Made by a program: the position numbers and the translations under genes. Under the pieces are notes generated by a model. That model ran no database searches. It had not been told where the DNA came from and saw nothing but the letters and a program-made list of their open reading frames with translations. Of a stretch of DNA of 64,000 nucleotides, positions 1 through 64,000 are shown piece by piece (the stretch's first letter is position 1; each line of letters opens with the position of its first letter). The DNA comes from Nisaea sp. (lineage in GTDB: Bacteria; Pseudomonadota; Alphaproteobacteria; Thalassobaculales; Thalassobaculaceae): assembly GCF_017640745.1 (NCBI RefSeq), contig NZ_JAEPQA010000021.1, forward strand, positions 1 through 64,000. The letters run 5' to 3'.

Positions 1-2
1 CC

Positions 3-227
3 GATATCGTCGTCATGCCGTCGGCGGACGGCAGCCGGGTTGCCGCCGAGTTCACCGTCAACGGCACCTATCTCGCGGACGACGAAGGCCTGCCGGCTGC
101 GAGCGGCCAGACCTATTGTCTTCCGGCAGGGACTTTCTTCGAGCTATCCGGTGGCCTGATTTCCCGTGTGACGACCTATTACAATCTGCAGGACTGGATC
201 GAACAGGTCACGGGCGAGGGCGCATGA
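3..227 (+). CDS. NTF2/SnoaL-like protein, C-terminal part (cut by window edge)
   Basis: The frame is open from the first bases and ends in TGA, so only the last 74 codons are present. The visible part has the alternating strands of the SnoaL/ketosteroid-isomerase (NTF2-like) fold, including F-x-V-N-G-T-Y, a turn with LPAG, and a final strand-turn-strand that ends ISRVTTYYNLQDWIEQV. This arrangement is typical of small uncharacterised isomerase-like proteins that act on polyketide or steroid-like ligands. The real substrate cannot be told. The stop overlaps the start of the following GNAT gene (ATGA), so the two are translationally coupled. Confidence 0.6.
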   Translation, partial: DIVVMPSADGSRVAAEFTVNGTYLADDEGLPAASGQTYCLPAGTFFELSGGLISRVTTYYNLQDWIEQVTGEGA

Positions 228-820
228 GCATCGATTTCCTCACACTGACGCCGGGTTCCGCCGAGTTCGAGGGTGCCGTCGAGCAGGTTGCGGCGCTGCG
301 GATCAGGGTGTTCCGCGAATGGCCCTATCTCTATGACGGAACGGAGAGCTGGGAGCGCCGCTACATCTCCAAGCTGGCAGCGGCCGAAGGGGCTGTGGTC
401 ATCGCCGCCCGCGACGGAGAAAAGATCGTTGGAGTCTCGACCGGCATGCCACTGCTGTCCGAGCATGACGAACTGATCGCACCCTTCCGCGGCTCGGACT
501 TCCCACCGGAGCAGGTGTTCTACGGCGCGGAGACGGTGATGCTGCCCGACTACCGGGGGCAGGGCCTCTACCGCAGCTTCCTCGAGCGCCGCCGGCAGCA
601 CGCGATCGATCTCGGCGGCTTCCGTTGGGAGACTTTCTGCGGCGTCATCCGTCCGGCTGATCACCCGCTCCGCGATCCGGCGATCCCGCCACTCGATCCG
701 GTCTGGACGCATCTCGGCTACCGCAAGGTCGAAGGGCTGATCACCGACTTTTCCTGGCGGGATATCGACCAGACGGAAGAAACCGCGAAACCGATGCAGT
801 TCTGGGTCCGCGATCTCTGA
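224..820 (+). CDS. GNAT-family N-acetyltransferase
   Basis: The product has 198 residues. The start is the ATG that overlaps the upstream stop as ATGA. An earlier in-frame start exists but would lie inside the upstream gene. The acetyl-CoA-binding motif A is visible around residues 106-118, as LPDYRGQGLYRSF, which fits the R/Q-x-x-G-x-G/A signature, and it follows a beta strand (ETVM). The C-terminal half holds a W-T-H-L-G-Y-R-K segment typical of the last GNAT strands. The acceptor substrate is unknown. Co-transcription with the NTF2-like gene suggests a small-molecule role, which is an inference. Confidence 0.75.
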   Translation: MSIDFLTLTPGSAEFEGAVEQVAALRIRVFREWPYLYDGTESWERRYISKLAAAEGAVVIAARDGEKIVGVSTGMPLLSEHDELIAPFRGSDFPPEQVFYGAETVMLPDYRGQGLYRSFLERRRQHAIDLGGFRWETFCGVIRPADHPLRDPAIPPLDPVWTHLGYRKVEGLITDFSWRDIDQTEETAKPMQFWVRDL

Positions 821-826
821 GGCCGG

Positions 827-1828
827 CTAGCGCCGCGTCGCGCCGGTGCCGCGCGGCGGATCGCTTGCGAGCGGGCGGTTGCGCTGACGTTCGCGCAGGA
901 ACACGAAGAGGCCCGCGCCCATGATCAGCACGATGCCGGTCTTGACCTCGAGGCCGGGGATCTCGCCCCAGATCGCCCAGCCCCAGAAGACCGCGAGCAG
1001 CAGGCCGGTATATTCGAACGGGGCGATGATCGCGGCATCCGCCGCGCGGTAGGCGGCCGAGAGGCAATAGGCGACGGCGGCCGAATTGAATCCGAGGCCG
1101 ACGAAAAGCCAGAAATCCACGCCCTCTGGCCAGACCCATGCACGGAGCAGGAAGATCAGGCTCTCGTTGTCGGTTCCCTCCGAAAAGCGCCCGTCCCCGG
1201 CGAAGATCCAGAAGAGACCCGCGACCAGGAGAAACATGGTCTGGATATAGACGGCCAGCGCCGACGGCTTGCTGCTCATCCCGAGCTTGCGGGTCATGAT
1301 CTGCATGCCCGCATAGGTGATTGCCGAAATCACAGGAAGCACAAGAACCAGACGGCTGACGCCGAGATCCTCAGGGCTCGCCCAGGGGCGCTGCATGATC
1401 ACCACGCCGATGAAACCGACGAGCACGGCGCCGAGACGGAACGGCCCGACCTTTTCCCTGAGCACCGGTATGGACAACAGGGTGATGAAGAGCGGCGCGG
1501 CGAAGAAGAGGGCGGTCGCGTCCGCGAGCGGCAGGACGGCAAGCGCGGCGAAATAGGACATGTTGGCGATCACGACCAGCAGTCCGCGCAGCGCGTGGAG
1601 GCCCGGCCTGTTGGTTTTCAGGATCTGCCAGCCGCCTTCGAACTGGACGATCACCAGGCTGAAGGCGATCCCTATGGCCGAGCGTGTGAAGACCATCTGG
1701 TGCAAGGGGTAACCGCCTGAGAGCTGCTTGATCAGCATGTCGTTGATCGAGATGGCCAGCATGCCGATCAGGATGAGGGCGATGCCGAGGCTCGGGCGGT
1801 CGATCGGGGAGGCGGTGGTATCGGTCAT
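827..1828 (-). CDS. DMT-superfamily EamA permease
   Basis: This 333-residue protein has about ten hydrophobic segments in two similar halves, the layout of EamA drug/metabolite transporters in the inner membrane. The first helix (LGIALILIGMLAISINDMLIKQL) leads into an LHQMVFTRSAIG loop typical of the family. The second half repeats the pattern, including an AAIIAPFEYTGLLLAVFWGW segment. The tail is basic. Such proteins usually export amino acids, purines or other metabolites, and the substrate cannot be read from sequence. It stands alone and converges on the GNAT gene only 6 bp away. Confidence 0.85.
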   Translation of the reverse strand: MTDTTASPIDRPSLGIALILIGMLAISINDMLIKQLSGGYPLHQMVFTRSAIGIAFSLVIVQFEGGWQILKTNRPGLHALRGLLVVIANMSYFAALAVLPLADATALFFAAPLFITLLSIPVLREKVGPFRLGAVLVGFIGVVIMQRPWASPEDLGVSRLVLVLPVISAITYAGMQIMTRKLGMSSKPSALAVYIQTMFLLVAGLFWIFAGDGRFSEGTDNESLIFLLRAWVWPEGVDFWLFVGLGFNSAAVAYCLSAAYRAADAAIIAPFEYTGLLLAVFWGWAIWGEIPGLEVKTGIVLIMGAGLFVFLRERQRNRPLASDPPRGTGATRR

Positions 1829-1915
1829 GGCGGACGGAGACTATGCCTTTGATCCGCCATTGTCTTGTCCCCATGCGCCGCCGCGTCGCGGGACGGACGG
1901 CGCATGGGGAACAGT

Positions 1916-2635
1916 CTAGAAGAAAAACTGCCAGAGCAGCGGCAGCAGGATTGCGGTCGCCAGGGCATTGAGTCCCATTGCGAGGCCGGAAAAGGCGCCC
2001 GCTACTTCACTCACCTGCATCGCCCGCGCGGTACCGATCCCGTGCGCCGCGACGCCGATGGCGAAGCCGCGGGCCGACCAGTCCTTGATGCGCAGGATAT
2101 TGAGGACGAGCGGGCCGATCATCGCGCCGATGATGCCGGTCAGAATGACGAAGACGGCGGTCAGCGACGGCAGGCCGCCGAGCTTCTCGCTGATGCCCAT
2201 GGCGACCGGCGTGGTGACAGATTTCGGTGCGATGGATATCAGCGTCGCCTCGGAAACGTCGAAGGCCCAGGCGATGGCGAGGGCGCTTCCTGTCGCGAGC
2301 ACGGATCCGAAGATCACGCTGAACAGGATCGACACCAGAGATTTGCGGACCCGCGCCACCTGCCGGTAGAGCGGCAGCGCGAGGGCAACCGTCGCCGGTC
2401 CGAGCAGGAAATGGACGAACTGCGCGCCCTCGAAATAGACGAGGTAGGGCGTGCGGGTGACGGTGAGGATGCCGACGAGCACGATCACCGCGAGAAGCAC
2501 CGGATTGACCAGAGGGTGCATGCCGAGCCGTTCATAGAGTTTCTGCCCGCCGAGATAGGCGAGCAGTGTCAGGAACAGGTGCAGCAGCGGACTTGCCGAG
2601 AGATAGACCCAGATATCGGTGAAATTGCCGTCCAT
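1916..2635 (-). CDS. lrgB: LrgB-family membrane protein
   Basis: The product has 239 residues. The ATG at 2635 shares one base with the stop of lrgA (TAATG), which decides the start over a longer frame that runs into lrgA. It is a polytopic membrane protein with the LrgB signatures: an SVTTPVAMGISEKLGG stretch, an AAHGIGTARAM stretch and a conserved LGPATVALALPLY helix. LrgB works with LrgA in a holin/antiholin-like pair. In plants and some bacteria related proteins transport glycolate or pyruvate. The pair is co-transcribed here. Whether it controls murein hydrolases or moves C2/C3 acids is not decided by the sequence. Confidence 0.88.
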   Translation of the reverse strand: MDGNFTDIWVYLSASPLLHLFLTLLAYLGGQKLYERLGMHPLVNPVLLAVIVLVGILTVTRTPYLVYFEGAQFVHFLLGPATVALALPLYRQVARVRKSLVSILFSVIFGSVLATGSALAIAWAFDVSEATLISIAPKSVTTPVAMGISEKLGGLPSLTAVFVILTGIIGAMIGPLVLNILRIKDWSARGFAIGVAAHGIGTARAMQVSEVAGAFSGLAMGLNALATAILLPLLWQFFF

Positions 2636-2991
2636 TACTCCTCTCCCCCGGCCCGTGAGAGCTTTTTCAGGCCGACCATGACGAGGGCGGTCAGGGCGAC
2701 GGTGATCGCGCTGCTGCCGATCAGCGCCACCGTCACGCCGACCCATTCGCGCTCGATCAGGGAGAGGTGAAGCATGACCCCGACGCCGGCGGGAATGAAG
2801 AGCAGCGACAGATTTCGGAGCAGGGTGTCGGAGACCTTCGCCACGGTTTCCGGGATGCCGCCACGGATCAGCAGACCGGTGAAGAGGATCACCATCCCGA
2901 CCACCGGACCTGGCAGGGGGAGACCGGTAGCGGCGATGAACAGCTCACCTAGAAGCTGGCATCCGAGCAGCAGGGTAATGGCGCCGATCAT
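2635..2991 (-). CDS. lrgA: LrgA/CidA-family membrane protein
   Basis: This is a 118-residue holin-like protein with four hydrophobic segments. It begins MIGAITLLLGCQLLGELFI and carries the P-G-P-V-V-G-M-V-I-L helix typical of CidA/LrgA. The ATG at 2991 is chosen because a GGAG sits six bases upstream. An in-frame ATG 57 bp further up lacks that support and would add a non-hydrophobic leader. The stop codon overlaps the lrgB start, so the two genes form one translational unit. Confidence 0.85.
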   Translation of the reverse strand: MIGAITLLLGCQLLGELFIAATGLPLPGPVVGMVILFTGLLIRGGIPETVAKVSDTLLRNLSLLFIPAGVGVMLHLSLIEREWVGVTVALIGSSAITVALTALVMVGLKKLSRAGGEE

Positions 2992-3072
2992 GGGGAACTC
3001 CGTCGACTGGAACTGGACGGAGTCTAGCGCCGTCCTTGCAACGCTCACAACTCGGAGTGTCGCGGTGACGGA

Positions 3073-3438
3073 TCAGGCGGCGGCGGCGAGCGCGTCGCTT
3101 TCCATGAAGACGCAGCGGATACGCTCGATCCCGGCATAGAGACAGGCGGCGAAACGGTGATTGCCGTCGCAGAGCCGGCCGTTGCGGAACACCAGACTCA
3201 TCCGGCGGAAATCGCCATGCCGGACCAGCCAGGCGACGCGGGCGGCATGGTCTTCGGCGCTCATCGGCGTGTTCGGGTCGCGATTGTCGTCGGGGGCAAT
3301 GAAGCGCCCTTCGGCGAGCGCGCGGTCGATATCAGCATCGGTGATACGGCGTTCGGCGCCGGCCCAGAACGGATAGTCTTCGAGGCCGTGTTCCACGGCC
3401 ACGTCAAGCAAATCGCGCTCTTCCAAGCGAATGCCCAT
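3073..3438 (-). CDS. Conserved hypothetical protein with a DGNHR motif
   Basis: The product has 121 residues. The ATG at 3438 is preceded by GGGAGA at good spacing, so it is preferred to the in-frame ATG seven codons earlier. The sequence is acidic and soluble, with no signal peptide or membrane segment. A C-terminal block reading RLCDGNHRFAACLYAG resembles the ligand-binding loop of ParB/sulfiredoxin-like proteins (D/E-G-N-H-R), so a nucleotide-binding ParB-like fold is possible. I do not recognise the family with certainty. It is monocistronic, between lrgA and a long intergenic region. Confidence 0.6.
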   Translation of the reverse strand: MGIRLEERDLLDVAVEHGLEDYPFWAGAERRITDADIDRALAEGRFIAPDDNRDPNTPMSAEDHAARVAWLVRHGDFRRMSLVFRNGRLCDGNHRFAACLYAGIERIRCVFMESDALAAAA

Positions 3439-3753
3439 CGCCCGGTCTCCCTGCCACATCGTCGGTTCTCATCCGGCGACGGGCGTGAGCTGCTCCGGGT
3501 AGAGCAAAGGCCGTCTGCGGGGTGACGCAGGCGGCCCGACGGCCCGTTCAATTGCCGCGTCCCGTATCGACGAGCGGGCGCACTGCAGCAATTGCGTTTT
3601 TTGCATAGGCCGCATGCATTCAGGGCATAGGAAAAATCGAAATTTAACTTGCTATTTCATGCGCGTAGCGTGCAACGCACGGCCTTGTTCGGCGGCGGTG
3701 AAAATTGCTCCGAAAACGACACCCTTCGTCTGAAGTGCGGCGCGTTCGGACCT
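3439..3753. other. Intergenic region with one strong stem-loop
   Basis: I see no gene here. An 11-bp stem (3509-3519 with 3526-3536, one G-T pair) lies about 220 bp past the moaE stop. On the minus strand it is followed by a short, interrupted T stretch, so it could be a weak terminator of the molybdopterin operon. The stretch around 3590-3660 is AT-rich and could hold the promoter of neither flanking gene with certainty. Confidence 0.35.
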
Positions 3754-4200
3754 TCAATCCCACTTGGCCGCAGCGGTGTCGTCACTCTCCCTGGCTTCGA
3801 CCCAGGACGCGCCGCTGTCTTTCTCCTCGAGCTTCCAGAACGGAGCTTTCGTCTTCAGCCAGTCGATCAGGAAATGGCAGGCCTCGAAGGCGGCCTCGCG
3901 GTGCGGGGAGGCGCAGGCGACGAGCACGATCTGTTCTCCCGGCTCCATGCGTCCGTAGCGGTGGATGATCAGGCTGGCCTCGAGCGGCCAGCGTTCGTTC
4001 GCCTCGGCCTCGATCTTCTCCAGCATCTTCTCGGTCATGCCGGGATAATGCTCGAGCGTCATCGCGCCGACATGTTCGCCGCCCGCCATGTCGCGGACGA
4101 GCCCGACGAAACTGGTGATACCGCCGATATTGTGGTTCCCGGCGCCGAGCGCGCGAAGCTCCTCGCCCAGATCGAAATCTTCCTTCTGGACCCGGATCAT
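3754..4200 (-). CDS. moaE: Molybdopterin synthase catalytic subunit MoaE
   Basis: This 148-residue protein is the large subunit of molybdopterin synthase. With MoaD it inserts two dithiolene sulfurs into cyclic pyranopterin monophosphate in the cytoplasm. Visible family marks are GGITSFVGLVRD near residue 28, LEHYPGMTEKML, the HRYGRMEPGEQIV strand, ASPHREAAFEACHFLID, and the lysine-bearing KAPFWKLEE segment that belongs to the active site. Its length is normal. It lies 4 bp behind moaD and is the last gene of the moeA-moaD-moaE unit. Confidence 0.95.
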   Translation of the reverse strand: MIRVQKEDFDLGEELRALGAGNHNIGGITSFVGLVRDMAGGEHVGAMTLEHYPGMTEKMLEKIEAEANERWPLEASLIIHRYGRMEPGEQIVLVACASPHREAAFEACHFLIDWLKTKAPFWKLEEKDSGASWVEARESDDTAAAKWD

Positions 4201-4204
4201 CGCC

Positions 4205-4456
4205 TCAGCCCCCTGTCACCGGCGGGAAGAACGCGACCTCATCGCCAGCTTTCACCGGCGCGTCGAGTTCGACAAACTCCTGATTCACGGCGGCGCGGAC
4301 GACCTCCATATTCTGGAAGGCATCCTCGAAACCCGGGCCGCGCGTCTTCAGCCATCTGACGAGCCCGGCGACATCCGTCACCTCGGCCGGCGGGGTGACG
4401 TCTTCCTCTCCGATACCGGTTTTGCCGCGCATCCAGGCGAAATAGAGAATCTTCAC
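4205..4456 (-). CDS. moaD: Molybdopterin synthase sulfur-carrier subunit MoaD
   Basis: This 83-residue beta-grasp protein ends in the diagnostic Val-Thr-Gly-Gly. The terminal glycine is adenylated and thiocarboxylated (by a MoeB-type enzyme, not seen in this window) so that MoaE can transfer sulfur. It opens MKILYFAWMRGKTG and contains the DEVAFFPPV strand that precedes the tail in MoaD proteins. The start overlaps the moeA stop by 4 bp and moaE follows 4 bp later, so the trio is tightly coupled. Confidence 0.95.
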   Translation of the reverse strand: MKILYFAWMRGKTGIGEEDVTPPAEVTDVAGLVRWLKTRGPGFEDAFQNMEVVRAAVNQEFVELDAPVKAGDEVAFFPPVTGG

Positions 4457-5724
4457 AGGCCAACCTCGCTGAAGGGCAGGTAATCGACAATATCGCCGGA
4501 TTTGATCCGGGTGCAGCTTTCCGGCAGCTCCACCAGACCGTCGGCTGCCACCATAGAGCTAAGCACTCCGGCGCCGTCGCGCTCGAACTTTTCCGCTTCC
4601 AGTATGCCGTCACCGTTCCGGCGCAGTGTGACCCGGACGTATTCCCGCCGGTCGAGCTTCTTCTTGTAGTCGAAGGCGGCGCGAACCGGGAAGAGGTCCG
4701 GCGCCTTCGGCCGGGCGCCGGACAGGAGCTCGATCAGCGGGCGGGCGACGCGCAGGAAGGTGACCATCACGGCGACCGGATTGCCGGGCAGGCCGACAAA
4801 AGGCGTGCGCCCGATCTGGCCCAGCGCGACGGGACGGCCCGGCTTGATCGCGAGCCGCCAGAAATGCAGTGAGCCAAGGGCTTCGACGGCGGCTTTCACA
4901 TGGTCCTCGCCGCCGCTCGAGACTCCGCCGGAGGTGAGAATCATGTCGGCGTTCCCGGCGGCCGCGGTGAGTCCGTCCCGGATCTCGTTCAGACGGTCGG
5001 GAAGGATCCCCATATCGACCACTTCGGCTCCGACCCCGCGCAGCAGGGCGGCCAATGTATGGCGGTTCGAATCGTACACCGTGCCCGAGGGCGCTTCGGT
5101 TCCGGGCTCGCGGATCTCGTCGCCGGTCGAAAAGATCGCGACGCGCAGCGCCTTGTAGACAGGCAGGTTGGTCAGTCCGGTCGCCGCGGCCAGCCCGATA
5201 TCCTGCGGCCGGAGCCGGATCCCGGTCTCGAGGATGCGGTTGCCCTCGGCGATATCCTCGCCCGCAAAGCGCCGGTTGGCGCCGCGTTTGATCCCGGGCG
5301 GAATGACCACCCGCTCGCCGTCGCTCCGGCAGTCCTCCTGCATCAGCACCGTATCCGGCCCGGCACCATTTTCTCCGGCAGGCATCGGGGCGCCGGTATA
5401 GATGCGGATCGCGGTGCCGCGCACCTGTGGCCCGTCCATCGGATGACCGGCCGCGACTGTGGCGGTCACAGGCAGAACCGTCTCGGCGTCCGGCGAGAGA
5501 TCGTCGAAATAGACCGAATAGCCGTCGACGGCGGAATTGTCGTGCGGCGGCACAGACCGGCTTGCGACGATGTCTTCCGCCAGGATGCGGCCGAGCGCGG
5601 CGCTCAGCGGGACATGTTCCGGATCGACGACGGGGGTGAGGACCTCGCGAAAGCGGGCGAGCGCGTCGGCGACGGGAATCAGCTTTCCGCCGAAGGCGAA
5701 GCAGTCATCGGTCAGTTGCGACAT
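4453..5724 (-). CDS. moeA: Molybdopterin molybdotransferase MoeA
   Basis: This 423-residue enzyme inserts molybdate into adenylated molybdopterin. MoeA marks appear in order: PPHDNSAVDGYSV near residue 59, GTAIRIYTGAPMP, the domain-III block DEIREPG...YDSNRHTL, the TSGGVSSGGEDHVK molybdopterin-binding loop, and GLPGNPVAVMVTF. The C-terminal beta-barrel domain ends with SGDIVDYLPF. It starts 3 bp after the mobB stop and overlaps moaD by 4 bp, placing it centrally in the molybdenum cofactor operon. Confidence 0.95.
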   Translation of the reverse strand: MSQLTDDCFAFGGKLIPVADALARFREVLTPVVDPEHVPLSAALGRILAEDIVASRSVPPHDNSAVDGYSVYFDDLSPDAETVLPVTATVAAGHPMDGPQVRGTAIRIYTGAPMPAGENGAGPDTVLMQEDCRSDGERVVIPPGIKRGANRRFAGEDIAEGNRILETGIRLRPQDIGLAAATGLTNLPVYKALRVAIFSTGDEIREPGTEAPSGTVYDSNRHTLAALLRGVGAEVVDMGILPDRLNEIRDGLTAAAGNADMILTSGGVSSGGEDHVKAAVEALGSLHFWRLAIKPGRPVALGQIGRTPFVGLPGNPVAVMVTFLRVARPLIELLSGARPKAPDLFPVRAAFDYKKKLDRREYVRVTLRRNGDGILEAEKFERDGAGVLSSMVAADGLVELPESCTRIKSGDIVDYLPFSEVGL

Positions 5725-5727
5725 GGC

Positions 5728-6234
5728 TCACGCGGCTTTCGAAAGACCAGTAATGTCGAGAATATAGTCCGCCAGCGCCGGAACATCGTTCAAATCGAGC
5801 ACGGGAACGGTCGCCTCCTCGACCGGCCCGTCCGACGCCACAGCCCGGATCATCGGATCGTTCGGCTGCAGCAGGGATTTTCCCGTCTCGCGCCGGAAGA
5901 TCTCCAGCTTCTCGTGTGCATGTTCCTTGAAGCCCTCGATGATGAGCAGGTCCACCGGGCTCATATGCGGCAGGAGGTCCTCGATCGTTGGCTCCGGCGC
6001 GTCACGGTTCTCGTGCATCAGTGCCCAGCGGTTTGCGGATGTGATCAGCACTTCCGTCGCGCCGGCCTCGCGATGCTCGTAGGAATCCTTGCCCGGCTTG
6101 TCGACATCGAATGTGTGGTGGGCGTGCTTCATGGTCGACACCCGGATGCCGCGGGCGACGAGCTCAGGGAGCAATTTGACCAGCAGGGTGGTTTTCCCGC
6201 TGCCGCTCCATCCGACGAGACCGAAGATTTTCAT
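5728..6234 (-). CDS. mobB: Molybdopterin-guanine dinucleotide biosynthesis adapter MobB
   Basis: This 168-residue P-loop protein has the Walker A motif GWSGSGKTTLL near residues 8-18 at the N-terminus, the MobB block STMKHAHHTFDVDKPGKDSY, and the DLLIIEGFKEH segment that carries Walker B. MobB binds GTP and assists MobA and MoeA in forming the guanylated cofactor, but it is not essential in E. coli. It is directly upstream of moeA, and mobA is not in the window. Confidence 0.93.
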   Translation of the reverse strand: MKIFGLVGWSGSGKTTLLVKLLPELVARGIRVSTMKHAHHTFDVDKPGKDSYEHREAGATEVLITSANRWALMHENRDAPEPTIEDLLPHMSPVDLLIIEGFKEHAHEKLEIFRRETGKSLLQPNDPMIRAVASDGPVEEATVPVLDLNDVPALADYILDITGLSKAA

Positions 6235-6272
6235 GGCGCGAAGTCTAGAGGTCAGGAGGTACCGGACTCAAG

Positions 6273-6887
6273 TCACGCGTCTGCCGCGGCGCCCTTGCCC
6301 TTCGCGGATTTGCGTCGGGCGCGTTCGGCGGCGGCTTCCGGGGTGACGTGCAGCAGGCCGGAGCGCAGATAGTCGTATCCGGTGACGAGCGTCAGGATCG
6401 CGGCCGCCCAGAGCAGCCCTTCGCCGATCAGCACGGTCGGCAGCCAGGCGGGGCCTGCCTCGCCGACGATCAGGAAGCCGAGCGAGCCGATCTGGAAGGC
6501 GGTCTTCCATTTCGCGAGACGGCTGACGGGCATCCGCACCTGGATCTCGGCCAGGAATTCGCGCAGGCCGGAGACCAGGATTTCGCGCAGCAGGATGATC
6601 AGGGCCGGCAGCAGGCTGTAGCCGGAAATATGGTCGAGTGCGCTCAGGATCAGCAGGCAGGCGCCCACCAGAAGCTTGTCCGCGATCGGGTCGAGCAGCC
6701 GGCCGAAATCGGACTGCTGGTTCATCGAGCGCGCGAGATAGCCGTCGAGATAGTCCGTGATCCCGGCAAAGGCATAGAGCGCCAGGGCGATCCAGCGGTA
6801 GGTCGGCTCGTTGATCCAGATGAGCGCCACGATGAACGGGATCACCAGGATACGCGAAAGGGTCAGCAGATTTGGGAGGCCGGTCAT
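6273..6887 (-). CDS. pgsA: CDP-diacylglycerol-glycerol-3-phosphate phosphatidyltransferase
   Basis: This 204-residue inner-membrane enzyme makes phosphatidylglycerophosphate, the committed step to phosphatidylglycerol and cardiolipin. The CDP-alcohol phosphotransferase signature D-x2-D-G-x2-A-R-x8-G-x3-D-x3-D is complete. It begins DYLDGYLAR near residue 43 and ends GRLLDPIAD. Four or more hydrophobic helices follow. A lysine/arginine-rich tail (ERARRKSAKGKG) extends past the usual end of the family. It sits between uvrC and mobB on the same strand, the classical uvrC-pgsA neighbourhood. Confidence 0.95.
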   Translation of the reverse strand: MTGLPNLLTLSRILVIPFIVALIWINEPTYRWIALALYAFAGITDYLDGYLARSMNQQSDFGRLLDPIADKLLVGACLLILSALDHISGYSLLPALIILLREILVSGLREFLAEIQVRMPVSRLAKWKTAFQIGSLGFLIVGEAGPAWLPTVLIGEGLLWAAAILTLVTGYDYLRSGLLHVTPEAAAERARRKSAKGKGAAADA

Positions 6888-6962
6888 ATCTCTGCTTCGG
6901 TCTGAAGATTGGCTTCGGCGACGCTGCGGCCGCTCTCTTCTTGAGGGCCGAAGCTACACCAA

Positions 6963-8948
6963 TCAGCCCTCTTCGTGGAAGAAATCATATATCCGTTTCG
7001 CGACGGTTCTGCTGATTCCGTCCACGGCTTCAAGGTCCTGCAGGCCCGCGCGGGAAACCTCGCGGGCGGAGCCGAAATGGTGCAGCAGCGCCTTCTTGCG
7101 CTTGGCGCCGATGCCCGGAATTTCGTCCACCTTGGACTGCCCGATGGCCTTGGCGCGCTTCGCCCGGTGCGTCTCGATGGCGAAGCGGTGCGCCTCGTCC
7201 CGGAGACGTTGCAGGAAATAGAGCACCGGATCGTTGATCGGCAGCGAGAAGGGCGGGCGCTTGCCGGTGAAGAAGCGCTCCCGGCCGGCATCGCGGTCCG
7301 GTCCCTTGGCGATGGAGACGATCGCCACATCCTCGATCCCGAGCTCGCTGAAGACCTCGCGCGCGACGCTGTCCTGGCCCTGGCCGCCATCGATCAGGAC
7401 GAGATCCGGCCAGTTGCCGGAGGTCCTGTCCGGGTCCTCCTTCAGGGCGCGGCTGAAGCGGCGGGTCAGAACCTGACGCATCATCGCGTAGTCGTCTCCC
7501 GCCTGGACCGGCGCGTCGGCACCCTCCTCCAGATCTTCAGCTGCGGGCATCGGCGCATCCGCGGGCACGACATTGCGGATGTTGAACTTGCGGTAGGCGT
7601 TCTTCATCAGCCCGTCGGGACCGGCGACGATCATCGCGCCGGTCGCGTTCGTGCCCTGGATGTGGCTGTTGTCGTAGACCTCGATCCGCTCCGGCGGCTG
7701 TTCGAGATCGAGCGCCTCCGCGAGGCCTTCGAGCAGCCGGCGCTGGGAGGAGCTTTCCGCCAGCCGGCGGCCGTGCGCTTCGCGCGCGTTGGCGATCGCG
7801 TGCTCCATCAGCTTGCGCTTGGAGCCGCGCTGCGGGCGCAGCACCTCCACCTTTCGGTCGGCTCGGGTGCTGAGCGCTTCGGCGATCAGCTCCTGTTCCG
7901 GCATGTCGTGGCTGACAAGTACCAGCTTTGGCGGCGGCTTGTTGTCGTAGAACTGGCCGACGAAGGCGGCGAGGATCTCGCCCGCCTCGAGGCTTTTGTC
8001 GTGGCTCGGGAAATAGGCCCGGTTGCCGTAGTTGCTGCCGCCGCGGAAGAAGAATACCTGGATGCAGGCGGTGCCGCCCTCGCCATGCAGCGCCAGCACG
8101 TCCGCGTCCTCGACGCCCTCGACATTGATGTCCTGGTGCGACTGGATATGGGCGAGCGCGCGGATCCGGTCGCGGTAGCGCGCGGCGCTCTCGAAATCGA
8201 GCGCGTCGCTCGCTTCCTGCATCCGCTCGGCGAGCTGCTGCGAGACCTTGCGGCTGGAGCCGGTGAGGAAGTCCTTCGCCTGGGCGATCAGCTCGCCGTA
8301 TTCGGCCTCGCTGACATAACCGACGCAGGGCGCGGCGCAGCGCTTGATCTGGTATTGCAGGCAGGGACGCGTGCGGCTGGCGAAGATCGCGTCGGAGCAG
8401 TTGCGGATCAGGAAGGCGCGCTGCAGGGCGGTGATCGTCCGGTTCACCGCGCCGGCCGAGGCGAAGGGTCCGAAATAGTCGCCCTTGCGGCTGCGCGCGC
8501 CGCGATGCTTCACCAGCTGCGGCCAGTCGTGGTCGCCGGTCAGCAGGATGTAGGGGAAGGACTTGTCGTCGCGCAGCAGCACATTGAAGCGCGGGCGCAG
8601 CTTCTTGATGAGATTGCTCTCGAGCAGCAGCGCCTCGACCTCGGTATGGGTGCGCACGAACTCCATGCGCTGGGTCTCGCTGACCATGCGGAAGATGCGG
8701 TGCGGCAGCTTGGCCGGGAAGGTGTAGTTCGAGACCCGCTTCTTGAGGTTCCGCGCCTTGCCGACATAGAGCACCTCGTCCGCATGATCGAGCATGCGAT
8801 AGACGCCGGGCGCGTTCGGAAGCAGCTTCACCTGCGCCTGGATGACCTTTACGCCGCGCTCGATGTCCGGCTTCGGCGACCGGACCTTCTGCGCTTGGTC
8901 CGGTTTCGCGTCCGCGGCGTCGGAGGAGGCTGGCTTGGCTGTCGACAT
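6963..8948 (-). CDS. uvrC: UvrABC system protein C (excinuclease subunit)
   Basis: This 661-residue protein makes both incisions around a lesion in nucleotide excision repair. Domains in order: the N-terminal GIY-YIG nuclease (PGVYRMLDH...[12 protein letters not shown], about residues 48-75), a Cys-containing linker ([15 protein letters not shown]), the UVR domain that contacts UvrB (residues about 235-270), the RNase H-like second nuclease ([11 protein letters not shown], then [11 protein letters not shown]), and two C-terminal helix-hairpin-helix motifs ([13 protein letters not shown] and [12 protein letters not shown]). The N-terminus carries about 40 extra residues compared with shorter homologues. 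uvrB is in the same window but not adjacent. Confidence 0.97.
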
Positions 8949-9359
8949 TCTGTCTTTCTAGCGGATCGGCAGGGTTACGGAAACGGCTTCACGCAGAACG
9001 TTTCTGGAACGTCGAACGAGGCGGGCAATCTCTCTCCGACTCTATCCCCGTTCCGTGTGGAAAAGCCTGTGTATAACTCTTGAGCGGCGTGTTCGAGGGC
9101 CCACTTTCCCTCATTCCGCACGCTTTGCCCAAAAATTGAGCATGACCGATAAGTCTATGAAAACAAACAATAAATATTCTAAGGTGCTGATTCATATCAC
9201 AATTTGTGACGGGAAGGTGACCCTTCCATGACTTAGTTCATGATTAACGGCGAATGTGTAAAAAATGCAGGGAAATTTATGCTATCGCTTTTCGTTGCTG
9301 CCATACGGGGTTAGGCTCGCCGCGGTAAATAACCAGCTCCATGTGAAGTTGATTCCCAG
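8949..9359. other. Intergenic region upstream of uvrC and the pteridine reductase gene
   Basis: This 411-bp AT-richer stretch separates two divergent transcription units. I find no convincing gene in it. It must hold the uvrC promoter and the promoter of the gene at 9360. A short hairpin (GGAAGG/CCTTCC with a 4-base loop) lies near 9212-9227. Two sequences resembling degenerate DnaA boxes (near 9057-9080) are probably chance matches. Confidence 0.4.
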
Positions 9360-10166
9360 ATGATTTCCAGTTCTGACGGAGACCTGCGGACAGCACTCGT
9401 GACAGGTGGTGCGCGCCGTGTCGGGGCGGCCCTTTCACGAGGTCTCGCCGCGGACGGCTGGCATGTCGTGATTCACTTCAACGGCTCGGCCGAAGCTGCA
9501 GAAGAACTGCAGGCGGAGATTCGCGCCTCGGGCGGGGCGGCCTCGACGGTGCAATGCGATCTCGCCGACGCGGCGGCCGTGAGCACGCTGATCCCGGCGC
9601 TCGCGGACAGCGTCCCGCCCTTCGGTCTGCTGGTGAACAATGCCTCGCTGTTCGAAGGCGACCGCCTGGACAGTCTCACTGCCGAGGCAATGGACCGCCA
9701 CCACGCGGTGAACCTGCGGGCGCCGGTGCTGCTCTCCCAGGCCTTCGCCCGCCGGATCCGCGCACAGGCGGCCGGGGGCAAAGCGCCCGCACCCGATTGC
9801 TGCATCGTCAATCTGCTGGACAACAAGGTCTTCGCGCCCAATCCGGACTATCTCTCCTATTCGCTGACCAAATTCGGCCTGGAAGGCTTCACAAGGATGC
9901 TGGCGATGGAGCTGGCGCCGGAGATCCGGGTCGCGGGCATCGCGCCGGGCGTCACCCTGCCGAGCGGGCCGCAGACCGAGGAGGAGTTTGTGCAATCCCA
10001 GAAGGCGCTGATGCTCGGGCGCGGCTGCTCGCCGGAGCAGATCCTGGCTGCGCTCCGTTTCATCCTTGCGGCGCCGGCCTTTACCGGGCAGACCATCACC
10101 ATCGACGGCGGCCAGGTCTTGCAGGCGCTGCCGCGCGACATCGCCTTCATGGACGGGAAGGACTAG
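9360..10166 (+). CDS. SDR-family pteridine reductase (FolM/PTR1-like)
   Basis: This 268-residue short-chain dehydrogenase has the cofactor loop TGGARRVGAAL near residue 15. The double arginine is typical of NADPH-using pteridine reductases. Further on are NNAS and the catalytic YSLTK. The position that is serine in ordinary SDRs reads N-L-L-D-N, with an aspartate, as in PTR1-type pteridine reductases. The block GLEGFTRMLAMELAPEIRV also matches that group. It probably reduces dihydro- or quinonoid pterins or dihydrofolate to the tetrahydro form with NADPH. The folB gene 8 bp downstream supports a pterin role. A different small carbonyl substrate cannot be excluded. Confidence 0.75.
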   Translation: MISSSDGDLRTALVTGGARRVGAALSRGLAADGWHVVIHFNGSAEAAEELQAEIRASGGAASTVQCDLADAAAVSTLIPALADSVPPFGLLVNNASLFEGDRLDSLTAEAMDRHHAVNLRAPVLLSQAFARRIRAQAAGGKAPAPDCCIVNLLDNKVFAPNPDYLSYSLTKFGLEGFTRMLAMELAPEIRVAGIAPGVTLPSGPQTEEEFVQSQKALMLGRGCSPEQILAALRFILAAPAFTGQTITIDGGQVLQALPRDIAFMDGKD

Positions 10167-10174
10167 CGACAGAA

Positions 10175-10537
10175 ATGCCGATCACCAGTGCCCGGATCCT
10201 GCTGGAGAATTTCGCCGTCAATGTCGATATCGGCATCCACGATTTCGAGCGCGGTCAGCCGCAGCGCGTGCTGGTCAGCGTCGAGATGGAGGTCGATGTC
10301 GATCCGACCGGCGCCGGCGACGATATCGAGCGGGTGCTGGATTACGATTTCGTCCGCACCGAGATCCTCGAACTGGTCAAGACCCGGCGCTTCAATCTGC
10401 AGGAGACCTTCTGCCACGCGATCATCCAGATCATCGCCGAACGCTCGGCGGTGCGCTGGGTCCGCGCGACGACGCGCAAGCCCGACGTCTACGAGGATTG
10501 CGAGGCGGTCGGCTTCAGCCTGTTGTACGAGCGCTAA
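10175..10537 (+). CDS. folB: Dihydroneopterin aldolase (FolB-like)
   Basis: This 120-residue protein of the tunnelling T-fold family begins at an ATG 8 bp after the pteridine reductase stop. FolB features include the GIHDFERGQPQRVLVSVEME strand block near residue 20 (the G-x-x-x-x-E/D segment), DDIERVLDYDFV, and the LQETFCHAIIQII helix. The terminal strands carry RKPDVYEDCEAVG. FolB cleaves or epimerises 7,8-dihydroneopterin in folate synthesis. The linkage to a PTR1-like reductase suggests tetrahydrofolate or monapterin synthesis, which is an inference. Confidence 0.88.
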   Translation: MPITSARILLENFAVNVDIGIHDFERGQPQRVLVSVEMEVDVDPTGAGDDIERVLDYDFVRTEILELVKTRRFNLQETFCHAIIQIIAERSAVRWVRATTRKPDVYEDCEAVGFSLLYER

Positions 10538-10543
10538 GGCGGG

Positions 10544-11530
10544 TCAGCCGCCTGCCAGGGCTGTCACGGGAAACGTCGTGAACTGGCCGATGACGAAAAG
10601 GCCGTAGGCGAGGAAGAACGCGATCGCGATCGGCCGGCCGAGGCTCCTGAGGCTGAGCGCGGCGGCGACGAAGATCACGGTCACGCCGACCATGACCCAG
10701 AGGTCGCTGTCCATGATTTCCTGCGGGATGCTGATCGGCTTCACGACCGCGACGGCGCCGAGAATGCCCAGCGTGTTGAAGATGTTGCTGCCGATGATGT
10801 TGCCGAGCGCAACGTCGTTGTGCCGGCGCACCGCGGCGACGATGGTGGTGGCGAGCTCCGGCATCGAGGTGCCGAGCGCGACCATTGTGATGCCGATCAC
10901 CGTCTCCGAGACGCCGAGCAGGCGGGCGACGTCGACCGCGCCGTCGACCAGCATCCGGGCGCCGAAAATCACCCCGGCGAGGCCGAGGATCGTGTAGAGC
11001 GCCGCCTTCGGCATGGAGCTGGGCAGGTTGTCGAACTCGTCCACTTCCTTCGCATGGACGCTCTCGTCGCCGGCGAGGCTCGTCTTGCGATCCTCGCGGT
11101 AGCAGTAGAAGAGATAGCCGGCGAGGACGGTCAGCATCACCCAGCCGTGCCAGCGCTCGATCATGCCCGCGTGGCATAGAATGACGAAGACCACGGTCGA
11201 GAGCAGCAGCATGATGCCGTCGCGGCGCAGTGCCGGGTCGCCGCAGGCGAAGGGGTAGATCACCCCGACGGTGCCGATCATCAGCAGGATGTTGGCGATG
11301 TTGCTGCCGACCACGTTGCCGATCGCGATGCCGTCATGGCCGTGCAGCGCCGCCTTCAGGCTGACGAAGAGCTCTGGCGCCGAGGTGCCGAAGGCGATGA
11401 CGGTGAGGCCGATGACATGCGGCGAGATCTTCAGGATGCGGGCGCCGCCGACGGCGCCCCGGATCATGATCTCGGCGGCGACCAAAAGGACGACGAGGCC
11501 GCCGATGGCAAGGGCGAGGGGAAGGATCAC
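10544..11530 (-). CDS. Calcium/sodium antiporter of the CaCA family (YrbG-like)
   Basis: This protein of about 328 residues has ten hydrophobic helices in two inverted halves. Each half carries the alpha-repeat that forms the ion-binding site: GTSAPELFVSL...GNVVGSNIANIL in the first, and GTSMPELATTI...GNIIGSNIFNTL in the second. It exchanges Ca2+ for Na+ or H+ across the inner membrane. I start it at the GTG at 11530, which has GGGAG seven bases upstream and gives a normal N-terminus. An ATG 14 codons earlier is possible. It converges with folB, with 6 bp between the stops. Confidence 0.92.
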   Translation of the reverse strand: MILPLALAIGGLVVLLVAAEIMIRGAVGGARILKISPHVIGLTVIAFGTSAPELFVSLKAALHGHDGIAIGNVVGSNIANILLMIGTVGVIYPFACGDPALRRDGIMLLLSTVVFVILCHAGMIERWHGWVMLTVLAGYLFYCYREDRKTSLAGDESVHAKEVDEFDNLPSSMPKAALYTILGLAGVIFGARMLVDGAVDVARLLGVSETVIGITMVALGTSMPELATTIVAAVRRHNDVALGNIIGSNIFNTLGILGAVAVVKPISIPQEIMDSDLWVMVGVTVIFVAAALSLRSLGRPIAIAFFLAYGLFVIGQFTTFPVTALAGG

Positions 11531-11769
11531 GCAGGGGCTCCCGCTTGCAACCAATATCGGGAGAGATGACAAGCTTCAGCGGTCACGGAGGTATGCCTTC
11601 CAGCGCTTCGGTTCGGGGCCGGCCCGGACGCCCCTGTCCCTCGGGAGCAGATCGGCGGGCCTGAATGACTGCCCCTTGATATTAGAGCTATGCCCCTGCT
11701 TTCAATGGCATTGATCGGGGAATCGGCATTCCCTGCGCACCCGGCGGCGACAGGCTTGCCGCCACTGCC

Positions 11770-13950
11770 TTATTTCCGGCGCTTTCCCGAGGTCCGTTTC
11801 GGCGGTTTGCCTTTCGGCGGCTGAACGGGGCCCTTGATGCGGACGACCGCGCCCTTCGGCAGCGGCTTGCCTTCCAGCGTCATGCCGAGATCGGCCGCCT
11901 CCAGCCGCTTGATCTCGTCGCGCAGCCGCGCCGCCTCCTCGAATTCGAGATCGGCGGCGGCGGTCCGCATCGCGGCCTCGAGCTCGGAAATGACCTGCTT
12001 GATGTCCTTGCCGACCAGCTCGCCCTCGTCGGAGCCGGTCTCGACCGTCACATGGTCGCCGCGCTCGTAGACGCTTTCGAGAATGTCGCCGATCGACTTC
12101 TTCACGCTCTCCGGGGTGATGCCGTGTTCGGCGTTGTATTCCTCCTGCCGCGCCCGGCGCCGGTTGGTCTCGTCGATGGCGTATTGCAGGCTGTCGGTCA
12201 TCCGGTCGGCATAGAGCAGCACCCGGCCCTCGACGTTGCGCGCCGCCCGGCCGATGGTCTGCACGAGAGAGGTCTTGGAGCGGAGATAGCCCTCCTTGTC
12301 GGCGTCGAGGATCGCGACCAGCGCGCATTCCGGGATGTCGAGCCCTTCGCGCAAGAGGTTGATGCCGATCAGCACGTCGAACACGCCGAGCCGGAGATCG
12401 CGGATGATCTCGATCCGCTCCAGCGTCTCCACGTCGCTGTGGATGTAGCGCACCTTGATGCCGGCCTCGTGCATGTATTCGGTCAGCGCCTCGGCCATCT
12501 TCTTGGTCAGCGTGGTGATCAGCACCCGCTGGCCGAGCGCCGCGCAGTCCTTGCACTCGGCGATCACGTCGTCGACCTGGGTCTCGGTCGGGCGGACGAT
12601 GCAGACCGGGTCGATCAGGCCGGTCGGGCGCACCAGCTGCTCGATGAAGACGCCGCCGGTGCGGTCGAGCTCCCACGGGCCGGGCGTCGCCGAGACGAAG
12701 ACCGTCTGCGGGCGCATGTCCTCCCATTCCTCGAACTTGAGCGGTCGGTTGTCCATGCAGGAGGGCAGCCGGAAGCCGAATTCCGAAAGCGTCGATTTCC
12801 GCGCGAAGTCGCCTTTGTACATGGCGCCGATCTGCGGCACCGTGACATGGCTCTCGTCGACGATCAGCAGCGCGTTCTCCGGCAGGTACTCGAAGAGGGT
12901 CGGCGGCGGCTCGCCCGGATTGCGCCCGGAGAGATAGCGCGAATAGTTCTCGATCCCGGCGCAGGAGCCGGTCGCCTCCATCATCTCCATGTCGAGCACG
13001 GTGCGCTGCTCGAGGCGCTGTGCCTCCAGCAGCTTGCCCGCCTTGTTCATCTCGTCCAGCCGGAGCTTCAGCTCCTGCTTGATCGCCTTCACCGCCTGGT
13101 GCAGCGTCGGCTTCGGCGTGACGTAGTGGCTGTTGGCGAAGACGCGGATCTGCTCGAGCTCAGCCGTTTTCTGCCCGGTCAGCGGGTCGAACTCGTGGAT
13201 CTGGTCGACCTCGTCGCCGAACAGCGAGAGCCGCCAGGCGCGGTCCTCGAGGTGGGCCGGGAAGATCTCGATCGAATCCCCGCGCACCCGGAAGGTGCCG
13301 CGGTGGAAGCTGGCGTCGTTGCGGCGGTACTGCAGCTCGACCAGCTGGCGCATCAGCTTCGTCTGGTCGATGGTCGACCCGGCCTTCACGTTGACCGTCA
13401 TCTTGCCGTAGGTCTCGACCGCGCCGATACCGTAGATGCAGGAGACCGAGGCGACGATGATGACGTCGTCCCGCTCCAGCAGCGCGCGCGTCGCCGAATG
13501 CCGCATCCGGTCGATCTGCTCGTTGATCGAGGCTTCCTTCTCGACATAGGTGTCGGTGCGCGGGACGTAGGCCTCCGGCTGGTAATAGTCGTAATAGGAA
13601 ACGAAATACTCGACCGCGTTGTTCGGGAAAAAGCTCTTCATCTCGCCGTAGAGCTGGGCGGCCAGCGTCTTGTTCGGCGCCAGCACGAGGGCGGGGCGCC
13701 GGACCTCCTGGATCACATGCGCCATGGTGAAGGTCTTGCCCGAGCCCGTGACCCCGAGCAGCACCTGGTCCATCTCTCCCTGCCGGATCCCCGCGACGAG
13801 ATCCCGGATCGCCGCCGGCTGGTCGCCCGCCGGCTTGTACTCCGAGACGATCTCGAACGGCCGCCCGCGATCCTGCGGCGCGGCGCCGGACTTCAGATCG
13901 GGCTTCAGTGCGCCGACAAGGGCGGGGGCGTCTTCGAGTTGGGTGCTCAT
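11770..13950 (-). CDS. uvrB: UvrABC system protein B (excision repair helicase-like subunit)
   Basis: This 726-residue protein is the damage-verifying ATPase of nucleotide excision repair. Walker A is [13 protein letters not shown] near residues 65-77. The beta-hairpin region [12 protein letters not shown] follows near 120. Helicase motifs include [31 protein letters not shown] and QTIGRAARN. The C-terminal UVR motif ([17 protein letters not shown], near 675) binds UvrC. The tail beyond it is lysine-rich and a little longer than in E. coli. It is monocistronic, and the AT-rich island begins just upstream of its start. Confidence 0.97.
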
Positions 13951-14148
13951 GAGGGGAATGTAGGGGGGTGGAATTAGGGAGGGAAGGGGGCTAATTGGAG
14001 TTCCGCCAACCGGACACCAATTTCGTGTTTTGGCTTCAATACCGAATTTTCATAATGCACCAAAAAATACCCTGCACGTATTGCGTTTCTGTCCTATCGT
14101 TAAAACTACCAGAAAATTACTTTTGTTTGATGCTGATGGAGAAAAATA

Positions 14149-15444
14149 GTGAGCTACGCAGATAATGGATTCGCGGAAAATTCTGCAGACAGCGGATTCC
14201 GCTCAGTATTGAAGAATATTCTTTCTGCGCCTTCGGTAAATGCTGTCAGTACAGGAGCTGATAAGGTAAGATATAAAACTTTTGAGAAGTTGGCTTTTCA
14301 GTTTAGGATTGAAAATCCACTGCACAGAATTGTCGCAAATAATGTTTTTACTCTGAGTTTGCCGGTCGCTGTCGCCAGGTTCGTTTGGATGATATCTGGA
14401 AACAATAGGTTAGCAGATATTGCATTCTATGAGCCTCGAGTTGCCTCTTTCACAGATGATGGCGTAATTGTGCCTGGGTCGTCATATGGCGCGAGAATTC
14501 GGCAGGCTCATCCAGGAATTGACCAGTTAAAAGGGGTGATCGACCGCCTTAAGGCTGATCCGAATTCAAGAAGAGCCGCAATTTCAATTTATCAGCCAAC
14601 TGACACGACACGTGAATCGTCAGATATTCCGTGCGCTTTTGGTCTGTTTTTCCATATTCGCGAAGAAAAACTGCATACTCAGATAATAATGAGGTCGAAC
14701 AACGCAGCTGTTCTGCTTCCATTTAACATTTTCGAATTTTCAATGCTTGCAGAAGTAGTTGCAGCTGAGTGCGGTGTCGCAATGGCTCCTTTAAGTCACT
14801 ATGCCGCCTCGATGCACATTTACGAGAATGCCGAAGAGTTTACTAATAGGATTGTGGTCGAGGGGGGGGCGACACGATCAGACCCGATGATTCCCATGCC
14901 GAACAATCCGAAGCCGTTGGATGAGGTTCTCCGACTGGTTCAGTATGAGGCCAGCATGCGCCATCGATCAGAGGCGATTGACGATAGTGCCTTGCAGGAT
15001 GAAATTGATCAAATTCAGGAAATGTTTTCACCCTATTGGCAGCAGTTTGCCTTTTTGTTGCTCGCGACAGTTGTAAATCGAAACTGTAGCCGCTACGGCG
15101 TTGAATTGCTATCCTCTGCCCTTGACCCTCGGTTCGCGAAGCTCATGAGGTGGTCTGATGCTACGGATAAGAACGCGCAAGACGTATCTTCTGACCTCCC
15201 GCTTTTGGACGTATTGCAGCGTTCTGACAATATCGTGATGTTTCACAATACGTTAGCCGGCACTTCTTTCAAGCAGCGTGCGATGAGCCACGAGGCGAAA
15301 ACGGGTGAGCGTCTGTCAGCCGCGGAGCTTCTGGAAGTGCAAGAAAGAGTGGTATCGAGATTGGCTGCTCGCGGATTGAACGCTGAGTTAAGTCAAGCTG
15401 ATTTTGACATGCACCTAGCTGATGTCAGGCGGCAGCATGAATAG
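14149..15444 (+). CDS. Divergent thymidylate-synthase-fold protein with long C-terminal extension
   Basis: The product has 431 residues against about 264 for E. coli ThyA. The GTG start has GGAG seven bases upstream. Residues 40-240 align by eye with thymidylate synthase. The alignment includes FVWMISGNN, SYGARIR (Tyr113), the phosphate-binding SRR (140-142), the catalytic Cys162 in IPCAFGLFFH, Arg182-Ser183, LPFNIFEF with Asn193 (E. coli Asn177), and SMHIY (His223, Tyr225). Several catalytic residues differ: Glu58 becomes Arg77, His147 becomes Ala163 and Asp169 becomes Asn185, and the N-terminal phosphate arginine is not evident. Residues 240-431 form an extra helical region I do not recognise. 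The base composition is much more AT-rich than the flanks, and the gene overlaps the next one. It may have altered chemistry (for example hydroxymethylation) or be a nucleotide-sensing protein. Confidence 0.8.
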   Translation: MSYADNGFAENSADSGFRSVLKNILSAPSVNAVSTGADKVRYKTFEKLAFQFRIENPLHRIVANNVFTLSLPVAVARFVWMISGNNRLADIAFYEPRVASFTDDGVIVPGSSYGARIRQAHPGIDQLKGVIDRLKADPNSRRAAISIYQPTDTTRESSDIPCAFGLFFHIREEKLHTQIIMRSNNAAVLLPFNIFEFSMLAEVVAAECGVAMAPLSHYAASMHIYENAEEFTNRIVVEGGATRSDPMIPMPNNPKPLDEVLRLVQYEASMRHRSEAIDDSALQDEIDQIQEMFSPYWQQFAFLLLATVVNRNCSRYGVELLSSALDPRFAKLMRWSDATDKNAQDVSSDLPLLDVLQRSDNIVMFHNTLAGTSFKQRAMSHEAKTGERLSAAELLEVQERVVSRLAARGLNAELSQADFDMHLADVRRQHE

Positions 15445-16399
15445 TATTGCAGCAACTGCACACGGTTATGGGCGTGCGGAAATTGAGCAGCGGTTGGTGA
15501 AACTGACCGGTGCTTCCAATGCCTATTCAGCGATCCGCCGCTTGTGCACTAGTGTTGTCAGGGCTTCCAATCAAGAAGTCCCACCTTTTCATATTAAACC
15601 GCTATTGGACGTGATTGGAGTTGAGTTTAAGTATAGTGATGTAAATACTGGCCAAGCTGAAGCATCTGTTAGTATCAAGGACGGATCTCTGTTCCTTGAG
15701 GTTCCGAAAGCACATTTCAAAGGCGGTAGTGGGCGTTCAAAAAGGTGGAGATTTTCAATTGCTCATGAGTTTGTTCATATAATTTTGTTGCGTGCACTTG
15801 GGGCGTCTCTGATTGAGCTAACATTCAGGGATGAAGAGACTTATAGTTTTATAGAAGATTTATGTGATTACGCGGCCTCTCATATCCTTCTTCCGCGACC
15901 AAAATTGCTTCAGGAATTGAGAAAAAGTAAAATATCGAGCAAAACTATTTCTATTATTTCGCATAAATATAATGTTTCTGAAGCGGTGATATTTCGATCG
16001 ATAAACGATTTCCTGCCTTGCGGCGGCGTCTTCGGTGTAAAGAAATACAAAAGAAAAAATTCAGAAAAACGGGAACTACGTATTTCTTTTTGTTCAACAC
16101 CATATCGTGAACGTCAAATTAGGCCTTGGCTTCCGTTAGGCTGTACAATGAGACATATTAACCTATCGTCAGGGACATTTGAGGGCGCTTCAGAGGGAGG
16201 CAGAAAAATTGAGGATATTATAATTTCTATTAATAAAAAAGTATGGAAGCTTCATGGGTTAGTTGTTCCGTGGGTCTTTGGCCAAGAGCAGAAAGATATA
16301 TTTGTGAAAAATCGGTCATTAGACGTTCTTGATGATGAGGTGGGTTATGTACTGTTTTGTTCTGAAGCGGGAAAACTTGATGCCACGCTATTTCAGTAG
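15437..16399 (+). CDS. ImmA/IrrE-family metallo-endopeptidase
   Basis: The product has 320 residues if started at the ATG that overlaps the upstream stop. An ATG five codons earlier is the alternative. The zinc-protease signature HEFVH is at residues 110-114 in FSIAHEFVHIILL. A second acidic block, E-D-L-C-D-Y-A-A-S-H-I-L-L-P (140-153), supplies the third ligand region in the ImmA/IrrE (DUF955) pattern. No helix-turn-helix is seen at the N-terminus. Residues 200-320 are a poorly recognised C-terminal domain. Family members cleave repressors in mobile elements (ImmA) or stress regulators (IrrE/PprI). Here the target may be a partner in the same island, which is an inference. Confidence 0.8.
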   Translation: MNSIAATAHGYGRAEIEQRLVKLTGASNAYSAIRRLCTSVVRASNQEVPPFHIKPLLDVIGVEFKYSDVNTGQAEASVSIKDGSLFLEVPKAHFKGGSGRSKRWRFSIAHEFVHIILLRALGASLIELTFRDEETYSFIEDLCDYAASHILLPRPKLLQELRKSKISSKTISIISHKYNVSEAVIFRSINDFLPCGGVFGVKKYKRKNSEKRELRISFCSTPYRERQIRPWLPLGCTMRHINLSSGTFEGASEGGRKIEDIIISINKKVWKLHGLVVPWVFGQEQKDIFVKNRSLDVLDDEVGYVLFCSEAGKLDATLFQ

Positions 16400-16412
16400 G
16401 ACTGTTTACTAA

Positions 16413-16883
16413 ATGTCTAAAATTTATATTTCAGGAGCTTTGCAGGCGTCTACCAACCTGCAAATTGCTAGAGACTTATACGAGGAGGCCGCGAGAATTC
16501 TCGACTCATCTGGAGATTTTTGCTTCCTTCCGCATTTGCAGACCGACCCAGAACGAGCCAAGTTTATCCCTAGTGATGATGTGTTTAGCCGTGATGTTCG
16601 TGCTCTAGAGGACGCGGACGGTGTTATCGCTTTTTTGAACGAACCATCGCACGGCGTAGGCGCAGAAATTGCCATGGCACTTGCTTGGGGGAAGCCGATA
16701 TTGCCGCTTATTGAGAATGGTGGAAAATGCTCGCGTTTCTTAGATGGCTTGCTTCGCTCGCACAACTTCTTTGTTATTACATACGAAGATCATAGACATA
16801 TGGAGTCCGAAATTCGAAAATTTTCGTCGTCAATCAACAGAAAATATTTTCTTCAAAATAAAATCGGCGCGATCTTGGGTTGA
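16413..16883 (+). CDS. Deoxynucleoside 5'-monophosphate N-hydrolase (DNPH1/Rcl-like)
   Basis: This 156-residue protein of the nucleoside 2-deoxyribosyltransferase superfamily matches the Rcl/DNPH1 branch, which hydrolyses the N-glycosidic bond of deoxynucleoside monophosphates, including 5-hydroxymethyl-dUMP in animals. The active-site set is complete by eye: Tyr5 in KIYISGA, Asp61 in FSRDVRAL, Ser79 and Glu85 in EPSHGVGAEIAMA (Glu85 as nucleophile), and Ser107 in GGKCSRFL, the residue that reaches a neighbouring subunit. It follows the protease gene by 13 bp on the same strand. Its 3' end overlaps the opposite-strand kinase-like gene by 54 bp. Transferase rather than hydrolase activity is possible. 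Confidence 0.78.
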   Translation: MSKIYISGALQASTNLQIARDLYEEAARILDSSGDFCFLPHLQTDPERAKFIPSDDVFSRDVRALEDADGVIAFLNEPSHGVGAEIAMALAWGKPILPLIENGGKCSRFLDGLLRSHNFFVITYEDHRHMESEIRKFSSSINRKYFLQNKIGAILG

Positions 16884-17390
16884 TCCTGAAACAGGAATTG
16901 GTTGAATGTTAAATTTATCATATAGTGCGTCGATTTTCTGATCAATACGTGCTTGAAAATTTATATCTTCTTCACGTACTCCATCATTTTCTAGAGGAAA
17001 CTCAATTGGAATTTTGAAAATATGGTCGTAGGTCTGCATCCATTTTTTAATTGAAAATATGAGAGCGTTGCACTCTGCGCTGTTTTCGAACTCTGGAAAT
17101 AAGTCTAACGTATATGCGAGATGATCGATCATAGTTCGGTCTGCGATCAATATATCTGCTTCTTTTTCTTGGAAATAGTCTTCCGTTGCCTGAAAAAGAA
17201 ATATCAATAATTGTCTTAAGGTCGTATTTTTTCCTCTTTGGAAAAATGTACTGTCGTCTACTAAATCAATTATTATGCGTGGGGTTTCATTGCAAATTTT
17301 GGTAATATTTATCTTTATTAAATTGCTTTGCAAGTTCTTAGCTAGCGACGTTTTCCCGGTACCGTGAGCTCCTGTTAATCCAATTTTCAT
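16830..17390 (-). CDS. P-loop kinase-like ATPase (AAA_28/NadR-kinase type)
   Basis: This 186-residue protein opens with MKIGLTGAHGTGKTSLA, a Walker A at residues 7-14. ADILIADRTMIDHLAY near 78-93 resembles the Walker B/lid start of NadR-type and thymidylate-kinase-like small-molecule kinases. Most of its length is helical and there is no further domain. It is very AT-rich: I count 18 G+C in the 60 bases 17161-17220. It is transcribed toward the N-hydrolase gene and overlaps it tail to tail, so it needs its own promoter to the right (17400-17450). A phosphorylated small-molecule substrate, perhaps a deoxynucleoside or its monophosphate, is inferred from family and context. Confidence 0.7.
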   Translation of the reverse strand: MKIGLTGAHGTGKTSLAKNLQSNLIKINITKICNETPRIIIDLVDDSTFFQRGKNTTLRQLLIFLFQATEDYFQEKEADILIADRTMIDHLAYTLDLFPEFENSAECNALIFSIKKWMQTYDHIFKIPIEFPLENDGVREEDINFQARIDQKIDALYDKFNIQPIPVSGSTQDRADFILKKIFSVD

Positions 17391-17524
17391 ATCGCTTCCA
17401 TCCTTTGGTTTACTTGATGGTATAATTGCTGGCTTAGGTTGTCTATAATTTGATTAATTGATGCGTGGAGAGGTATAAAGGGTTTGGAAATAAGGGTACG
17501 CACGTCTCAATTGTCCAACCAACA

Positions 17525-17610
17525 CGTCATCCTGGGTTTTGCTCCGAAACCTTGGCTCTAATCCCGCGCTCATTCGGGACCAGTGGATCCAGACTCTCGT
17601 CAGTATGACG
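17525..17610. repeat. Dispersed palindromic repeat, degenerate copy 1
   Basis: The element begins CGTCATCCTGGG and ends GTCAGTATGACG, with GGGACCAGTGGATCC inside. It shares its ends and inner GGGACC/GGATCC words with the elements at 18317 and 28795, so I treat the three as one family of short inverted-repeat units. This copy is the most decayed and lies just beyond the right end of the AT-rich island. Confidence 0.55.
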
Positions 17611-17656
17611 CAGACAGGGCAGAGTGGCGGCTCCCTCAAACCCACCCGATCCCCGC

Positions 17657-18160
17657 TCACCTCCGCCCGATCCTCTCCATCACCGCCACCATCGCGATCC
17701 CGTAGAGCACATGCCCGACGAGCGCGACCCAGGTAATTCCGGTGAAGTTCAGGAAGAACGGCAGCCCCGCGATCCAGGTGATGCCGCCGATGGCGAAGAC
17801 CCAGAGCCCGAAGCCGTAGAGCGCGGAGGGCAGGAACCAGCCGCCGGGGCCGCCGGTCACCCGTTCCCAGGCCGGCCGGAAGATGTAGAGCCAGCCGACC
17901 GGATAGCCGATCAGCCCGACCAGGTAGAAATGCACGAAATAGCCGGCGAAATCGTTGTGCGGCAGGCCGAAGGCGCCGAGCAGGCTGCGCGCGAGGCCGT
18001 GCGGCGAGAGGTTGGCCCAGCCGAGCGCGGGGCTGATCAACTGGCCCCAGAGATCGAAGGCCGTCGTCGCGACGGCGCCGGCGACGAACATCAGGCCGAG
18101 CGTGGCGGCGTTTAGCGGCGGGACGGCGCGGGGGGCGGTCATGTCGTCTGTCTGGGCCAT
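17657..18160 (-). CDS. Small polytopic membrane protein, unknown function
   Basis: The product has 167 residues. The start is supported by GGAG eight bases upstream. Four to five hydrophobic segments are visible (LGLMFVAGAVATTAFDLWG near residue 21, YFVHFYLVGLIGYPVGW, a segment near 110, and ITWVALVGHVLYGIAMVAV at the end). A conserved-looking LIGYPVGWLYIFRPAWER stretch joins the middle helices. It resembles uncharacterised inner-membrane proteins of proteobacteria, but I cannot name the family. It is monocistronic, between two copies of the dispersed repeat. Confidence 0.65.
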   Translation of the reverse strand: MAQTDDMTAPRAVPPLNAATLGLMFVAGAVATTAFDLWGQLISPALGWANLSPHGLARSLLGAFGLPHNDFAGYFVHFYLVGLIGYPVGWLYIFRPAWERVTGGPGGWFLPSALYGFGLWVFAIGGITWIAGLPFFLNFTGITWVALVGHVLYGIAMVAVMERIGRR

Positions 18161-18316
18161 GGGGGCGTCTCCTTCGGCGGCGGCGCGTTACTGTGCGCCG
18201 GTCTTTTCTGACAGCTAGGCTGTTCGCGCAGGGCGCGCAATCGGTCGCCGCTCTCCGTCAAGCACTCGTGACCGCGCGTGACGGGGGCAGGGGCGCCATC
18301 CATCACCCGTGAGAAC

Positions 18317-18400
18317 CGTCATCCCGGACCCCGATCCGGGACCTTCCGGCATTTTGGGCCCGATGTTCGACAAGGTCCCGGCTCTGCGGCCGGGATGACG
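18317..18400. repeat. Dispersed palindromic repeat, copy 2 (best preserved)
   Basis: The element starts CGTCATCCCGGACCCCGATC and ends GGCCGGGATGACG. Its termini are inverted complements (CGTCATCCCGG against CCGGGATGACG). Inner words GGGACC and GGTCCCGG also pair. A transcript would fold into a long interrupted hairpin. Elements with this GTCATCCCGG terminus are common between genes in alphaproteobacteria. Confidence 0.75.
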
Positions 18401-18533
18401 ACGGAGGGGAAAGGAGGTCGCGCGGCCGGGCACTCGATCCGGCGCAACTATCCAGAACCCGTCACCCGCCCCGGAAAAACCCGCCGAAGAGTCGCATCCG
18501 GGGAAGCAACGGCGGCCGATCCCTGATTGCCTC

Positions 18534-18558
18534 GGGATATCACCAGCGTTGATATCCC
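18534..18558 (+). promoter_or_regulatory. Inverted repeat abutting the MFS start codon
   Basis: GGGATATC (18534-18541) and GATATCCC (18551-18558) are exact 8-bp complements with a 9-base spacer, and the ATG follows at 18559. No Shine-Dalgarno sequence is visible at the usual distance. The element could be an operator, or an RNA hairpin that controls initiation. Confidence 0.5.
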
Positions 18559-19803
18559 ATGTTCCAGAGATACATCCCCGAGCTTCTCCGCCACACGCCC
18601 CGGCCGGGCGCACGCGGCTTCGCCGTGCTTGCGGGCACCGAGGCGATCACCCGCGGCATGCTGATCTCGGTCTTCCCGATCGTGATGTACCGGGCCTACC
18701 AGGATTCGAGCCTCGTCTCCGGGATCTATTTCGTGGTCGGCCTCTTCTCCATGTGCTGGGGGCTGCTGGTGCCCTGGCTGGTGCGCTGGATCCCCCGGCG
18801 CTGGCTCTATACCGGCGGCGCGCTCTCCTATGTCGTCGGCGCCGCGCTGGTGATCTTCGGCGAGGGCGAGCTGGTGGCCGCCGCGCTGTGCTTCAACATG
18901 GCGGCGACGGTCACCGTCTTCGTCTGCTTCAACGCCTATGTGCTGGACTACGTCGCGAGCGCCGATCTCGGGCGCTGCGAGACCCTGCGCCTGTTCTACA
19001 GCGCCGCCTCATGGACCCTCGGTCCGGCGGGCGGGGTCTGGCTGCTGCATTTCTGGGAGCCGGCGCCCTTCCTCGTCGCGGGATCGGCGGCGCTGGCGCT
19101 GCTCGCGGTGTTCTGGTGGATGCGGCTCGGCAACGGCAAGCTGATCACAAGGGCGCGCGCGCCGACGCCGAACCCGCTCGCCTATCTCGGCCGGTTCTTC
19201 GCCCAGCCGCGGCTGGTCGCGGGCTGGCTTTTCGCCGTGTTCCGCTCCGCCGGCTGGTGGACCTATGTGGTCTATCTCCCGGTCTATGCGATCGAGAACG
19301 GGCTCGGCGAGCAGGTCGGAGGGATCGCGCTCTCGCTCAGCAACGCCATGCTGTTCGCCTCGCCGCTGATGCTGCGCTGGGTCGAGCGCCGGAGCGTGCG
19401 TTTCGGCGTCCGCACCGGCTTCCTCTCAGCCGGCATCGCCTTCGTCGCCGCCGGTGCAATGGGCGCGCTGCCCTGGGCGACCGTGCTGCTGCTCATGGCG
19501 GGCTCGGCCTTCCTGGTGCTGCTCGACATCTGCGGCGGGCTGCCCTTCCTGATGGCGGTGAAACCGTCCGAGCGCACCGACATGGCGGCGGTCTATTCCA
19601 GCTTCCGCGACGTCTCCGGCATCCTCTCGCCGGGCGTGGCCTGGCTGGTCCTGCTGGTGGCGCCGGTCTCCGGCATCTTCGCTGCGACCGGGCTCGGCCT
19701 GCTTGCCTCCTGGGCGCTCGCGGGCCGGCTCAACCCGCGCCTCGGCTGGCGCATGGCAGTGGCGGCCGAGCGGCGGAGGGCGGAGGGCGCCGCGGCGGAG
19801 TAG
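18559..19803 (+). CDS. Major facilitator superfamily transporter
   Basis: This 414-residue inner-membrane protein has about twelve hydrophobic helices. The loop after helix 2 reads VPWLVRWIPRRWLY, which fits the MFS G-x-x-x-D/R-R-x-G/R pattern only loosely. The second half includes RWVERRSVRFGVRTGFLSAG and KPSERTDMAAVYSSFRDVSG, where MFS proteins repeat the motif. The substrate cannot be inferred. The start codon has no clear ribosome-binding site and directly follows the 18534-18558 inverted repeat. The stop is 12 bp from the convergent SDR gene. Confidence 0.85.
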   Translation: MFQRYIPELLRHTPRPGARGFAVLAGTEAITRGMLISVFPIVMYRAYQDSSLVSGIYFVVGLFSMCWGLLVPWLVRWIPRRWLYTGGALSYVVGAALVIFGEGELVAAALCFNMAATVTVFVCFNAYVLDYVASADLGRCETLRLFYSAASWTLGPAGGVWLLHFWEPAPFLVAGSAALALLAVFWWMRLGNGKLITRARAPTPNPLAYLGRFFAQPRLVAGWLFAVFRSAGWWTYVVYLPVYAIENGLGEQVGGIALSLSNAMLFASPLMLRWVERRSVRFGVRTGFLSAGIAFVAAGAMGALPWATVLLLMAGSAFLVLLDICGGLPFLMAVKPSERTDMAAVYSSFRDVSGILSPGVAWLVLLVAPVSGIFAATGLGLLASWALAGRLNPRLGWRMAVAAERRRAEGAAAE

Positions 19804-19815
19804 GGGCCGGCACGC

Positions 19816-20610
19816 CTAGCCGATATTCGCCGTCAGACCTCCGTCCACCGGCAGACAGATTCCGGTGATGTAACCCGCCTCGTCGGAGGCGAGGAAAAGC
19901 GCCGCGTTGGCGACATCCCACGCGGTTCCCGTGCGCCCTGCGAGCGGCACGTCGGCCTTGCGTTCGGCGCGGATCACCTCGCGGCTTTTGCCGGTCTCCT
20001 GCGCCCGCCGTTCGATCGCCATCGGCGTGTCGACAAGGCCCGGCAGGATCGCGTTGGCGCGAATGCCATATGGGGCGTTCTCCATCGCCAGATGATGCGT
20101 CAGCGTGTTCACCGCGCCCTTGGAGGTCTTGTAGGCGACGGTACCGCGGGCGGCGAGGGAGGAGGTGGAGGAGATGTTGAGGATCACGCCCGACTGCTGT
20201 TCCCGCATCACCGGGAGCACGTGCTTGGCGGTCAGGAACATGCCCTTCAGGTTCATCGCCATCAGTTCGTCCCACATGCCGGCATCCATCTCCGGCGTCG
20301 GCCGGTCGCCGCGCGAGCGGCCGACATTGTTGTGCAGGATGTCGATCCGTCCGAAACGGGCCTTGCAGGTCTCCGCGATGCGGCGGCACTCCTCCTCGCT
20401 TGTGATGTCGGCTTTCAGCACCTCGGTCTCGGCGCCCGACTCGCGGCAGAGCGACTCGGTCTCCCGCGCCCACTCCTCGTTGGCGTCGACAAGCAGGAGC
20501 TTGGCGCCCTCCTCGGCGAAGCGGAGCGCCACCGCGCGCCCGTTCCCGGTGGTCTCGCCCGGCTGCTGCCCGGCGCCGACGATGATCGCGACCTTGTCCT
20601 TCAAACGCAT
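19816..20610 (-). CDS. SDR-family oxidoreductase
   Basis: This 264-residue classical short-chain dehydrogenase starts at MRLKDKVAIIVG, one base after the stop of the DapA-like gene. The Rossmann loop reads GAGQQPGETTGNGRAVA, longer than the usual TGxxxGxG loop. Then come NNVG, ISSTSS with the catalytic serine, and YKTSK with the catalytic Tyr and Lys. The terminal GGLTANIG matches the SDR C-terminus. It is cytoplasmic and NAD(P)-dependent, with unknown substrate. Pairing with an aldolase/dehydratase of the DapA family suggests a sugar-acid or hydroxy-acid catabolic step, which is an inference. Confidence 0.85.
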   Translation of the reverse strand: MRLKDKVAIIVGAGQQPGETTGNGRAVALRFAEEGAKLLLVDANEEWARETESLCRESGAETEVLKADITSEEECRRIAETCKARFGRIDILHNNVGRSRGDRPTPEMDAGMWDELMAMNLKGMFLTAKHVLPVMREQQSGVILNISSTSSLAARGTVAYKTSKGAVNTLTHHLAMENAPYGIRANAILPGLVDTPMAIERRAQETGKSREVIRAERKADVPLAGRTGTAWDVANAALFLASDEAGYITGICLPVDGGLTANIG

Positions 20611-20611
20611 G

Positions 20612-21532
20612 TCATTTCCCCCAGCGCAGCGCCAGCGGATCCGCTTCGCGCGCAAGTTCGAGCAATTGCGCCCGCGTCTCCGGATGCAGCGGTCGGATCG
20701 GGTGTCGGACATGCTCGGAGGCGATCACGCCGCCTTCCTTCATGACCGCCTTGCTGGAGCGCCAGCCGCATTGCCGGTTCTCGAAATTGATCAGCGGCAG
20801 CAGGCGCTCATAGACCCGCTTCGCCTCGGCCCGGTCGCCCGCGAGATGCGCCGCGATGGCAGGACGGATCAGGTCCGGGATCATCGCCGAGGTCATCGAG
20901 CCGGTGGCGCCGGCATCGAGGTCGGCGAGCAGGGTGATCGCCTCCTCGCCGTCGAACGGCCCCTCGATGGCGTCGCCGCCCGCTTCCAGCAGCGCGCGCA
21001 GCTTGGCCGCCGCCTGCGGCACCTCGATCTTGAACAGTTTCACCTGTTCGATCTCGCGCGCCATCCGGACCAGGAACGGCACGGAAAGGGCGACGCCGGA
21101 GAGCGGGGCGTCCTGCACCATGATCGGGATTCCGCCGGCTTTGCCCGCGCGCGCGAAATGCTCGAACATCGCTTCCTCGTCGGCCTTCAGCGCGGCGCCG
21201 TGATAGGGCGGCATCATCATCACCATGGCCGCGCCCATCGCCGCCGCCTCGCGCGCCCGCGCCTCGACGATGCCGGTGGAGAAATGGGAAATCGTCACGA
21301 TCACCGGCACGCGTCCCGCCGTGTGCTCGAGGCAGAGTTTCGTCAGCTCCGCGCGTTCGGCGTCGCTCAGCAGGAACTGCTCGGAGAAGTTGGCGAGGAT
21401 GCAGATCCCGTCCACGCCCTGGTCGACCATGCAGTCGATCACCCGCTTCATGCTCTCGAAATCGACGGAACCGTCATCGGTGAACGGCGTCGGCGCGACC
21501 GGCCAGATGCCGGAATAGGGTTTCGTGGTCAT
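20612..21532 (-). CDS. Dihydrodipicolinate synthase/N-acetylneuraminate lyase-family protein
   Basis: This 306-residue TIM-barrel protein starts at MTTKPYSGIWPVAPTPF. The likely Schiff-base lysine is Lys168 in LFKIEVPQA, and the tyrosine of the catalytic triad is Tyr110 in MMMPPYHGA. The DapA hallmark NvPgRt is replaced by DAPLSGV, so true DapA function is unlikely. This pattern suits aldolases or dehydratases acting on 2-keto-3-deoxy sugar acids or related compounds. It forms an operon with the SDR gene downstream. Confidence 0.8.
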   Translation of the reverse strand: MTTKPYSGIWPVAPTPFTDDGSVDFESMKRVIDCMVDQGVDGICILANFSEQFLLSDAERAELTKLCLEHTAGRVPVIVTISHFSTGIVEARAREAAAMGAAMVMMMPPYHGAALKADEEAMFEHFARAGKAGGIPIMVQDAPLSGVALSVPFLVRMAREIEQVKLFKIEVPQAAAKLRALLEAGGDAIEGPFDGEEAITLLADLDAGATGSMTSAMIPDLIRPAIAAHLAGDRAEAKRVYERLLPLINFENRQCGWRSSKAVMKEGGVIASEHVRHPIRPLHPETRAQLLELAREADPLALRWGK

Positions 21533-21652
21533 GATCTGCGTTTGCTCCCCGGTTATTCGTTGCGGCCACGATAGCCGATCCGAGGGCGCTTGAAACGGCA
21601 TTGCGCTGCCTTAGTCTCTCCTTTCCGTTCCACGGAAACCCGGAGCCGCCCT

Positions 21653-22249
21653 GTGCCGTCCCGCCGTACAGCCCTCGGACTTCTGACCGCTGCGGCCCTG
21701 TTTCCCCTGACTGCCCGGAGACCCGCCATGGCCGCGACCTTTCCCGTGATCGACGATCTCTCCCGTCCCCATCCCGAAGCCGCGACCGGGGCCGCATGGG
21801 AACTGGTTTCGGACCGGGTGATGGGGGGGGTCTCCGGCGGAACCATGGCCCGCGCGGAAGTCGGGGGACGCAAGGCGCTCCGGATGCGCGGCGAGGTCAG
21901 TCTTGAGAACAATGGCGGGTTTCTGCAGATCGCACTCGACCTCGCGCCGGGCGGCGAGAGCATTGACGCGCGCGGCTGGCGCGGGATCGAGCTCGAGGTC
22001 CTCGGCAACGGCGAGGAATACAACCTGCACCTTCGGACCGACGACGTCGCGCGCCCCTGGCAATCCTACAGGCAAAGCTTCGTCGCCGACCCGGTCTGGA
22101 AGAGCGTGCGTCTGGATTTTGCGGATTTCACCCCGCACAGGCTGGAGGCGCCCCTCAACCTGAAGAAATTGCGGCGCATCGGCCTCGTCGCGATTGGCCG
22201 GGCCTTCACGGCGGATCTGGCCGTGGCCGGGGTCCGGTTCTATGCCTGA
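21653..22249 (+). CDS. CIA30-family protein with Tat-like signal
   Basis: The product has 198 residues from a GTG at 21653, chosen because GGAG lies seven bases upstream and the twin-arginine signal (PSRRTALGLLTAAALFPL) then sits at the very N-terminus. The mature part is the CIA30/NADH:ubiquinone oxidoreductase intermediate-associated jelly-roll: WELVSDRVMGGVSGGT, GFLQIALDL, and the strand NLHLRTDDVARPWQSYRQSF. In mitochondria CIA30 helps assemble complex I. Bacterial periplasmic versions are of unknown role and may bind carbohydrate. It converges with the copper operon. Confidence 0.8.
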   Translation: MPSRRTALGLLTAAALFPLTARRPAMAATFPVIDDLSRPHPEAATGAAWELVSDRVMGGVSGGTMARAEVGGRKALRMRGEVSLENNGGFLQIALDLAPGGESIDARGWRGIELEVLGNGEEYNLHLRTDDVARPWQSYRQSFVADPVWKSVRLDFADFTPHRLEAPLNLKKLRRIGLVAIGRAFTADLAVAGVRFYA

Positions 22250-22276
22250 GCATGTCGCCGTCTCCCGGCCGCAGCG

Positions 22277-22978
22277 TTAGAACATCAGCCTCATGCCGAC
22301 GACGAAGGAAACGACGTCGTCATCTTCGCCCTCGGACCGGACCAGCCGGCCGCTCTCTCCGAGGGTCCGTTCCCAGTGCACGCCGATATAGGGCGCCACC
22401 GCCCGGTCGAGCAGGTCGTAGCTCAGGCGTCCGCCGAGCTCGAGCTTCGGCCCGAAGGCGGCCCGCCCCGTCGCCTCGTCGTCGGCAAGCGGGATGTCGA
22501 GTTCGATGCTGGGTGTGAAGATGATCCGGTTGGTGATCAGCCCCTCATATTCGACCTCGAAGCGGGCCGCCGGGTACTCCGAGAGATAGAGGTCGGCATC
22601 CACCTCGAACCACTGCTTGGCCAGACCGTGCAGGCCGAGCACGCCATAGGTCCGGCGCGGTCCTTCGTCCGGACTGTCGTAGCGCACGCCGGCAACGGCA
22701 TCGAAGAAGTCGGAGACCGGAACCTGCAGGCGCAGCTGGTTCTCCAGCGTCTCGAACTTGTCGGGCGAGGCGGCGTATTCCGCCTCGCTGCGCAGGACGA
22801 ATTTGAACTCGTCCCTGCCGACGAAGGCGTCGGCGTCCCAGGCATAGGCTTCCGAGCCTTCCCCGCTGCGCCATTCCAGTTGTTCGGCCTGGATCCCCCA
22901 GAGCCACTGCTCAGCCGAAGCGGGAGCAGCGAAAAGCGCTGCCGAAAGGGCGGAAAGTAGTGCGAATGACTTCCGCAT
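22277..22978 (-). CDS. copB: Copper resistance outer-membrane protein CopB
   Basis: This 233-residue protein has a clear signal peptide (cleavage after APASA) and a body of alternating strands, as in the beta-barrel of CopB/PcoB. Examples are FKFVLRSEAEY, QLRLQVPVSDFFDAVAGVRYD, WFEVDADLYLS, PYIGVHWERTLG, and the terminal FVVGMRLMF with a final phenylalanine. The Met/His-rich N-terminal region found in many CopB proteins is missing; in this operon the Met-rich stretch is inside CopA. It begins 3 bp after copA and is the last gene of the copper operon. Confidence 0.88.
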   Translation of the reverse strand: MRKSFALLSALSAALFAAPASAEQWLWGIQAEQLEWRSGEGSEAYAWDADAFVGRDEFKFVLRSEAEYAASPDKFETLENQLRLQVPVSDFFDAVAGVRYDSPDEGPRRTYGVLGLHGLAKQWFEVDADLYLSEYPAARFEVEYEGLITNRIIFTPSIELDIPLADDEATGRAAFGPKLELGGRLSYDLLDRAVAPYIGVHWERTLGESGRLVRSEGEDDDVVSFVVGMRLMF

Positions 22979-22981
22979 CCC

Positions 22982-24805
22982 TCAGCCCTCCGTCTTCTTC
23001 GACGGGAGCGCCGCGGCCTTGCCTTTCGGACCGCCCTCGACAATGACCTTGCGGAACATGCCGCTGTCCGCGTGGTAGGAGAGGTGGCAGTGGAAGGCCC
23101 ATTCACCCGGTGCGTCGACTTCCGTCTCCATGTAGACGGTGGTGCCCGGCGCCACGCTGACCACGTGCTTGACCGGGTTCCACTTGCCCTTGCCGGTATC
23201 GAGGATCGACCACATGCCATGCAGGTGCATCGGGTGGGTCATCATCGTCTCGTTGACGAACTTGAAGCGCACCCGTTCGCCGTAGGTCAGCCGGATCGGC
23301 TCTGCATCGGCGTATTTGATGCCGTTGATAGACCAGATATAGCGCTCCATGTTGCCGGTCAGACGCAGTTCGATCTCGCGCGTGGCCTCGCGGTGCTCAT
23401 AGAGCGGTCTCTGGGCGCGGAGGTCGTTGTAGGAGAGGAATTTGCCGCCGTTTGCGGCCGTCGGCGTCAGGCCGCTGCCCGGGGCATAGAAAGGGTCGCC
23501 GCCGGCCATCATCCCGTGCGCGCTGTGATCCATCTGCCCCTGGCCCGCGCTGCCGTGGTTCATTCCCTGCATCACGGTGCCGTCGGGCATCGTGTGCGAT
23601 CCGGACATCTGGCCGCCGCCATGGTTCATGCCCTGCATCACCGTGCCGTCGGGCATCGTGTGGCTCATGCCGGACATGGTGCTGCCGTCGGGCATGGTGT
23701 GGCTCATGCCGCCATGCCCCATGCTGCCGTGATCCATGCCTTCGTGCGCCATGCCCATGTCGGCCATGGTGAGGCGCGGCGGCTGGCGCAGCTCGGGAAC
23801 CTCCGCCGCCATGCCTTCTGCGGTCGCCAGCGTGCCGCGGACGGAGGCGGTGCGGGCCATCGACTCGGCGAAGATCGCGTAGGCTTGGTCCTCCTTCGGC
23901 TGCACGATGACGTCGTAGGTCTCGGCAACGGCGATGCGGAACTCGTCGACCGGAACCGGCAGGACATTGTTCCCGTCCGCCTGCACGACCGTCATCTTCA
24001 GGCCCGGGATGCGGATGTCGAAATAGGTCATTGCTGAGGAATTGATGAAGCGGAGCCGGATGCGTTCGCCCGGCGTGAACAGCCCGGTCCAGTTCTGCGC
24101 CGTGCTCTTGCCGTTGATCAGCGGGGTGAAGCCCTGCAGATCCTCGATATCGGTCGGCATCATCCGCATATCGCCCCAGTCCGCCCGGTCCGCAAGTGCG
24201 GCGTCGAAGCCCTGCTCGCGGCTGTCCTTCAGGAAGTCGAACAGGGTGCGCTGCTGCCGGTTGTAATAGTCCGGCATCATCTTGAGATTGCGCAGGATCC
24301 GATTGCCGGAATGCGGATGCGCATCGGTCAGCTGGATCACGTATTCGCGGTCGTAGCGGAACGGTTCCCGCTTCTCGGGCTCGATGATGATAGCGCCGTA
24401 GGCCCCGTCCGGTTCCTGGAAGCCGGTATGGCTGTGGAACCAGTAGGTGCCGCTCTGCACGATCGGGAAGCGGTAGGTGAAGGTCTCACCAGGCGCGATC
24501 CCGTCATAGCTGATCCCCGGAACCCCGTCCTGCTGGTAGGGCAGGATCAGGCCATGCCAGTGGATCGAGGTCGGCTCGGAGAGGTTGTTCGTCACATTGA
24601 TGGTGACGTCCTCGCCTTCCTTGAAGCGCAGGACCGGTCCGGGCGAGGTGCCGTTATACCCGATCCCGGAGCGCGTGAAGCTTCCGGTATCGACGGTGAC
24701 CCGGTCGACGGTGAGATTATATTCGCCGGCCATGGCGGCGCCGGAAAGCGCGGCCGCCAGACCGGCACCGAGCAGGGACGCCCGGCGCAACAGTCCAAAG
24801 GACAT
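22982..24805 (-). CDS. copA: CopA-type multicopper oxidase for copper resistance
   Basis: This 607-residue periplasmic oxidase probably oxidises Cu(I) to the less toxic Cu(II). The N-terminus has an RR-containing Tat-like signal (LLRRASLLGAGLAAAL). Copper ligands are visible in order: HWHGLILPY, YWFHSHTGFQEPDG, HPMHLHGMW, and the type-1 block FHCHLSYHADSGM. Between cupredoxin domains 2 and 3 (about residues 355-430) is a Met/His/Gly-rich insert with three HTMPDG units that should bind extra copper. It follows the cupredoxin gene by 33 bp and precedes copB by 3 bp. Confidence 0.93.
   Translation of the reverse strand: MSFGLLRRASLLGAGLAAALSGAAMAGEYNLTVDRVTVDTGSFTRSGIGYNGTSPGPVLRFKEGEDVTINVTNNLSEPTSIHWHGLILPYQQDGVPGISYDGIAPGETFTYRFPIVQSGTYWFHSHTGFQEPDGAYGAIIIEPEKREPFRYDREYVIQLTDAHPHSGNRILRNLKMMPDYYNRQQRTLFDFLKDSREQGFDAALADRADWGDMRMMPTDIEDLQGFTPLINGKSTAQNWTGLFTPGERIRLRFINSSAMTYFDIRIPGLKMTVVQADGNNVLPVPVDEFRIAVAETYDVIVQPKEDQAYAIFAESMARTASVRGTLATAEGMAAEVPELRQPPRLTMADMGMAHEGMDHGSMGHGGMSHTMPDGSTMSGMSHTMPDGTVMQGMNHGGGQMSGSHTMPDGTVMQGMNHGSAGQGQMDHSAHGMMAGGDPFYAPGSGLTPTAANGGKFLSYNDLRAQRPLYEHREATREIELRLTGNMERYIWSINGIKYADAEPIRLTYGERVRFKFVNETMMTHPMHLHGMWSILDTGKGKWNPVKHVVSVAPGTTVYMETEVDAPGEWAFHCHLSYHADSGMFRKVIVEGGPKGKAAALPSKKTEG
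23508..23752 (-). repeat. Met/His-rich tandem repeat inside copA
   Basis: The encoded insert repeats the unit H-T-M-P-D-G-[S/T]-[T/V]-M-[S/Q]-G-M-[S/N]-H three times and is flanked by GMDHGSMGHGGM and GQMDHSAHGMM. At DNA level the words GCCGTCGGGCAT and GGTTCATGCCCTGCATCAC recur, so the array probably grew by in-frame slippage. Such M-x-x-M and H-x-M clusters bind Cu(I). Confidence 0.85.
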
Positions 24806-24838
24806 TGCTGTACTCCTTGAGAAATACGGTACCGGGGA

Positions 24839-25399
24839 TCAGTGGCTCAGCTTGACCGTGCCGTGCATGCCGGTCTCGTAGTGGCCGGGCACGTTGCAGG
24901 CGAACTCGAGATCGGCATGTTTCGGAAAGGTCCAGATGATCTCGCCGGTCTTGCCGGGCTCGAGCAGGACGCTGTTCGGCTCGTCGTGCATGCCGTGGCC
25001 CATGGAGGCCTGCATTGCCTTCGCCGCTTCATGATTGATGCGGTCCGGCTCCAGGACCCCGTGCTCGACCATCATCATCATCTCAGGACGGTGCGCCTCG
25101 TGCATCGCGGCGGTTGCGATATTGAACTCGTGCACGAACTCGCCGGCATTCTTGACCACGAAACGGATCGTCTCGCCTTCCTTGATGTCGAGGGATTCGG
25201 GCTCGTAATAATTGTCGTACATGGTGATCTCGATGGTGCGGGACACCTTCGCGGGGTCGCCCGGCTGACCGATCTTCATATCGTGCATCATTCCGTGCCC
25301 GCCGGAATGCGAGCCGGCTGCGAGGGCTGCGCCGGAGGAGATAATGGCAACGGAGAGGGTGGCGCCGAAGACGGCGCTCAGTGCTTTGGAACGGGACAT
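24839..25399 (-). CDS. Periplasmic cupredoxin-domain copper protein
   Basis: The product has 186 residues from the ATG at 25399. It has a signal peptide ending near ALAAG, then a His/Met-rich stretch (SHSGGHGMMHDMKIG) and a plastocyanin-like domain. The probable type-1 copper ligands are the histidine in EFVHEFN, then Cys and His in FACNVPGHYETGM, followed by the methionine. A second Met cluster (EMMMMVEHG) and MQASMGHGMHD lie between. It probably carries copper or electrons with CopA. It is the second gene of the copper operon. Confidence 0.85.
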   Translation of the reverse strand: MSRSKALSAVFGATLSVAIISSGAALAAGSHSGGHGMMHDMKIGQPGDPAKVSRTIEITMYDNYYEPESLDIKEGETIRFVVKNAGEFVHEFNIATAAMHEAHRPEMMMMVEHGVLEPDRINHEAAKAMQASMGHGMHDEPNSVLLEPGKTGEIIWTFPKHADLEFACNVPGHYETGMHGTVKLSH

Positions 25400-25475
25400 G
25401 AGTCTTTCCTTCACGATTTGACGAAACTTCTGGATGAAGCCCGTAGGTGGGCTTCGGAAAACGAATGAAGTCGCG

Positions 25476-25808
25476 TCAGCCTCGTGGAGGCGGCGTGTCG
25501 GCGGCGGGCGGGTTGCCCTGGAGCTGGAGGTCCTGGATATGGAACCGCCAGCGGCCGGCATAGTCCGCCGGAAGATAGGGCTGGTAATCCGCCAGATCGA
25601 TGGCGCCGAGACAGTGGGGCGTGATCATGTGGGGGCAGGCCGCCGGCAAGCAGTCGGACGGGTCAGCATCCCCAAATGCCACGGCCGAGTCTCCTGAAAC
25701 GGCAGAATGCATCGCCGGGCCGCTCCCGCTTCCGGGCATTACATGCCCGAACGACGGTGCCGCGGTGATCAGAAGGATCGCGAATGCGAGTAATGCCGAG
25801 CGCCACAT
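25476..25808 (-). CDS. Small secreted protein of the copper operon
   Basis: This 110-residue protein has an N-terminal signal peptide (MWRSALLAFAILLITAAPSFG). The mature part has three cysteines and several His/Met residues (DCLPAACPHMITPHC), which could bind metal. I do not recognise the family. It is the first gene behind the CueR-like promoter. The -10 element lies so close to the ATG that the message would be almost leaderless, or the true start is further in. The next gene begins 76 bp later. Confidence 0.6.
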   Translation of the reverse strand: MWRSALLAFAILLITAAPSFGHVMPGSGSGPAMHSAVSGDSAVAFGDADPSDCLPAACPHMITPHCLGAIDLADYQPYLPADYAGRWRFHIQDLQLQGNPPAADTPPPRG

Positions 25809-25822
25809 GACGCCTTATGCGG

Positions 25823-25846
25823 AGTTTCCACCAACTGGAAGGTCAA
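25823..25846 (-). promoter_or_regulatory. CueR/MerR-type operator and promoter of the copper operon
   Basis: Read on the minus strand, the element is TTGACCTTCC, seven bases, then GGAAACT. It closely matches the CueR box of E. coli copA (ACCTTCC-N7-GGAAGGT) with the -35 TTGACC in the same place. A -10-like CGCATAAG follows at a 19-20 bp spacing, as MerR-family promoters require. The operon behind it is a copper-resistance operon, which fits. No cueR gene is in the window. Confidence 0.65.
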
Positions 25847-25921
25847 GAGGTAAAGGAGGAAAGCGAAGCCAAGGCACCGGAAAGAGGAGGAGACGCGGCG
25901 GTGCCGCGTCTCCGGACAGGC

Positions 25922-26470
25922 TCAGGGGCAGGCGGGAGGCGGAGGAGGAGCCTCGCCGTTGCGGCACTGATTGATGTAGGTTTGCGCGTCGGCCGGCGTC
26001 ATTCTGCCGTTTCCGATCATGGTCCTGAACGGTTCCTCGCAGAGCGTGCTCCCGCCCGCCGCCATCTGCGCGACGGCATTCAACCGGGTGAGCCAGTTCA
26101 GGGGATCGACGCCGCAGATATTTGCCGGTGCTCCGGGCATGGTCAGGGCCCCGGGAAAAGCACCGCCGATCGGGGTATTCCCCTCGCAGGTCGGGTTCCC
26201 GGGATTGATCCGTACCGTGAGGTGCATCGGGGTCCCGCGGTTGAACGTGACATGCACGTCGGTCGCGCCGTCGGTCAGACCGCAAACCCAGAGATTCTGC
26301 GTTGTCGGGCTCAGGGTCCGGCAAAGCCCTTCGTTCTTCGCGTTTCCATAAAGGGTCAGTCCCTCGCAATTGGTGACAGCCAATGCCGGGAACGGAACAG
26401 CGGCGAGAGCGCAGATCGTCGTCGCCAGTACGGCTCTGCGGATGGCGGTGGGGCGGGTTTTGGGTGCCAT
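25922..26470 (-). CDS. Secreted cysteine-containing protein, unknown function
   Basis: The product has 182 residues from the ATG at 26470. The N-terminus is a signal peptide (RRAVLATTICALAAVPFPALA). The mature protein has about eight cysteines spread over its length, some probably paired (TNCEG, LCRTL, WVCGL, TCEGN, NICGV, TLCEE, INQCR, ending PPPPPACP). No known fold is recognised. The C-terminal PADAQTYINQCR helix and the proline tail are distinctive. It follows the copper operon's promoter region on the same strand but is upstream of that promoter, so it is probably separate. Confidence 0.65.
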   Translation of the reverse strand: MAPKTRPTAIRRAVLATTICALAAVPFPALAVTNCEGLTLYGNAKNEGLCRTLSPTTQNLWVCGLTDGATDVHVTFNRGTPMHLTVRINPGNPTCEGNTPIGGAFPGALTMPGAPANICGVDPLNWLTRLNAVAQMAAGGSTLCEEPFRTMIGNGRMTPADAQTYINQCRNGEAPPPPPACP

Positions 26471-26739
26471 TGGAGTCTCCGGAAAAATGGTCGAGATATC
26501 TCCGAAGACCGATTTCGGACCGGATTTGTGAACGGAAATCGTTCTGTTTCCTTCCCGTGCCGGGCACCGCATGCGAACAGCCGCCAGTTAGCTCTAATTT
26601 TATCTTTTCGTCCGAAATTTATGAGATTCTACAAAGACTTCCCCCGGAATCTGATGAGCACTATAGTGTGACCTTCGATAGTAGCGGAGGCGGTCCGTAA
26701 GAGCCTTCGGCGCGTCAGGTGTGAGGGAGAAAAACCGGG

Positions 26740-27462
26740 ATGATCGAGATCGAGGATTTCGGACTGTCGGAACCTGGAAAGCTGAGGGCGGCGATCAATC
26801 TCGGCAATATCCTGCTGGTGACGGGAAAGAACGAGACCGGCAATCCGACCGGGGTTTCGCCCTCCATGGCCGCTGCGATCGCGCGGCATCTCGGGTTCTC
26901 GGTCGTCTACAACACCTATCCGTCTCCCGGCGCCGCGGCGGACGCGGTTGACCGGGACGAATGGGACATTTGCCTCATCGCCGAAGACCCGAAGAGAGCC
27001 GAGACCATAGAGTTCTGCGGCGCCTATGCCGAGATCGAGGCGACCTATCTCGTCCCGGCCGGCTCGAAGATCCAGAGCATCGAAGAGGTGGACCAGCCCG
27101 GTATCCGGATCGCGGTCTCCGAGCGGTCCGCCTACGACCTCTACCTGTCCCGCGCGCTCAAGCATGCGGAACTGAAGCGCGCGCCGGGTCTTGCCGCAGC
27201 CTTCGAGCTGTTCCAGAGCCAGAAGCTCGACGTGCTCGCGGGGCTGCGTCCGGCGCTGCTGGAGAATGCCGAGAGCCTGCCTGGCTCGCGGGTCCTCGAC
27301 GGTGCCTATACGGCCGTCCGTCAGGCGGTCGGCGTGAAGCCGGGTAATCCTGCCTTCGCAAAGGCGGTAAAGCGCTTCGTCTCGGATGCGAAGTCGAACG
27401 GTCTCGTCGCCGGGCTGATCAACGAGTTCGGGCAGCGCGGAAGATTGTCCGTCGCCTCCTGA
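26740..27462 (+). CDS. Extracellular-solute-binding-like domain protein without signal peptide
   Basis: This 240-residue protein has the type 3 solute-binding fold. The N-terminal lobe reads GVSPSMAAAIARHLGFSVVY (substrate-lobe helix and strand) and EWDICLIAEDPKRAETIEFC, and the hinge TYLVPAGSKIQSIEEV leads to the second lobe. It lacks an N-terminal signal sequence and any transporter gene nearby. It may be cytoplasmic or secreted by another route. Related proteins bind amino acids or organic acids. The ligand is unknown. Confidence 0.75.
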   Translation: MIEIEDFGLSEPGKLRAAINLGNILLVTGKNETGNPTGVSPSMAAAIARHLGFSVVYNTYPSPGAAADAVDRDEWDICLIAEDPKRAETIEFCGAYAEIEATYLVPAGSKIQSIEEVDQPGIRIAVSERSAYDLYLSRALKHAELKRAPGLAAAFELFQSQKLDVLAGLRPALLENAESLPGSRVLDGAYTAVRQAVGVKPGNPAFAKAVKRFVSDAKSNGLVAGLINEFGQRGRLSVAS

Positions 27463-27538
27463 AGCTGCTCTGGCCAGCCGCGCCGGGCTTTGTTAGGTTT
27501 CGCCGCACCGCATCATTCCCTGCAACGGATCGGGACCC

Positions 27539-28768
27539 ATGTCCGAGCTCGAAACCCTCACGGCTGCCTACCGTAACCTGAAGTCACGCAACCAGAATAT
27601 CGACATGACCCGGGGCAAGCCCTCGGCCGCCCAGCTCGATCTCGCGGCGGGCATGTTCGATCTCGTCCATAGCGACGATTGCCGTGGCGAGGACGGGACC
27701 GACTACCGCAACTACGGCATCCTTGCGGGCATTCCGGAGGCGCGGAAGCTCTTCGCCGACCTGATGGAAACGACGCCGGACAGGGTGATCGTCGGCGGCA
27801 ATGGCAGTCTCGCGATGATGTATGACGCGTTGGCCGGCGCCGTCACTTTCGGCGTTCCGGGAGGCGAGGGCCCCTGGAAAGGGGCGAAGTTCCTCTGCCC
27901 GGTGCCAGGCTACGACCGGCATTTCGCGATCTGTGAGCGGCTCGGCATCGAGATGCTGCCGGTCGAGATGCTGGACGATGGGCCGGACATGGACGCCGTC
28001 GAGACGATGGTCGCCGAGGATGCCTCGATCAAGGGCATCTGGTGCGTGCCGAAATATTCCAACCCGACAGGTGCGGTCTATTCGGATCTCACGGTGGACC
28101 GGCTGGCGGCGATGAAATGCGCCGCGCCCGACTTCCGCATCATCTGGGACAATGCCTATGTGGTGCATCACCTGACGGGCGAGATCGCCCGGGTGAAGAA
28201 CATCCAGAAAGCGGCCGAGGCGGCGGGCAACCCGGACCGGATCCTGACCTTTGTTTCGACCTCCAAGATCAGCCTCGCCGGAGCCGGGGTTGCTGCGATG
28301 TCGGCCTCCGAGGCCAACGTGAAGGACGCACTGGAACGCATGTTCTTCGCAACCATCGGCCCGGACAAGATCAACCAGCTGCGTCACGTCCGTTTCTTCA
28401 AGGATCAGGCCGGGATCGAAGCGCACATGAAGAAGCATGCCGAGATCATCGCACCGAAATTCGCCGTGGTGGAGAAGGCGCTGTCGGAAGCTTTCGCAGG
28501 CACGGACCTCGCCAGCTGGACGAAGCCCGAGGGCGGCTATTTCGTCAGCGTCGACCTCTCGGACGGCTGCGCCGCCGAGACCGTCAGGCTCTGCGCCGAG
28601 GCCGGAGTGAAGCTGACCGCCTCGGGTGCCTGCTTCCCCTATGGCAAGGACCCGCGCGATCGCAACATCCGCCTCGCCCCGACCATGCCGACCCCCGACG
28701 AGCTGGAGCGGGCGATGGAAGTGTTCTGCACGACGGCGAAGATGGTGTGCCTGAAGAAGAGAGGGTGA
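27539..28768 (+). CDS. PLP-dependent aminotransferase, aspartate aminotransferase-like (class I, MocR-related branch)
   Basis: This 409-residue cytoplasmic enzyme has fold-type I aminotransferase features. These are IDMTRGKPS at the N-terminus, YRNYGILAGIPEARKL, VGGNGSLAMMYDAL (cofactor phosphate site), PVPGYDRHFAICERLG, and VPKYSNPTGAVYSD. The PLP lysine lies in TSKISLAGAGVAAM near residue 242. This set is typical of the PF12897 group, some of which are aspartate aminotransferases in actinobacteria and proteobacteria. No operon partner is present. The palindromic repeat at 28795 follows the stop. Confidence 0.85.
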   Translation: MSELETLTAAYRNLKSRNQNIDMTRGKPSAAQLDLAAGMFDLVHSDDCRGEDGTDYRNYGILAGIPEARKLFADLMETTPDRVIVGGNGSLAMMYDALAGAVTFGVPGGEGPWKGAKFLCPVPGYDRHFAICERLGIEMLPVEMLDDGPDMDAVETMVAEDASIKGIWCVPKYSNPTGAVYSDLTVDRLAAMKCAAPDFRIIWDNAYVVHHLTGEIARVKNIQKAAEAAGNPDRILTFVSTSKISLAGAGVAAMSASEANVKDALERMFFATIGPDKINQLRHVRFFKDQAGIEAHMKKHAEIIAPKFAVVEKALSEAFAGTDLASWTKPEGGYFVSVDLSDGCAAETVRLCAEAGVKLTASGACFPYGKDPRDRNIRLAPTMPTPDELERAMEVFCTTAKMVCLKKRG

Positions 28769-28794
28769 GAGGGAGTTCTCAGCGCCCTCTAATT

Positions 28795-28878
28795 GTCGCC
28801 ATCCCGGCGCAGGCCGGGACCCAGAGAGCATAGAGCGGAGACCTGGATCCCTGGGTTCCGGCCTGCGCCGGAATGACG
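28795..28878. repeat. Dispersed palindromic repeat, copy 3
   Basis: This is an inverted-repeat element between convergent genes. GCCATCCCGGCGCAGGCCGG on the left pairs with CCGGCCTGCGCCGGAATGAC on the right. The middle holds GGGACC and GGATCCC, like the copies at 17525 and 18317. It could also act as a bidirectional transcription stop. Confidence 0.7.
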
Positions 28879-28901
28879 TTTTTTGTTTGAATGCGGGAGC
28901 C

Positions 28902-29894
28902 CTAGCTGTTCCCCAGCCAGTAATCCGAGTAACCGTCCGCCCATTCCTTGAAATCCCGGAAATTCCGCTCCGGCTTCAGCTCGGGTGACCAGCGCAGCGC
29001 CTCCTTCAGCCGGTCGCTGACCAGGAGCTGGCGGTCAGTGTCGCCGTGCAGGTTCACCGTCGGCTTCTCGTCCTCTTCCGCAAGCCGCCAGGAGAAATCC
29101 GGATAGGCGCCGGCCAGCATCTCGCACCAGTCGGCCGTGCTCCAGGGTGTCGAGCAGCTGATGTTGAAGACGTCGTAGGGCCGCTCCGTGGTGTTGATCA
29201 GGCGGACCAGGGCATCGGCAATGTCGCGGCTGTAGGTCCAGTCGCGCATGTCGCGGTAGCGCAGCGTCGCCTCGCCGCCCTTCAGTGCGATCAGCGAGGC
29301 CTGCATCTGCGGGCTGAGCGTGTCGCGCAACCCGCTGTCGACCTCCCACGGTCCGAACACGCCGGACAGACGGACGCTGAAAAGGTCCATCTCCCAGAGT
29401 TCCGCCAGCCGCCGGGTGATGCATTCCGAGGCGAACTTGGTGGTGGAGTAGAGATTGTGCGGCCAGGCGGGCAGGTCCTCGGAGAGCGGCTTGTCGCCGA
29501 AGGCGGTTGAGCCGTAGGCGGCGGTGGAGCCGACATTGATCACGCGCGCGAGGCCGGCATCGCGTGCGGCCTCGAGTGCGGCGGTGAAGGCCATCAGGTT
29601 GACCTCGAGGATGGAGCGCGGCGCATTGGCGTCCCGTTCAGGGCCGGCTGTGACGGCCGCGGCGCAGAACATGCGGTCGACATTGTGCTCTTTCAGGGCC
29701 GCGAGCAGCACGCCGTCCGCCAGGGCATCGCCGACGACCTCAACGCATTCGCCCGGATGCGTCGCGAAGGCGCGTTTCGCGGCGGCCGGGATCGGGCGCC
29801 GGTCGAAGACCACGGCGGTCTCCCCGGTCTTCAGCAGCGTCTCCGCGATATTGAGGCCGACGAAACCGGCGCCGCCGAGGATCAGGACCGCCAT
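28902..29894 (-). CDS. NAD-dependent epimerase/dehydratase (extended SDR)
   Basis: The product has 330 residues, starting at MAVLILGGAGFVGLNIAE, which carries the Rossmann GGAGFVG loop. The ATG at 29894 has GGGAGA just upstream. The catalytic YSTTK is near residue 145, preceded by the serine of NVGSTAAYG. The second half binds the substrate (FGPWEVDSGLRD). The family includes nucleotide-sugar epimerases and uronate dehydrogenases, and the exact substrate is not clear. It is divergent from the PuuE-like gene. Confidence 0.82.
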   Translation of the reverse strand: MAVLILGGAGFVGLNIAETLLKTGETAVVFDRRPIPAAAKRAFATHPGECVEVVGDALADGVLLAALKEHNVDRMFCAAAVTAGPERDANAPRSILEVNLMAFTAALEAARDAGLARVINVGSTAAYGSTAFGDKPLSEDLPAWPHNLYSTTKFASECITRRLAELWEMDLFSVRLSGVFGPWEVDSGLRDTLSPQMQASLIALKGGEATLRYRDMRDWTYSRDIADALVRLINTTERPYDVFNISCSTPWSTADWCEMLAGAYPDFSWRLAEEDEKPTVNLHGDTDRQLLVSDRLKEALRWSPELKPERNFRDFKEWADGYSDYWLGNS

Positions 29895-30028
29895 TCTTCT
29901 CTCCCGTATCTGAATTGGTCGTCCCCAGAGCCTAGTGCGTCGCCGGAAATTGCCAAGTGTCATCCGGGGCATCGCCGCGCTCGCGCACACGCGCTAATCT
30001 GATCCGGAGACAAAGGGGAGCCAGACAT

Positions 30029-30934
30029 ATGAGCGATTATCCGCGAGATCTCGTCGGTTACGGAGCCAACCCGCCGGATCCGCACTGGCCGGGCGGCGCG
30101 CGGCTAGCGGTCAATTTCGTCATGAATATCGAGGAGGGCTCGGAATATTCGATCCCCGACGGTGACGGGTTCTCGGAGACGGGGCTGACGGAATCGCCGG
30201 GCTCGCCGAACGATCCGGGGAGCCGTGATCTCGCCGCGGAATCGATGTTCGAGTACGGCAGCCGTGTCGGTTTCTGGCGCCTGCTCCGGCTCTTCGAGGA
30301 ACGGGAGATGCCGGTCACTTTCTTCGCCTGCGCTCTTGCCGTCGAACGTAATCCCGAGATGGCGGCGGCAATGAGGGAGAGCGGGAACGACATTTGCTGC
30401 CACGGCTGGCGCTGGATCGAGCATTTCAAGCTCTCCCACGATGAGGAGCGCGAGCAAATCCGCAAGGCGGTTGCTTCCCTCAAGAAGACCCTCGGCCACC
30501 GGCCGCTCGGCTGGTATTGCCGCCACGGTCCGGGTGAGGCGACCCGGGAGTTGCTGGTCGAGGAGGGCGGCTTTCTCTACGACAGCGACGCCTATAACGA
30601 CGAACTTCCCTACTGGACCGAGGTGAAAGGCACGCCGCATCTCGTGGTGCCCTATTCGCTGGTCCATAACGACTCGAAATTCTCCCGCGGCTGGCTCAAT
30701 ACCGGCCAGCAGTTCTTCGAGTTCATCCGCGACGGGTTCGACATGCTCTATGCTGAAGGGGCAACGCAGCCGAAAATGATGTCGATCGGCCTGCACACGC
30801 GCCTGATCGGGCATCCGGCTCGGGCCGCGGGCCTCGCGCGGCTGCTCGATTACATCAAAGGCTTCGAGGATGTCTGGGTGACGGGACGGCTGGATATCGC
30901 GCGGCACTGGCGCGAGACGCATCCCTACAGGTAG
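30029..30934 (+). CDS. puuE: Polysaccharide deacetylase-family protein, PuuE-type allantoinase
   Basis: This 301-residue NodB-homology protein starts MSDYPRDLVGYGANPPDPHW. It resembles the metal-independent allantoinase PuuE of purine catabolism: VNFVMNIEEGSEYS, VTFFACALAVERNP, DICCHGWRWIEH with the conserved histidine, GWYCRHGPGEATRELL, and LHTRLIGHPARA. PuuE opens the ring of allantoin to allantoate. No other ureide genes are near, so deacetylation of another amide is possible. The assignment rests on similarity seen by eye. Confidence 0.78.
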   Translation: MSDYPRDLVGYGANPPDPHWPGGARLAVNFVMNIEEGSEYSIPDGDGFSETGLTESPGSPNDPGSRDLAAESMFEYGSRVGFWRLLRLFEEREMPVTFFACALAVERNPEMAAAMRESGNDICCHGWRWIEHFKLSHDEEREQIRKAVASLKKTLGHRPLGWYCRHGPGEATRELLVEEGGFLYDSDAYNDELPYWTEVKGTPHLVVPYSLVHNDSKFSRGWLNTGQQFFEFIRDGFDMLYAEGATQPKMMSIGLHTRLIGHPARAAGLARLLDYIKGFEDVWVTGRLDIARHWRETHPYR

Positions 30935-30941
30935 CAGTCCG

Positions 30942-31574
30942 TCAGTCCGGCGCGTGGGCCTTCAGGAAATCGTCGACCGCGGCCTCTATGGTCGCGAGTG
31001 CCTGTTCCTGCGACCAGTCGCAGCTGCCCGAGAACATGGTCTGGATCATGAACGGTCCGGCCACCAGTCCCTGGAACTGGGCCGCTGAGAGAACCGGGTC
31101 CGATTTTTTCATCAGGCCCTGTACCTGCATCTGCCGGAAATAGTCGGCGAGTTCGTTGCGCATCTTTCCCGGGCCTTCGTTCCAGAAGGTCTGCCCGATC
31201 AGCGGGAACTGCTCGACCTCGCCGATAACCGTCCGCATCAGGCGCTGCTTGTCGGGATCGGTCACCTTGCCGACGACCAGCCTCGCGCTCTCGATCAGCA
31301 CCGACCGGAGGTCGCCGGAAAAATCGATGTCGTTCGGCGAGGGCTCGCCGAAACCGGCGCACATCCCGCCCATGACAGTGCAGAACAGATGCTCCTTGCT
31401 TTCGAAGTAACTGTAGACGGTGCGCTTCGAGACGTTGGCCTCGGCTGCGACCTTGTCCATCGACGTGACTTCGTAACCCTGTTCCGTGAACAGTTTGCAG
31501 GCCGCCTCGACGATCTGCCGTTCCTTTTCGGTCAACGGTCCGCGCTCAGGAAAAATCTGTTCAACGTGCGCCAT
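30942..31574 (-). CDS. TetR/AcrR-family transcriptional repressor
   Basis: This 210-residue regulator has the N-terminal DNA-binding domain KERQIVEAACKLFTEQGYEV followed by TSMDKVAAEANVSKRTVYSY and FESKEHLF, the classic TetR helix-turn-helix with the recognition helix in KRTVYSYF. The ligand domain is divergent as usual. It is transcribed away from the RND transporter operon, with an inverted repeat between the two starts, so it most probably represses that operon and itself. The start at MAHVEQIF is chosen over an ATG eight codons earlier that falls in the operator region. Confidence 0.88.
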   Translation of the reverse strand: MAHVEQIFPERGPLTEKERQIVEAACKLFTEQGYEVTSMDKVAAEANVSKRTVYSYFESKEHLFCTVMGGMCAGFGEPSPNDIDFSGDLRSVLIESARLVVGKVTDPDKQRLMRTVIGEVEQFPLIGQTFWNEGPGKMRNELADYFRQMQVQGLMKKSDPVLSAAQFQGLVAGPFMIQTMFSGSCDWSQEQALATIEAAVDDFLKAHAPD

Positions 31575-31615
31575 GGGCCTTGAAGTGATCCAGTACACTG
31601 ACTAGTTTACGGAAA

Positions 31616-31633
31616 CTACACCGTTCAGTGTAG
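31616..31633. promoter_or_regulatory. Likely TetR operator between divergent genes
   Basis: CTACAC-N6-GTGTAG is a perfect inverted repeat 42 bp before the tetR start and 57 bp before the RND start. A related half (TACACTGAC) lies at about 31594-31602. Position and symmetry fit an operator for the adjacent TetR protein. Confidence 0.6.
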
Positions 31634-31690
31634 TTGCATTGTTACGCTTTCAAAAACAATAGCACGTTCTCGTGACCGCAGGAGGGGCCG

Positions 31691-34054
31691 ATGTCGGACG
31701 AACGTTCCACAGTGCGAAAGTCCAGTTGGGTGACGGACTATGCTCACTGGGTGATCCGCTGGCGCTGGGCGGTGATTGCCGCCTCGATACTTGTCGCCTT
31801 TGCCGCCGCTGCCGGCGGCCAGTTTCTGACTTTTTCGACCGACTACCGGGTCTTCTTCAGTAAGGAGAACCCGCAGCTTCAGGCTTTCGAGTCCCTGCAG
31901 CGGATCTATCTGAAAGAAGACAACGTCTCCCTTGTTCTGCAGCCCGACGAAGGCGAGGTCTTCCAGCCCGCCGTGCTCGCCGCGATCCGGGACCTGACCG
32001 AGAAGGCGTGGAAGACACCTTACGCGACCCGGGTCGACAGCCTGACCAACTTCCAGAACAGCACGGCCGACGGGGACGATCTCGTGGTCGACGATCTCGT
32101 TCCGGGGAACAGTCCGCTCGACGCGGAGGATCTTTCTCGTATCCGGACCGCCGCCCTGGCGGAGCCGTTGCTGACCGACCGCATCATCGCGCCCGATGCC
32201 CGGACGACGATGGTCAACATCACGCTCACGCTGCCGCAGGAGAAACTGACCGAGACGCCTGAGGCGATGGCCTATGTGGATGGTCTGGTTGGGGAGTTCA
32301 AGGCGGCGCATCCGGACATCACCCTGGCGGTGACCGGCTCCGTCGCTCTCAACAATTCCTTCTCGGTCTCGGCCCAGAACGACATGCAGACGCTCGTCCC
32401 GCTGATGTACGGCGTGCTCCTGCTGGTGATGGCCGTGCTGCTCCGGTCCGTCTCAGGAACATTCGCGACCCTGCTGGTCATCGCCTTTTCCGCGCTGACG
32501 GCGATGGGCCTTGCGGGCTGGGTCGGCATCCAGCTGACACCGCCCTCGGTTACGGCACCGACGATCATCCTGACGCTGGCGATCGCGGACTCTGTCCATA
32601 TCCTGATCAGCCTGTTTCACGGCATGCGGCGCGGTCTCGGCAAGCGCGAGGCGCTGGTCGAGAGTCTCCGGATCAATTTCCAGCCGGTCTTCCTGACCAG
32701 CCTGACCACGGTCATCGGTTTCGCAAGCCTGAACTTCTCCGACGCCCCGCCGTTCCGCGATCTCGGCAACATCACGGCCATGGGTGTGGTCGCGGCCTGG
32801 TTCTTCTCCGTCGGTTTCCTGCCCGCGATGATGGCGGTGCTGCCGGTCCGGGTGAAGGTCCGGGAGGAGGAGCAGTCGGCGGCGATGGAGCGGCTCGCGG
32901 AGTTCGTCATCGCCCGGCGCAGCCAGGTCATGTTCGGCACGCTCGCGCTGGTCGCATCCTTCGCCGTGTTCATTCCGCGGATCGAGCTGAACGATCAGTT
33001 CGTGAAGTATTTCGACGAGAGCATCCCGTTCCGCAACGATACGGACTGGGCGATGGAGCACCTCTCCGGGATCTATCAGGCCCAGTGGTCCGTCCCGGCT
33101 GCGGGCAGCGGCGGTGTTTCCGATCCGGATTACCTGAAGCGTCTGGAAGGCTTCACCGAATTCCTCAGGGCGCGCGGCGAGGTCGTCCACGTCATGACGC
33201 TGACGGACATCTTCAAGCGGCTGAACCGGAACATGCATGGCGACGATCCGGCGATGTACCGCCTGCCGGACGCGCGTGACCTTGCCGCGCAATACCTGCT
33301 GCTTTTCGAAATGTCGCTGCCGTTCGGGCTCGACCTGAACAATCAGGTCAATGTCGACAAGTCGGCGGTCCGGGTGATCGCGACGCTGGAGAATATCAGC
33401 ACCAACGATCTGCGGGCGCTCGACCGGGAATCGTCGGCCTGGCTCTCTGAGAACTTCCCGAGCGCGGCGGAAACCCGGGCGTCGGGGCCGTTCGTCATGT
33501 TCGCCTATATTTCCGAGCGCAATATCGAGGGCATGCTGACCGGCACCTTCCTCGCCTTCGTGCTGATCTCCGTCACGCTCACCATCGCGCTTCGGAGCCT
33601 GAAACTCGGCGCTATCTCGCTCGCACCGAACCTGATGCCGGCGGCCATGGCTTTCGGTTTCTGGGGTCTCACCGTCGGCGAGGTCGGCATGGCCTCCTCG
33701 GTGGTCACCGCGACCAGTCTCGGGATCATCGTCGATGCGACGGTCCACTTCCTCTCGAAATACCGGCGCGCCCGGGTCGAGAAGGGCGCCGATGCCGAGG
33801 ACGCGGTGCGCTACGCTTTCTCGACAGTGGGCACCGCCCTTTGGGTCACGACCGCCATTCTGGTCGCCGGCTTCGCGGTGCTCGCGCTCTCCACCTTCAA
33901 GATCAACGGGTCGATGGGGCTGCTCACGGCGGTCACGCTGGTCATGGCCATCGTCATCGACTTCCTCCTTTTGCCGGCCCTGCTGCTCCTGCTGGACGGC
34001 CGGCGCAACGACCGGGAAGCCGGGAAGGCTCCCCTCGCTCAAGCTGCGGAGTAG
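31691..34054 (+). CDS. RND/MmpL-type transporter
   Basis: This 787-residue inner-membrane protein has the two-fold MmpL/HpnN layout. TM1 (RWRWAVIAASILVAFAAAAG) is followed by a large periplasmic loop to about 230, then five helices. The pattern repeats from FGTLALVASFAVF near 415. TM4-type segments carry ILTLAIADSVHILI and GIIVDATVHFLSKYRRA, with the aspartates used for proton coupling. Such proteins move lipids or hydrophobic compounds, for example hopanoids by HpnN. It heads an operon with a LolA-like protein 4 bp later and an outer-membrane protein, which supports lipid or hydrophobe export across the envelope. Confidence 0.9.
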   Translation: MSDERSTVRKSSWVTDYAHWVIRWRWAVIAASILVAFAAAAGGQFLTFSTDYRVFFSKENPQLQAFESLQRIYLKEDNVSLVLQPDEGEVFQPAVLAAIRDLTEKAWKTPYATRVDSLTNFQNSTADGDDLVVDDLVPGNSPLDAEDLSRIRTAALAEPLLTDRIIAPDARTTMVNITLTLPQEKLTETPEAMAYVDGLVGEFKAAHPDITLAVTGSVALNNSFSVSAQNDMQTLVPLMYGVLLLVMAVLLRSVSGTFATLLVIAFSALTAMGLAGWVGIQLTPPSVTAPTIILTLAIADSVHILISLFHGMRRGLGKREALVESLRINFQPVFLTSLTTVIGFASLNFSDAPPFRDLGNITAMGVVAAWFFSVGFLPAMMAVLPVRVKVREEEQSAAMERLAEFVIARRSQVMFGTLALVASFAVFIPRIELNDQFVKYFDESIPFRNDTDWAMEHLSGIYQAQWSVPAAGSGGVSDPDYLKRLEGFTEFLRARGEVVHVMTLTDIFKRLNRNMHGDDPAMYRLPDARDLAAQYLLLFEMSLPFGLDLNNQVNVDKSAVRVIATLENISTNDLRALDRESSAWLSENFPSAAETRASGPFVMFAYISERNIEGMLTGTFLAFVLISVTLTIALRSLKLGAISLAPNLMPAAMAFGFWGLTVGEVGMASSVVTATSLGIIVDATVHFLSKYRRARVEKGADAEDAVRYAFSTVGTALWVTTAILVAGFAVLALSTFKINGSMGLLTAVTLVMAIVIDFLLLPALLLLLDGRRNDREAGKAPLAQAAE

Positions 34055-34058
34055 GAAA

Positions 34059-34871
34059 ATGGGAAAACTGCAAAGACTTCTCGCCCTGGCGGTGCTCGCC
34101 GTCAGTCCGGTGCTGCAATCCGCCTATGCGGAGAGTCCAGAAGACAAGGGGCTGGCGATCGCCGAGGAGACCGACCGCCGGGATCTCGGCTGGGGCGACA
34201 GCGACGTCGTGATGCAGATGATCCTGCGCAATGCCGAGGGGGAGAGCAGCGTGCGCGACCTGCGCCTGCGCTCCCTTGAGGTGCCGGAGCGCAAGCTCGG
34301 GGACAAGAGCATCACCGTCTTCCACAAACCCCGGGATATCGAGGGCACGGCCTTCCTCTCCCATACCAGGATCCTCGACCCGGACGACCAGTGGCTCTAT
34401 CTGCCGGCCCTGAAGCGGGTGAAGCGGATTTCCTCGAAGAACAAGTCCGGCCCGTTCGTCGGTTCCGAGTTCGCCTATGAGGATCTGGTCAGCCAGGAGG
34501 TCGACCGCTACGCCTACAAATGGCTGAGAGACGAGGCCTGCGGCGAGGCGGCGCCGGATCGGGAATGCTTCGTCGTCGAGCGGACGCCGCTCTACGAGCA
34601 TTCCGGTTACACCAAGCTGGTCAGCTGGGTGGACAAGCGGGACTACCAGCCGCGTAAGGTCGAGTTCTACGACCGCAAGGACGCGTTGCTGAAGACCCTG
34701 CTGATGCTCGATTATCGGCAGTATCAGGGTCAGTACTGGCGCACGCACCGGATGGACATGGTCAATCACCAGACCGGCAAGTCCACGACGCTGACCTTCG
34801 AGGATTACAGCTTCAAGGTCGGCCTTTCCGAAGACGATTTCGACAAGAACCGGCTAAAGCGCGTGCAATGA
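34059..34871 (+). CDS. LolA-like outer-membrane lipoprotein-sorting family protein
   Basis: This 270-residue protein has a signal peptide ending SAYA. Its mature part has the half-open barrel pattern of LolA/LppX-type lipid carriers: SDVVMQMILRNAEGESSVRDL, FLSHTRILDPDDQWLYLPAL, KRVKRISSKNKSGPFVGSEF, and WRTHRMDMVNHQTGKSTTLTF. It is one of the DUF1329/LolA-related proteins found behind MmpL transporters, where it is thought to receive the exported lipid in the periplasm. The stop overlaps the next start (ATGA). Confidence 0.85.
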   Translation: MGKLQRLLALAVLAVSPVLQSAYAESPEDKGLAIAEETDRRDLGWGDSDVVMQMILRNAEGESSVRDLRLRSLEVPERKLGDKSITVFHKPRDIEGTAFLSHTRILDPDDQWLYLPALKRVKRISSKNKSGPFVGSEFAYEDLVSQEVDRYAYKWLRDEACGEAAPDRECFVVERTPLYEHSGYTKLVSWVDKRDYQPRKVEFYDRKDALLKTLLMLDYRQYQGQYWRTHRMDMVNHQTGKSTTLTFEDYSFKVGLSEDDFDKNRLKRVQ

Positions 34872-36085
34872 GATCCGGGTCCGCTCACCTGGCGGCGGGG
34901 CTCTGCCTCGCCGCTCTTTCTTTGCCGGCCGGCGCCGAAGAGCCCCGGTTCGACGCCACCCTGGAGCTCGGAACCGAACTCCGTGTCTTTCCGAACGCTC
35001 CGGCCTACGCTGCCCAGCGCGACCGGACCCTGGGCCCGTCGCTCTATCTCGAGCCGGAATTCACCGCGGACTGGAACGGCGGCGACGACCGTCTCACGCT
35101 GGTGCCCTATGCCCGCTTCGACCGCGACGACGACCGGCGCACCCATGCCGATATCCGGGAGGCGAACTGGCTGCATATCGGCGACGGCTACGATCTCGTC
35201 GTCGGCGCCGACAAGGTCTTCTGGGGGGTAACGGAATCCCGTCACCTGGTCGATATCATCAACCAGAGCGACGCCGTCGAGGATGTCGATCTCGAGGACA
35301 AGCTCGGCCAGCCGATGGTGCAGCTTGCCGTGCCGAGCGACTGGGGAACGGCGAGTTTCTTCGTCATGCCGTATTTCCGTGAACGGACGTTCCCCGACCG
35401 TAAGGCCCGGCTCAGCGGCGGCGCCCGGGTGGACAGCAATGCGAGCTACGACTCATCTGCAGAGGAATTCCATCCGGACCTCGCCGTACGCTGGTCCCAT
35501 GTGATTGGCGATTTCGATGTCGGCTTGTCGCATTTCCACGGCACCAGCCGCGAGCCGAGGCTGCTTAAGCTGGATGCAGGCGATCCGACCAATCTCACGC
35601 CGCATTACGACCTGATCGACCAGACCGGGCTCGACCTGCAGTACACGACCGATGCCTGGCTCTGGAAGCTGGAGGCGATCGGGCGCGGCGGGCACGGCGA
35701 CTATTTCGGGGCCGCAGTCGCTGGCTTCGAATACACCCTCTTCGGGATTGCCGGAACGGACATGGATCTCGGCCTGCTGGCGGAATACCAATATGACGGC
35801 CGTACCGAGAACGGCGACGCGCCCGGCGTGCTCGGCAACAATGACACGTTTTTCGGTACGCGGCTGACGCTGAACGATGTCGACGACAGCTCGCTTCTGG
35901 CTGGCGCGGTCGTCGATAACGAGGACGGCTCGACCCTGCTATCGCTCGAAGCGGAGCGCCGGATCGGCGACAGCTGGAAGGTCGAGGCGGTGGCCCGTTT
36001 CTTCGTGAATGCGGATCGCCGCAACCCGCTCGTTGGCTATGAGCGGGATGACTTTTTCAGCCTGACGCTGATCCGCTACTTCTGA
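34868..36085 (+). CDS. Outer-membrane beta-barrel protein of the RND operon
   Basis: This 405-residue protein has a signal peptide (LAAGLCLAALSLPAGA) and repeated amphipathic strands: FDATLELGTELRVF, LYLEPEFTADWNG, LVPYARFDRDDD, the later FEYTLFGIA, GLLAEYQYDG, and a final SLTLIRYF ending in phenylalanine as outer-membrane barrels do. Strand spacing suggests 14-18 strands. It overlaps the LolA-like gene by 4 bp. As the third member it probably forms the outer-membrane end or receptor of the export route, which is an inference from order. Confidence 0.78.
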   Translation: MRSGSAHLAAGLCLAALSLPAGAEEPRFDATLELGTELRVFPNAPAYAAQRDRTLGPSLYLEPEFTADWNGGDDRLTLVPYARFDRDDDRRTHADIREANWLHIGDGYDLVVGADKVFWGVTESRHLVDIINQSDAVEDVDLEDKLGQPMVQLAVPSDWGTASFFVMPYFRERTFPDRKARLSGGARVDSNASYDSSAEEFHPDLAVRWSHVIGDFDVGLSHFHGTSREPRLLKLDAGDPTNLTPHYDLIDQTGLDLQYTTDAWLWKLEAIGRGGHGDYFGAAVAGFEYTLFGIAGTDMDLGLLAEYQYDGRTENGDAPGVLGNNDTFFGTRLTLNDVDDSSLLAGAVVDNEDGSTLLSLEAERRIGDSWKVEAVARFFVNADRRNPLVGYERDDFFSLTLIRYF

Positions 36086-36090
36086 ACGCT

Positions 36091-36132
36091 CTCCGGTCCG
36101 TCGTCTGCGGGAAAGCGCAGAACGGACCGGAG
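36091..36132. terminator. Stem-loop between convergent genes
   Basis: CTCCGGTCCGT (36091-36101) pairs perfectly with ACGGACCGGAG (36122-36132), with an inner CTGCG/CGCAG stem. There is no T-run, so it is a possible rather than certain terminator for the operon ending at 36085 and the small gene ending at 36154. Confidence 0.5.
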
Positions 36133-36153
36133 TGCCTGTCTGGCTACCGAGAT

Positions 36154-36360
36154 CTAGTGCAGTGCCTCTTCCCAGTCGCGCCGCCTGACCAGAACGGGAT
36201 CCAGATCCTGTTCCGAGGGCAGGAAGACCCAAAGCCCGACCTCCGGAGAAGACGGATCGTCGTGTCCCTGAGCTTTCGCGATCTTGCCGACCCGATTGTA
36301 GAGCAATGCATGAATGTCGCCGGTATACCGTGCCGCCCGGCTGTCCGTTCCAGGATTCAT
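36154..36360 (-). CDS. Small hypothetical protein (68 residues)
   Basis: The ATG at 36360 has GGGAGG five bases upstream, a strong signal, so this is preferred to an ATG five codons earlier. The protein is acidic and soluble: MNPGTDSRAARYTGDIHALL, then VGLWVFLPSEQDLDPVLVRR, ending WEEALH. The family is not recognised. The good ribosome-binding site and clean gene boundaries suggest it is real. Confidence 0.55.
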   Translation of the reverse strand: MNPGTDSRAARYTGDIHALLYNRVGKIAKAQGHDDPSSPEVGLWVFLPSEQDLDPVLVRRRDWEEALH

Positions 36361-36814
36361 CACCACCTCCCACACCTAATGGCGACACCAGTTGACGAAA
36401 ATCCGTGACGGAGGTGAAGGCCGCCTCCCAATAAAATGTTCGAAAATTCAAAAAAAATCGGTCTGGATTTTGTTGAGTGCCGCTTCTGGCGAGGGAAATG
36501 GTCGATTTTGCGATTTTTCCAGCGTTTACCCCAATTTTTTTGCTGATTTGGGCCTGAAAGTCGGAAAACTGGCGATCTGCATATTTTTTGGCGACGTGTC
36601 GTGCGGCGGTGCGAAATGCCGGTTCATGAACCGGTCAGAGTAAGTCCGTTCGGGAGCGCATGCCCGCCCGACGGTCGTCGCCGGCAAGCCCCAGCATTCG
36701 CCGGGCCGGGGAAAAGGCCGCCCGGCGCTGGCGCATGCAGCGGTGCGGCTTCGCTCTTTACGCGCTAGGGTACCGGAGATATGAACCGGTGAGGTCCATT
36801 CGCGAGGTGTAGAA
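36361..36814. other. Intergenic region upstream of mipZ
   Basis: This 454-bp stretch begins AT-rich (36420-36600) and becomes GC-rich. I see no convincing gene. It contains a perfect 16-bp palindrome, CCGGTTCATGAACCGG (36619-36634). Its half-site ATGAACCGGT recurs at 36781-36790, close to the mipZ start. It probably holds the mipZ promoter. Confidence 0.45.
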
Positions 36815-37753
36815 GTGAGCGACCAGTCCCAAGGGACAAAGCCCGAAGCGCAATCGCCCCTCGGCAAGGCCGATCCGGCGACTGTCATCGTCTTCGGCAA
36901 CGAGAAAGGCGGATCCGGCAAGTCGACCGGCTCCATGCATGTGATCGTGGCTCTGCTCCGGCTCGGTTTCAAGGTCGGGTCGCTTGACCTCGACATGCGG
37001 CAATGGACGCTGACGCGGTATCTTTCCAATCGCGCGGCCTCGATGCGCAATGACGGCATAGAACTGCCGATGCCGATTCACGTCTTTCTCTCGCGAAGTG
37101 ACAAGCCGAACCGCGCGGAGGCGGAAGCCGAGGATCGCAAGCGCTTCGAAGCGGTCCTTACTAAGCTCCGCTCGGAATGCGATTTCGTCGTTGTCGACTG
37201 CCCGGGGACCGACACCTATGTCGGCCGTCTCGCGCATGGCTATGCCGACAAGCTGGTGACGCCGATCAACGACAGTTTCATCGATCTCGATATGCTCGCC
37301 AACGTGGACGGCAAGACTGGCGAGATCATCAAGCCGAGCGTCTATGCCGAGATGGTCTGGGAGGCGCGCAAGCAACGTGCCGTAAGGGGCGGTGCGCCGC
37401 TCGACTGGATCGTCATGCGCAATCGGCTCTCGAGCCTCGCCGCGCGTAACAAGCAAGAGATGGAGCGCGTCGTCGCCTCGCTCGCCAAGCGGGTCGGGTT
37501 CCGTGTCGCGCCGGGCTTCAGCGAGCGCGTGATCTTCCGCGAACTCTTCCTGCGCGGCCTTACCATGCTCGACGTGTTCGAAATCGGCGACAGCGGCAAG
37601 CCGCAGCTCTCCCATGTCGCCGCCCGTCAGGAAGTGCGCGGTCTGCTCAACGCGCTGCAGCTTCCGAACCGCACACCGACGCCGCATGACCGGACGTCCG
37701 ATTACGAGGCGATCGAAACGCCGTCTTTGATGGGGGAAGGCGAGGATAGCTAG
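36815..37753 (+). CDS. mipZ: MipZ-type division-plane positioning ATPase (ParA/MinD family)
   Basis: The product has 312 residues from a GTG preceded by GAGG. The deviant Walker A VIVFGNEKGGSGKST (near residue 25-39) is followed by the MipZ-specific DLDMRQWTLTRYLSNR, then CDFVVVDCPGTD (Walker B) and the LVTPINDSFIDLDMLANVD block. In alphaproteobacteria MipZ binds ParB near the origin and blocks FtsZ assembly away from midcell. The last residues (TPHDRTSDYEAIETPSLM) are a variable tail. It converges with a GNAT gene, and the two stops share a CTAG. Confidence 0.9.
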   Translation: MSDQSQGTKPEAQSPLGKADPATVIVFGNEKGGSGKSTGSMHVIVALLRLGFKVGSLDLDMRQWTLTRYLSNRAASMRNDGIELPMPIHVFLSRSDKPNRAEAEAEDRKRFEAVLTKLRSECDFVVVDCPGTDTYVGRLAHGYADKLVTPINDSFIDLDMLANVDGKTGEIIKPSVYAEMVWEARKQRAVRGGAPLDWIVMRNRLSSLAARNKQEMERVVASLAKRVGFRVAPGFSERVIFRELFLRGLTMLDVFEIGDSGKPQLSHVAARQEVRGLLNALQLPNRTPTPHDRTSDYEAIETPSLMGEGEDS

Positions 37754-38235
37754 CGCCAGGTCGATTGTGCCGCCAGCCCGGTCAGGCGCTCGTTGCTGAG
37801 CTCGAAATCGGCGGCCTGGTACTGCCGGCTGCCGATATGGTGATAGAAGTCGATCGCGGTCCTGTTCGTCGGCAGGCACTGCCAGACCATCCAGGCCCCC
37901 TCGCGGGCCAGGGTTTCGGCGGCGACAGCTCCGATCAATGCGCGCCCCGCGCCGCTGCCGCGGGCCCAGTCCTCGACATAGAGATCCAGCATGTGGATGC
38001 CCGGGGTCCCGAGGCCGATATTGAAACTGTCAATGAACAGCGTGTAGCCGAGCAGGTCCTTGCCGTTGTCGGCAACCAGGCCGTCGAAACGCTTTGCCGG
38101 CCCGAAACCGTACTTGATCACGTCGTCCGGGCCGAAAGGCGGTGGCGGCATACCTTCATGGTCGGACAGTTTCGCCGCCATTTCGGCGACCCGTTCGGCA
38201 TCCTCTTGCTGGAGCGCCCTGATGTCGAACTCCAT
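37750..38235 (-). CDS. GNAT-family N-acetyltransferase
   Basis: The product has 161 residues from the ATG at 38235, which has GGAGGAG seven bases upstream. It starts MEFDIRALQQEDAERVAEMA and has motif A as YVEDWARGSGAGRALIGAV near residue 85-103. The final VWQCLPTNRTAIDFYHHIG is the usual motif B with N-x-x-A-x-x-F-Y. It resembles diamine/spermidine-type acetyltransferases but the substrate is unknown. Convergent overlap with mipZ is 4 bp. Confidence 0.82.
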   Translation of the reverse strand: MEFDIRALQQEDAERVAEMAAKLSDHEGMPPPPFGPDDVIKYGFGPAKRFDGLVADNGKDLLGYTLFIDSFNIGLGTPGIHMLDLYVEDWARGSGAGRALIGAVAAETLAREGAWMVWQCLPTNRTAIDFYHHIGSRQYQAADFELSNERLTGLAAQSTWR

Positions 38236-38350
38236 GTCGGTCTCCTCCGGAAAGGCGATTGCCGGTGGCAAATCAGGGGGCGCCGGGCTGGAAACCGGCG
38301 GCCGCGATGCAACATAATGCTAAAGCATTGTGGAAAGTGAAGCAGCGAAC

Positions 38351-39091
38351 ATGAACACGCGGAAAAAAGGCGCAGGAGCTGTAGAGACCCGGCAAACCGC
38401 CGGAGGGCCGGTCTCGAGCCAGTCCGACATCGACGCCTTTCTGCGCCAGGTCCGGGCCCGTCCGGCCGCCGCACCCTCCGAACGTCCCGGCAGGCTGGTC
38501 TTCGCGATGGATGCGACGGCCAGTCGCGAGCCGAGCTGGGACCGCGCCTGTCAGCTTCAGGGCGAGATGTTCTCGGAGACCGCCGCGCTCGGCGGGCTGT
38601 CGGTGCAGCTCGCTTACTACCGCGGCTTCGGGGAATTCAAGGCCAGCCCGTGGCTCACCGAAACCGGCAAGTTGCTGCGTGAGATGACCGGGGTCTTCTG
38701 CCTTGGCGGCCAGACCCAGATCGGGCGCCTGCTGAAGCATGTCATTGCCGAGACGAAACAGGAGCGGGTGCAGGCCGTGGTCTTCGTCGGCGACGCCTTC
38801 GAGGAGGATATCGACGTTGTCTGCCACCAGGCGGGCGAACTCGGTGTGCTCGGGGTGCCGGTATTCATCTTTCATGAGGGGGGAGACCCGCTGGCACGGC
38901 GCGCGTTCGAGCAGATCGCCCGCCTGACCAAGGGGGCGTGCTGCCCGTTCGACGCCAGCAGCGCGCAGCAGCTCCGCGACCTGCTCGGCGCCGTCGCGGT
39001 CTATGCGGCCGGGGGCAGAAGGGCCTTGCAGAACTTTTCCGAAAGACGGGGCGGCGCCGCATTGCAGCTGACGCATCGTCTCGGCCGCTAG
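38351..39091 (+). CDS. VWA-domain protein
   Basis: The product has 246 residues if begun at [13 protein letters not shown] seven codons earlier is possible and neither has a clear ribosome-binding site. The von Willebrand factor A fold starts [14 protein letters not shown] with the metal-ion site D-x-T-x-S. Strand 4 carries [16 protein letters not shown], and [15 protein letters not shown] follows. It has no signal or membrane segment, so it is cytoplasmic. The J-domain membrane protein starts 14 bp after its stop, and the two probably act together. This two-gene set recurs in alphaproteobacteria as far as I recall, but its function is not known to me. Confidence 0.75.
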
Positions 39092-39104
39092 GAGGAGTGC
39101 GCAG

Positions 39105-39827
39105 GTGCAGTTTCTGATACTGGGCGCGAGCCTTCTCGTCGGGTTCGGACTGATCGGCTACTGGTTCATGAATGCCGATCCGGCGAAGATCCGCCAGACC
39201 GCAAAGTGGGTCGGTCTTATTCTCCTCGGTCTTGCCGTGGTCGCGCTGATCTTCTTCCGGCGGTTCGACTGGCTGATGTATGCCGGTGTGGTGGTGCTGC
39301 CGTTCCTGCTCAGGGCCGGCGCGCTGTTCCGGCGCTTCCGCAACGCAGTAAAGACGGCCCGGGGGCCTTCGTCGGGACAAAGCAGCTCGGTGCGGACCGC
39401 GACGCTGGCGATGACGCTCGATCATGACAGCGGCGGGATCGATGGCGAGGTCTTGCGCGGGCGGTTTTCCGGTGCCCCGCTGTCGGAGCTATCGCTTTCA
39501 GAGCTGCTCGAACTGCTGGAGGATTGCAGCCGGAACGATCCCCAATCGGTGGCTGTTCTGGAAAGTTATCTCGATGCCGCTCACGGACCGGACTGGCGTG
39601 AGGCCGCCGCGTCCGCGACAGGCTCCCGTGGTGCTCACCGTGACTCTTCCGGCGCTATGACGCGCGCGCGGGCCCTTGAAATTCTCGGGCTTGAGGAGGG
39701 GGCGGACGAGGCGGCGATTCGCGACGCGCATCGGCGGCTGATGATGGTCAATCACCCGGACCGCGGCGGCTCCGATTACCTCGCGGCCCAGATCAACGAA
39801 GCGAAAGACGTGCTGCTCGGCTCCTGA
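39105..39827 (+). CDS. Membrane-anchored J-domain protein (TIM14/DjlC-like)
   Basis: The product has 240 residues from a GTG with AGGAG upstream. Two to three N-terminal membrane helices ([48 protein letters not shown]) are followed by a soluble linker and a C-terminal J domain. The J domain contains [20 protein letters not shown] and the HPD triad in [12 protein letters not shown]. The order (membrane first, J domain last) and the shortened J domain resemble mitochondrial Tim14/Pam18. It should recruit DnaK to the membrane. It is paired with the VWA gene. Confidence 0.85.
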
Positions 39828-39932
39828 GCCAAGCGATCCTTGCGGTTTTCTCCGGTTATGTGCCAATAACGGTGCGCTCTACCGGAAGCCACGGTCGGGC
39901 GGCGTATCCAGATAACGAATCGAGGTTCAGAT

Positions 39933-40802
39933 ATGCCAGTGCCAGTTCGGAAGGCAATCTTTCCGGTTGGGGGGCTTGGCACGCGATTTCTTCCGGCGAC
40001 GAAGTCGATGCCGAAGGAAATGCTACCGGTCGTCGACAAGCCGCTGATCCAGTATGCCGTCGAGGAGGCCCGCGCCGCGGGGATCGAGGAGTTCATCTTC
40101 GTCACCGGCCGGGGAAAGTCCGCGATAGAGGATCATTTCGATCACGCGTTCGAGCTGCAGTCCATGCTCAGGGACCGTTCGAAGAAGGATGCGCTGAAGG
40201 TCGTCGAGGCGACCATTCCGGAGCCGGGGCAGTTCTCCTATACGCGCCAGCAAGAGCCGCTCGGTCTCGGTCACGCCGTCTGGTGCGCGCGGAACTTCGT
40301 CGGCATGGAGCCCGTCGCGGTGCTTCTCGCGGACGACCTGATCCTCAGCGCTGCAGGGTGTCTGAAGCAGATGGTCGACGCCTACAACAAGGTCGGCGGC
40401 AACATGGTTGCGGCGATGGAGGTCACCCGTGAGGAGACCCAGTCCTACGGCGTGATCACGCCGGGCGAGGTCAACGGCCGCCTGATCGAGGTCCGCGGTC
40501 TCGTCGAGAAGCCGAAGCCGGAAGACGCGCCGTCCAATTACGCGATCATCGGGCGCTACATCCTGCAGCCCAAGGTCTTCGAGGACCTCGCACGCTTCGA
40601 GAAAGGCGCGGGCGGGGAAATCCAGTTGACCGACGCCATGGCGCGCCAGCTCGGCCTGCAGCCCTTCAATGGCTACCTGTTCGACGGCACCCGCTTCGAC
40701 TGCGGCAACAAGGTCGGCTTCCTCGAGGCCAACATCGCCTATGCTCTCGACCGTCCGGACATGGCCGACGCCGTCCGGGCCTTCCTGAAGAATTACGCCT
40801 GA
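39933..40802 (+). CDS. galU: UTP-glucose-1-phosphate uridylyltransferase
   Basis: This 289-residue enzyme makes UDP-glucose. The nucleotidyltransferase signature AIFPVGGLGTRFLPATKSMP is at residues 9-28, then KEMLPVVDKPLIQYAVEEA and VLLADDLI with the metal-binding aspartate. FDCGNKVGFLEANI closes the core as in GalU. It starts a run of sugar-nucleotide genes and lies 15 bp before ugd, so the product is passed on directly for UDP-glucuronate synthesis. Confidence 0.95.
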   Translation: MPVPVRKAIFPVGGLGTRFLPATKSMPKEMLPVVDKPLIQYAVEEARAAGIEEFIFVTGRGKSAIEDHFDHAFELQSMLRDRSKKDALKVVEATIPEPGQFSYTRQQEPLGLGHAVWCARNFVGMEPVAVLLADDLILSAAGCLKQMVDAYNKVGGNMVAAMEVTREETQSYGVITPGEVNGRLIEVRGLVEKPKPEDAPSNYAIIGRYILQPKVFEDLARFEKGAGGEIQLTDAMARQLGLQPFNGYLFDGTRFDCGNKVGFLEANIAYALDRPDMADAVRAFLKNYA

Positions 40803-40817
40803 TAACGGAGCGAATTC

Positions 40818-42146
40818 ATGCGTATTGCCATGATCGGTACCGGCTATGTCGGCCTGGTGTCCGGAGCCTGCTTCTCTGAGTTCGGGGTCGACGTCGTCTG
40901 CGTCGACAAGGACGAGGTGAAGATCTCCCGGCTCGACCGGGGCGAGATCCCGATCTTCGAGCCGGGGCTCGACGATCTGGTCGCGAACAATGTGCGGGCC
41001 GGACGGCTGACCTTCACGACCGACCTTAAATCGGCGGTCAGGGAGGCGGATGCGGTCTTCATCGCCGTCGGTACCCCGACCCGCCGGGGCGATGGCCACG
41101 CCGATCTCTCCTACGTCTATGGCGCGGCCAAGGAAATCGCCGAGGCGATGGACGGTTATACCGTCGTCGTCACCAAATCGACGGTCCCCGTCGGCACCGG
41201 ACGCGAGGTCGCGCGGATCATCCGGGAGACCCGGCCGGACGCCGATTTCGATGTCTGCTCCAATCCGGAGTTCCTGCGCGAGGGCGCTGCGATCAGCGAT
41301 TTCATGCGGCCCGATCGCGTGGTGATCGGAACGGAAAGCGAGCGCGCCCAGGAAGTGATGCGCGCGATCTACCGGCCGCTCTACCTGATCGAGACGCCGA
41401 TCGTCTTCACCACGCTGCAGACCAGCGAGCTGATCAAGTACGCCGCGAACACCTTCCTTGCGACCAAGATCACCTTCATCAACGAGGTCGCGGATCTCTG
41501 CGAGAAGGTCGGCGCGGACGTGCATGACGTCGCCCGCGGGATCGGCCTCGACGGCCGCATCGGGCGGAAGTTCCTGCATCCGGGACCGGGCTACGGCGGG
41601 TCGTGCTTCCCGAAGGATACCCTGGCTTTGGTCAAGACGGCGCAGGATTACGACGCGCCACTGCGTATCGTCGAGACGGTCGTCGACATCAACGACAAGC
41701 GCAAGAAGCAGATGGCGGAGAAGATCATCGCCGCCTGCGGAGGATCCGTCTCCGGCAAGACCATCGCCGTGCTCGGCCTGACCTTCAAGCCGAACACAGA
41801 CGACATGCGCGACAGCCCGAGCCTCGATATCGTTCCGGCGCTGCAGGCGGCGGGCGCGAAGGTCAAGGCCTACGATCCGGAAGGCATGAAGGAAGCGCGT
41901 GAAATGCTGCCCGGCGTCGAGATGTGCGATAACGCTTACGCGACGATGGAAGGCGCGGATGCGGTCTCGATCGTTACCGAGTGGAACGAGTTCCGCGCGC
42001 TCGACATCGAGCGGGTGAAGAAACTTCTGAAACAGCCGCTGATGGTCGATCTCCGCAACGTCTACAATCCGGATGACATGCGGAAGGCCGGCTTCGACTA
42101 TGTCTGCGTCGGGCGCGGCACCACCGAAGCCGGGGCCCCGAAATGA
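40818..42146 (+). CDS. ugd: UDP-glucose 6-dehydrogenase
   Basis: This 442-residue enzyme oxidises UDP-glucose twice to UDP-glucuronate with two NAD+. The N-terminal Rossmann loop is [19 protein letters not shown]. The catalytic cysteine is in [15 protein letters not shown] near residue 260. The central [20 protein letters not shown] matches the family, and the C-terminal UDP-binding domain includes [17 protein letters not shown]. It overlaps the following phosphomannomutase gene by 4 bp (ATGA). Confidence 0.96.
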
Positions 42147-43525
42147 GCGCGCATCAGTTCCCGCCGACCATCCTGCGTGAGTACGACGTCCGCGGCGTGA
42201 TCGGCGAGACCCTGAGCGCCGCCGATGCCCACGCGCTCGGCCGCGCCTTCGGCACCCGCGTGGTCCGCAACGGCGGGACGAAAGTCTCCGTCGGCCGCGA
42301 TGGCCGTCTGAGCTCGCCGGAGATGGAAGCGGCGGTGGTCGAGGGCCTGATGGCCTGCGGCCTGCACGTCTTCCGCCTCGGCGGATGCGCGACCCCGATG
42401 CTCTATTACTCGGTCTACGCGCTAGAGACCGATGGCGGGATCATGATCACCGGCTCGCACAATCCGCCGAACTACAACGGCTTCAAGATGATGCTGGGCA
42501 CGGGGCCGTTCTTTGGTGCCGACATTCAGGATCTTGGCCGGATCGCGGCGGCGGGCGATTACGAGAACGGTGCGGGATCGTCCGAGGAGGTCGATATCCT
42601 CGACAGCTATGTCGACCGCCTGCTGCGCGACGTGAAGATGGGGCGTCAGCTCCGCATCGTCTGGGATTGCGGCAACGGTGCCGCAGGCCCGTCGGTCAAC
42701 CAGGTCTGCATGCGGTTGCCCTCGAACCACAAGGTGCTGTTCCCGGAAGTCGACGGAACCTTCCCGAACCATCATCCGGATCCGACCGTTCCCGAGAACC
42801 TCGAGGATCTTGTCGCCGAGGTCGCCGCGCGCGACGCGGATCTCGGCATCGCCTTCGACGGCGACGGCGACCGGATCGGCGTGATCGACGACAAGGGCCG
42901 GGTGCTCTGGGGCGATCAGCTTCTGACCGTGCTGGCCGAGGACGTGCTGAAGGAAAATCCGGGCGCAACGATCATCGCCGACGTGAAGGCGAGCCAGGTG
43001 TTGTTCGACAAGGTCGCGGAGTTCGGTGGCAAGCCGCTGATGTGGCGCACCGGACATTCCCTGATCAAGACCAAGATGGCCGAGACCGGCGCGCCGCTGG
43101 CCGGCGAGATGAGCGGGCACATCTTCTTCAAGGACCGCTATTACGGCTTCGACGACGCGCTCTACGCCGCGATCCGTCTGGTCGAGGGGCTGAGTCACCG
43201 GACGGAGAGCCTCTCGGAGATCCGGGATGCCCTGCCGCAGGTGATCAACACGCCGGAAATGCGCTTCCAGTGCGACGACACCCGCAAGTTCGATGTCGTC
43301 CGGGAAGTGAAAGACTGGCTTTCGGGACAGTCCGGCATCGAGGTCTCCGACGCCGACGGCGTCCGGGTCAATACGCCGGACGGCTGGTGGCTGCTGCGCG
43401 CCTCCAACACCCAGGACGTGCTGGTCGCCCGCTGTGAGTCCCAGACGAAAGAGGGCCTGGAGCGGCTGAAGGCGCAACTCCGCGACGCTCTGATAGCGGT
43501 TGGTGAGACGCCGCCGGATATCTGA
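42143..43525 (+). CDS. Phosphomannomutase/phosphoglucomutase
   Basis: This 460-residue alpha-D-phosphohexomutase has the phosphoserine loop [14 protein letters not shown] near residue 95, the metal loop [12 protein letters not shown] near 240, the sugar-binding [15 protein letters not shown] near 320, and the phosphate-binding [12 protein letters not shown] at the end. The bacterial AlgC/ManB-type enzymes interconvert the 1- and 6-phosphates of glucose and mannose and so feed GalU. Coupling to ugd supports a surface-polysaccharide role. A strong terminator follows 26 bp after the stop. Confidence 0.94.
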
Positions 43526-43551
43526 TTGGATTTCTAAGTGAACATTTTCAG

Positions 43552-43581
43552 CGCCGCCCGTTTTCCCGGGCGGCGTTTTTT
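43552..43581. terminator. Rho-independent terminator after the sugar-nucleotide operon
   Basis: CGCCGCCC (43552-43559) pairs with GGGCGGCG (43568-43575) and is followed by six T on the plus strand. It lies between convergent genes and could stop both. Confidence 0.85.
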
Positions 43582-43588
43582 GTCGCTC

Positions 43589-44836
43589 TTACCCGCCGGT
43601 CGGCATGGTGGCGACTTCTTCGCCGGTCTCGCCCGGAACCGGCACGCAAGGGACGTGCTTGCGGACCAGCATGGCGCAGGCATTGCGGGCGTCGGCCTCA
43701 GTGAAGCCGAAGATCCGGGACCGGAAGACGGTGCCGTGGTCGCGGGTGATCTGCTCAACGGAGTCCTTGGAGTCCGCCACGACCTTTTTCAGATGGGTGC
43801 GCGCGGTGCGGATCATCTGTTCGGCCGGCGCGCGGCTCGAATAGGCGCCGACCTGGATGCCCCAGTCGCGGTCCGAGAGATCCTCGCTGCCGGATCCTTG
43901 CAGCGCGTCGTCGGAGACGGCGGATTGGGCGGCGGCGAGTTGTACTGTCGCGGGAGCGTCGCTGCTCGGTATCGGCCGCGCGACCGGGATCGGCGCCGGC
44001 ACCCGGTTGCGGGCGATCTGGATCGCTTTCTTGAAGCCGCGGTTCAGCAGCGAGACCATGTGCTTGTCGCGCGATTTCGCGGTCCGCCCGCCGAACACGA
44101 CGGCGATGATGTGGTGGCCGTTGCTGTGCACGGAGGTGACGAGATTGAAGCCCGAGGCCCGGGTGTAGCCGGTCTTGATCCCGTCGGTGCCGGAATAGCG
44201 CCCGAGCAGGTTGTTGTGGTTCTTGTAGGTCCGACCTTTGTAGGTGAATTTCTCGGTCTTGAAATAGTGGTAGTATTGCGGGAAGTCGCGCTGGATGCGC
44301 AGGCCGAGCTTGGCCATGTCGCGCGCGGTGCTTTTCTGCCGCCGATTGGGAAGGCCCGAGGCGTTGCGGAAAGTCGTATGCGTCATCCCGATGTTCCGCG
44401 CTTTCTCGGTCATCGCGATGGCAAAGTGGACCTCGCTCTTCGCCAGATGCTCGGCGACCACGGTCGCGGCGTCGTTGGCGGAGCGGGTAACGAGAGCCAG
44501 GATCGCGTCCTCGACAGAAAGGGTCTGGCCTTCGCGCAGATCGATATTCGTCTGCGGCTGTCCGGCGGCCCGCTTGGAGACCTTCATCCGGGTCTTCAGC
44601 GTGACTTTGCCCCGGTCGAGCGCGTCGAACAGCATGTACAGGGTCATGATCTTGGTGAGCGAGGCCGGATAGTTCCGCGTGTCAGCGTTCTTCGCATAGA
44701 GCACGTCCAGCGTGTCGGCATCCATCACGAAAGAGGCGTAGCGCGCCTCGGCCGCGCTGGCGGAAAGCCAGATCGCCAGACCGAAAGCGACGACGCAAAC
44801 GGCTCTCCAGACCCGTGCTGTCACGCTTCGCGCCAT
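43589..44836 (-). CDS. D-alanyl-D-alanine carboxypeptidase with SPOR domain
   Basis: The product has 415 residues from the ATG at 44836, which has GGGGGAG upstream. It has a signal peptide (VWRAVCVVAFGLAIWLSASA), then the S11 penicillin-binding domain with the three motifs SLTK (Ser nucleophile near residue 62), SAN and KTGYT. The linker is proline/alanine-rich. The last 80 residues form a SPOR domain (WGIQVGAYSSRAPAEQMI onward), which binds denuded glycan strands at the septum. It trims the terminal D-alanine of peptidoglycan stem peptides, probably at division sites. Confidence 0.93.
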   Translation of the reverse strand: MARSVTARVWRAVCVVAFGLAIWLSASAAEARYASFVMDADTLDVLYAKNADTRNYPASLTKIMTLYMLFDALDRGKVTLKTRMKVSKRAAGQPQTNIDLREGQTLSVEDAILALVTRSANDAATVVAEHLAKSEVHFAIAMTEKARNIGMTHTTFRNASGLPNRRQKSTARDMAKLGLRIQRDFPQYYHYFKTEKFTYKGRTYKNHNNLLGRYSGTDGIKTGYTRASGFNLVTSVHSNGHHIIAVVFGGRTAKSRDKHMVSLLNRGFKKAIQIARNRVPAPIPVARPIPSSDAPATVQLAAAQSAVSDDALQGSGSEDLSDRDWGIQVGAYSSRAPAEQMIRTARTHLKKVVADSKDSVEQITRDHGTVFRSRIFGFTEADARNACAMLVRKHVPCVPVPGETGEEVATMPTGG

Positions 44837-45051
44837 ATCTCCCCCAGAGCCCTTGCGCCGTCCGATGACGGTGCCGTTAGCCATACACAAAATCGCCAGA
44901 ATCTTATGTAAGGGCTTAGCTGTTGTCCATAAGTAATTGAATTAGAATTAAACCCGCGCTCCCGATCAGGGCGAATACCGAGATCGTAATAAACTATTCT
45001 TGCTGGCGAATTCGTTGGATTGAAAGACTTTTTAGAGGCGGTCAGAGAAAA

Positions 45052-45066
45052 TTGTGCACTGCACAA
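45052..45066. promoter_or_regulatory. PhaR-like box 1
   Basis: TTGTGCACTGCACAA is a perfect odd palindrome (TTGTGCA-C-TGCACAA) upstream of the phasin -35. PhaR, the granule-sensing repressor of phasin genes, binds TGC/GCA-rich sites in Paracoccus and relatives. The TGCA-N-TGCA core recurs at 45114-45122. Confidence 0.5.
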
Positions 45067-45075
45067 AAAAATCTC

Positions 45076-45103
45076 TTGATCTTAGGGCGCCGATCCATAT
45101 TTT
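45076..45103 (+). promoter_or_regulatory. Sigma70-type promoter of the phasin gene
   Basis: The -35 is TTGATC at 45076-45081 and the -10 is TATTTT at 45098-45103, with a 16-bp spacer. Transcription would start near 45110, inside the second PhaR-like box, giving a leader of about 138 bases. Confidence 0.5.
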
Positions 45104-45110
45104 AGAGGCG

Positions 45111-45125
45111 TGTTGCAGTGCAGCA
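45111..45125. promoter_or_regulatory. PhaR-like box 2
   Basis: TGTTGCAGTGCAGCA is a nearly perfect palindrome around TGCAGTGCA. It sits where transcription from the phasin promoter would begin, the expected place for a repressor site. Confidence 0.5.
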
Positions 45126-45247
45126 TGAGAGCGCGGACAGGATCAAGAGATTTGCGTGTCCAGGTGACATGCCTGCGACCCCCCAGGGACGGTCCCCCGA
45201 GAAGAGCCGGCCCGAACGAGAGCCAACAAATTGCAAGGAGAGTGAAC

Positions 45248-45778
45248 ATGGTTGCGAAGAAAACCACCTCCGCCGGTGCCGCCGACAAGATTGAAGAATC
45301 GGTCGCGGCCGGCAAGGAAACCGTCGAAGCCGCTCTGAAGGCGACCCAGGAAGTCGCGCAGAAGGGCTACGACCAGGCGGTTGTTCTGATGAAGGAAAAC
45401 GCCGAGAAGGCCCAGAAGGCCCTCTATGGCGGCTATGACGAGTATGCCACGCTCGGCAAGGCGAACTACGACGCCTATGTCACGGCGATGAATGTCTGGT
45501 CCAAGGGCTTCGAGACCATCGGCAAGGAACTCTATGCCTTCGGTCAGGAAAGCGTCGAGACCTCCGTCGAGATCAGCAAGTCCGCGATGTCCTGCAAGAC
45601 CGTCAGCGACCTGCTGGAACTGCAGAACGACGTGACCAAGAAGAGCTATGACAAGACGCTCGAGGAGCTCACCAAGATCTCCGAGCTGTCCGTCAAGACG
45701 GCGAACGAAGCGATGAAGCCGATCCAGGACAGCCTGACCGGCACCTTCGAGAAGCTGACCAAGCCGATCGCCGCCTGA
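45248..45778 (+). CDS. phaP: Phasin (polyhydroxyalkanoate granule protein)
   Basis: The product has 176 residues from the ATG at 45248, with AAGGAGAG upstream. It is highly helical and amphipathic with no membrane segment: [60 protein letters not shown], and the phasin-2 block [20 protein letters not shown]. The lysine/alanine-rich N-terminus ([14 protein letters not shown]) is typical of alphaproteobacterial phasins. It coats carbon-storage granules and limits their size. A strong terminator follows. Confidence 0.92.
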
Positions 45779-45805
45779 CCGGCAGCCTCAATCGGTTCCG
45801 AATGC

Positions 45806-45845
45806 GAGAGCCCGGCCGTTTCGGCCGGGCTCTTCGCGTTTTTGC
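45806..45845 (+). terminator. Rho-independent terminator after phaP
   Basis: AGAGCCCGGCC (45807-45817) pairs with GGCCGGGCTCT (45823-45833), an 11-bp stem with a 5-base loop, followed by a T-rich run after four bases. Confidence 0.85.
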
Positions 45846-46049
45846 ATACCGGAACGAATGTGGTTCCGCCGCCGATTAGGCCTTGCAAGATCTTGTGCTC
45901 GACACGAAATGTCTGTCACCCTACCTGCATGTGTCTATGGCCTCATGTATGATGCTGCACGGACTTCTCCGAGGCCCCGAAAGACCTATTTAGCTCGTGC
46001 AGCATTCGAGCGCCTGTCCGTCAGGCGCGGAACATTCATGGTTCTGGGA

Positions 46050-46376
46050 ATGAGTGACGACGACAAGAAAAACGGTGACGGCACGAATACGGGTGTGGTG
46101 GTCAAGGCACGGCCGAAAACCAAGAAGCCGGCCATGTACAAGGTCATCATGCTGAATGACGATTACACGCCGATGGAGTTTGTCGTTCACGTTCTGGAAA
46201 GATTCTTCTCGAAGAATAGGGAAGAGGCGACGACGATCATGCTGCATGTCCACCAGCGCGGTGTTGGGGTCTGCGGCGTCTATACCTACGAGGTCGCCGA
46301 AACGAAGGTAACGCAGGTGATGGATTTCGCCCGTCAGCACCAGCACCCGTTGCAATGCACTCTGGAAAAGGCTTGA
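46050..46376 (+). CDS. clpS: ATP-dependent Clp protease adaptor ClpS
   Basis: The product has 108 residues if started at [11 protein letters not shown]. An ATG four codons earlier at 46038 has a better-placed GGAA and is equally possible. The core matches alphaproteobacterial Clp[21 protein letters not shown], then [13 protein letters not shown], the [20 protein letters not shown] block, and [12 protein letters not shown]. Its Asn-Asp-Asp and His residues form the pocket for N-terminal Leu, Phe, Trp and Tyr. It delivers N-degron substrates to ClpAP. clpA starts 6 bp after its stop. Confidence 0.95.
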
Positions 46377-46382
46377 TCAGAC

Positions 46383-48701
46383 ATGCTGTCGAAAAATCTT
46401 GAAGAAAGCCTGCACCGCGCCCTCGATCTCGCGAACGAGCGCCAGCACGAATATGCGACGCTGGAGCATCTGCTCTTCGCGCTGACGTCCGATCAGGACG
46501 CCGTGGCGGTGATGCGGGCCTGTGATGTCGACGTGGAGCGGCTGCGCAACGATCTCGCCGGCTATATCGACAACGATCTGATGAACCTGATCCGGACCGA
46601 GGAAGAGGAAGCGAAGCCGACCGCCGGCTTCCAGCGCGTGGTTCAGCGCGCCGTCATCCATGTCCAGTCCTCCGGGCGCGCCGAAGTGACCGGCGCCAAC
46701 GTCCTTGTCGCGCTGTTCTCCGAGCGCGAGAGCCACGCCGTCTATTTCCTGCAGGAGCAGGAGATGTCCCGCTTCGATGCGGTGAACTACATCTCCCATG
46801 GCATCGCCAAGGTGCACGGACAGTCGGAAACCCGCCGGGTCGACGGCGCCGAAGAGGAAGCCAAACAGGAAACCGTCAACAAGAGCGGCAACGAGGCGCT
46901 CGACGCCTATTGCGTGGATCTGAACAAGAAGGCGATGGCGGGCAAGATCGATCCGCTGATCGGCCGCGAATTCGAGGTCGAGCGCACGATCCAGATCCTT
47001 TGCCGCCGGACCAAGAACAATCCGCTCTACGTGGGCGACCCGGGCGTCGGCAAGACCGCGATCGCCGAGGGCTTGGCCCGCCGCATCGTCGACGGCAACG
47101 TGCCGGAGGTTCTCGAGAACGCGCAGATCTTCGCGCTCGACATGGGCGCGCTGCTCGCCGGCACTCGCTATCGCGGCGATTTCGAGGAGCGGCTGAAGGC
47201 CGTCGTCAACGAGCTCGAACGCAATCCGGACGCGGTGCTGTTCATCGACGAGATTCATACCGTGATCGGCGCGGGCGCTACCTCGGGCGGTGCGATGGAC
47301 GCCTCGAACCTGCTGAAGCCGGCCTTGCAGTCCGGCGCACTGCGCTGCATCGGCTCGACCACCTACAAGGAATTCCGGACCCATTTCGAGAAGGACCGGG
47401 CCCTGGTGCGCCGCTTCCAGAAGATCGACGTGAAGGAACCGTCGATCGAGGACAGCATCAAGATCCTCAAGGGTCTGAAGCCCTATTACGAGGAGCACCA
47501 CAAGGTGCGCTTCACCAACGATGCGCTTAAGACGGCGGTGGAACTGTCGGCAAAATACATCGGCGACCGGAAACTTCCGGACAAGGCGATCGACGTGATC
47601 GACGAGGTCGGCGCGGCGCAGATGCTCGTTGCTCCGTCGAAGCGGCGCAAGACCATCGGCGTCAAGGAAGTCGAGGAGATCGTCGCCAAGATCGCCCGCA
47701 TCCCGCCGAAGAGCGTCTCGACCGACGACAAGACGGTGCTGAAGAACCTGGAGCGGGATCTGAAGACCGTCGTGTTCGGGCAGGATACCGCGATCGCGTC
47801 GCTGGCGACGGCGATCAAGCTGTCCCGTGCGGGGCTGCGCGAGCCGGAAAAACCGATCGGCAACTATCTTTTCTCCGGCCCGACCGGTGTCGGCAAGACC
47901 GAGGTAGCGCGTCAGCTCGCCAACGCTCTCGGCATCGAGCTGACCCGTTTCGACATGTCGGAATACATGGAGCGCCACAGCGTCTCCCGCCTGATCGGCG
48001 CGCCTCCGGGCTATGTCGGCTTCGATCAGGGCGGTCTACTGACCGACGCGATCGACCAGCATCCGCATTGCGTGCTGCTGCTGGACGAGATCGAGAAGGC
48101 CCATCCGGACCTTTTCAACGTCCTGCTGCAGGTGATGGATCATGGCAAGCTGACGGATCACAACGGCAAGACCGTGGATTTCCGCAATGTCATCCTGATC
48201 ATGACCACCAATGCCGGTGCGTCGGATCTGGCCAAGGAAGCGATCGGCTTCGCGCGCACCCAGCGCGAGGGCGACGATACCGAGGCGATCAACAAGATGT
48301 TCACCCCGGAATTCCGCAACCGTCTGGATGCGATCATCCCGTTCAGCAATCTGACGCCGGAAATCATCTCCCGCGTGGTGGAGAAATTCATCATGCAGCT
48401 CGAGGTGCAGCTCTCCGACCGCGGTGTGACCATCGAGCTCAGCGATGCCGCCCGCACCTGGCTCGGCGAGAAGGGCTACGACCGTCTCTACGGTGCCCGC
48501 CCGCTTGCCCGCGTGATCCAGGAGCACGTGAAGAAACCGCTGGCCGAGGAATTGCTCTTCGGGAAGCTGGTCAAGGGGGGCCTTGTCCGCGTCGATCTGG
48601 AGGAAGACAAGCTGGTCTTCTCCTATCCGGACGAGGACAGCGACAAGGGCTCCGGTGGCGGTTCTACGAAGCGCGAGAAGAAAAAGCCGGAACTGGTCTG
48701 A
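46383..48701 (+). CDS. clpA: ATP-dependent Clp protease ATP-binding subunit ClpA
   Basis: This 772-residue AAA+ unfoldase has two tandem Clp N repeats at residues 1-145, which bind ClpS. AAA domain 1 has Walker [14 protein letters not shown] near 218 and Walker [23 protein letters not shown] domain 2 has [14 protein letters not shown] near 500 and [14 protein letters not shown]. The D2-small domain follows, and the tail is charged ([12 protein letters not shown]). It feeds unfolded proteins into ClpP, which is not in this window. It is coupled to clpS and ends at a strong terminator. Confidence 0.97.
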
Positions 48702-48728
48702 TCCCGGACCGGGGATTTCAGGCAAAAG

Positions 48729-48761
48729 AAAAGGCCCGCGCACTGCGCGGGCCTTTTTCTT
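48729..48761. terminator. Rho-independent terminator between clpA and the small gene
   Basis: AAGGCCCGCGC (48731-48741) pairs with GCGCGGGCCTT (48745-48755) around a three-base loop, with a T-run on the plus strand and an A-run before it. It can work in both directions. Confidence 0.88.
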
Positions 48762-48785
48762 ATCGATGTTTCCTCGCCGAGGTGC

Positions 48786-48974
48786 TCAGGCAGCCTGCAG
48801 GTAGGAGTCGTTAGCACCGAGGACCGACTTCAGCGCGTCCGGGTCAATGCGCCAGGCACCGTTCACATTGGCCGCGATGCTCGCGTGACGGTCAACGAGA
48901 ACGCGCATTTCCGAATTGGTGAAGCCGTTCATTTCAGCGGCCTCGAGAAGGGTGATGCAGAAGCGGTCGCCCAT
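48786..48974 (-). CDS. Small conserved-looking protein (62 residues)
   Basis: The ATG has GGGAG eight bases upstream. The sequence is compact and helical: MGDRFCITLLEAAEMNGFTN, then SEMRVLVDRHASIAANVNGA, then WRIDPDALKSVLGANDSYLQ. The EAAEMNGFTNSEMRVLV part could form a helix-turn-helix, and W-R-I-D-P-x-A-L is like the end of excisionase/MerR-type DNA-binding modules. This is only a suggestion. It has its own spacing and a shared terminator, so it looks like a real gene. Confidence 0.6.
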   Translation of the reverse strand: MGDRFCITLLEAAEMNGFTNSEMRVLVDRHASIAANVNGAWRIDPDALKSVLGANDSYLQAA

Positions 48975-49110
48975 GGTCTAACTCCCTAATCAATTTGAAT
49001 GTCGCGGACGGCGCCGTAAGGCAGCCGGTCTGCGTGTTTGCTAGAATTCATATTGGCCTATCTTACGATGTTGCGGTGCAAAAATACCGAAGACCAGCCA
49101 TGCGCCACGT

Positions 49111-50283
49111 TCAGGTCTCGTGACGGAAGGGTGACTGTTTTTCGAGTGCGTCCTTCTCGTATTCCATCTGCATCCGTTCGCGGCGCAGGAAATCTCCGAC
49201 CGCGTCCCGGAAGGATTGCGACGGGATCAGATGGGCGCTGTAGGTGTAGCGGGGCAGGTAGCCACGCTGGATCTTGTGCTGACCCTGAGCCCCGGCCTCG
49301 ACCCACTCGAGGCCCCGCTCGATGGCGAAATCGATCGCCTGATAATAGCAAAGCTCGAAATGCAGGAACTTGAAGTCGGCGATGCAGCCCCAGTTGCGGC
49401 CGAACAGCGTGGTATCGCCGATCAGGTTGAGCGCGCCGGCGACGGGGGTGCCGCCCATCTCTGCGATCACCAGCAGGACGCGGTCGGCAAGCCGCTCGCC
49501 CAGCAGATCGAAGAAGTCACGGGTGAGATAGGCCGATCCCCATTTGCGGTCGCTGGTATCCATGTAGAACCGGTAGAACGCGTCCCAGTGCCGGGGCTCG
49601 ATCATGCCGCCGGTCAGCCGGCGGATCGTCAGCCCGGCCTCCGCGGCCGCCTTGCGTTCCTTGCGGATGGCCTTGCGCTTGCGCGACGACAAGGCGCCGA
49701 GAAAATCTTCGAACGTCGCGTAGCCGTCGTTGTGCCAGTGATATTGCAGACCGACCCGCTGCAGGAACCCGGCCTCGCCGAGCGCCTGCCACTGGGACTC
49801 GGGAAGAAAATTCACATGCAGGGAGGAGACGTTGAAGCGCCGGGTGATCTCTATCAGGCCGCCGATCAGAATGTCCCTGACGGCTTCTGCATCCGTGTCC
49901 GGATGCGTGAGGAGCCGGGGGCCTGTCACTGGTGTGAAGGGAACAGCTGACAGCAATTTCGGATAATATTCGCCGCCCGCCCGCTCGTAGGCATCGGCCC
50001 AGCCCCAGTCGAAGACGTATTCGCCCTGGGAATGGCCTTTCAGATAGAGCGGGACGACGCCCGCGATCCGTCCGCTTTCGTCCGCATAGACCAGGTGCTG
50101 CGGCAGCCAGCCGGTCTCCGCCTTGACGGAGCCGCTGTCCTCCAGCGCCGAGAGAAAGGCGTGGCTGAGAAACGGGTTCTCGGGCCCGGCACTGGCATCC
50201 CAGTCCGCCGCCGCGATCTCGTGGATCGAGCGCAGAACGGAAACGGCGGCCTGTGTTTCTGTCCGGTCTTCCCCGTCGGGCAC
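49111..50283 (-). CDS. DUF482-family GNAT/FemAB-like protein
   Basis: The product has 390 residues from a GTG with GAGG upstream. It belongs to the peptidogalycan/GNAT-like DUF482 family. Visible marks are the N-terminal NPFLSHAFLSALEDSGSV, YVFDWGWADAYERAGGEYYP, HVNFLPESQW, FEDFLGALSSRKRKAIRKER, FYRFYMDTSDRKWGSAYLT, and the C-terminal GALNLIGDTTLFGRNWG, then EAGAQGQHKIQRGYLP. The fold is that of double-GNAT acyl or aminoacyl transferases. The true substrate is not known. It is probably co-transcribed with nothing else. Confidence 0.85.
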   Translation of the reverse strand: MPDGEDRTETQAAVSVLRSIHEIAAADWDASAGPENPFLSHAFLSALEDSGSVKAETGWLPQHLVYADESGRIAGVVPLYLKGHSQGEYVFDWGWADAYERAGGEYYPKLLSAVPFTPVTGPRLLTHPDTDAEAVRDILIGGLIEITRRFNVSSLHVNFLPESQWQALGEAGFLQRVGLQYHWHNDGYATFEDFLGALSSRKRKAIRKERKAAAEAGLTIRRLTGGMIEPRHWDAFYRFYMDTSDRKWGSAYLTRDFFDLLGERLADRVLLVIAEMGGTPVAGALNLIGDTTLFGRNWGCIADFKFLHFELCYYQAIDFAIERGLEWVEAGAQGQHKIQRGYLPRYTYSAHLIPSQSFRDAVGDFLRRERMQMEYEKDALEKQSPFRHET

Positions 50284-50358
50284 GATGGATTACCTCGATG
50301 CGGCGTGTCTCATGAAAGATTGTGCGCCGCAGCGATCCGTCAAGCAAATGGAGCCGGA

Positions 50359-50826
50359 TCAGGCGAGTTCGATCACCGCCTCGACCTCGACGGCGACACC
50401 GAGCGGCAGGGAGCCGGCGCCGACCGCGAAGCGGGCATGCTTGCCCTTGTCGCCGAACACTTCGACCATCAGATCGGAGGCGCCGTTCACCACCATCGGG
50501 TGCTGGGTGAAGTCGTCTGTCGCATTTACGAAGCCGCCGACTTTCACCACGCGGGCGACCTTGTCGAGATCGCCGCCGCAGGCCGCTTTCGCCTGGGCGA
50601 TGATGTTGAGGGCGCAGATCCGTGCGATCTTCTGGGCTTCTTCGGCGGTCATGTCCTTTCCGACCTTGCCGACACCCTTCAGTTCACCGTTCCAGAAAGG
50701 CACCTGGCCCGAGATATAGAGGGTCTTGCCGGAAATCACATATGGCACGTAGTTGGCTGCGGGCGCGGCGGCATTGGGAAGTTCGATGCCAAGTTCGGAA
50801 AGGCGCGCGTCGATAGAACCGGCCAT
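50359..50826 (-). CDS. RidA/YjgF-family protein
   Basis: The product has 155 residues with AAGGAG eight bases upstream of the ATG. It has the RidA core NYVPYVISGKTLYISGQVPF near residue 25, then GELKGVGKVGKDM, the LNIIAQAKAACGGDLDKVAR helix, and FTQHPMVVNGASDLM. The usual R-x-C-V substrate-binding part of true RidA is replaced by AGSLPLGVAVEVEAVIE, so it belongs to the longer YjgH/TdcF-like group rather than canonical RidA. The family hydrolyses reactive enamines/imines formed by PLP enzymes. Confidence 0.85.
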   Translation of the reverse strand: MAGSIDARLSELGIELPNAAAPAANYVPYVISGKTLYISGQVPFWNGELKGVGKVGKDMTAEEAQKIARICALNIIAQAKAACGGDLDKVARVVKVGGFVNATDDFTQHPMVVNGASDLMVEVFGDKGKHARFAVGAGSLPLGVAVEVEAVIELA

Positions 50827-50924
50827 GAGGTGACTCCTTCAAAATTCTGGAACGATCTGTTAGAAAAGGTCCGCGAGGAACGGCGCGAAGCATAGACAGT
50901 CGCGCCGAAGGTCGCTAACGTTTT

Positions 50925-51148
50925 CGAAAAAGAAGGGTGCGTCAGTAAATGACGCACCCAGGATCGGACGATAGAGGCTTCGTCCTTAGGAGCTTCACAG
51001 GGTAATCGGGGAGCGGGGATGGGAGAGAACCGCTCCCCCAGTCTTCCATCGTTTGGCGGACGATGGAACTCTGAACCCGAAGGATTGAAGCTCTGCCCCT
51101 ACGGGTCCGCTAACTAGGGTGGAACCGTGCAATTCTGGTTCCGAAACT
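50925..51148 (-). ncRNA. Candidate structured non-coding RNA (about 220 nt)
   Basis: A minus-strand promoter and a strong terminator bracket a stretch without a reading frame. Several perfect helices are visible: GGAACC/GGTTCC (51121-51142), CCATCGT/ACGATGG (51046-51066), GGGGAGCGG/CCGCTCCCC (51008-51038), and a long-range GAGCTTCA/TGAAGCTC pairing (50990-50997 with 51086-51093) that encloses the last two. I do not recognise 6S, tmRNA, SRP or RNase P signatures in it, so it is unassigned. Confidence 0.55.
50927..50959 (-). terminator. Rho-independent terminator of the candidate ncRNA
   Basis: On the minus strand GGGTGCGTCA pairs perfectly with TGACGCACCC around five bases, followed by TTCTTTTT. 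It lies 100 bp before ridA, so it ends a separate short transcript rather than the ridA message. Confidence 0.85.
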
Positions 51149-51154
51149 CTATAT

Positions 51155-51183
51155 ATAGTAGTTCAGGGTATGTGAGACCGCAA
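51155..51183 (-). promoter_or_regulatory. Sigma70-type promoter for the candidate ncRNA
   Basis: On the minus strand the -35 TTGCGG (51178-51183) and -10 TACTAT (51155-51160) are 17 bp apart. Transcription would start near 51148. Confidence 0.55.
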
Positions 51184-51507
51184 TAAGTATTTTTGCGGTG
51201 AATTTCACAGAGTATTTGAAATACAGATAAAATAGTTAACGGATATTTACGAAGTCTCAATCGGGCTTCAGGTTCCACAGCATCTGTGCTGTCGGGCTAA
51301 AGTCGGTGCCAAGAAATCGGCATGTTTTGGCCGCCGGAATGGTCGATTTTGCTCCACCGGATCACGGTCTCGCCTCAAGAAGGAATCCTGAAAAACGGCT
51401 GGATCAAGCTGTTTTTCTCCGTGTCCTGTGCCGGGATTTCGACTTTTTCCTGAAGCCAGACGGAGAAGCGGGAACCGTCAGGGCCGTCGCTTGCTCTGGC
51501 CCGCAAT
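51184..51507. other. Intergenic region, nothing recognised
   Basis: This is AT-rich sequence up to about 51260, then mixed composition. It should contain upstream elements of the ncRNA promoter. I see no gene or clear structure. Confidence 0.4.
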
Positions 51508-52362
51508 TCAAGCGCCGGAAAGCTCCTGGAACGCCTGAAAAGCGTCGACGCACGTCCTGTAATAGGCCTCGTCCTCGAAAGATGAGGCGGCGATTCTCGC
51601 CTTGATCGCCTCGCGAGGATCGTCTTTCTCGCTCAAGATATCATGAGCGCAACGGGCGAGGCGCGCCTTCATCTGGTGGGCGAGCGGCTCCGGCGGTTCG
51701 GGCGTTCGTTCGACGAACTCGAGCGCGGGTCGGAAGTTCCGGGAACGGGTCATCGCGATCATCTGATCGGACCCGGCGGCAAGCCAGAACGCTCCACTCT
51801 TGTTGACGCAGATCATCGGAAAGAGCGCGGCGATACCAGGGGCAACACTGTTCGCATAGACCTCGCACTGCCAATAGCTGCGGGCAATCCGTGCGAAATG
51901 AAAGAAATCCTCGACCGCGACCATGCCCGACTCTTCGATTGGCAGAATCTCGATTTGCGGCTTGTCCGGATTGACCGTGTCGTTCGAGACGTCGACATAC
52001 CAGGGGCCGAACTGCATCGCGTTCTGGAAGTAGCTTTCACGGAGCACGCCCCAGATCTTCCGGCCGATCCCGCCAGCCTGAACGAAGGCACGCAGGGCGG
52101 CACTGGTCTCGCAGGACGGCGCGTGCAGATCGGCAACGAGCCTGTCGTAGAGGGTGTCCCTGATCTCTCGGCAGCGGCCGAGCGGATAAGGCTTGCCGGC
52201 GAATTCTGGCATCGCCGGCCCGAGTTCCGCGTCGACGGCCCGCCGCAGCCGCCCGAAATAGCCATGGAGCTTTTCGTGGTCGCAGAGAAACGCCCGACCG
52301 AGCTCTCGCTGTCGGGAATCCGGAGGGATCGGTTGCAGGGGCAGTAGCGTGCCTGGTGCCAT
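51508..52362 (-). CDS. Conserved hypothetical protein, unknown function
   Basis: This 284-residue soluble protein has no signal peptide or membrane helix. It begins with a helical region (RELGRAFLCDHEKLHGYFGR, then LRRAVDAELGP) and has a mixed alpha/beta middle with WGVLRESYFQNAMQFGPWYV, then DVSNDTVNPDKPQIEILPIE. The C-terminal half is helical, with FFHFARIARSYWQCEVYANS. I know no family for it. Codon use and composition match the chromosome. It lies between the ncRNA region and the chemoreceptor gene on the same strand, and a shared transcript with the chemoreceptor (114 bp upstream) is possible. Confidence 0.7.
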   Translation of the reverse strand: MAPGTLLPLQPIPPDSRQRELGRAFLCDHEKLHGYFGRLRRAVDAELGPAMPEFAGKPYPLGRCREIRDTLYDRLVADLHAPSCETSAALRAFVQAGGIGRKIWGVLRESYFQNAMQFGPWYVDVSNDTVNPDKPQIEILPIEESGMVAVEDFFHFARIARSYWQCEVYANSVAPGIAALFPMICVNKSGAFWLAAGSDQMIAMTRSRNFRPALEFVERTPEPPEPLAHQMKARLARCAHDILSEKDDPREAIKARIAASSFEDEAYYRTCVDAFQAFQELSGA

Positions 52363-52476
52363 GGGGAGGCGGGCCTCAAGATTTCCGTCTTGTTCGCGTT
52401 TTAGGAGACGGCGGCAGGACAGGCAAGACGGGATGCCGGACGGCGCGCGTTCCGCCGCCCGGTGCTCCGTTCAAGT

Positions 52477-54168
52477 TCAGGCGTTACTGAGCCGGCGGAC
52501 GAACTTGTCGACTTCCTCCTTGAGCGAGCCGATTTGCTTGCCCAGCTTGTCGGTCACGTCGGAGAGTTCGTGCGCGGCCTTGTCCGAGCGCTCGCCCGCC
52601 ATGTTCACCCGGCCGATATTTGACGTAACGGTTCCCGTCGCGTGGGAAACCTGCTCCACGTTCCCGGAGATTTCGCGGGTGGCGGAAGACTGCTCTTCCA
52701 CCGCGGCAGCGATCGCCGATGTGGTCTCGTCGATATTCTGGATGGTGCCGACGATCTTGCCGATCACCTCGGCGGCTTCCTTGGTCGCCTGCTGGATTGC
52801 GGAGATCTGCCCTGCGATTTCCTGGGTCGCACTGCCGGTCTGGTTCGCAAGCGATTTCACCTCGCTGGCGACGACGGCAAAGCCCTTGCCCGCTTCCCCG
52901 GCCCGTGCCGCCTCGATGGTGGCGTTGAGCGCGAGGAGGTTGGTCTGCTCGGCAATGTCATTGATCAGATTGACGACCTCGCCGATGCGTTCCGCCGAAC
53001 TCTGAAGGCTGATGACCTTGGCATTGGCGTCTTCGGCTTCGGTCGCCGCTGAACGCGAGATAGAGGCGGACTGGTCGGCCTGACGGCCGATTTCCGCGAT
53101 CGAGTTGGTCAGTTCTTCCGTTGCGGCGGCCACGCTCTGCAGGCTTTGCGACGCATTTTGCGCGGCGCTATCGGCTTCTCGTGCACTGTCCGCGGTTTCG
53201 GCTGCTGTCTGTTGCATGTCGGCCACAGAGCGACGCGCGGCTTCCGCCGAGTTCTGGACCTCGCCGGTCACACGGCCGATCGAGCTTTCGAGTTCCTTGA
53301 CGATCTCCTGCAGCAGGCGTCGGCGTTCGGCATCGGCCTTCTCGGCATCCTTCGCGCGGCTCTCCTCAAGCGCGGCGACGCGTGCGGCATTCTCCTTGAA
53401 GACCTGAACCGCCTTTGCCATTGCGCCGACTTCGTCCCGGCGGTCGATTCCGGGGACGCTAACCTCGATATTGTTCGCCGCGAGTTCGGACATCGTCCGG
53501 CGCAGCGCTTCCATCGGACCCGTGATGCCGCGGGAGATGGCAAGTCCGACGAGGATCATGACGACAAGGATGCCGGCGGTCAGTCCACCCGCTTTCAGAG
53601 CATAGTCCATCAAGGCTGCATCGATATCGTCGATGTAGATTCCGGTCCCGACGAAGATCTGCCAGGGCTCGATGAGCGCTACATAGGCAAGCTTTGGTTC
53701 AGGCACGTCGGAACCTGCTTTCGGCCACAGGTATTCAAAGCGCCCGCCGCCTGGCTCCTTCTGCAGCACGGAAACCATCTCGGCGATGATTCTGACGCCG
53801 TTCGGATCCTTGACGCCGAACATGTCGGTTCCCTTGAGGGAGGGTTTGGCGCCATGGACCACGTTGACGCCCTTCATGGTGTAGGCGAAGAGATACTCGA
53901 CCTCGCGGAAGCGGACAGCGAGCGCGTTTTTCTCCCACAGCGCGAGCGCTTCTTCCCGCGTCATCTCTCCGGCCGCCGCGCGGGCTTCGAGCGCAAGGGC
54001 TTCGGAAACGGCGACTTCGATCACCGACTTGATCTCGCGGGACCGCTCGTCATAGAGGTCGCCGCGCTTGATCCAGAGCGTGACGCCGATCTGAAGGGCC
54101 ATGGCAAATGCTGCGAGCAGAATGATCATCCCGATCTTCTGCGCAAAGGAGAGGCGGTCGAGTCCCAT
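52477..54168 (-). CDS. Methyl-accepting chemotaxis protein with single Cache domain
   Basis: This 563-residue transducer has TM1 at residues 11-31 ([20 protein letters not shown]). The periplasmic sensor at about 35-185 has the sCache pattern: [56 protein letters not shown]2 is at about 188-208, then a HAMP domain, then the signalling helices with the hairpin tip [38 protein letters not shown]. There is no C-terminal CheR-binding pentapeptide. Related sCache receptors bind small organic acids. The ligand here is unknown. Confidence 0.94.
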
Positions 54169-54449
54169 CGGGAAAGCTCCGGAAAAAGGAACGTAATCAA
54201 CCTTATTATGCAGTTATTCGGTTAAGGATCGGCTAACAGGCCGATGTCTTGATCAGTGTTTTGAAGGTCAAGTAATCGGCAAGAAATATATATTTTTGCT
54301 ATGGTTATTTCGTGGGCCGGATTTCACGGCAAGTGACGGTCTGCGGCGAGATGACCTATCTTGGATCTTCCAGGCGACACCACATAGAAGGCGCAGGAGA
54401 ACGCATTTCGCCAGCATGGCGGGCGTCAAAACAGGGAAGGGGACTTCGA

Positions 54450-54890
54450 ATGCAGGTAGCGCATAAAGCATGGGTTCTGGTGGCCGACGGCGAACGTTTC
54501 GTCGTCTACGAGAACCACGGCGACGCCGATCTGATCGATCTGCGCGTGGTCGGCAACGAACACACCAGCAATCCCGCAGACCATCTGCAGGGCACAGACC
54601 GTCCGGGGCGGTTGAACGATCCCTCGGCGGGCCAGAAGAGCGCAGTGGAAGCCACGAACTGGCATGTGCTCGAAAAGCAGCATTTCGCCGAAACCACTGC
54701 CGCGAAACTCAATGACTGGGCGCTTAGCAAGAAGTTCGAGGATCTCGTCGTGATCGCGGACCCGAGGACGCTTGGAAACCTGAGGCCGCATTACAGCCAG
54801 TCAGTGAAAGCGAGACTGCGCAAGGAACTCGACAAGGATCTGACCCATTTGCCGGTCAACGAGATCGAGCAGGCGCTCTCCCGCCTCTGA
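54450..54890 (+). CDS. Host-attachment-type protein (HAT/baeRF-like)
   Basis: The product has 146 residues from the ATG at 54450, with AAGGGGA upstream. It matches the family annotated as protein required for attachment to host cells: HKAWVLVADGERFVVYEN, LQGTDRPGRLNDPSAGQKSA, WHVLEKQHFAETTAAKLNDW, and the ending PRTLGNLRPHYSQSV with LTHLPVNEIEQAL. The fold is related to the archaeal release-factor-like baeRF group. In Agrobacterium-type bacteria a member was linked to plant attachment, but its biochemical role is unknown. Confidence 0.82.
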   Translation: MQVAHKAWVLVADGERFVVYENHGDADLIDLRVVGNEHTSNPADHLQGTDRPGRLNDPSAGQKSAVEATNWHVLEKQHFAETTAAKLNDWALSKKFEDLVVIADPRTLGNLRPHYSQSVKARLRKELDKDLTHLPVNEIEQALSRL

Positions 54891-54906
54891 TCTCTTTCCG
54901 AAAAGC

Positions 54907-54945
54907 GAAGAGGCCGCCGCGAAAGGGTCGCGGCCGCCTCTTTGT
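54907..54945. terminator. Hairpin terminator between convergent genes
   Basis: AGAGGC and GCCGCGA pair with TCGCGGC and GCCTCT (one C-C mismatch), followed by TTTGT. It lies between the HAT gene and the nrdJ stop and may serve both. Confidence 0.65.
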
Positions 54946-54976
54946 GGGGTAGGGGACCCCGGGTATCGGAATACGC

Positions 54977-57900
54977 TCAGCCCGATGTTCCGCCGCAGGT
55001 ATCGCATTTCAGGCAGGTTCCGTTGCGCACCAAGGTGAAGTTGCCGCATTCGCCGCAGCTCTCGCCCTCGTAGCCCTTGATGCGGGCCTCGCGGATCCGG
55101 TTCAGCTTCTCGTCGACGGCATCCATGACCGTTTCGGAGACGGTGACCGAGGCTGATTTCTCGATCGTCGTGGTCACGGTTGCAGCCTGAGCCGCCGTGG
55201 CCGCCATCACCGGCTGGGCATTGTCGGTGCCGGTCGCCTTGATGGTCTGCGACTGGCCGCCCTGAAGCACCACCAGGTTCTTGCGGACATAACCGCGGCT
55301 GGTGATCGTGCCGACCTTTTCCATCAGCTGAGCCTTGGCCGCGTCCACCGCGTTCTCGTCATCGCCGTCGCCGATGCTGTCGGGCAGCAGGTCGTCGGTC
55401 TCGACATGGCTGAGATCGTGGCGGTCGAGATAGGAGATCGCCAGCTCGCGGAAGATGTAGTCGAGGATCGAGGTCGCCATCTTGATCGCGTCGTTGCCGG
55501 AGACCATGCCCTGCGGCTCGAAGCGGGTGAAGGTGAAGGCGTCGACATATTCCTCCAGCGGCACGCCGTACTGCAGGCCGATGGACACCGCGATGGCGAA
55601 ATTGTTCATCAGCGAGCGGAAGGCGGCGCCTTCCTTGTGCATGTCGATGAAGATCTCGCCGAGCTTGCCTTCCTCGTACTCGCCGGTCCTGAGATAGACC
55701 TTATGACCGCCGACATTGGCCTTCTGGGTATACCCCTTGCGGCGATGCGGCAGGCGGCGGCGTTCGGCGGCACGCTCGATGATCCGTTCGACGATCCGCT
55801 CCGCGACGATCGGCGCCTTCACGGCGGCGGGAGCCTCAAGGAGTTCCTCGAGATCGTCCTCCTCCTCGTCCTCCACCAGGGCGGAAGAGAGCGGCTGGCT
55901 CAGCTTCGAGCCGTCGCGATAGAGCGCATTGGCTTTCAGGCCGAGCTTCCAGGAGAGGATATAGGCATCCGAGCAATCCTGGACCGTCGCCGAATTCGGC
56001 ATGTTGATGGTCTTGGAGATCGCCCCGGTGATGAAGGGCTGGGAGGCCGCCATCATCCGGATGTGGCTCTCGGTCGAGAGGAAGCGCTTGCCGATCCGGC
56101 CGCATGGGTTGGCGCAGTCGAACACCGGTAGATGCTCGTCCTTCAGTCCCGGCGCGCCTTCAAGCGTCATCGCACCGCAGACATAGGTGTTGGCATCCTC
56201 GATCTGTTTCTTGCTGAAGCCGAGGCTCTGCAGCATGTCGAAGGAGAGGTCGTTCAGCTGCGCGTCGGTGAAGCCGAGCGTGTCGCGGCAGAAATCCTCG
56301 CCGAGGGTCCACTTGTTGAAGGCGAACTTGATATCGAAGGCGCTGGCGACCGCATCCTGCACCGCCTTGACCTGCTCATCGCCGAAGCCCTTCGCCTTGA
56401 GGCTTTCCGGGTTGATCCCCGGGGCGCCTTCGAGCGTTCCGTGGCCGACCGCGTAGCGGATCATATCTTCGATCTGCTCGTCCTCGTAACCGAGGTTGCG
56501 CAGCGCTTCCGGCACGATGCGGTTGATGATCTTGAAGTAGCCGCCGCCGGCGAGCTTCTTGAACTTCACCAGGGCGAAGTCCGGCTCGATACCGGTGGTA
56601 TCGCAATCCATGACAAGGCCGATGGTGCCGGTCGGGGCGATCACCGTGGTCTGGGCATTGCGGTAGCCGTGCTGCTCGCCGAGTTCTAGCGCCGCGTCCC
56701 AGGCCGCGATCGCGGCCGCGTTGAGCGCGGTGTTCGGGCTCTTCGAGGCGTCGAGCGGTACCGGGTTGATCGCGATGTCCTCGTAGCCGGTCTCTTCGCC
56801 ATAGGCCGCACGGCGATGGTTGCGGATGACCCGCAGCATGTGCGCCGCGTTAGGCTCGTATTCCGGGAAGGTGCCGAGCTGACCAGCCATCTCCGCCGAG
56901 GTCTTGTAGGCGATGCCGGTCATCAGGGCGCTGATCGCGCCGCACAGCTCGCGGCCTTCGTCGCTGTCATAGGAGAAGCCACTGGCCATCAGCAGGCCGC
57001 CGATATTGGCGAAGCCGAGGCCGAGGGTCCGGAAGTCGTAGGACAGCTTGGCGATTTCCTTCGACGGGAACTGCGCCATCAGGACCGAGATTTCGAGCGT
57101 GATGGTCCAGATCCGGGTGGCATGCTCGAAGGCCTCGATATCGAAGCTGCCGTCCTCGTGCCGGAACTGCATCAGGTTCATCGAGGCGAGGTTGCAGGCC
57201 GTGTCGTCGAGGAACATGTACTCGGAGCACGGGTTGGACGCGTTGATCCGTCCCGAGGCCGGGCAGGTGTGCCACTCGTTGATCGTGGTGTCGTACTGGA
57301 TCCCCGGATCGGCGCAGGACCAGGCCGCGTTGGAGACCTTATCCCAGAGCTCGGCCGCGTTGACGGACTTGGCGACCTTGCCGTCGGTGCGGCGGATGAG
57401 GTCCCAGTTCCGGCCTTCCGCGACGGCTTCGAGGAAGTCGTTGGTGACGCGGATCGAGTTGTTCGAGTTCTGGCCCGAAACGGTGAGATAGGCCTCGCTG
57501 TCCCAGTCGGTGTCGTAGGTCGGGAACTCGATGGCGGTGTAGCCCTGCTCTGCGAACTGGATGACCCGCTGGATATAGTTCTCCGGGATCATGACCTTGC
57601 GGGCGGCCTTGATGGCCTTCTTCAGCGCCGGGTTCTGCTTCGGATCGAAGCGGGCCTCGCCCTCGACACCCTCGGCGTCACGGCAGGCGGCCATCACCTC
57701 GTTCATGTGCTTCTGCGCGAGCTTGGAGCCGGCGACGAGGGACGCCACCTTCTGCTCCTCGATCACCTTCCAGTCGATATATTTCTCGATGTCCGGGTGA
57801 TCGATGTCGACGGTGACCATCTTCGCCGCCCGACGGGTGGTGCCGCCGGACTTGATGGCGCCGGCCGCGCGGTCGCCGATCTTCAGGAAGCTCATCAGGC

Positions 57901-58657
57901 CGGAGGACTTGCCGCCGCCGGAGAGGGACTCGCCCTCGCCACGCAGGCGGGAGAAGTTGGAGCCGGTGCCGGAGCCGTATTTAAAGAGCCGCGCTTCGCG
58001 GACCCAGAGGTCCATGATGCCGCCTTCATTCACCAGGTCGTCGCTGACGCCCTGGATGAAGCAGGCATGGGGCTGCGGGTGCTCGTAGGCCGACTTGGAG
58101 CGGACCAGCTTGCCGGTCTTGTAGTCGACATAGTGGTGCCCCTGGGCCGGGCCGTCGATGCCATAAGCCCAGTGCAGGCCGGTATTGAACCACTGGGGGG
58201 AGTTCGGGGCCGCCATCTGCCGGCAGAGCATATGGCACATTTCTTCATAATAGGTCTTGGCGTCGGCCTCGCTGTCGAAATAGCCGCCTTTCCAGCCCCA
58301 GTAGGTCCAGGTGCCGGCCAGCCGGTTGAAGACCTGCTTGGCGCTGGATTCGCCGACAGAGCGCTCGGCTTCCGGCAGCTTCGCCAGGGCCTTCTCGTCG
58401 GGCACCATGCGCCAGAGCCAGGAGGGAACGTCGTTCTCCTCGAACGGCTTCAGCTTCGCGGGGATGCCGGCCTTGCGAAAATACTTTTGCGCCAGGATAT
58501 CGCAGGCCACCTGCGACCAATCCGCGGGCACCTCGATATCGCTGTTCTGGAACACCACGGAGCCGTCCGGATTCCGGATCTCGCTGCTGGTCTTCCTGAA
58601 CTTAATACCCGCGTAAGGACCTTTCTTCGCGTCCGTAAACCGGCGATCAATTCTCAT
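54977..58657 (-). CDS. nrdJ: Vitamin B12-dependent (class II) ribonucleotide reductase
   Basis: This 1226-residue enzyme reduces ribonucleotides with adenosylcobalamin. The start [20 protein letters not shown] is chosen because the longer open frame would add about 93 residues of AT-rich leader. Features in order are [15 protein letters not shown] near residue 180, the finger-loop region ([19 protein letters not shown]), [20 protein letters not shown] with the catalytic cysteine near 490, the allosteric middle, [13 protein letters not shown], and a C-terminal zinc ribbon with CGECG and CDTCGG that carries the reducing cysteines. A perfect 18-bp palindrome lies 47 bp upstream. Confidence 0.96.
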
Positions 58658-58704
58658 GCTTGGAACCCCCCGTTCCGTCTTCATCAGTGGCGTTGAGCGC
58701 TGAC

Positions 58705-58722
58705 GCCACAAGATCTTGTGGC
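58705..58722. promoter_or_regulatory. Perfect 18-bp palindrome upstream of nrdJ
   Basis: GCCACAAGATCTTGTGGC is its own exact reverse complement and ends 47 bp before the nrdJ ATG. The ACAAGATCTTGTG core resembles NrdR boxes (ACA-N-TAT-N-TTGTG type) used to repress ribonucleotide reductase genes. It is a probable operator. Confidence 0.5.
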
Positions 58723-59048
58723 CAAGGGTTGAGACGATACCGGATTTGGGTTCGGTGAAGCAATGATAAATGAACCTGAGGGGGAGAAAAAATGAATGTT
58801 GTTCGGAGTATCGCGGAAAACTGCGGATTGCAGGTTTCGTCAGGTCTTTTGAAAGTAAAATAGAAATAAAGTTGAAGTAATTCCACCAATCAAAATCGGT
58901 GAATTTTGGGAAGCCATCACTTGTCCGATCATGCAATGCAGACCGGCGGATCGAAGTCTCAAAACCATGTTTGAGCTTCGCTTTTCTATTTGAAGGCCCG
59001 TGCCAAGCCGTCTCTGGAAATAATGCCGCTATCGCGCTCGGGGATCAA

Positions 59049-59090
59049 CACATTTTGTGCGTCGAATTGTCATAAAATCTACATCTAGTG
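59049..59090. promoter_or_regulatory. Pair of NrdR-like boxes, about 30 bp apart
   Basis: CACATTTTGTGC (59049-59060) and CTACATCTAGTG (59079-59090) have centres 30 bp apart, close to the three-turn spacing known for NrdR box pairs. They lie nearer the LysE gene than nrdJ. The match to the box consensus is loose. Confidence 0.3.
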
Positions 59091-59232
59091 GCTCGGCGCG
59101 GGTTTCCGCACTTTGCCACGCGTCTGGGGGAGGGAGCGGGAAGTCCGGGCCTTGCTTGACCTTCCGTATCTGTGGCTCACTTCACCGCGCCGTCCGTCCG
59201 GGCGGCACAAGATCTGGACAAGGAGCAGTCCC

Positions 59233-59862
59233 ATGGATCCGGCAATCTGGCTCGCCTTCGCGGCTGCGAGTTCCATCATGCTCGCCATTCCCGGTCCGAC
59301 GGTGATGATGGTGGCGAGCTACGCCATGTCGCGGGGACGGGAAACCGGCTGGGCGACGGTTCCGGGCGTCGCCCTTGGCGACCTGACGGCGATGACCGTT
59401 TCGCTCGCCGGAGCCGGCGCGGTGCTCGCCGCCTCGGCCGATCTCTTCACTATCCTCAAGCTTGCCGGAGCCGCCTATCTCGTCTGGCTCGGCGTCCAGC
59501 TCTGGCGGAGCGAGCCTAAGCTTGCCGCCGCACCGGCCTCGAACGGTCGAAGGGACAAGGCGAAGATGTTTGCCAATGCCTACGTCGTCACCGCGCTCAA
59601 TCCGAAAGGGATCGTTTTCTTTGTCGCCTTCGTTCCGCAATTCGTCGATCCGGCTCGGCCGCTGCTGGCCCAGTTCGCGATTTTGATCGCGACCTTCATC
59701 ATCCTCGGCGCCATCAATGCAGCTTTCTGGGCGGTCATGGCGGGAACCATGCGCAGCAGGTTCTCCAGTCCGGGCGCACTCCGGCTGGTCAATCGCCTCG
59801 GCGGAAGCGCGATGATCGGGGCCGGGCTTCTGACGGCGATGACGCGGCGCGCGGCAAGCTAG
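59233..59862 (+). CDS. LysE/RhtB-family amino-acid exporter
   Basis: The product has 209 residues from the ATG at 59233, with AGGAG upstream. It has six hydrophobic segments. The first loop reads MLAIPGPTVMMVASYAMSRG, the family hallmark P-G-P. The next is GRETGWATVPGVALGDLTAM, and the middle has NPKGIVFFVAFVPQFV, the typical N-P-K motif. Family members export lysine, homoserine, threonine or other amino acids. The substrate is unknown. The RraA-like gene lies 34 bp downstream and is probably co-transcribed. Confidence 0.9.
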   Translation: MDPAIWLAFAAASSIMLAIPGPTVMMVASYAMSRGRETGWATVPGVALGDLTAMTVSLAGAGAVLAASADLFTILKLAGAAYLVWLGVQLWRSEPKLAAAPASNGRRDKAKMFANAYVVTALNPKGIVFFVAFVPQFVDPARPLLAQFAILIATFIILGAINAAFWAVMAGTMRSRFSSPGALRLVNRLGGSAMIGAGLLTAMTRRAAS

Positions 59863-59896
59863 ACATTCAAACCAAGATAACCAAGGGAGACCTTTC

Positions 59897-60562
59897 ATGC
59901 CGATTCTTCGTTACAAGGCCGACTATCAGCCGCTCGATGTCGCCACGCTGGAGCGCTGGAAGGGCGTGCCCCCCGCGGTTGCGGGCGACTGCATGAATCG
60001 CATGAACTGCATGGCTGGGCGGGTGTCGCCGCTTCATCCGGACATGCGGATCGTCGGCCATGCGCGCACGATCTCGGTCATGGCCGGAGACAATCTCTGC
60101 GTCCATGCAGCGATTCCGTTGATGCGGCCTGGGGAAATCATCGTGATCGATGCCGGCGGCAATCCGGATGTCGCCATTATCGGAGAGATCCTGGTGACCG
60201 CGGCGAAGCTCAAGGGAGTGGCCGGATTCGTCATCGACGGCGCGGCGCGGGACGTGGCCGACCTGAGGGGCGGGGACATCCCGGTATTCGCCTCGGCATC
60301 GGTGCCGGCCGGGCCGCACAAGGGCTTTGGCGGGTCCATCGACGGTCCGATCTCCTGCGGCGGCGTTCCGGTGCGGACCGGCGACCTGATTCTGGGGGAT
60401 GCGGACGGCGTCACCGTGGTGCCGCTGCATCAGGCCGCGGCGATCCTCGAGGCGGGCGAGGCGCATGTGCGGAAAGAGGCGGACATGCTTGCGAAACTGG
60501 CGGCCGGGACCACCACGGCGGAGATGCTGGGGATCGAGATTCCCGAGGTGAACGCCGAATGA
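59897..60562 (+). CDS. RraA/4-hydroxy-4-methyl-2-oxoglutarate aldolase-family protein
   Basis: The product has 221 residues of the RraA/HMG aldolase family. Signatures are RIVGHARTISVMAGDN near residue 50, PGEIIVIDAGGNPDVAIIGE near 78, and VAGFVIDGAARDVADLR, which contains the metal-binding G-x-x-R-D. The end SFGG-like loop reads GPHKGFGGSIDGPISCGGVP. Enzymes of this type split 4-hydroxy-4-methyl-2-oxoglutarate or decarboxylate oxaloacetate. Some act as RNase E inhibitors. Catalytic function is more likely, as the R-D pair is intact. Confidence 0.85.
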   Translation: MPILRYKADYQPLDVATLERWKGVPPAVAGDCMNRMNCMAGRVSPLHPDMRIVGHARTISVMAGDNLCVHAAIPLMRPGEIIVIDAGGNPDVAIIGEILVTAAKLKGVAGFVIDGAARDVADLRGGDIPVFASASVPAGPHKGFGGSIDGPISCGGVPVRTGDLILGDADGVTVVPLHQAAAILEAGEAHVRKEADMLAKLAAGTTTAEMLGIEIPEVNAE

Positions 60563-60652
60563 ACCTTGCGCGGCGCGTCTGACTGGACGTCGCGCCGCAG
60601 CAATGACATATTCCGCCAACGTCTTGACGCATATGACGGGTAGGTTTGGTCG

Positions 60653-61006
60653 ATGAATATCGGCACGGCAATTTACACATGGCTGAACGGCCGCGAGGTC
60701 GGGCAGGACAAGTTCGGAAACCGTTACTACGAGCACAAGTCCGAGCCCGCGCGGGGATACCGCCGCAAGCGCTGGGTGATCTACAAGGGCCTCGACGAGG
60801 CCTCGAAGGTCCCGGCGGAATGGCATGCCTGGCTGCATTACACCGCGGAAGCTCCGCTGCCGACGGACCAGAGGTTCGAGTGGCAGAAGGAGCATCTGCC
60901 GAACCTGACCGGCACCCGCTACGCGTACCGGCCGCCGGGGCATGTGCTTGAGGGCGGCAAGCGCGCGCCCGCGACGGGCGATTACGAGGCCTGGACGCCG
61001 AACTGA
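60653..61006 (+). CDS. NADH:ubiquinone oxidoreductase subunit NDUFA12
   Basis: This 117-residue accessory subunit of complex I is shared by mitochondria and alphaproteobacteria. It matches NDUFA12/B17.2: MNIGTAIYTWLNGREVGQDK, GNRYYEHKSEPARGYRRKRW, VIYKGLDEASKVPAEWHAWL, and ending APATGDYEAWTPN. It lies on the outer face of the hydrophilic arm. The downstream mlaD and DUF2155 genes follow on the same strand, a cluster common in alphaproteobacteria. Confidence 0.93.
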   Translation: MNIGTAIYTWLNGREVGQDKFGNRYYEHKSEPARGYRRKRWVIYKGLDEASKVPAEWHAWLHYTAEAPLPTDQRFEWQKEHLPNLTGTRYAYRPPGHVLEGGKRAPATGDYEAWTPN

Positions 61007-61065
61007 CGGCACGCCGCCGCGCACGTCCCTGCGGGCCGGCGTTCTCTCCAACCCGCCGAGGGAAA

Positions 61066-61524
61066 ATGAAGCGCAATACGATCGAAACGGTAATGGGCGC
61101 GGTGGTGCTGGTTGTGGCCGGCATCTTCATGGCGTTCGCCTACGTTTCCGCGGACCTGAAAACCGGCGGCGGCTACACCGTTATCGCGACCTTTAACAAG
61201 GTGGCGGGGCTCGCCGTTGGCGGCGATGTCCGGATGAGCGGCATCAAGATCGGCACGATCGTCAGCCAGAGACTCGACAAGGAAACCTTCCTTGCCGAGG
61301 TCACCATGAATATCCGCGATGACATCGAATTGCCGCTCGACAGTGCGGCGGCGATCTCGAGCGAGAGCCTGCTGGGCGGGAACTATCTCGAGATCATCCC
61401 GGGCGGCGATCCGGACACGATAAAGGACGGCGGCAAGATCGAGTACACGCAGGATCCGGTGGATATCGTGCAGCTTATCGGCAAGTTCATCTTCTCGGCC
61501 GGCGAGGTCGCGGACAAGAAATAG
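61066..61524 (+). CDS. mlaD: Outer-membrane lipid asymmetry protein MlaD
   Basis: This 152-residue protein has an N-terminal membrane anchor (VMGAVVLVVAGIFMAFAYVS), then an MCE domain: GYTVIATFNKVAGLAVGGDV, RMSGIKIGTIVSQRLDKETF, ISSESLLGGNYLEIIPGGDP. MlaD forms the hexameric lipid-binding ring with MlaFE for retrograde or anterograde phospholipid movement. The partners mlaE and mlaF are not in the window. It is followed 25 bp later by the DUF2155 gene. Confidence 0.92.
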   Translation: MKRNTIETVMGAVVLVVAGIFMAFAYVSADLKTGGGYTVIATFNKVAGLAVGGDVRMSGIKIGTIVSQRLDKETFLAEVTMNIRDDIELPLDSAAAISSESLLGGNYLEIIPGGDPDTIKDGGKIEYTQDPVDIVQLIGKFIFSAGEVADKK

Positions 61525-61549
61525 GCGGAACGCCGTCGGGGCCGGTTGC

Positions 61550-61987
61550 ATGAGACTGACGAAAACCGCTTTGTCATTGGCTATCGTGGCCGGAATCATG
61601 TGCGCTCTGCCGGCCGCGGCCCAGACCGGCACTGAACCGCGCGAACCTGCCTGGATCGATTTGCCGGTCGCTGTGCTGCAGGGGCTGGACAAGATCACCG
61701 CCCGGATCTCCACATTCGAGATCCCGGTCGACCAGACCGGCCGGTTCGGCACCTTCATCATCACCCCGCGGGCCTGCCGCCAGAAGCCACCGACGGAGAC
61801 GCCGGAGAGCGCGGCCTTTCTTGAAATCGACGAGCAGAAACCGGACGAGGAACAGGCGCGTCTCTTTACCGGCTGGATGTTCGCCTCGAGCCCGGCGCTG
61901 AACGCCGTGGAGCATCCGGTCTACGACGTCTGGCTGCTTGAATGCAGGAGCGCTTCGACAAACGGCCAGTCGTCCGCTCCGCAATAG
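61550..61987 (+). CDS. DUF2155 secreted protein
   Basis: This 145-residue protein has a signal peptide (TALSLAIVAGIMCALPAAAQ). The mature part is the DUF2155 domain: WIDLPVAVLQGLDKITARIS, PVDQTGRFGTFIITPRACRQ, ARLFTGWMFASSPALNAVEH, PVYDVWLLEC. Two cysteines (in PRACR and LLECR) may pair. It occurs next to NDUFA12, mlaD and aat in many alphaproteobacteria, and its function is unknown. Its 3' end overlaps the aat gene on the other strand by 67 bp. Confidence 0.88.
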   Translation: MRLTKTALSLAIVAGIMCALPAAAQTGTEPREPAWIDLPVAVLQGLDKITARISTFEIPVDQTGRFGTFIITPRACRQKPPTETPESAAFLEIDEQKPDEEQARLFTGWMFASSPALNAVEHPVYDVWLLECRSASTNGQSSAPQ

Positions 61988-62574
61988 AACTCCGCCGGCG
62001 TCTTAAGTGCGTCTGCCAGCATGTCCCGGTATTGTTCCCGCGGGACTTCGACCGCTCCGAACTGCTGCAGATGGTCGGTGATGAACTGGCTGTCGAGCAG
62101 TGTGAATCCCGAGGCTTTCAGGCGTGCCACGAGATGGACCAGCGCGACCTTGCTCGCGTTCGGCTCGCGGCTGAACATACTCTCGCCGAAGAACGCCGCC
62201 CCGAGTGCCACTCCATAGAGCCCGCCGACCAGCTTTCCGTCCCGCCAGCATTCGATGCTATGGCCGTAGCCCATCTCGTGGAGCGAGAGATAGAGCCGGA
62301 AGATCTCGTCGTTTATCCAGGTGTCCGGGCGTTCCAGACGGGGCTCCGAACAGCCTTCGAGGACGGCCTTGAAATCCGTGTCGCAGCGAACCTCGAAGCG
62401 GCGGCGGCGGATTTCCTTGCGCAGGCTGCGCGAAACGTGGAACTCGTCGAGCGGCAGAATTCCGCGTTTGTCCGGATCGACGAAGAACGTGCGGGTGTCG
62501 CTGCGGCTTTCCGCCATCGGGAAGACCCCGATCGCGTAGGCCTGGAGCAGCAATTCGGGCCGCAATTGCGACAT
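61921..62574 (-). CDS. aat: Leucyl/phenylalanyl-tRNA-protein transferase
   Basis: This 217-residue enzyme adds Leu or Phe to N-terminal Arg or Lys, making substrates for ClpS/ClpAP. Features are ELLLQAYAIGVFPMAESRSD at the N-terminus (with the usual Y-x-x-G-x-F-P), VDPDKRGILPLDEFHVSRSL, GHSIECWRDGKLVGGLYGVA, LGAAFFGESMFSREPNASKV, and LLDSQFITDHLQQFGAVEVP. The length is normal. It converges on the DUF2155 gene, and its upstream neighbour is accC. Confidence 0.96.
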   Translation of the reverse strand: MSQLRPELLLQAYAIGVFPMAESRSDTRTFFVDPDKRGILPLDEFHVSRSLRKEIRRRRFEVRCDTDFKAVLEGCSEPRLERPDTWINDEIFRLYLSLHEMGYGHSIECWRDGKLVGGLYGVALGAAFFGESMFSREPNASKVALVHLVARLKASGFTLLDSQFITDHLQQFGAVEVPREQYRDMLADALKTPAEFYCGADDWPFVEALLHSSSQTS

Positions 62575-62630
62575 CGTGCCTGAGCCTCCTCACCGCCCTT
62601 GCGGGCGCTCGTCCGGAAAGGGTCGGCTCC

Positions 62631-63971
62631 CTAGCCGGCGAGGAAAACCTTCTCGAGCCAGTGTATGTCGTATTCGCCGTTGATGAAATCGGGAGCCTTC
62701 GAGAGGTCCTGATGCAGGGGCACGGTGGTCTCGACATTGGCGATGACGATCTCATCCAAAGCCCTGCGGAGCCGCAGCAAACACTCGTTCCGGTTGGAGC
62801 CGTGCACGATAAGCTTTGCGATCAGGCTGTCGTAGTAAGGCGGGATCCGGTAGCCGGCATAGAGCGCCGAATCGACCCGGACGCCGAGCCCGCCGGGGGC
62901 GTGGTAATCAGTCACCTGACCAGGGGACGGAAGGAACGTCCGCGGGTTTTCCGCGTTGATCCGGCACTCGATCGAATGGCCGTTGAGCTGGATGTCGTCC
63001 TGCGTGAAGGAGAGCGCCGCGCCGGAGGCGATCTGGATCTGTTCGCGCACCAGGTCGATTCCGGTGATCATTTCGGTGATTGGGTGCTCGACCTGCAGGC
63101 GCGTATTCATCTCGATGAAGAAGAACTCGCCGTTCTCGTAGAGGAACTCGAGGGTTCCGAGGCTGCGGTAGTTCATCTTCGCGCAGGCATTGGCCGCGAT
63201 CTCGCCGATCTTCGCGCGTGCGGCCGCGTTCAGGGCCGGAGAGGGGGCTTCCTCGAGGACCTTCTGGTGCCGGCGCTGCAACGAGCAGTCGCGCTCGCCG
63301 AGATGCACCACGTGGCCCTTGCCGTCCCCGACGATCTGCACCTCGATATGGCGCGGCTGGCCGAGATAGCGCTCCATATAGACTTCGTCGTTGCCGAACG
63401 CGGCGCCGGCCTCGCGCCGCGCCATGGTGTAGGCCTCGGCCACCTCCGCTGGCTTGTGCGCGATCTTCATGCCGCGCCCGCCGCCGCCGGCCGTCGCCTT
63501 GATGAGCACCGGATAGCCGATCTCCTCGGCGGCCGCACGGGCGGCATCGACGGACTCGACCGGTCCGTCGGAGCCCGGAACGCAGGGGATGCCGAGCGCC
63601 TTCACCGTCCGCTTGGCGATGATCTTGTCGCCCATATCGCGGATATGCTGCGGAGACGGGCCGATGAAGACGAAGCCATGCGCTTCGACGATCTCGGCGA
63701 AATCGGCATTCTCGGAAAGGAAGCCGACGCCCGGATGGATCGCGTCCGCGCCGGTAACCGTCGCGGCCGAGAGAATCGCGGGAATGTTCAAATAGCTGTC
63801 CTTGGACGCCGGCGGCCCGATGCACACGCTTTCGTCGGCGAGACGCACATGCATCGCATCCGCATCGGCGGTGGAGTGAACCGCGACGGTCCGGATGCCC
63901 ATTTCCCGGCAGGCCCGGTGGATCCGCAGGGCCACGTCGCCACGGTTGGCGATGAGGACTTTTTCGAACAT
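62631..63971 (-). CDS. accC: Acetyl-CoA carboxylase, biotin carboxylase subunit
   Basis: The product has 446 residues from MFEKVLIANRGDVALR. An ATG five codons earlier exists but GGAG is placed for 63971. It carboxylates biotin on AccB with ATP and bicarbonate, the first step of fatty-acid synthesis. ATP-grasp features are KATAGGGGRGMKIAH near residue 160, the MERYLGQPRHIEVQI strand near 205, HLGERDCSLQRRHQKVLEEAP, and the catalytic FIEMNTRLQVEHPITEMITG. It follows accB by 15 bp. Confidence 0.97.
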   Translation of the reverse strand: MFEKVLIANRGDVALRIHRACREMGIRTVAVHSTADADAMHVRLADESVCIGPPASKDSYLNIPAILSAATVTGADAIHPGVGFLSENADFAEIVEAHGFVFIGPSPQHIRDMGDKIIAKRTVKALGIPCVPGSDGPVESVDAARAAAEEIGYPVLIKATAGGGGRGMKIAHKPAEVAEAYTMARREAGAAFGNDEVYMERYLGQPRHIEVQIVGDGKGHVVHLGERDCSLQRRHQKVLEEAPSPALNAAARAKIGEIAANACAKMNYRSLGTLEFLYENGEFFFIEMNTRLQVEHPITEMITGIDLVREQIQIASGAALSFTQDDIQLNGHSIECRINAENPRTFLPSPGQVTDYHAPGGLGVRVDSALYAGYRIPPYYDSLIAKLIVHGSNRNECLLRLRRALDEIVIANVETTVPLHQDLSKAPDFINGEYDIHWLEKVFLAG

Positions 63972-63986
63972 TCCGGCTCCGGCCAC

Positions 63987-64000
63987 TTATTCGATGACGA
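63987..64000 (-). CDS. accB: End of accB (biotin carboxyl carrier protein), cut by window edge
   Basis: Only the last codons are present: Val-Ile-Glu followed by TAA on the minus strand, 15 bp before accC. This is the usual C-terminus of AccB, and accB-accC order is nearly universal in proteobacteria, so the call rests on position plus these three residues. Confidence 0.6.

What the first reader, a model, noticed from the sequence alone, without database searches (positions are those of the whole stretch)
14149..17390. AT-rich four-gene island: thymidylate-synthase homologue, ImmA/IrrE protease, DNPH1-like N-hydrolase and P-loop kinase
Four genes of much lower GC than the flanks sit between uvrB and an ordinary membrane protein gene. 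Three of them belong to families that bind or process deoxynucleotides or other phosphorylated small molecules, and the fourth is a switch-type protease. The first two overlap, the third follows 13 bp later, and the fourth converges with a 54-bp overlap. No integrase, transposase or phage gene is present. From the families I infer a transferred system that makes, senses or removes a non-standard deoxynucleotide. Defence against phages with modified uracil or cytosine bases is one possibility, and a nucleotide-triggered response released by the protease is another. I know of no described system with this exact set.
Basis: partly seen in the sequence, partly recalled or inferred. Interest (0 to 1): 0.88.

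Follow-up and report, generated by a model that had tools for sequence, protein, structure and literature searches.

The report
Transferred four-gene nucleotide-linked phage-defence cassette
Four neighbouring low-GC genes (an altered thymidylate synthase, a stress-type protease, a nucleotide-cutting enzyme and a small kinase) move between bacteria as one unit, sit where relatives keep anti-virus genes, and so probably form an unnamed anti-phage system that works on DNA building blocks.

Summary
The same four genes lie together in Tateyamaria, Actibacterium, a Rhodobacteraceae MAG, Roseobacter, Niveispirillum and Pedobacter (23-56% protein identity to the window), and the four proteins diverge in step (r 0.85-0.97). 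The uvrB site is a variable hotspot: four congeners carry other low-GC cargo there (Septu-like ATPase+HNH, anti-phage dCTP deaminase, DUF2971/PDC-S31, Schlafen-NB-ARC). Elsewhere the cassette borders SIR2-APAZ/short pAgo, SIR2-HerA and PD-Lambda-2. Defence is therefore the best-supported function, though untested. The thymidylate-synthase homologue keeps the nucleophile and dUMP pocket, but Arg and Asn replace both folate-activating residues (Glu58, Asp169) in all seven intact copies. The hydrolase has the DNPH1 catalytic triad; the protease has PprI/IrrE architecture. I propose a dUMP/dTMP-node defence: folate-blind TS as nucleotide receptor or altered enzyme, DNPH1-like effector, PprI-like switch; these roles are inferred. 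The modified-base idea is not excluded; the uracil-type pocket argues against a cytosine substrate. No described system with this set was found, but a 2026 paper validated an E. coli defence system containing a TS domain.

The parts
14149..15444 (+). Folate-blind thymidylate-synthase homologue (431 aa): TS domain about 10-300, then a C-terminal extension. Cys162, Arg141/142, Ser183, Asn193, His223, Tyr225 kept; Glu58->Arg77, Asp169->Asn185 (E. coli numbering).
   Evidence: (MilA Z 28.1, rmsd 2.8, 291 aligned)
15422..16399 (+). M78 (ImmA/IrrE) metallopeptidase with PprI/IrrE architecture: protease (HEFVH 115-119, Glu145), HTH, C-terminal GAF/PAS-like domain with invariant WLPxGCTxxH.
   Evidence: PprI 8e-11; IrrE Z 15.6, rmsd 4.7, 237 aligned
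16413..16883 (+). DNPH1/MilB-type nucleoside 5'-monophosphate N-glycosidase; catalytic triad Tyr5, Asp61, Glu85 and phosphate Ser79 invariant.
   Evidence: (Rcl/DNPH1 4e-11, MilB 4e-7); PMC10603095
16830..17390 (-). AAA_28 P-loop kinase (GAHGTGKT, DRTMIDHLAY), convergent, 54-bp overlap with the hydrolase gene; substrate not settled.
   Evidence: (phrog_2107 'thymidylate kinase' 4e-24)
13987..14148 (.). Left junction: homology to congener uvrB flanks ends at 13967-13987; AT-rich leader of the cassette follows.
17391..17656 (.). Right junction: homology to congener G306 resumes at 17657.
11770..13950 (-). uvrB: host flank and anchor of the hotspot (not part of the system).
17657..18160 (-). Host membrane-protein gene on the right flank; present at the same place in G306 beyond other cargo (not part of the system).

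Best explanation
A horizontally transferred anti-phage cassette acting on pyrimidine deoxynucleoside monophosphates at the dUMP/dTMP node. The TS homologue binds dUMP or a 5-substituted dUMP but has lost the residues that activate methylene-tetrahydrofolate, so it works as a nucleotide receptor or as an altered, non-folate enzyme. The PprI/IrrE-like protease is the switch: its HTH and GAF-like domains would sense single-stranded DNA or a small ligand, and it would cleave a partner, most likely inside the cassette, since no DdrO/CapH-like repressor is encoded there. The DNPH1-like N-glycosidase is the effector: it would cleave dNMPs to free base plus deoxyribose 5-phosphate and starve phage DNA synthesis. 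The P-loop kinase would phosphorylate the same nucleotides, to feed or to limit the reaction. Shown: gene set, co-inheritance, mobility, hotspot, residues. Inferred: defence function (about 0.8), dNMP chemistry (about 0.65), the individual roles (about 0.3).
For: Unit: six of seven loci carry all four genes, across two phyla, with an order change in Pedobacter; pairwise identities of the four proteins correlate (Pearson 0.85-0.97). Mobility: 8,867 bp at 99.4% identity between Tateyamaria and Actibacterium with flanks at 65-69%; 1 of 36 genomes in the own family and 1 of 82 in the Niveispirillum family. Defence context: four congeners have other low-GC cargo at the same uvrB junction: PDC-M01A/B 1.7e-102 and 1.2e-39, dCTP deaminase 1.1e-149, PDC-S31 1.6e-13 (weak), SLFN_AlbA_2+NB-ARC. 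Cassette neighbours elsewhere: SIR2-APAZ 2e-132 + pAgo 5e-138 and PDC-S01 1e-142, SIR2 2e-152 + HerA 1e-103, PD-Lambda-2_B 7.5e-111. Chemistry: TS pocket residues, invariant columns concentrated at residues 71-226; DNPH1 triad (PMC10603095); full-length IrrE/PprI fold, and Arg108 aligns with the ssDNA-sensing Arg85 of PprI (PMC10904395). Nucleotide-based defence has precedents: Kongming (PMC12948488), Clover (PMC12265719).
Against: No experiment. Four of the six intact loci outside the window have recognised defence genes nearby, but two of those share one near-identical island; Niveispirillum has ordinary chromosomal neighbours and Pedobacter mobilisation genes. The class of cargo at a site does not prove the function of this cargo. 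The kinase substrate is uncertain (PDB profile matches only 0.006 or worse). The DNPH1 residues for hmdUMP, Glu55/His56, are not conserved in the alignment. The protease substrate is unknown.
Confidence: 0.45

Rival explanations
1. Signal synthesis, Kongming-like: the TS homologue (perhaps flavin-dependent) and the kinase make a modified pyrimidine nucleotide on infection; it binds the GAF-like domain of the protease, which kills or arrests the cell. The DNPH1-like enzyme removes the signal in healthy cells.
For: GAF/PAS-like C-terminal domain of the protease with invariant WLPxGCTxxH; TS nucleophile and pocket invariant although folate residues are lost; second-closest solved fold is the riboflavin-dependent dCMP hydroxylase AfhB, Z 20.3, rmsd 3.0, 208 aligned; Kongming uses a phage dNMP kinase and dITP (PMC12948488).
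Against: No cofactor site tested; the PprI GAF-like domain is needed for ssDNA activation and has no known small-molecule ligand (PMC10904395).
Confidence: 0.2
2. Modified-base chemistry: the TS homologue makes or senses a 5-modified dUMP and the DNPH1-like enzyme splits it, blocking phages that use modified uracil.
For: TS closest solved relative is MilA (1.6e-39; Z 28.1) and the hydrolase is closest to DNPH1 (hmdUMP) and MilB (hmCMP); MilA-MilB is a real TS-like plus N-glycosidase pair (PMC5175136, PMC4081090).
Against: The catalytic Glu, conserved in MilA, T4 CH, SPO1 dUH and TS (PMC5175136), is Arg here, and Asp169 is Asn; the pocket is uracil- and deoxyribose-type, unlike MilA; Glu55/His56 of DNPH1 not conserved.
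Confidence: 0.18
3. Not defence: a mobile nucleotide-salvage or stress cassette, or a toxin-antitoxin-like selfish unit, that happens to land at defence hotspots.
For: All three enzymes belong to nucleotide-metabolism families; the Niveispirillum copy has no defence neighbours; no phage test exists.
Against: Host congeners already have ThyA; sporadic spread and defence neighbours at several independent sites fit defence better; a protease switch is unusual in salvage.
Confidence: 0.15

Closest known systems
MilA (CMP 5-hydroxymethylase) and MilB (hmCMP N-glycosidase), mildiomycin pathway
   Same: TS-like protein paired with a DNPH1/NDT-family monophosphate N-glycosidase; MilA is the closest solved fold
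   Different: MilA keeps the catalytic Glu and has Asp for cytosine and Ala/Lys for ribose; here Arg, Asn, Ser, Arg; the protease and kinase are extra
DNPH1/Rcl (5-hydroxymethyl-dUMP N-hydrolase)
   Same: Tyr/Asp/Glu triad and phosphate Ser; closest profile match in the PDB
   Different: Glu55/His56 not conserved; invariant PHxxTDP and SRF motifs instead; operon context
PprI/IrrE-DdrO and CapP-CapH (M78 protease switches)
   Same: Full-length fold with protease, HTH and GAF-like domain; Zn ligands; Arg85 equivalent
   Different: No XRE-type repressor partner in the cassette; distinct WLPxGCTxxH motif
TS-containing DefensePredictor system validated in E. coli (PMC13092281, 2026)
   Same: Experimental link of a thymidylate-synthase domain to phage defence; the figure legend also lists a dNMP kinase domain
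   Different: Gene composition could not be read here (tables not held); no M78 or deoxyribosyltransferase is mentioned in the text; DNA search of E. coli genomes with this cassette gave no match
Kongming, Clover, anti-phage dCTP deaminase/dGTPase
   Same: Defence through deoxynucleotides; a dCTP deaminase occupies the same uvrB site in a congener
   Different: None of their genes is present here

Membership tests
Folate-dependent thymidylate synthase (ThyA) | Nucleophilic Cys146 | tested here: met
   Cys162 invariant
Folate-dependent thymidylate synthase (ThyA) | dUMP pocket: Arg126/127/166, Ser167, Asn177, His207, Tyr209 | tested here: met
   All kept in 7 of 7 copies
Folate-dependent thymidylate synthase (ThyA) | Catalytic Glu58 | tested here: not met
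   Arg77 in 7 of 7 intact copies; Glu in 14 of 14 compared canonical, T4 and mobile-element TS; Arg otherwise only in phage Candle
Folate-dependent thymidylate synthase (ThyA) | Asp169 (cofactor ring opening; PDB 1bjg title) | tested here: not met
   Asn185 in 7 of 7
MilA / dCMP hydroxymethylase | Asp at the Asn177 position (cytosine) | tested here: not met
   Asn193 (PMC5175136)
MilA / dCMP hydroxymethylase | Catalytic Glu68 | tested here: not met
   Arg77
DNPH1/MilB nucleotide N-glycosidase | Catalytic Tyr24/Asp80/Glu104 and Ser98 | tested here: met
   Tyr5, Asp61, Glu85, Ser79 invariant; positions from the alignment and PMC10603095 numbering
DNPH1/MilB nucleotide N-glycosidase | Glu55/His56 of the hmdUMP-recognising helix | tested here: inconclusive
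   Not aligned to conserved residues; a gap lies nearby
PprI/IrrE | HExxH plus third Zn ligand; protease-HTH-GAF-like architecture | tested here: met
PprI/IrrE or CapP-CapH | Cognate XRE-type repressor (DdrO/CapH) beside the protease | tested here: not met
   No such ORF in the cassette in any locus
PprI/IrrE | Activation by single-stranded DNA | not testable with these tools
   Only the Arg85 equivalent (Arg108) seen
Kongming | KomA deaminase, KomB HAM1-like, KomC SIR2-like | tested here: not met
   None among the four proteins
Any system in PADLOC-DB 2.0.0 | Models matching the core proteins | tested here: not met
   No model for TS or hydrolase; kinase only 0.005 or worse; protease only partial capP/RmrA matches
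TS-containing DefensePredictor system | Same gene set | not testable with these tools
   Supplementary tables not held

The most novel reading that the evidence does not exclude
A new type of anti-phage immunity in which a thymidylate synthase that has lost folate chemistry serves as a receptor for dUMP-family nucleotides (or makes an unusual signal with another cofactor) and, through a PprI-like protease, unleashes a DNPH1-like hydrolase on the thymidylate branch of the nucleotide pool.
Probability: 0.33. Interest if true: 0.87.

Novelty: new variant of a known kind. Interest (0 to 1): 0.74.

Why it matters
If confirmed, it would add the thymidylate node to the nucleotide steps that bacterial immunity guards or attacks, show a thymidylate synthase fold repurposed away from folate, and give a bacterial relative of the drug target DNPH1 a physiological role. 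It is also a small, clonable 3.2-kb unit with invariant residues to mutate.

Tried and rejected
Replacement of the host ThyA by the island: G000 lacks ThyA and ThyX in the assembly, but the thyA neighbourhood falls off the end of a contig, so this is an assembly gap. Phage origin: three viral-contig scans (TS twice, hydrolase once) confirmed no relative; the protease gave one weak partial match and the kinase only distant phage kinases. Plasmid origin: no DNA match, and no protein match for the protease or for the protease and hydrolase of a relative; the kinase gave one distant hit. Terminal repeats or att sites: none longer than 10 bp. Kinase profile in the class sample: one distant relative without the other genes (G100). 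A strict empty site was not found; occupied sites with other cargo served instead. Literature searches for the gene set gave nothing that describes it; preprints are largely not held. The TS model is weak in 85-122, 149-161 and 337-367, so the C-terminal extension was not assigned a fold.
Full report
Observation. Composition is alien: GC 0.35-0.48 and GC3 0.31-0.47 against GC3 0.86-0.94 in flanking genes. Families are TS (PF00303), M78 (PF06114), Nuc_deoxyrib_tr (PF05014) and AAA_28 (PF13521), all above the curated cut-offs.

A conserved unit. A protein search of 289 genomes of the class found one other full-length TS homologue, in Niveispirillum, and the same four genes in the same order lie there at another genomic site. 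A scan of 84,980 species with strict patterns then gave seven loci. In six of them all four genes are adjacent: Tateyamaria L027, Actibacterium L028, a Rhodobacteraceae MAG L029, Roseobacter L030, Niveispirillum L033 and Pedobacter L032. In the alphaproteobacteria the kinase converges on the hydrolase gene with an overlap; in Pedobacter it is the first of four co-directional genes, which argues that it belongs. The seventh locus, L031, has frameshifts and no kinase before the contig ends. Pairwise identities of the four proteins correlate strongly over the loci, although shared descent of the hosts contributes to this. The scan patterns were strict, so seven is a lower bound.

Mobility. The cassette is present in 1 of 36 genomes of the own family and 1 of 82 in the Niveispirillum family, and was not found in viral contigs or plasmids. 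Tateyamaria and Actibacterium share 8,867 bp at 99.4% identity within chromosomal flanks of 65-69%: a recent transfer of a longer island that also carries PD-Lambda-2.

Defence context. At the window site, homology to four congeners stops at the same point next to the uvrB start (13967-13987), and in G306 resumes at 17657. Beyond that point each congener has different low-GC cargo: G306 an AAA ATPase plus HNH pair (PDC-M01A/B, Septu-like), G304 an anti-phage dCTP deaminase, G107 a Schlafen-AlbA_2/NB-ARC protein, G305 a DUF2971 protein (PDC-S31, weak). In other hosts the cassette is next to SIR2-APAZ/short pAgo and PDC-S01 (L030), a SIR2-HerA pair and a Fic protein (L029; the SIR2 frame is split by other ORFs) and PD-Lambda-2 (L027/L028). 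This is guilt by association, but from independent places.

The TS homologue. It is closest to MilA in sequence (1.6e-39) and fold (Z 28.1, rmsd 2.8, 291 aligned). Aligned with canonical ThyA, T4 gp42 and eight mobile-element or cassette TS, it keeps the nucleophilic Cys, the phosphate Arg residues, Ser (deoxyribose), Asn (uracil), His and Tyr. It replaces Glu58 by Arg and Asp169 by Asn in seven of seven intact copies; among the others only the mycobacteriophage Candle TS does the same. The MilA paper names the Glu as catalytically important and conserved in MilA, T4 CH, SPO1 dUH and TS, and Asp/Asn as the cytosine/uracil determinant (PMC5175136). The title of PDB entry 1bjg states that the D169N mutant does not promote opening of the cofactor ring. 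So normal folate chemistry is unlikely, while the pocket is under strong constraint: 72 of 156 columns at residues 71-226 are invariant against 16 of 205 after 226. Another fold relative, AfhB (Z 20.3), is described in the PDB as riboflavin-dependent, so another cofactor is possible.

The hydrolase. Its profile hits DNPH1/Rcl first (4e-11), then MilB (4e-7), then classical deoxyribosyltransferases weakly. The DNPH1 triad Tyr24/Asp80/Glu104 and Ser98 (PMC10603095) map to invariant Tyr5, Asp61, Glu85, Ser79; Glu55/His56 do not map to conserved residues.

The protease. The model (mean pLDDT 79) aligns with full-length IrrE/PprI (Z 15.6, rmsd 4.7, 237 aligned) and CapP (Z 13.5, rmsd 5.0, 230 aligned), and its C-terminal part with PAS/GAF-like domains. 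PprI and CapP are activated by ssDNA and cleave a repressor (PMC10904395). Arg85 of PprI, needed with others for ssDNA binding, aligns with invariant Arg108. No repressor gene is present, so the substrate may be another cassette protein; this is inference.

The kinase. An intact P-loop and a DRT motif are invariant. Names in PHROGs point to thymidylate kinase, PDB matches are weak; the substrate is open.

Interpretation. Defence is likely (about 0.8), chemistry on pyrimidine dNMPs is plausible (about 0.65), and the assignment of receptor, switch, effector and kinase roles is a working model (about 0.3).

Known or new. PADLOC 2.0.0 has no model for the TS or the hydrolase, and paper searches found no such set. 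DefensePredictor (PMC13092281, 2026) validated an E. coli system with a TS domain; its gene list could not be read here. That shows that TS proteins can take part in defence, and it lowers the novelty claim from 'categorically new' to 'new variant of a known kind' (nucleotide-directed defence).

Noticed in passing
L024 5010-8009, L025 4818-8651, L122 4989-7962, L123 4989-8104: Recurrent plasmid cassette: TS-like (Glu and Asp kept, cytosine-type Asp) + aGPT-Pplase3 (up to 4.9e-115) + convergent M78 protease, in Agrobacterium, Leptospira, Pantoea and Rhizobium. A second TS-plus-M78 mobile cassette type, perhaps for hypermodified bases.
   Followed up: partly
L023 2766-8728; L125 3721-7405: Gram-positive plasmid clusters (Geobacillus, Streptococcus salivarius) with two TS-like genes, a thymidylate-kinase-like gene, PqqD-like proteins and hypothetical genes: unexplained nucleotide-modification clusters.
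   Followed up: no
L097 7506-9780 (G606): Low-GC cassette of TS-like (Glu, Asp kept) + DCD-like dCTP deaminase with a long C-terminal extension + dCMP deaminase in an alphaproteobacterium.
   Followed up: no
L022 5866-6864 and 8536-8982: Mycobacteriophage Candle TS (44% identical over 59%) shares the Arg/Asn signature and lies about 1.7 kb from a deoxyribosyltransferase-like gene.
   Followed up: partly
L058 4278-6821, L059 5194-6141, L057 3060-3647: Other cargo at the uvrB hotspot: Schlafen-AlbA_2/NB-ARC protein, DUF2971 protein, and an unknown 195-aa ORF next to the dCTP deaminase; candidates for further defence genes.
   Followed up: partly
L027 11417-12112; L028 11392-12111: Gene next to the cassette on the shared 8.9-kb island has no Pfam or PADLOC match; by eye it resembles uracil-DNA glycosylases (ILVAEAPGFQGARFTGVAMTSER).
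   Followed up: partly
window genome G000, contig C48 end: No ThyA or ThyX in the assembly although congeners have ThyA; the region ends at a contig end, so probably an assembly gap.
   Followed up: yes
L031 312-3114: Aestuariivita MAG copy has TS and hydrolase split by frameshifts: decayed copy or assembly error.
   Followed up: partly
L124 2816-5747: E. coli IncHI1B plasmid cassette: metallophosphoesterase, unknown 293-aa protein, MazG, TS-like (uracil-type, Glu/Asp kept); could relate to a DefensePredictor system.
   Followed up: no
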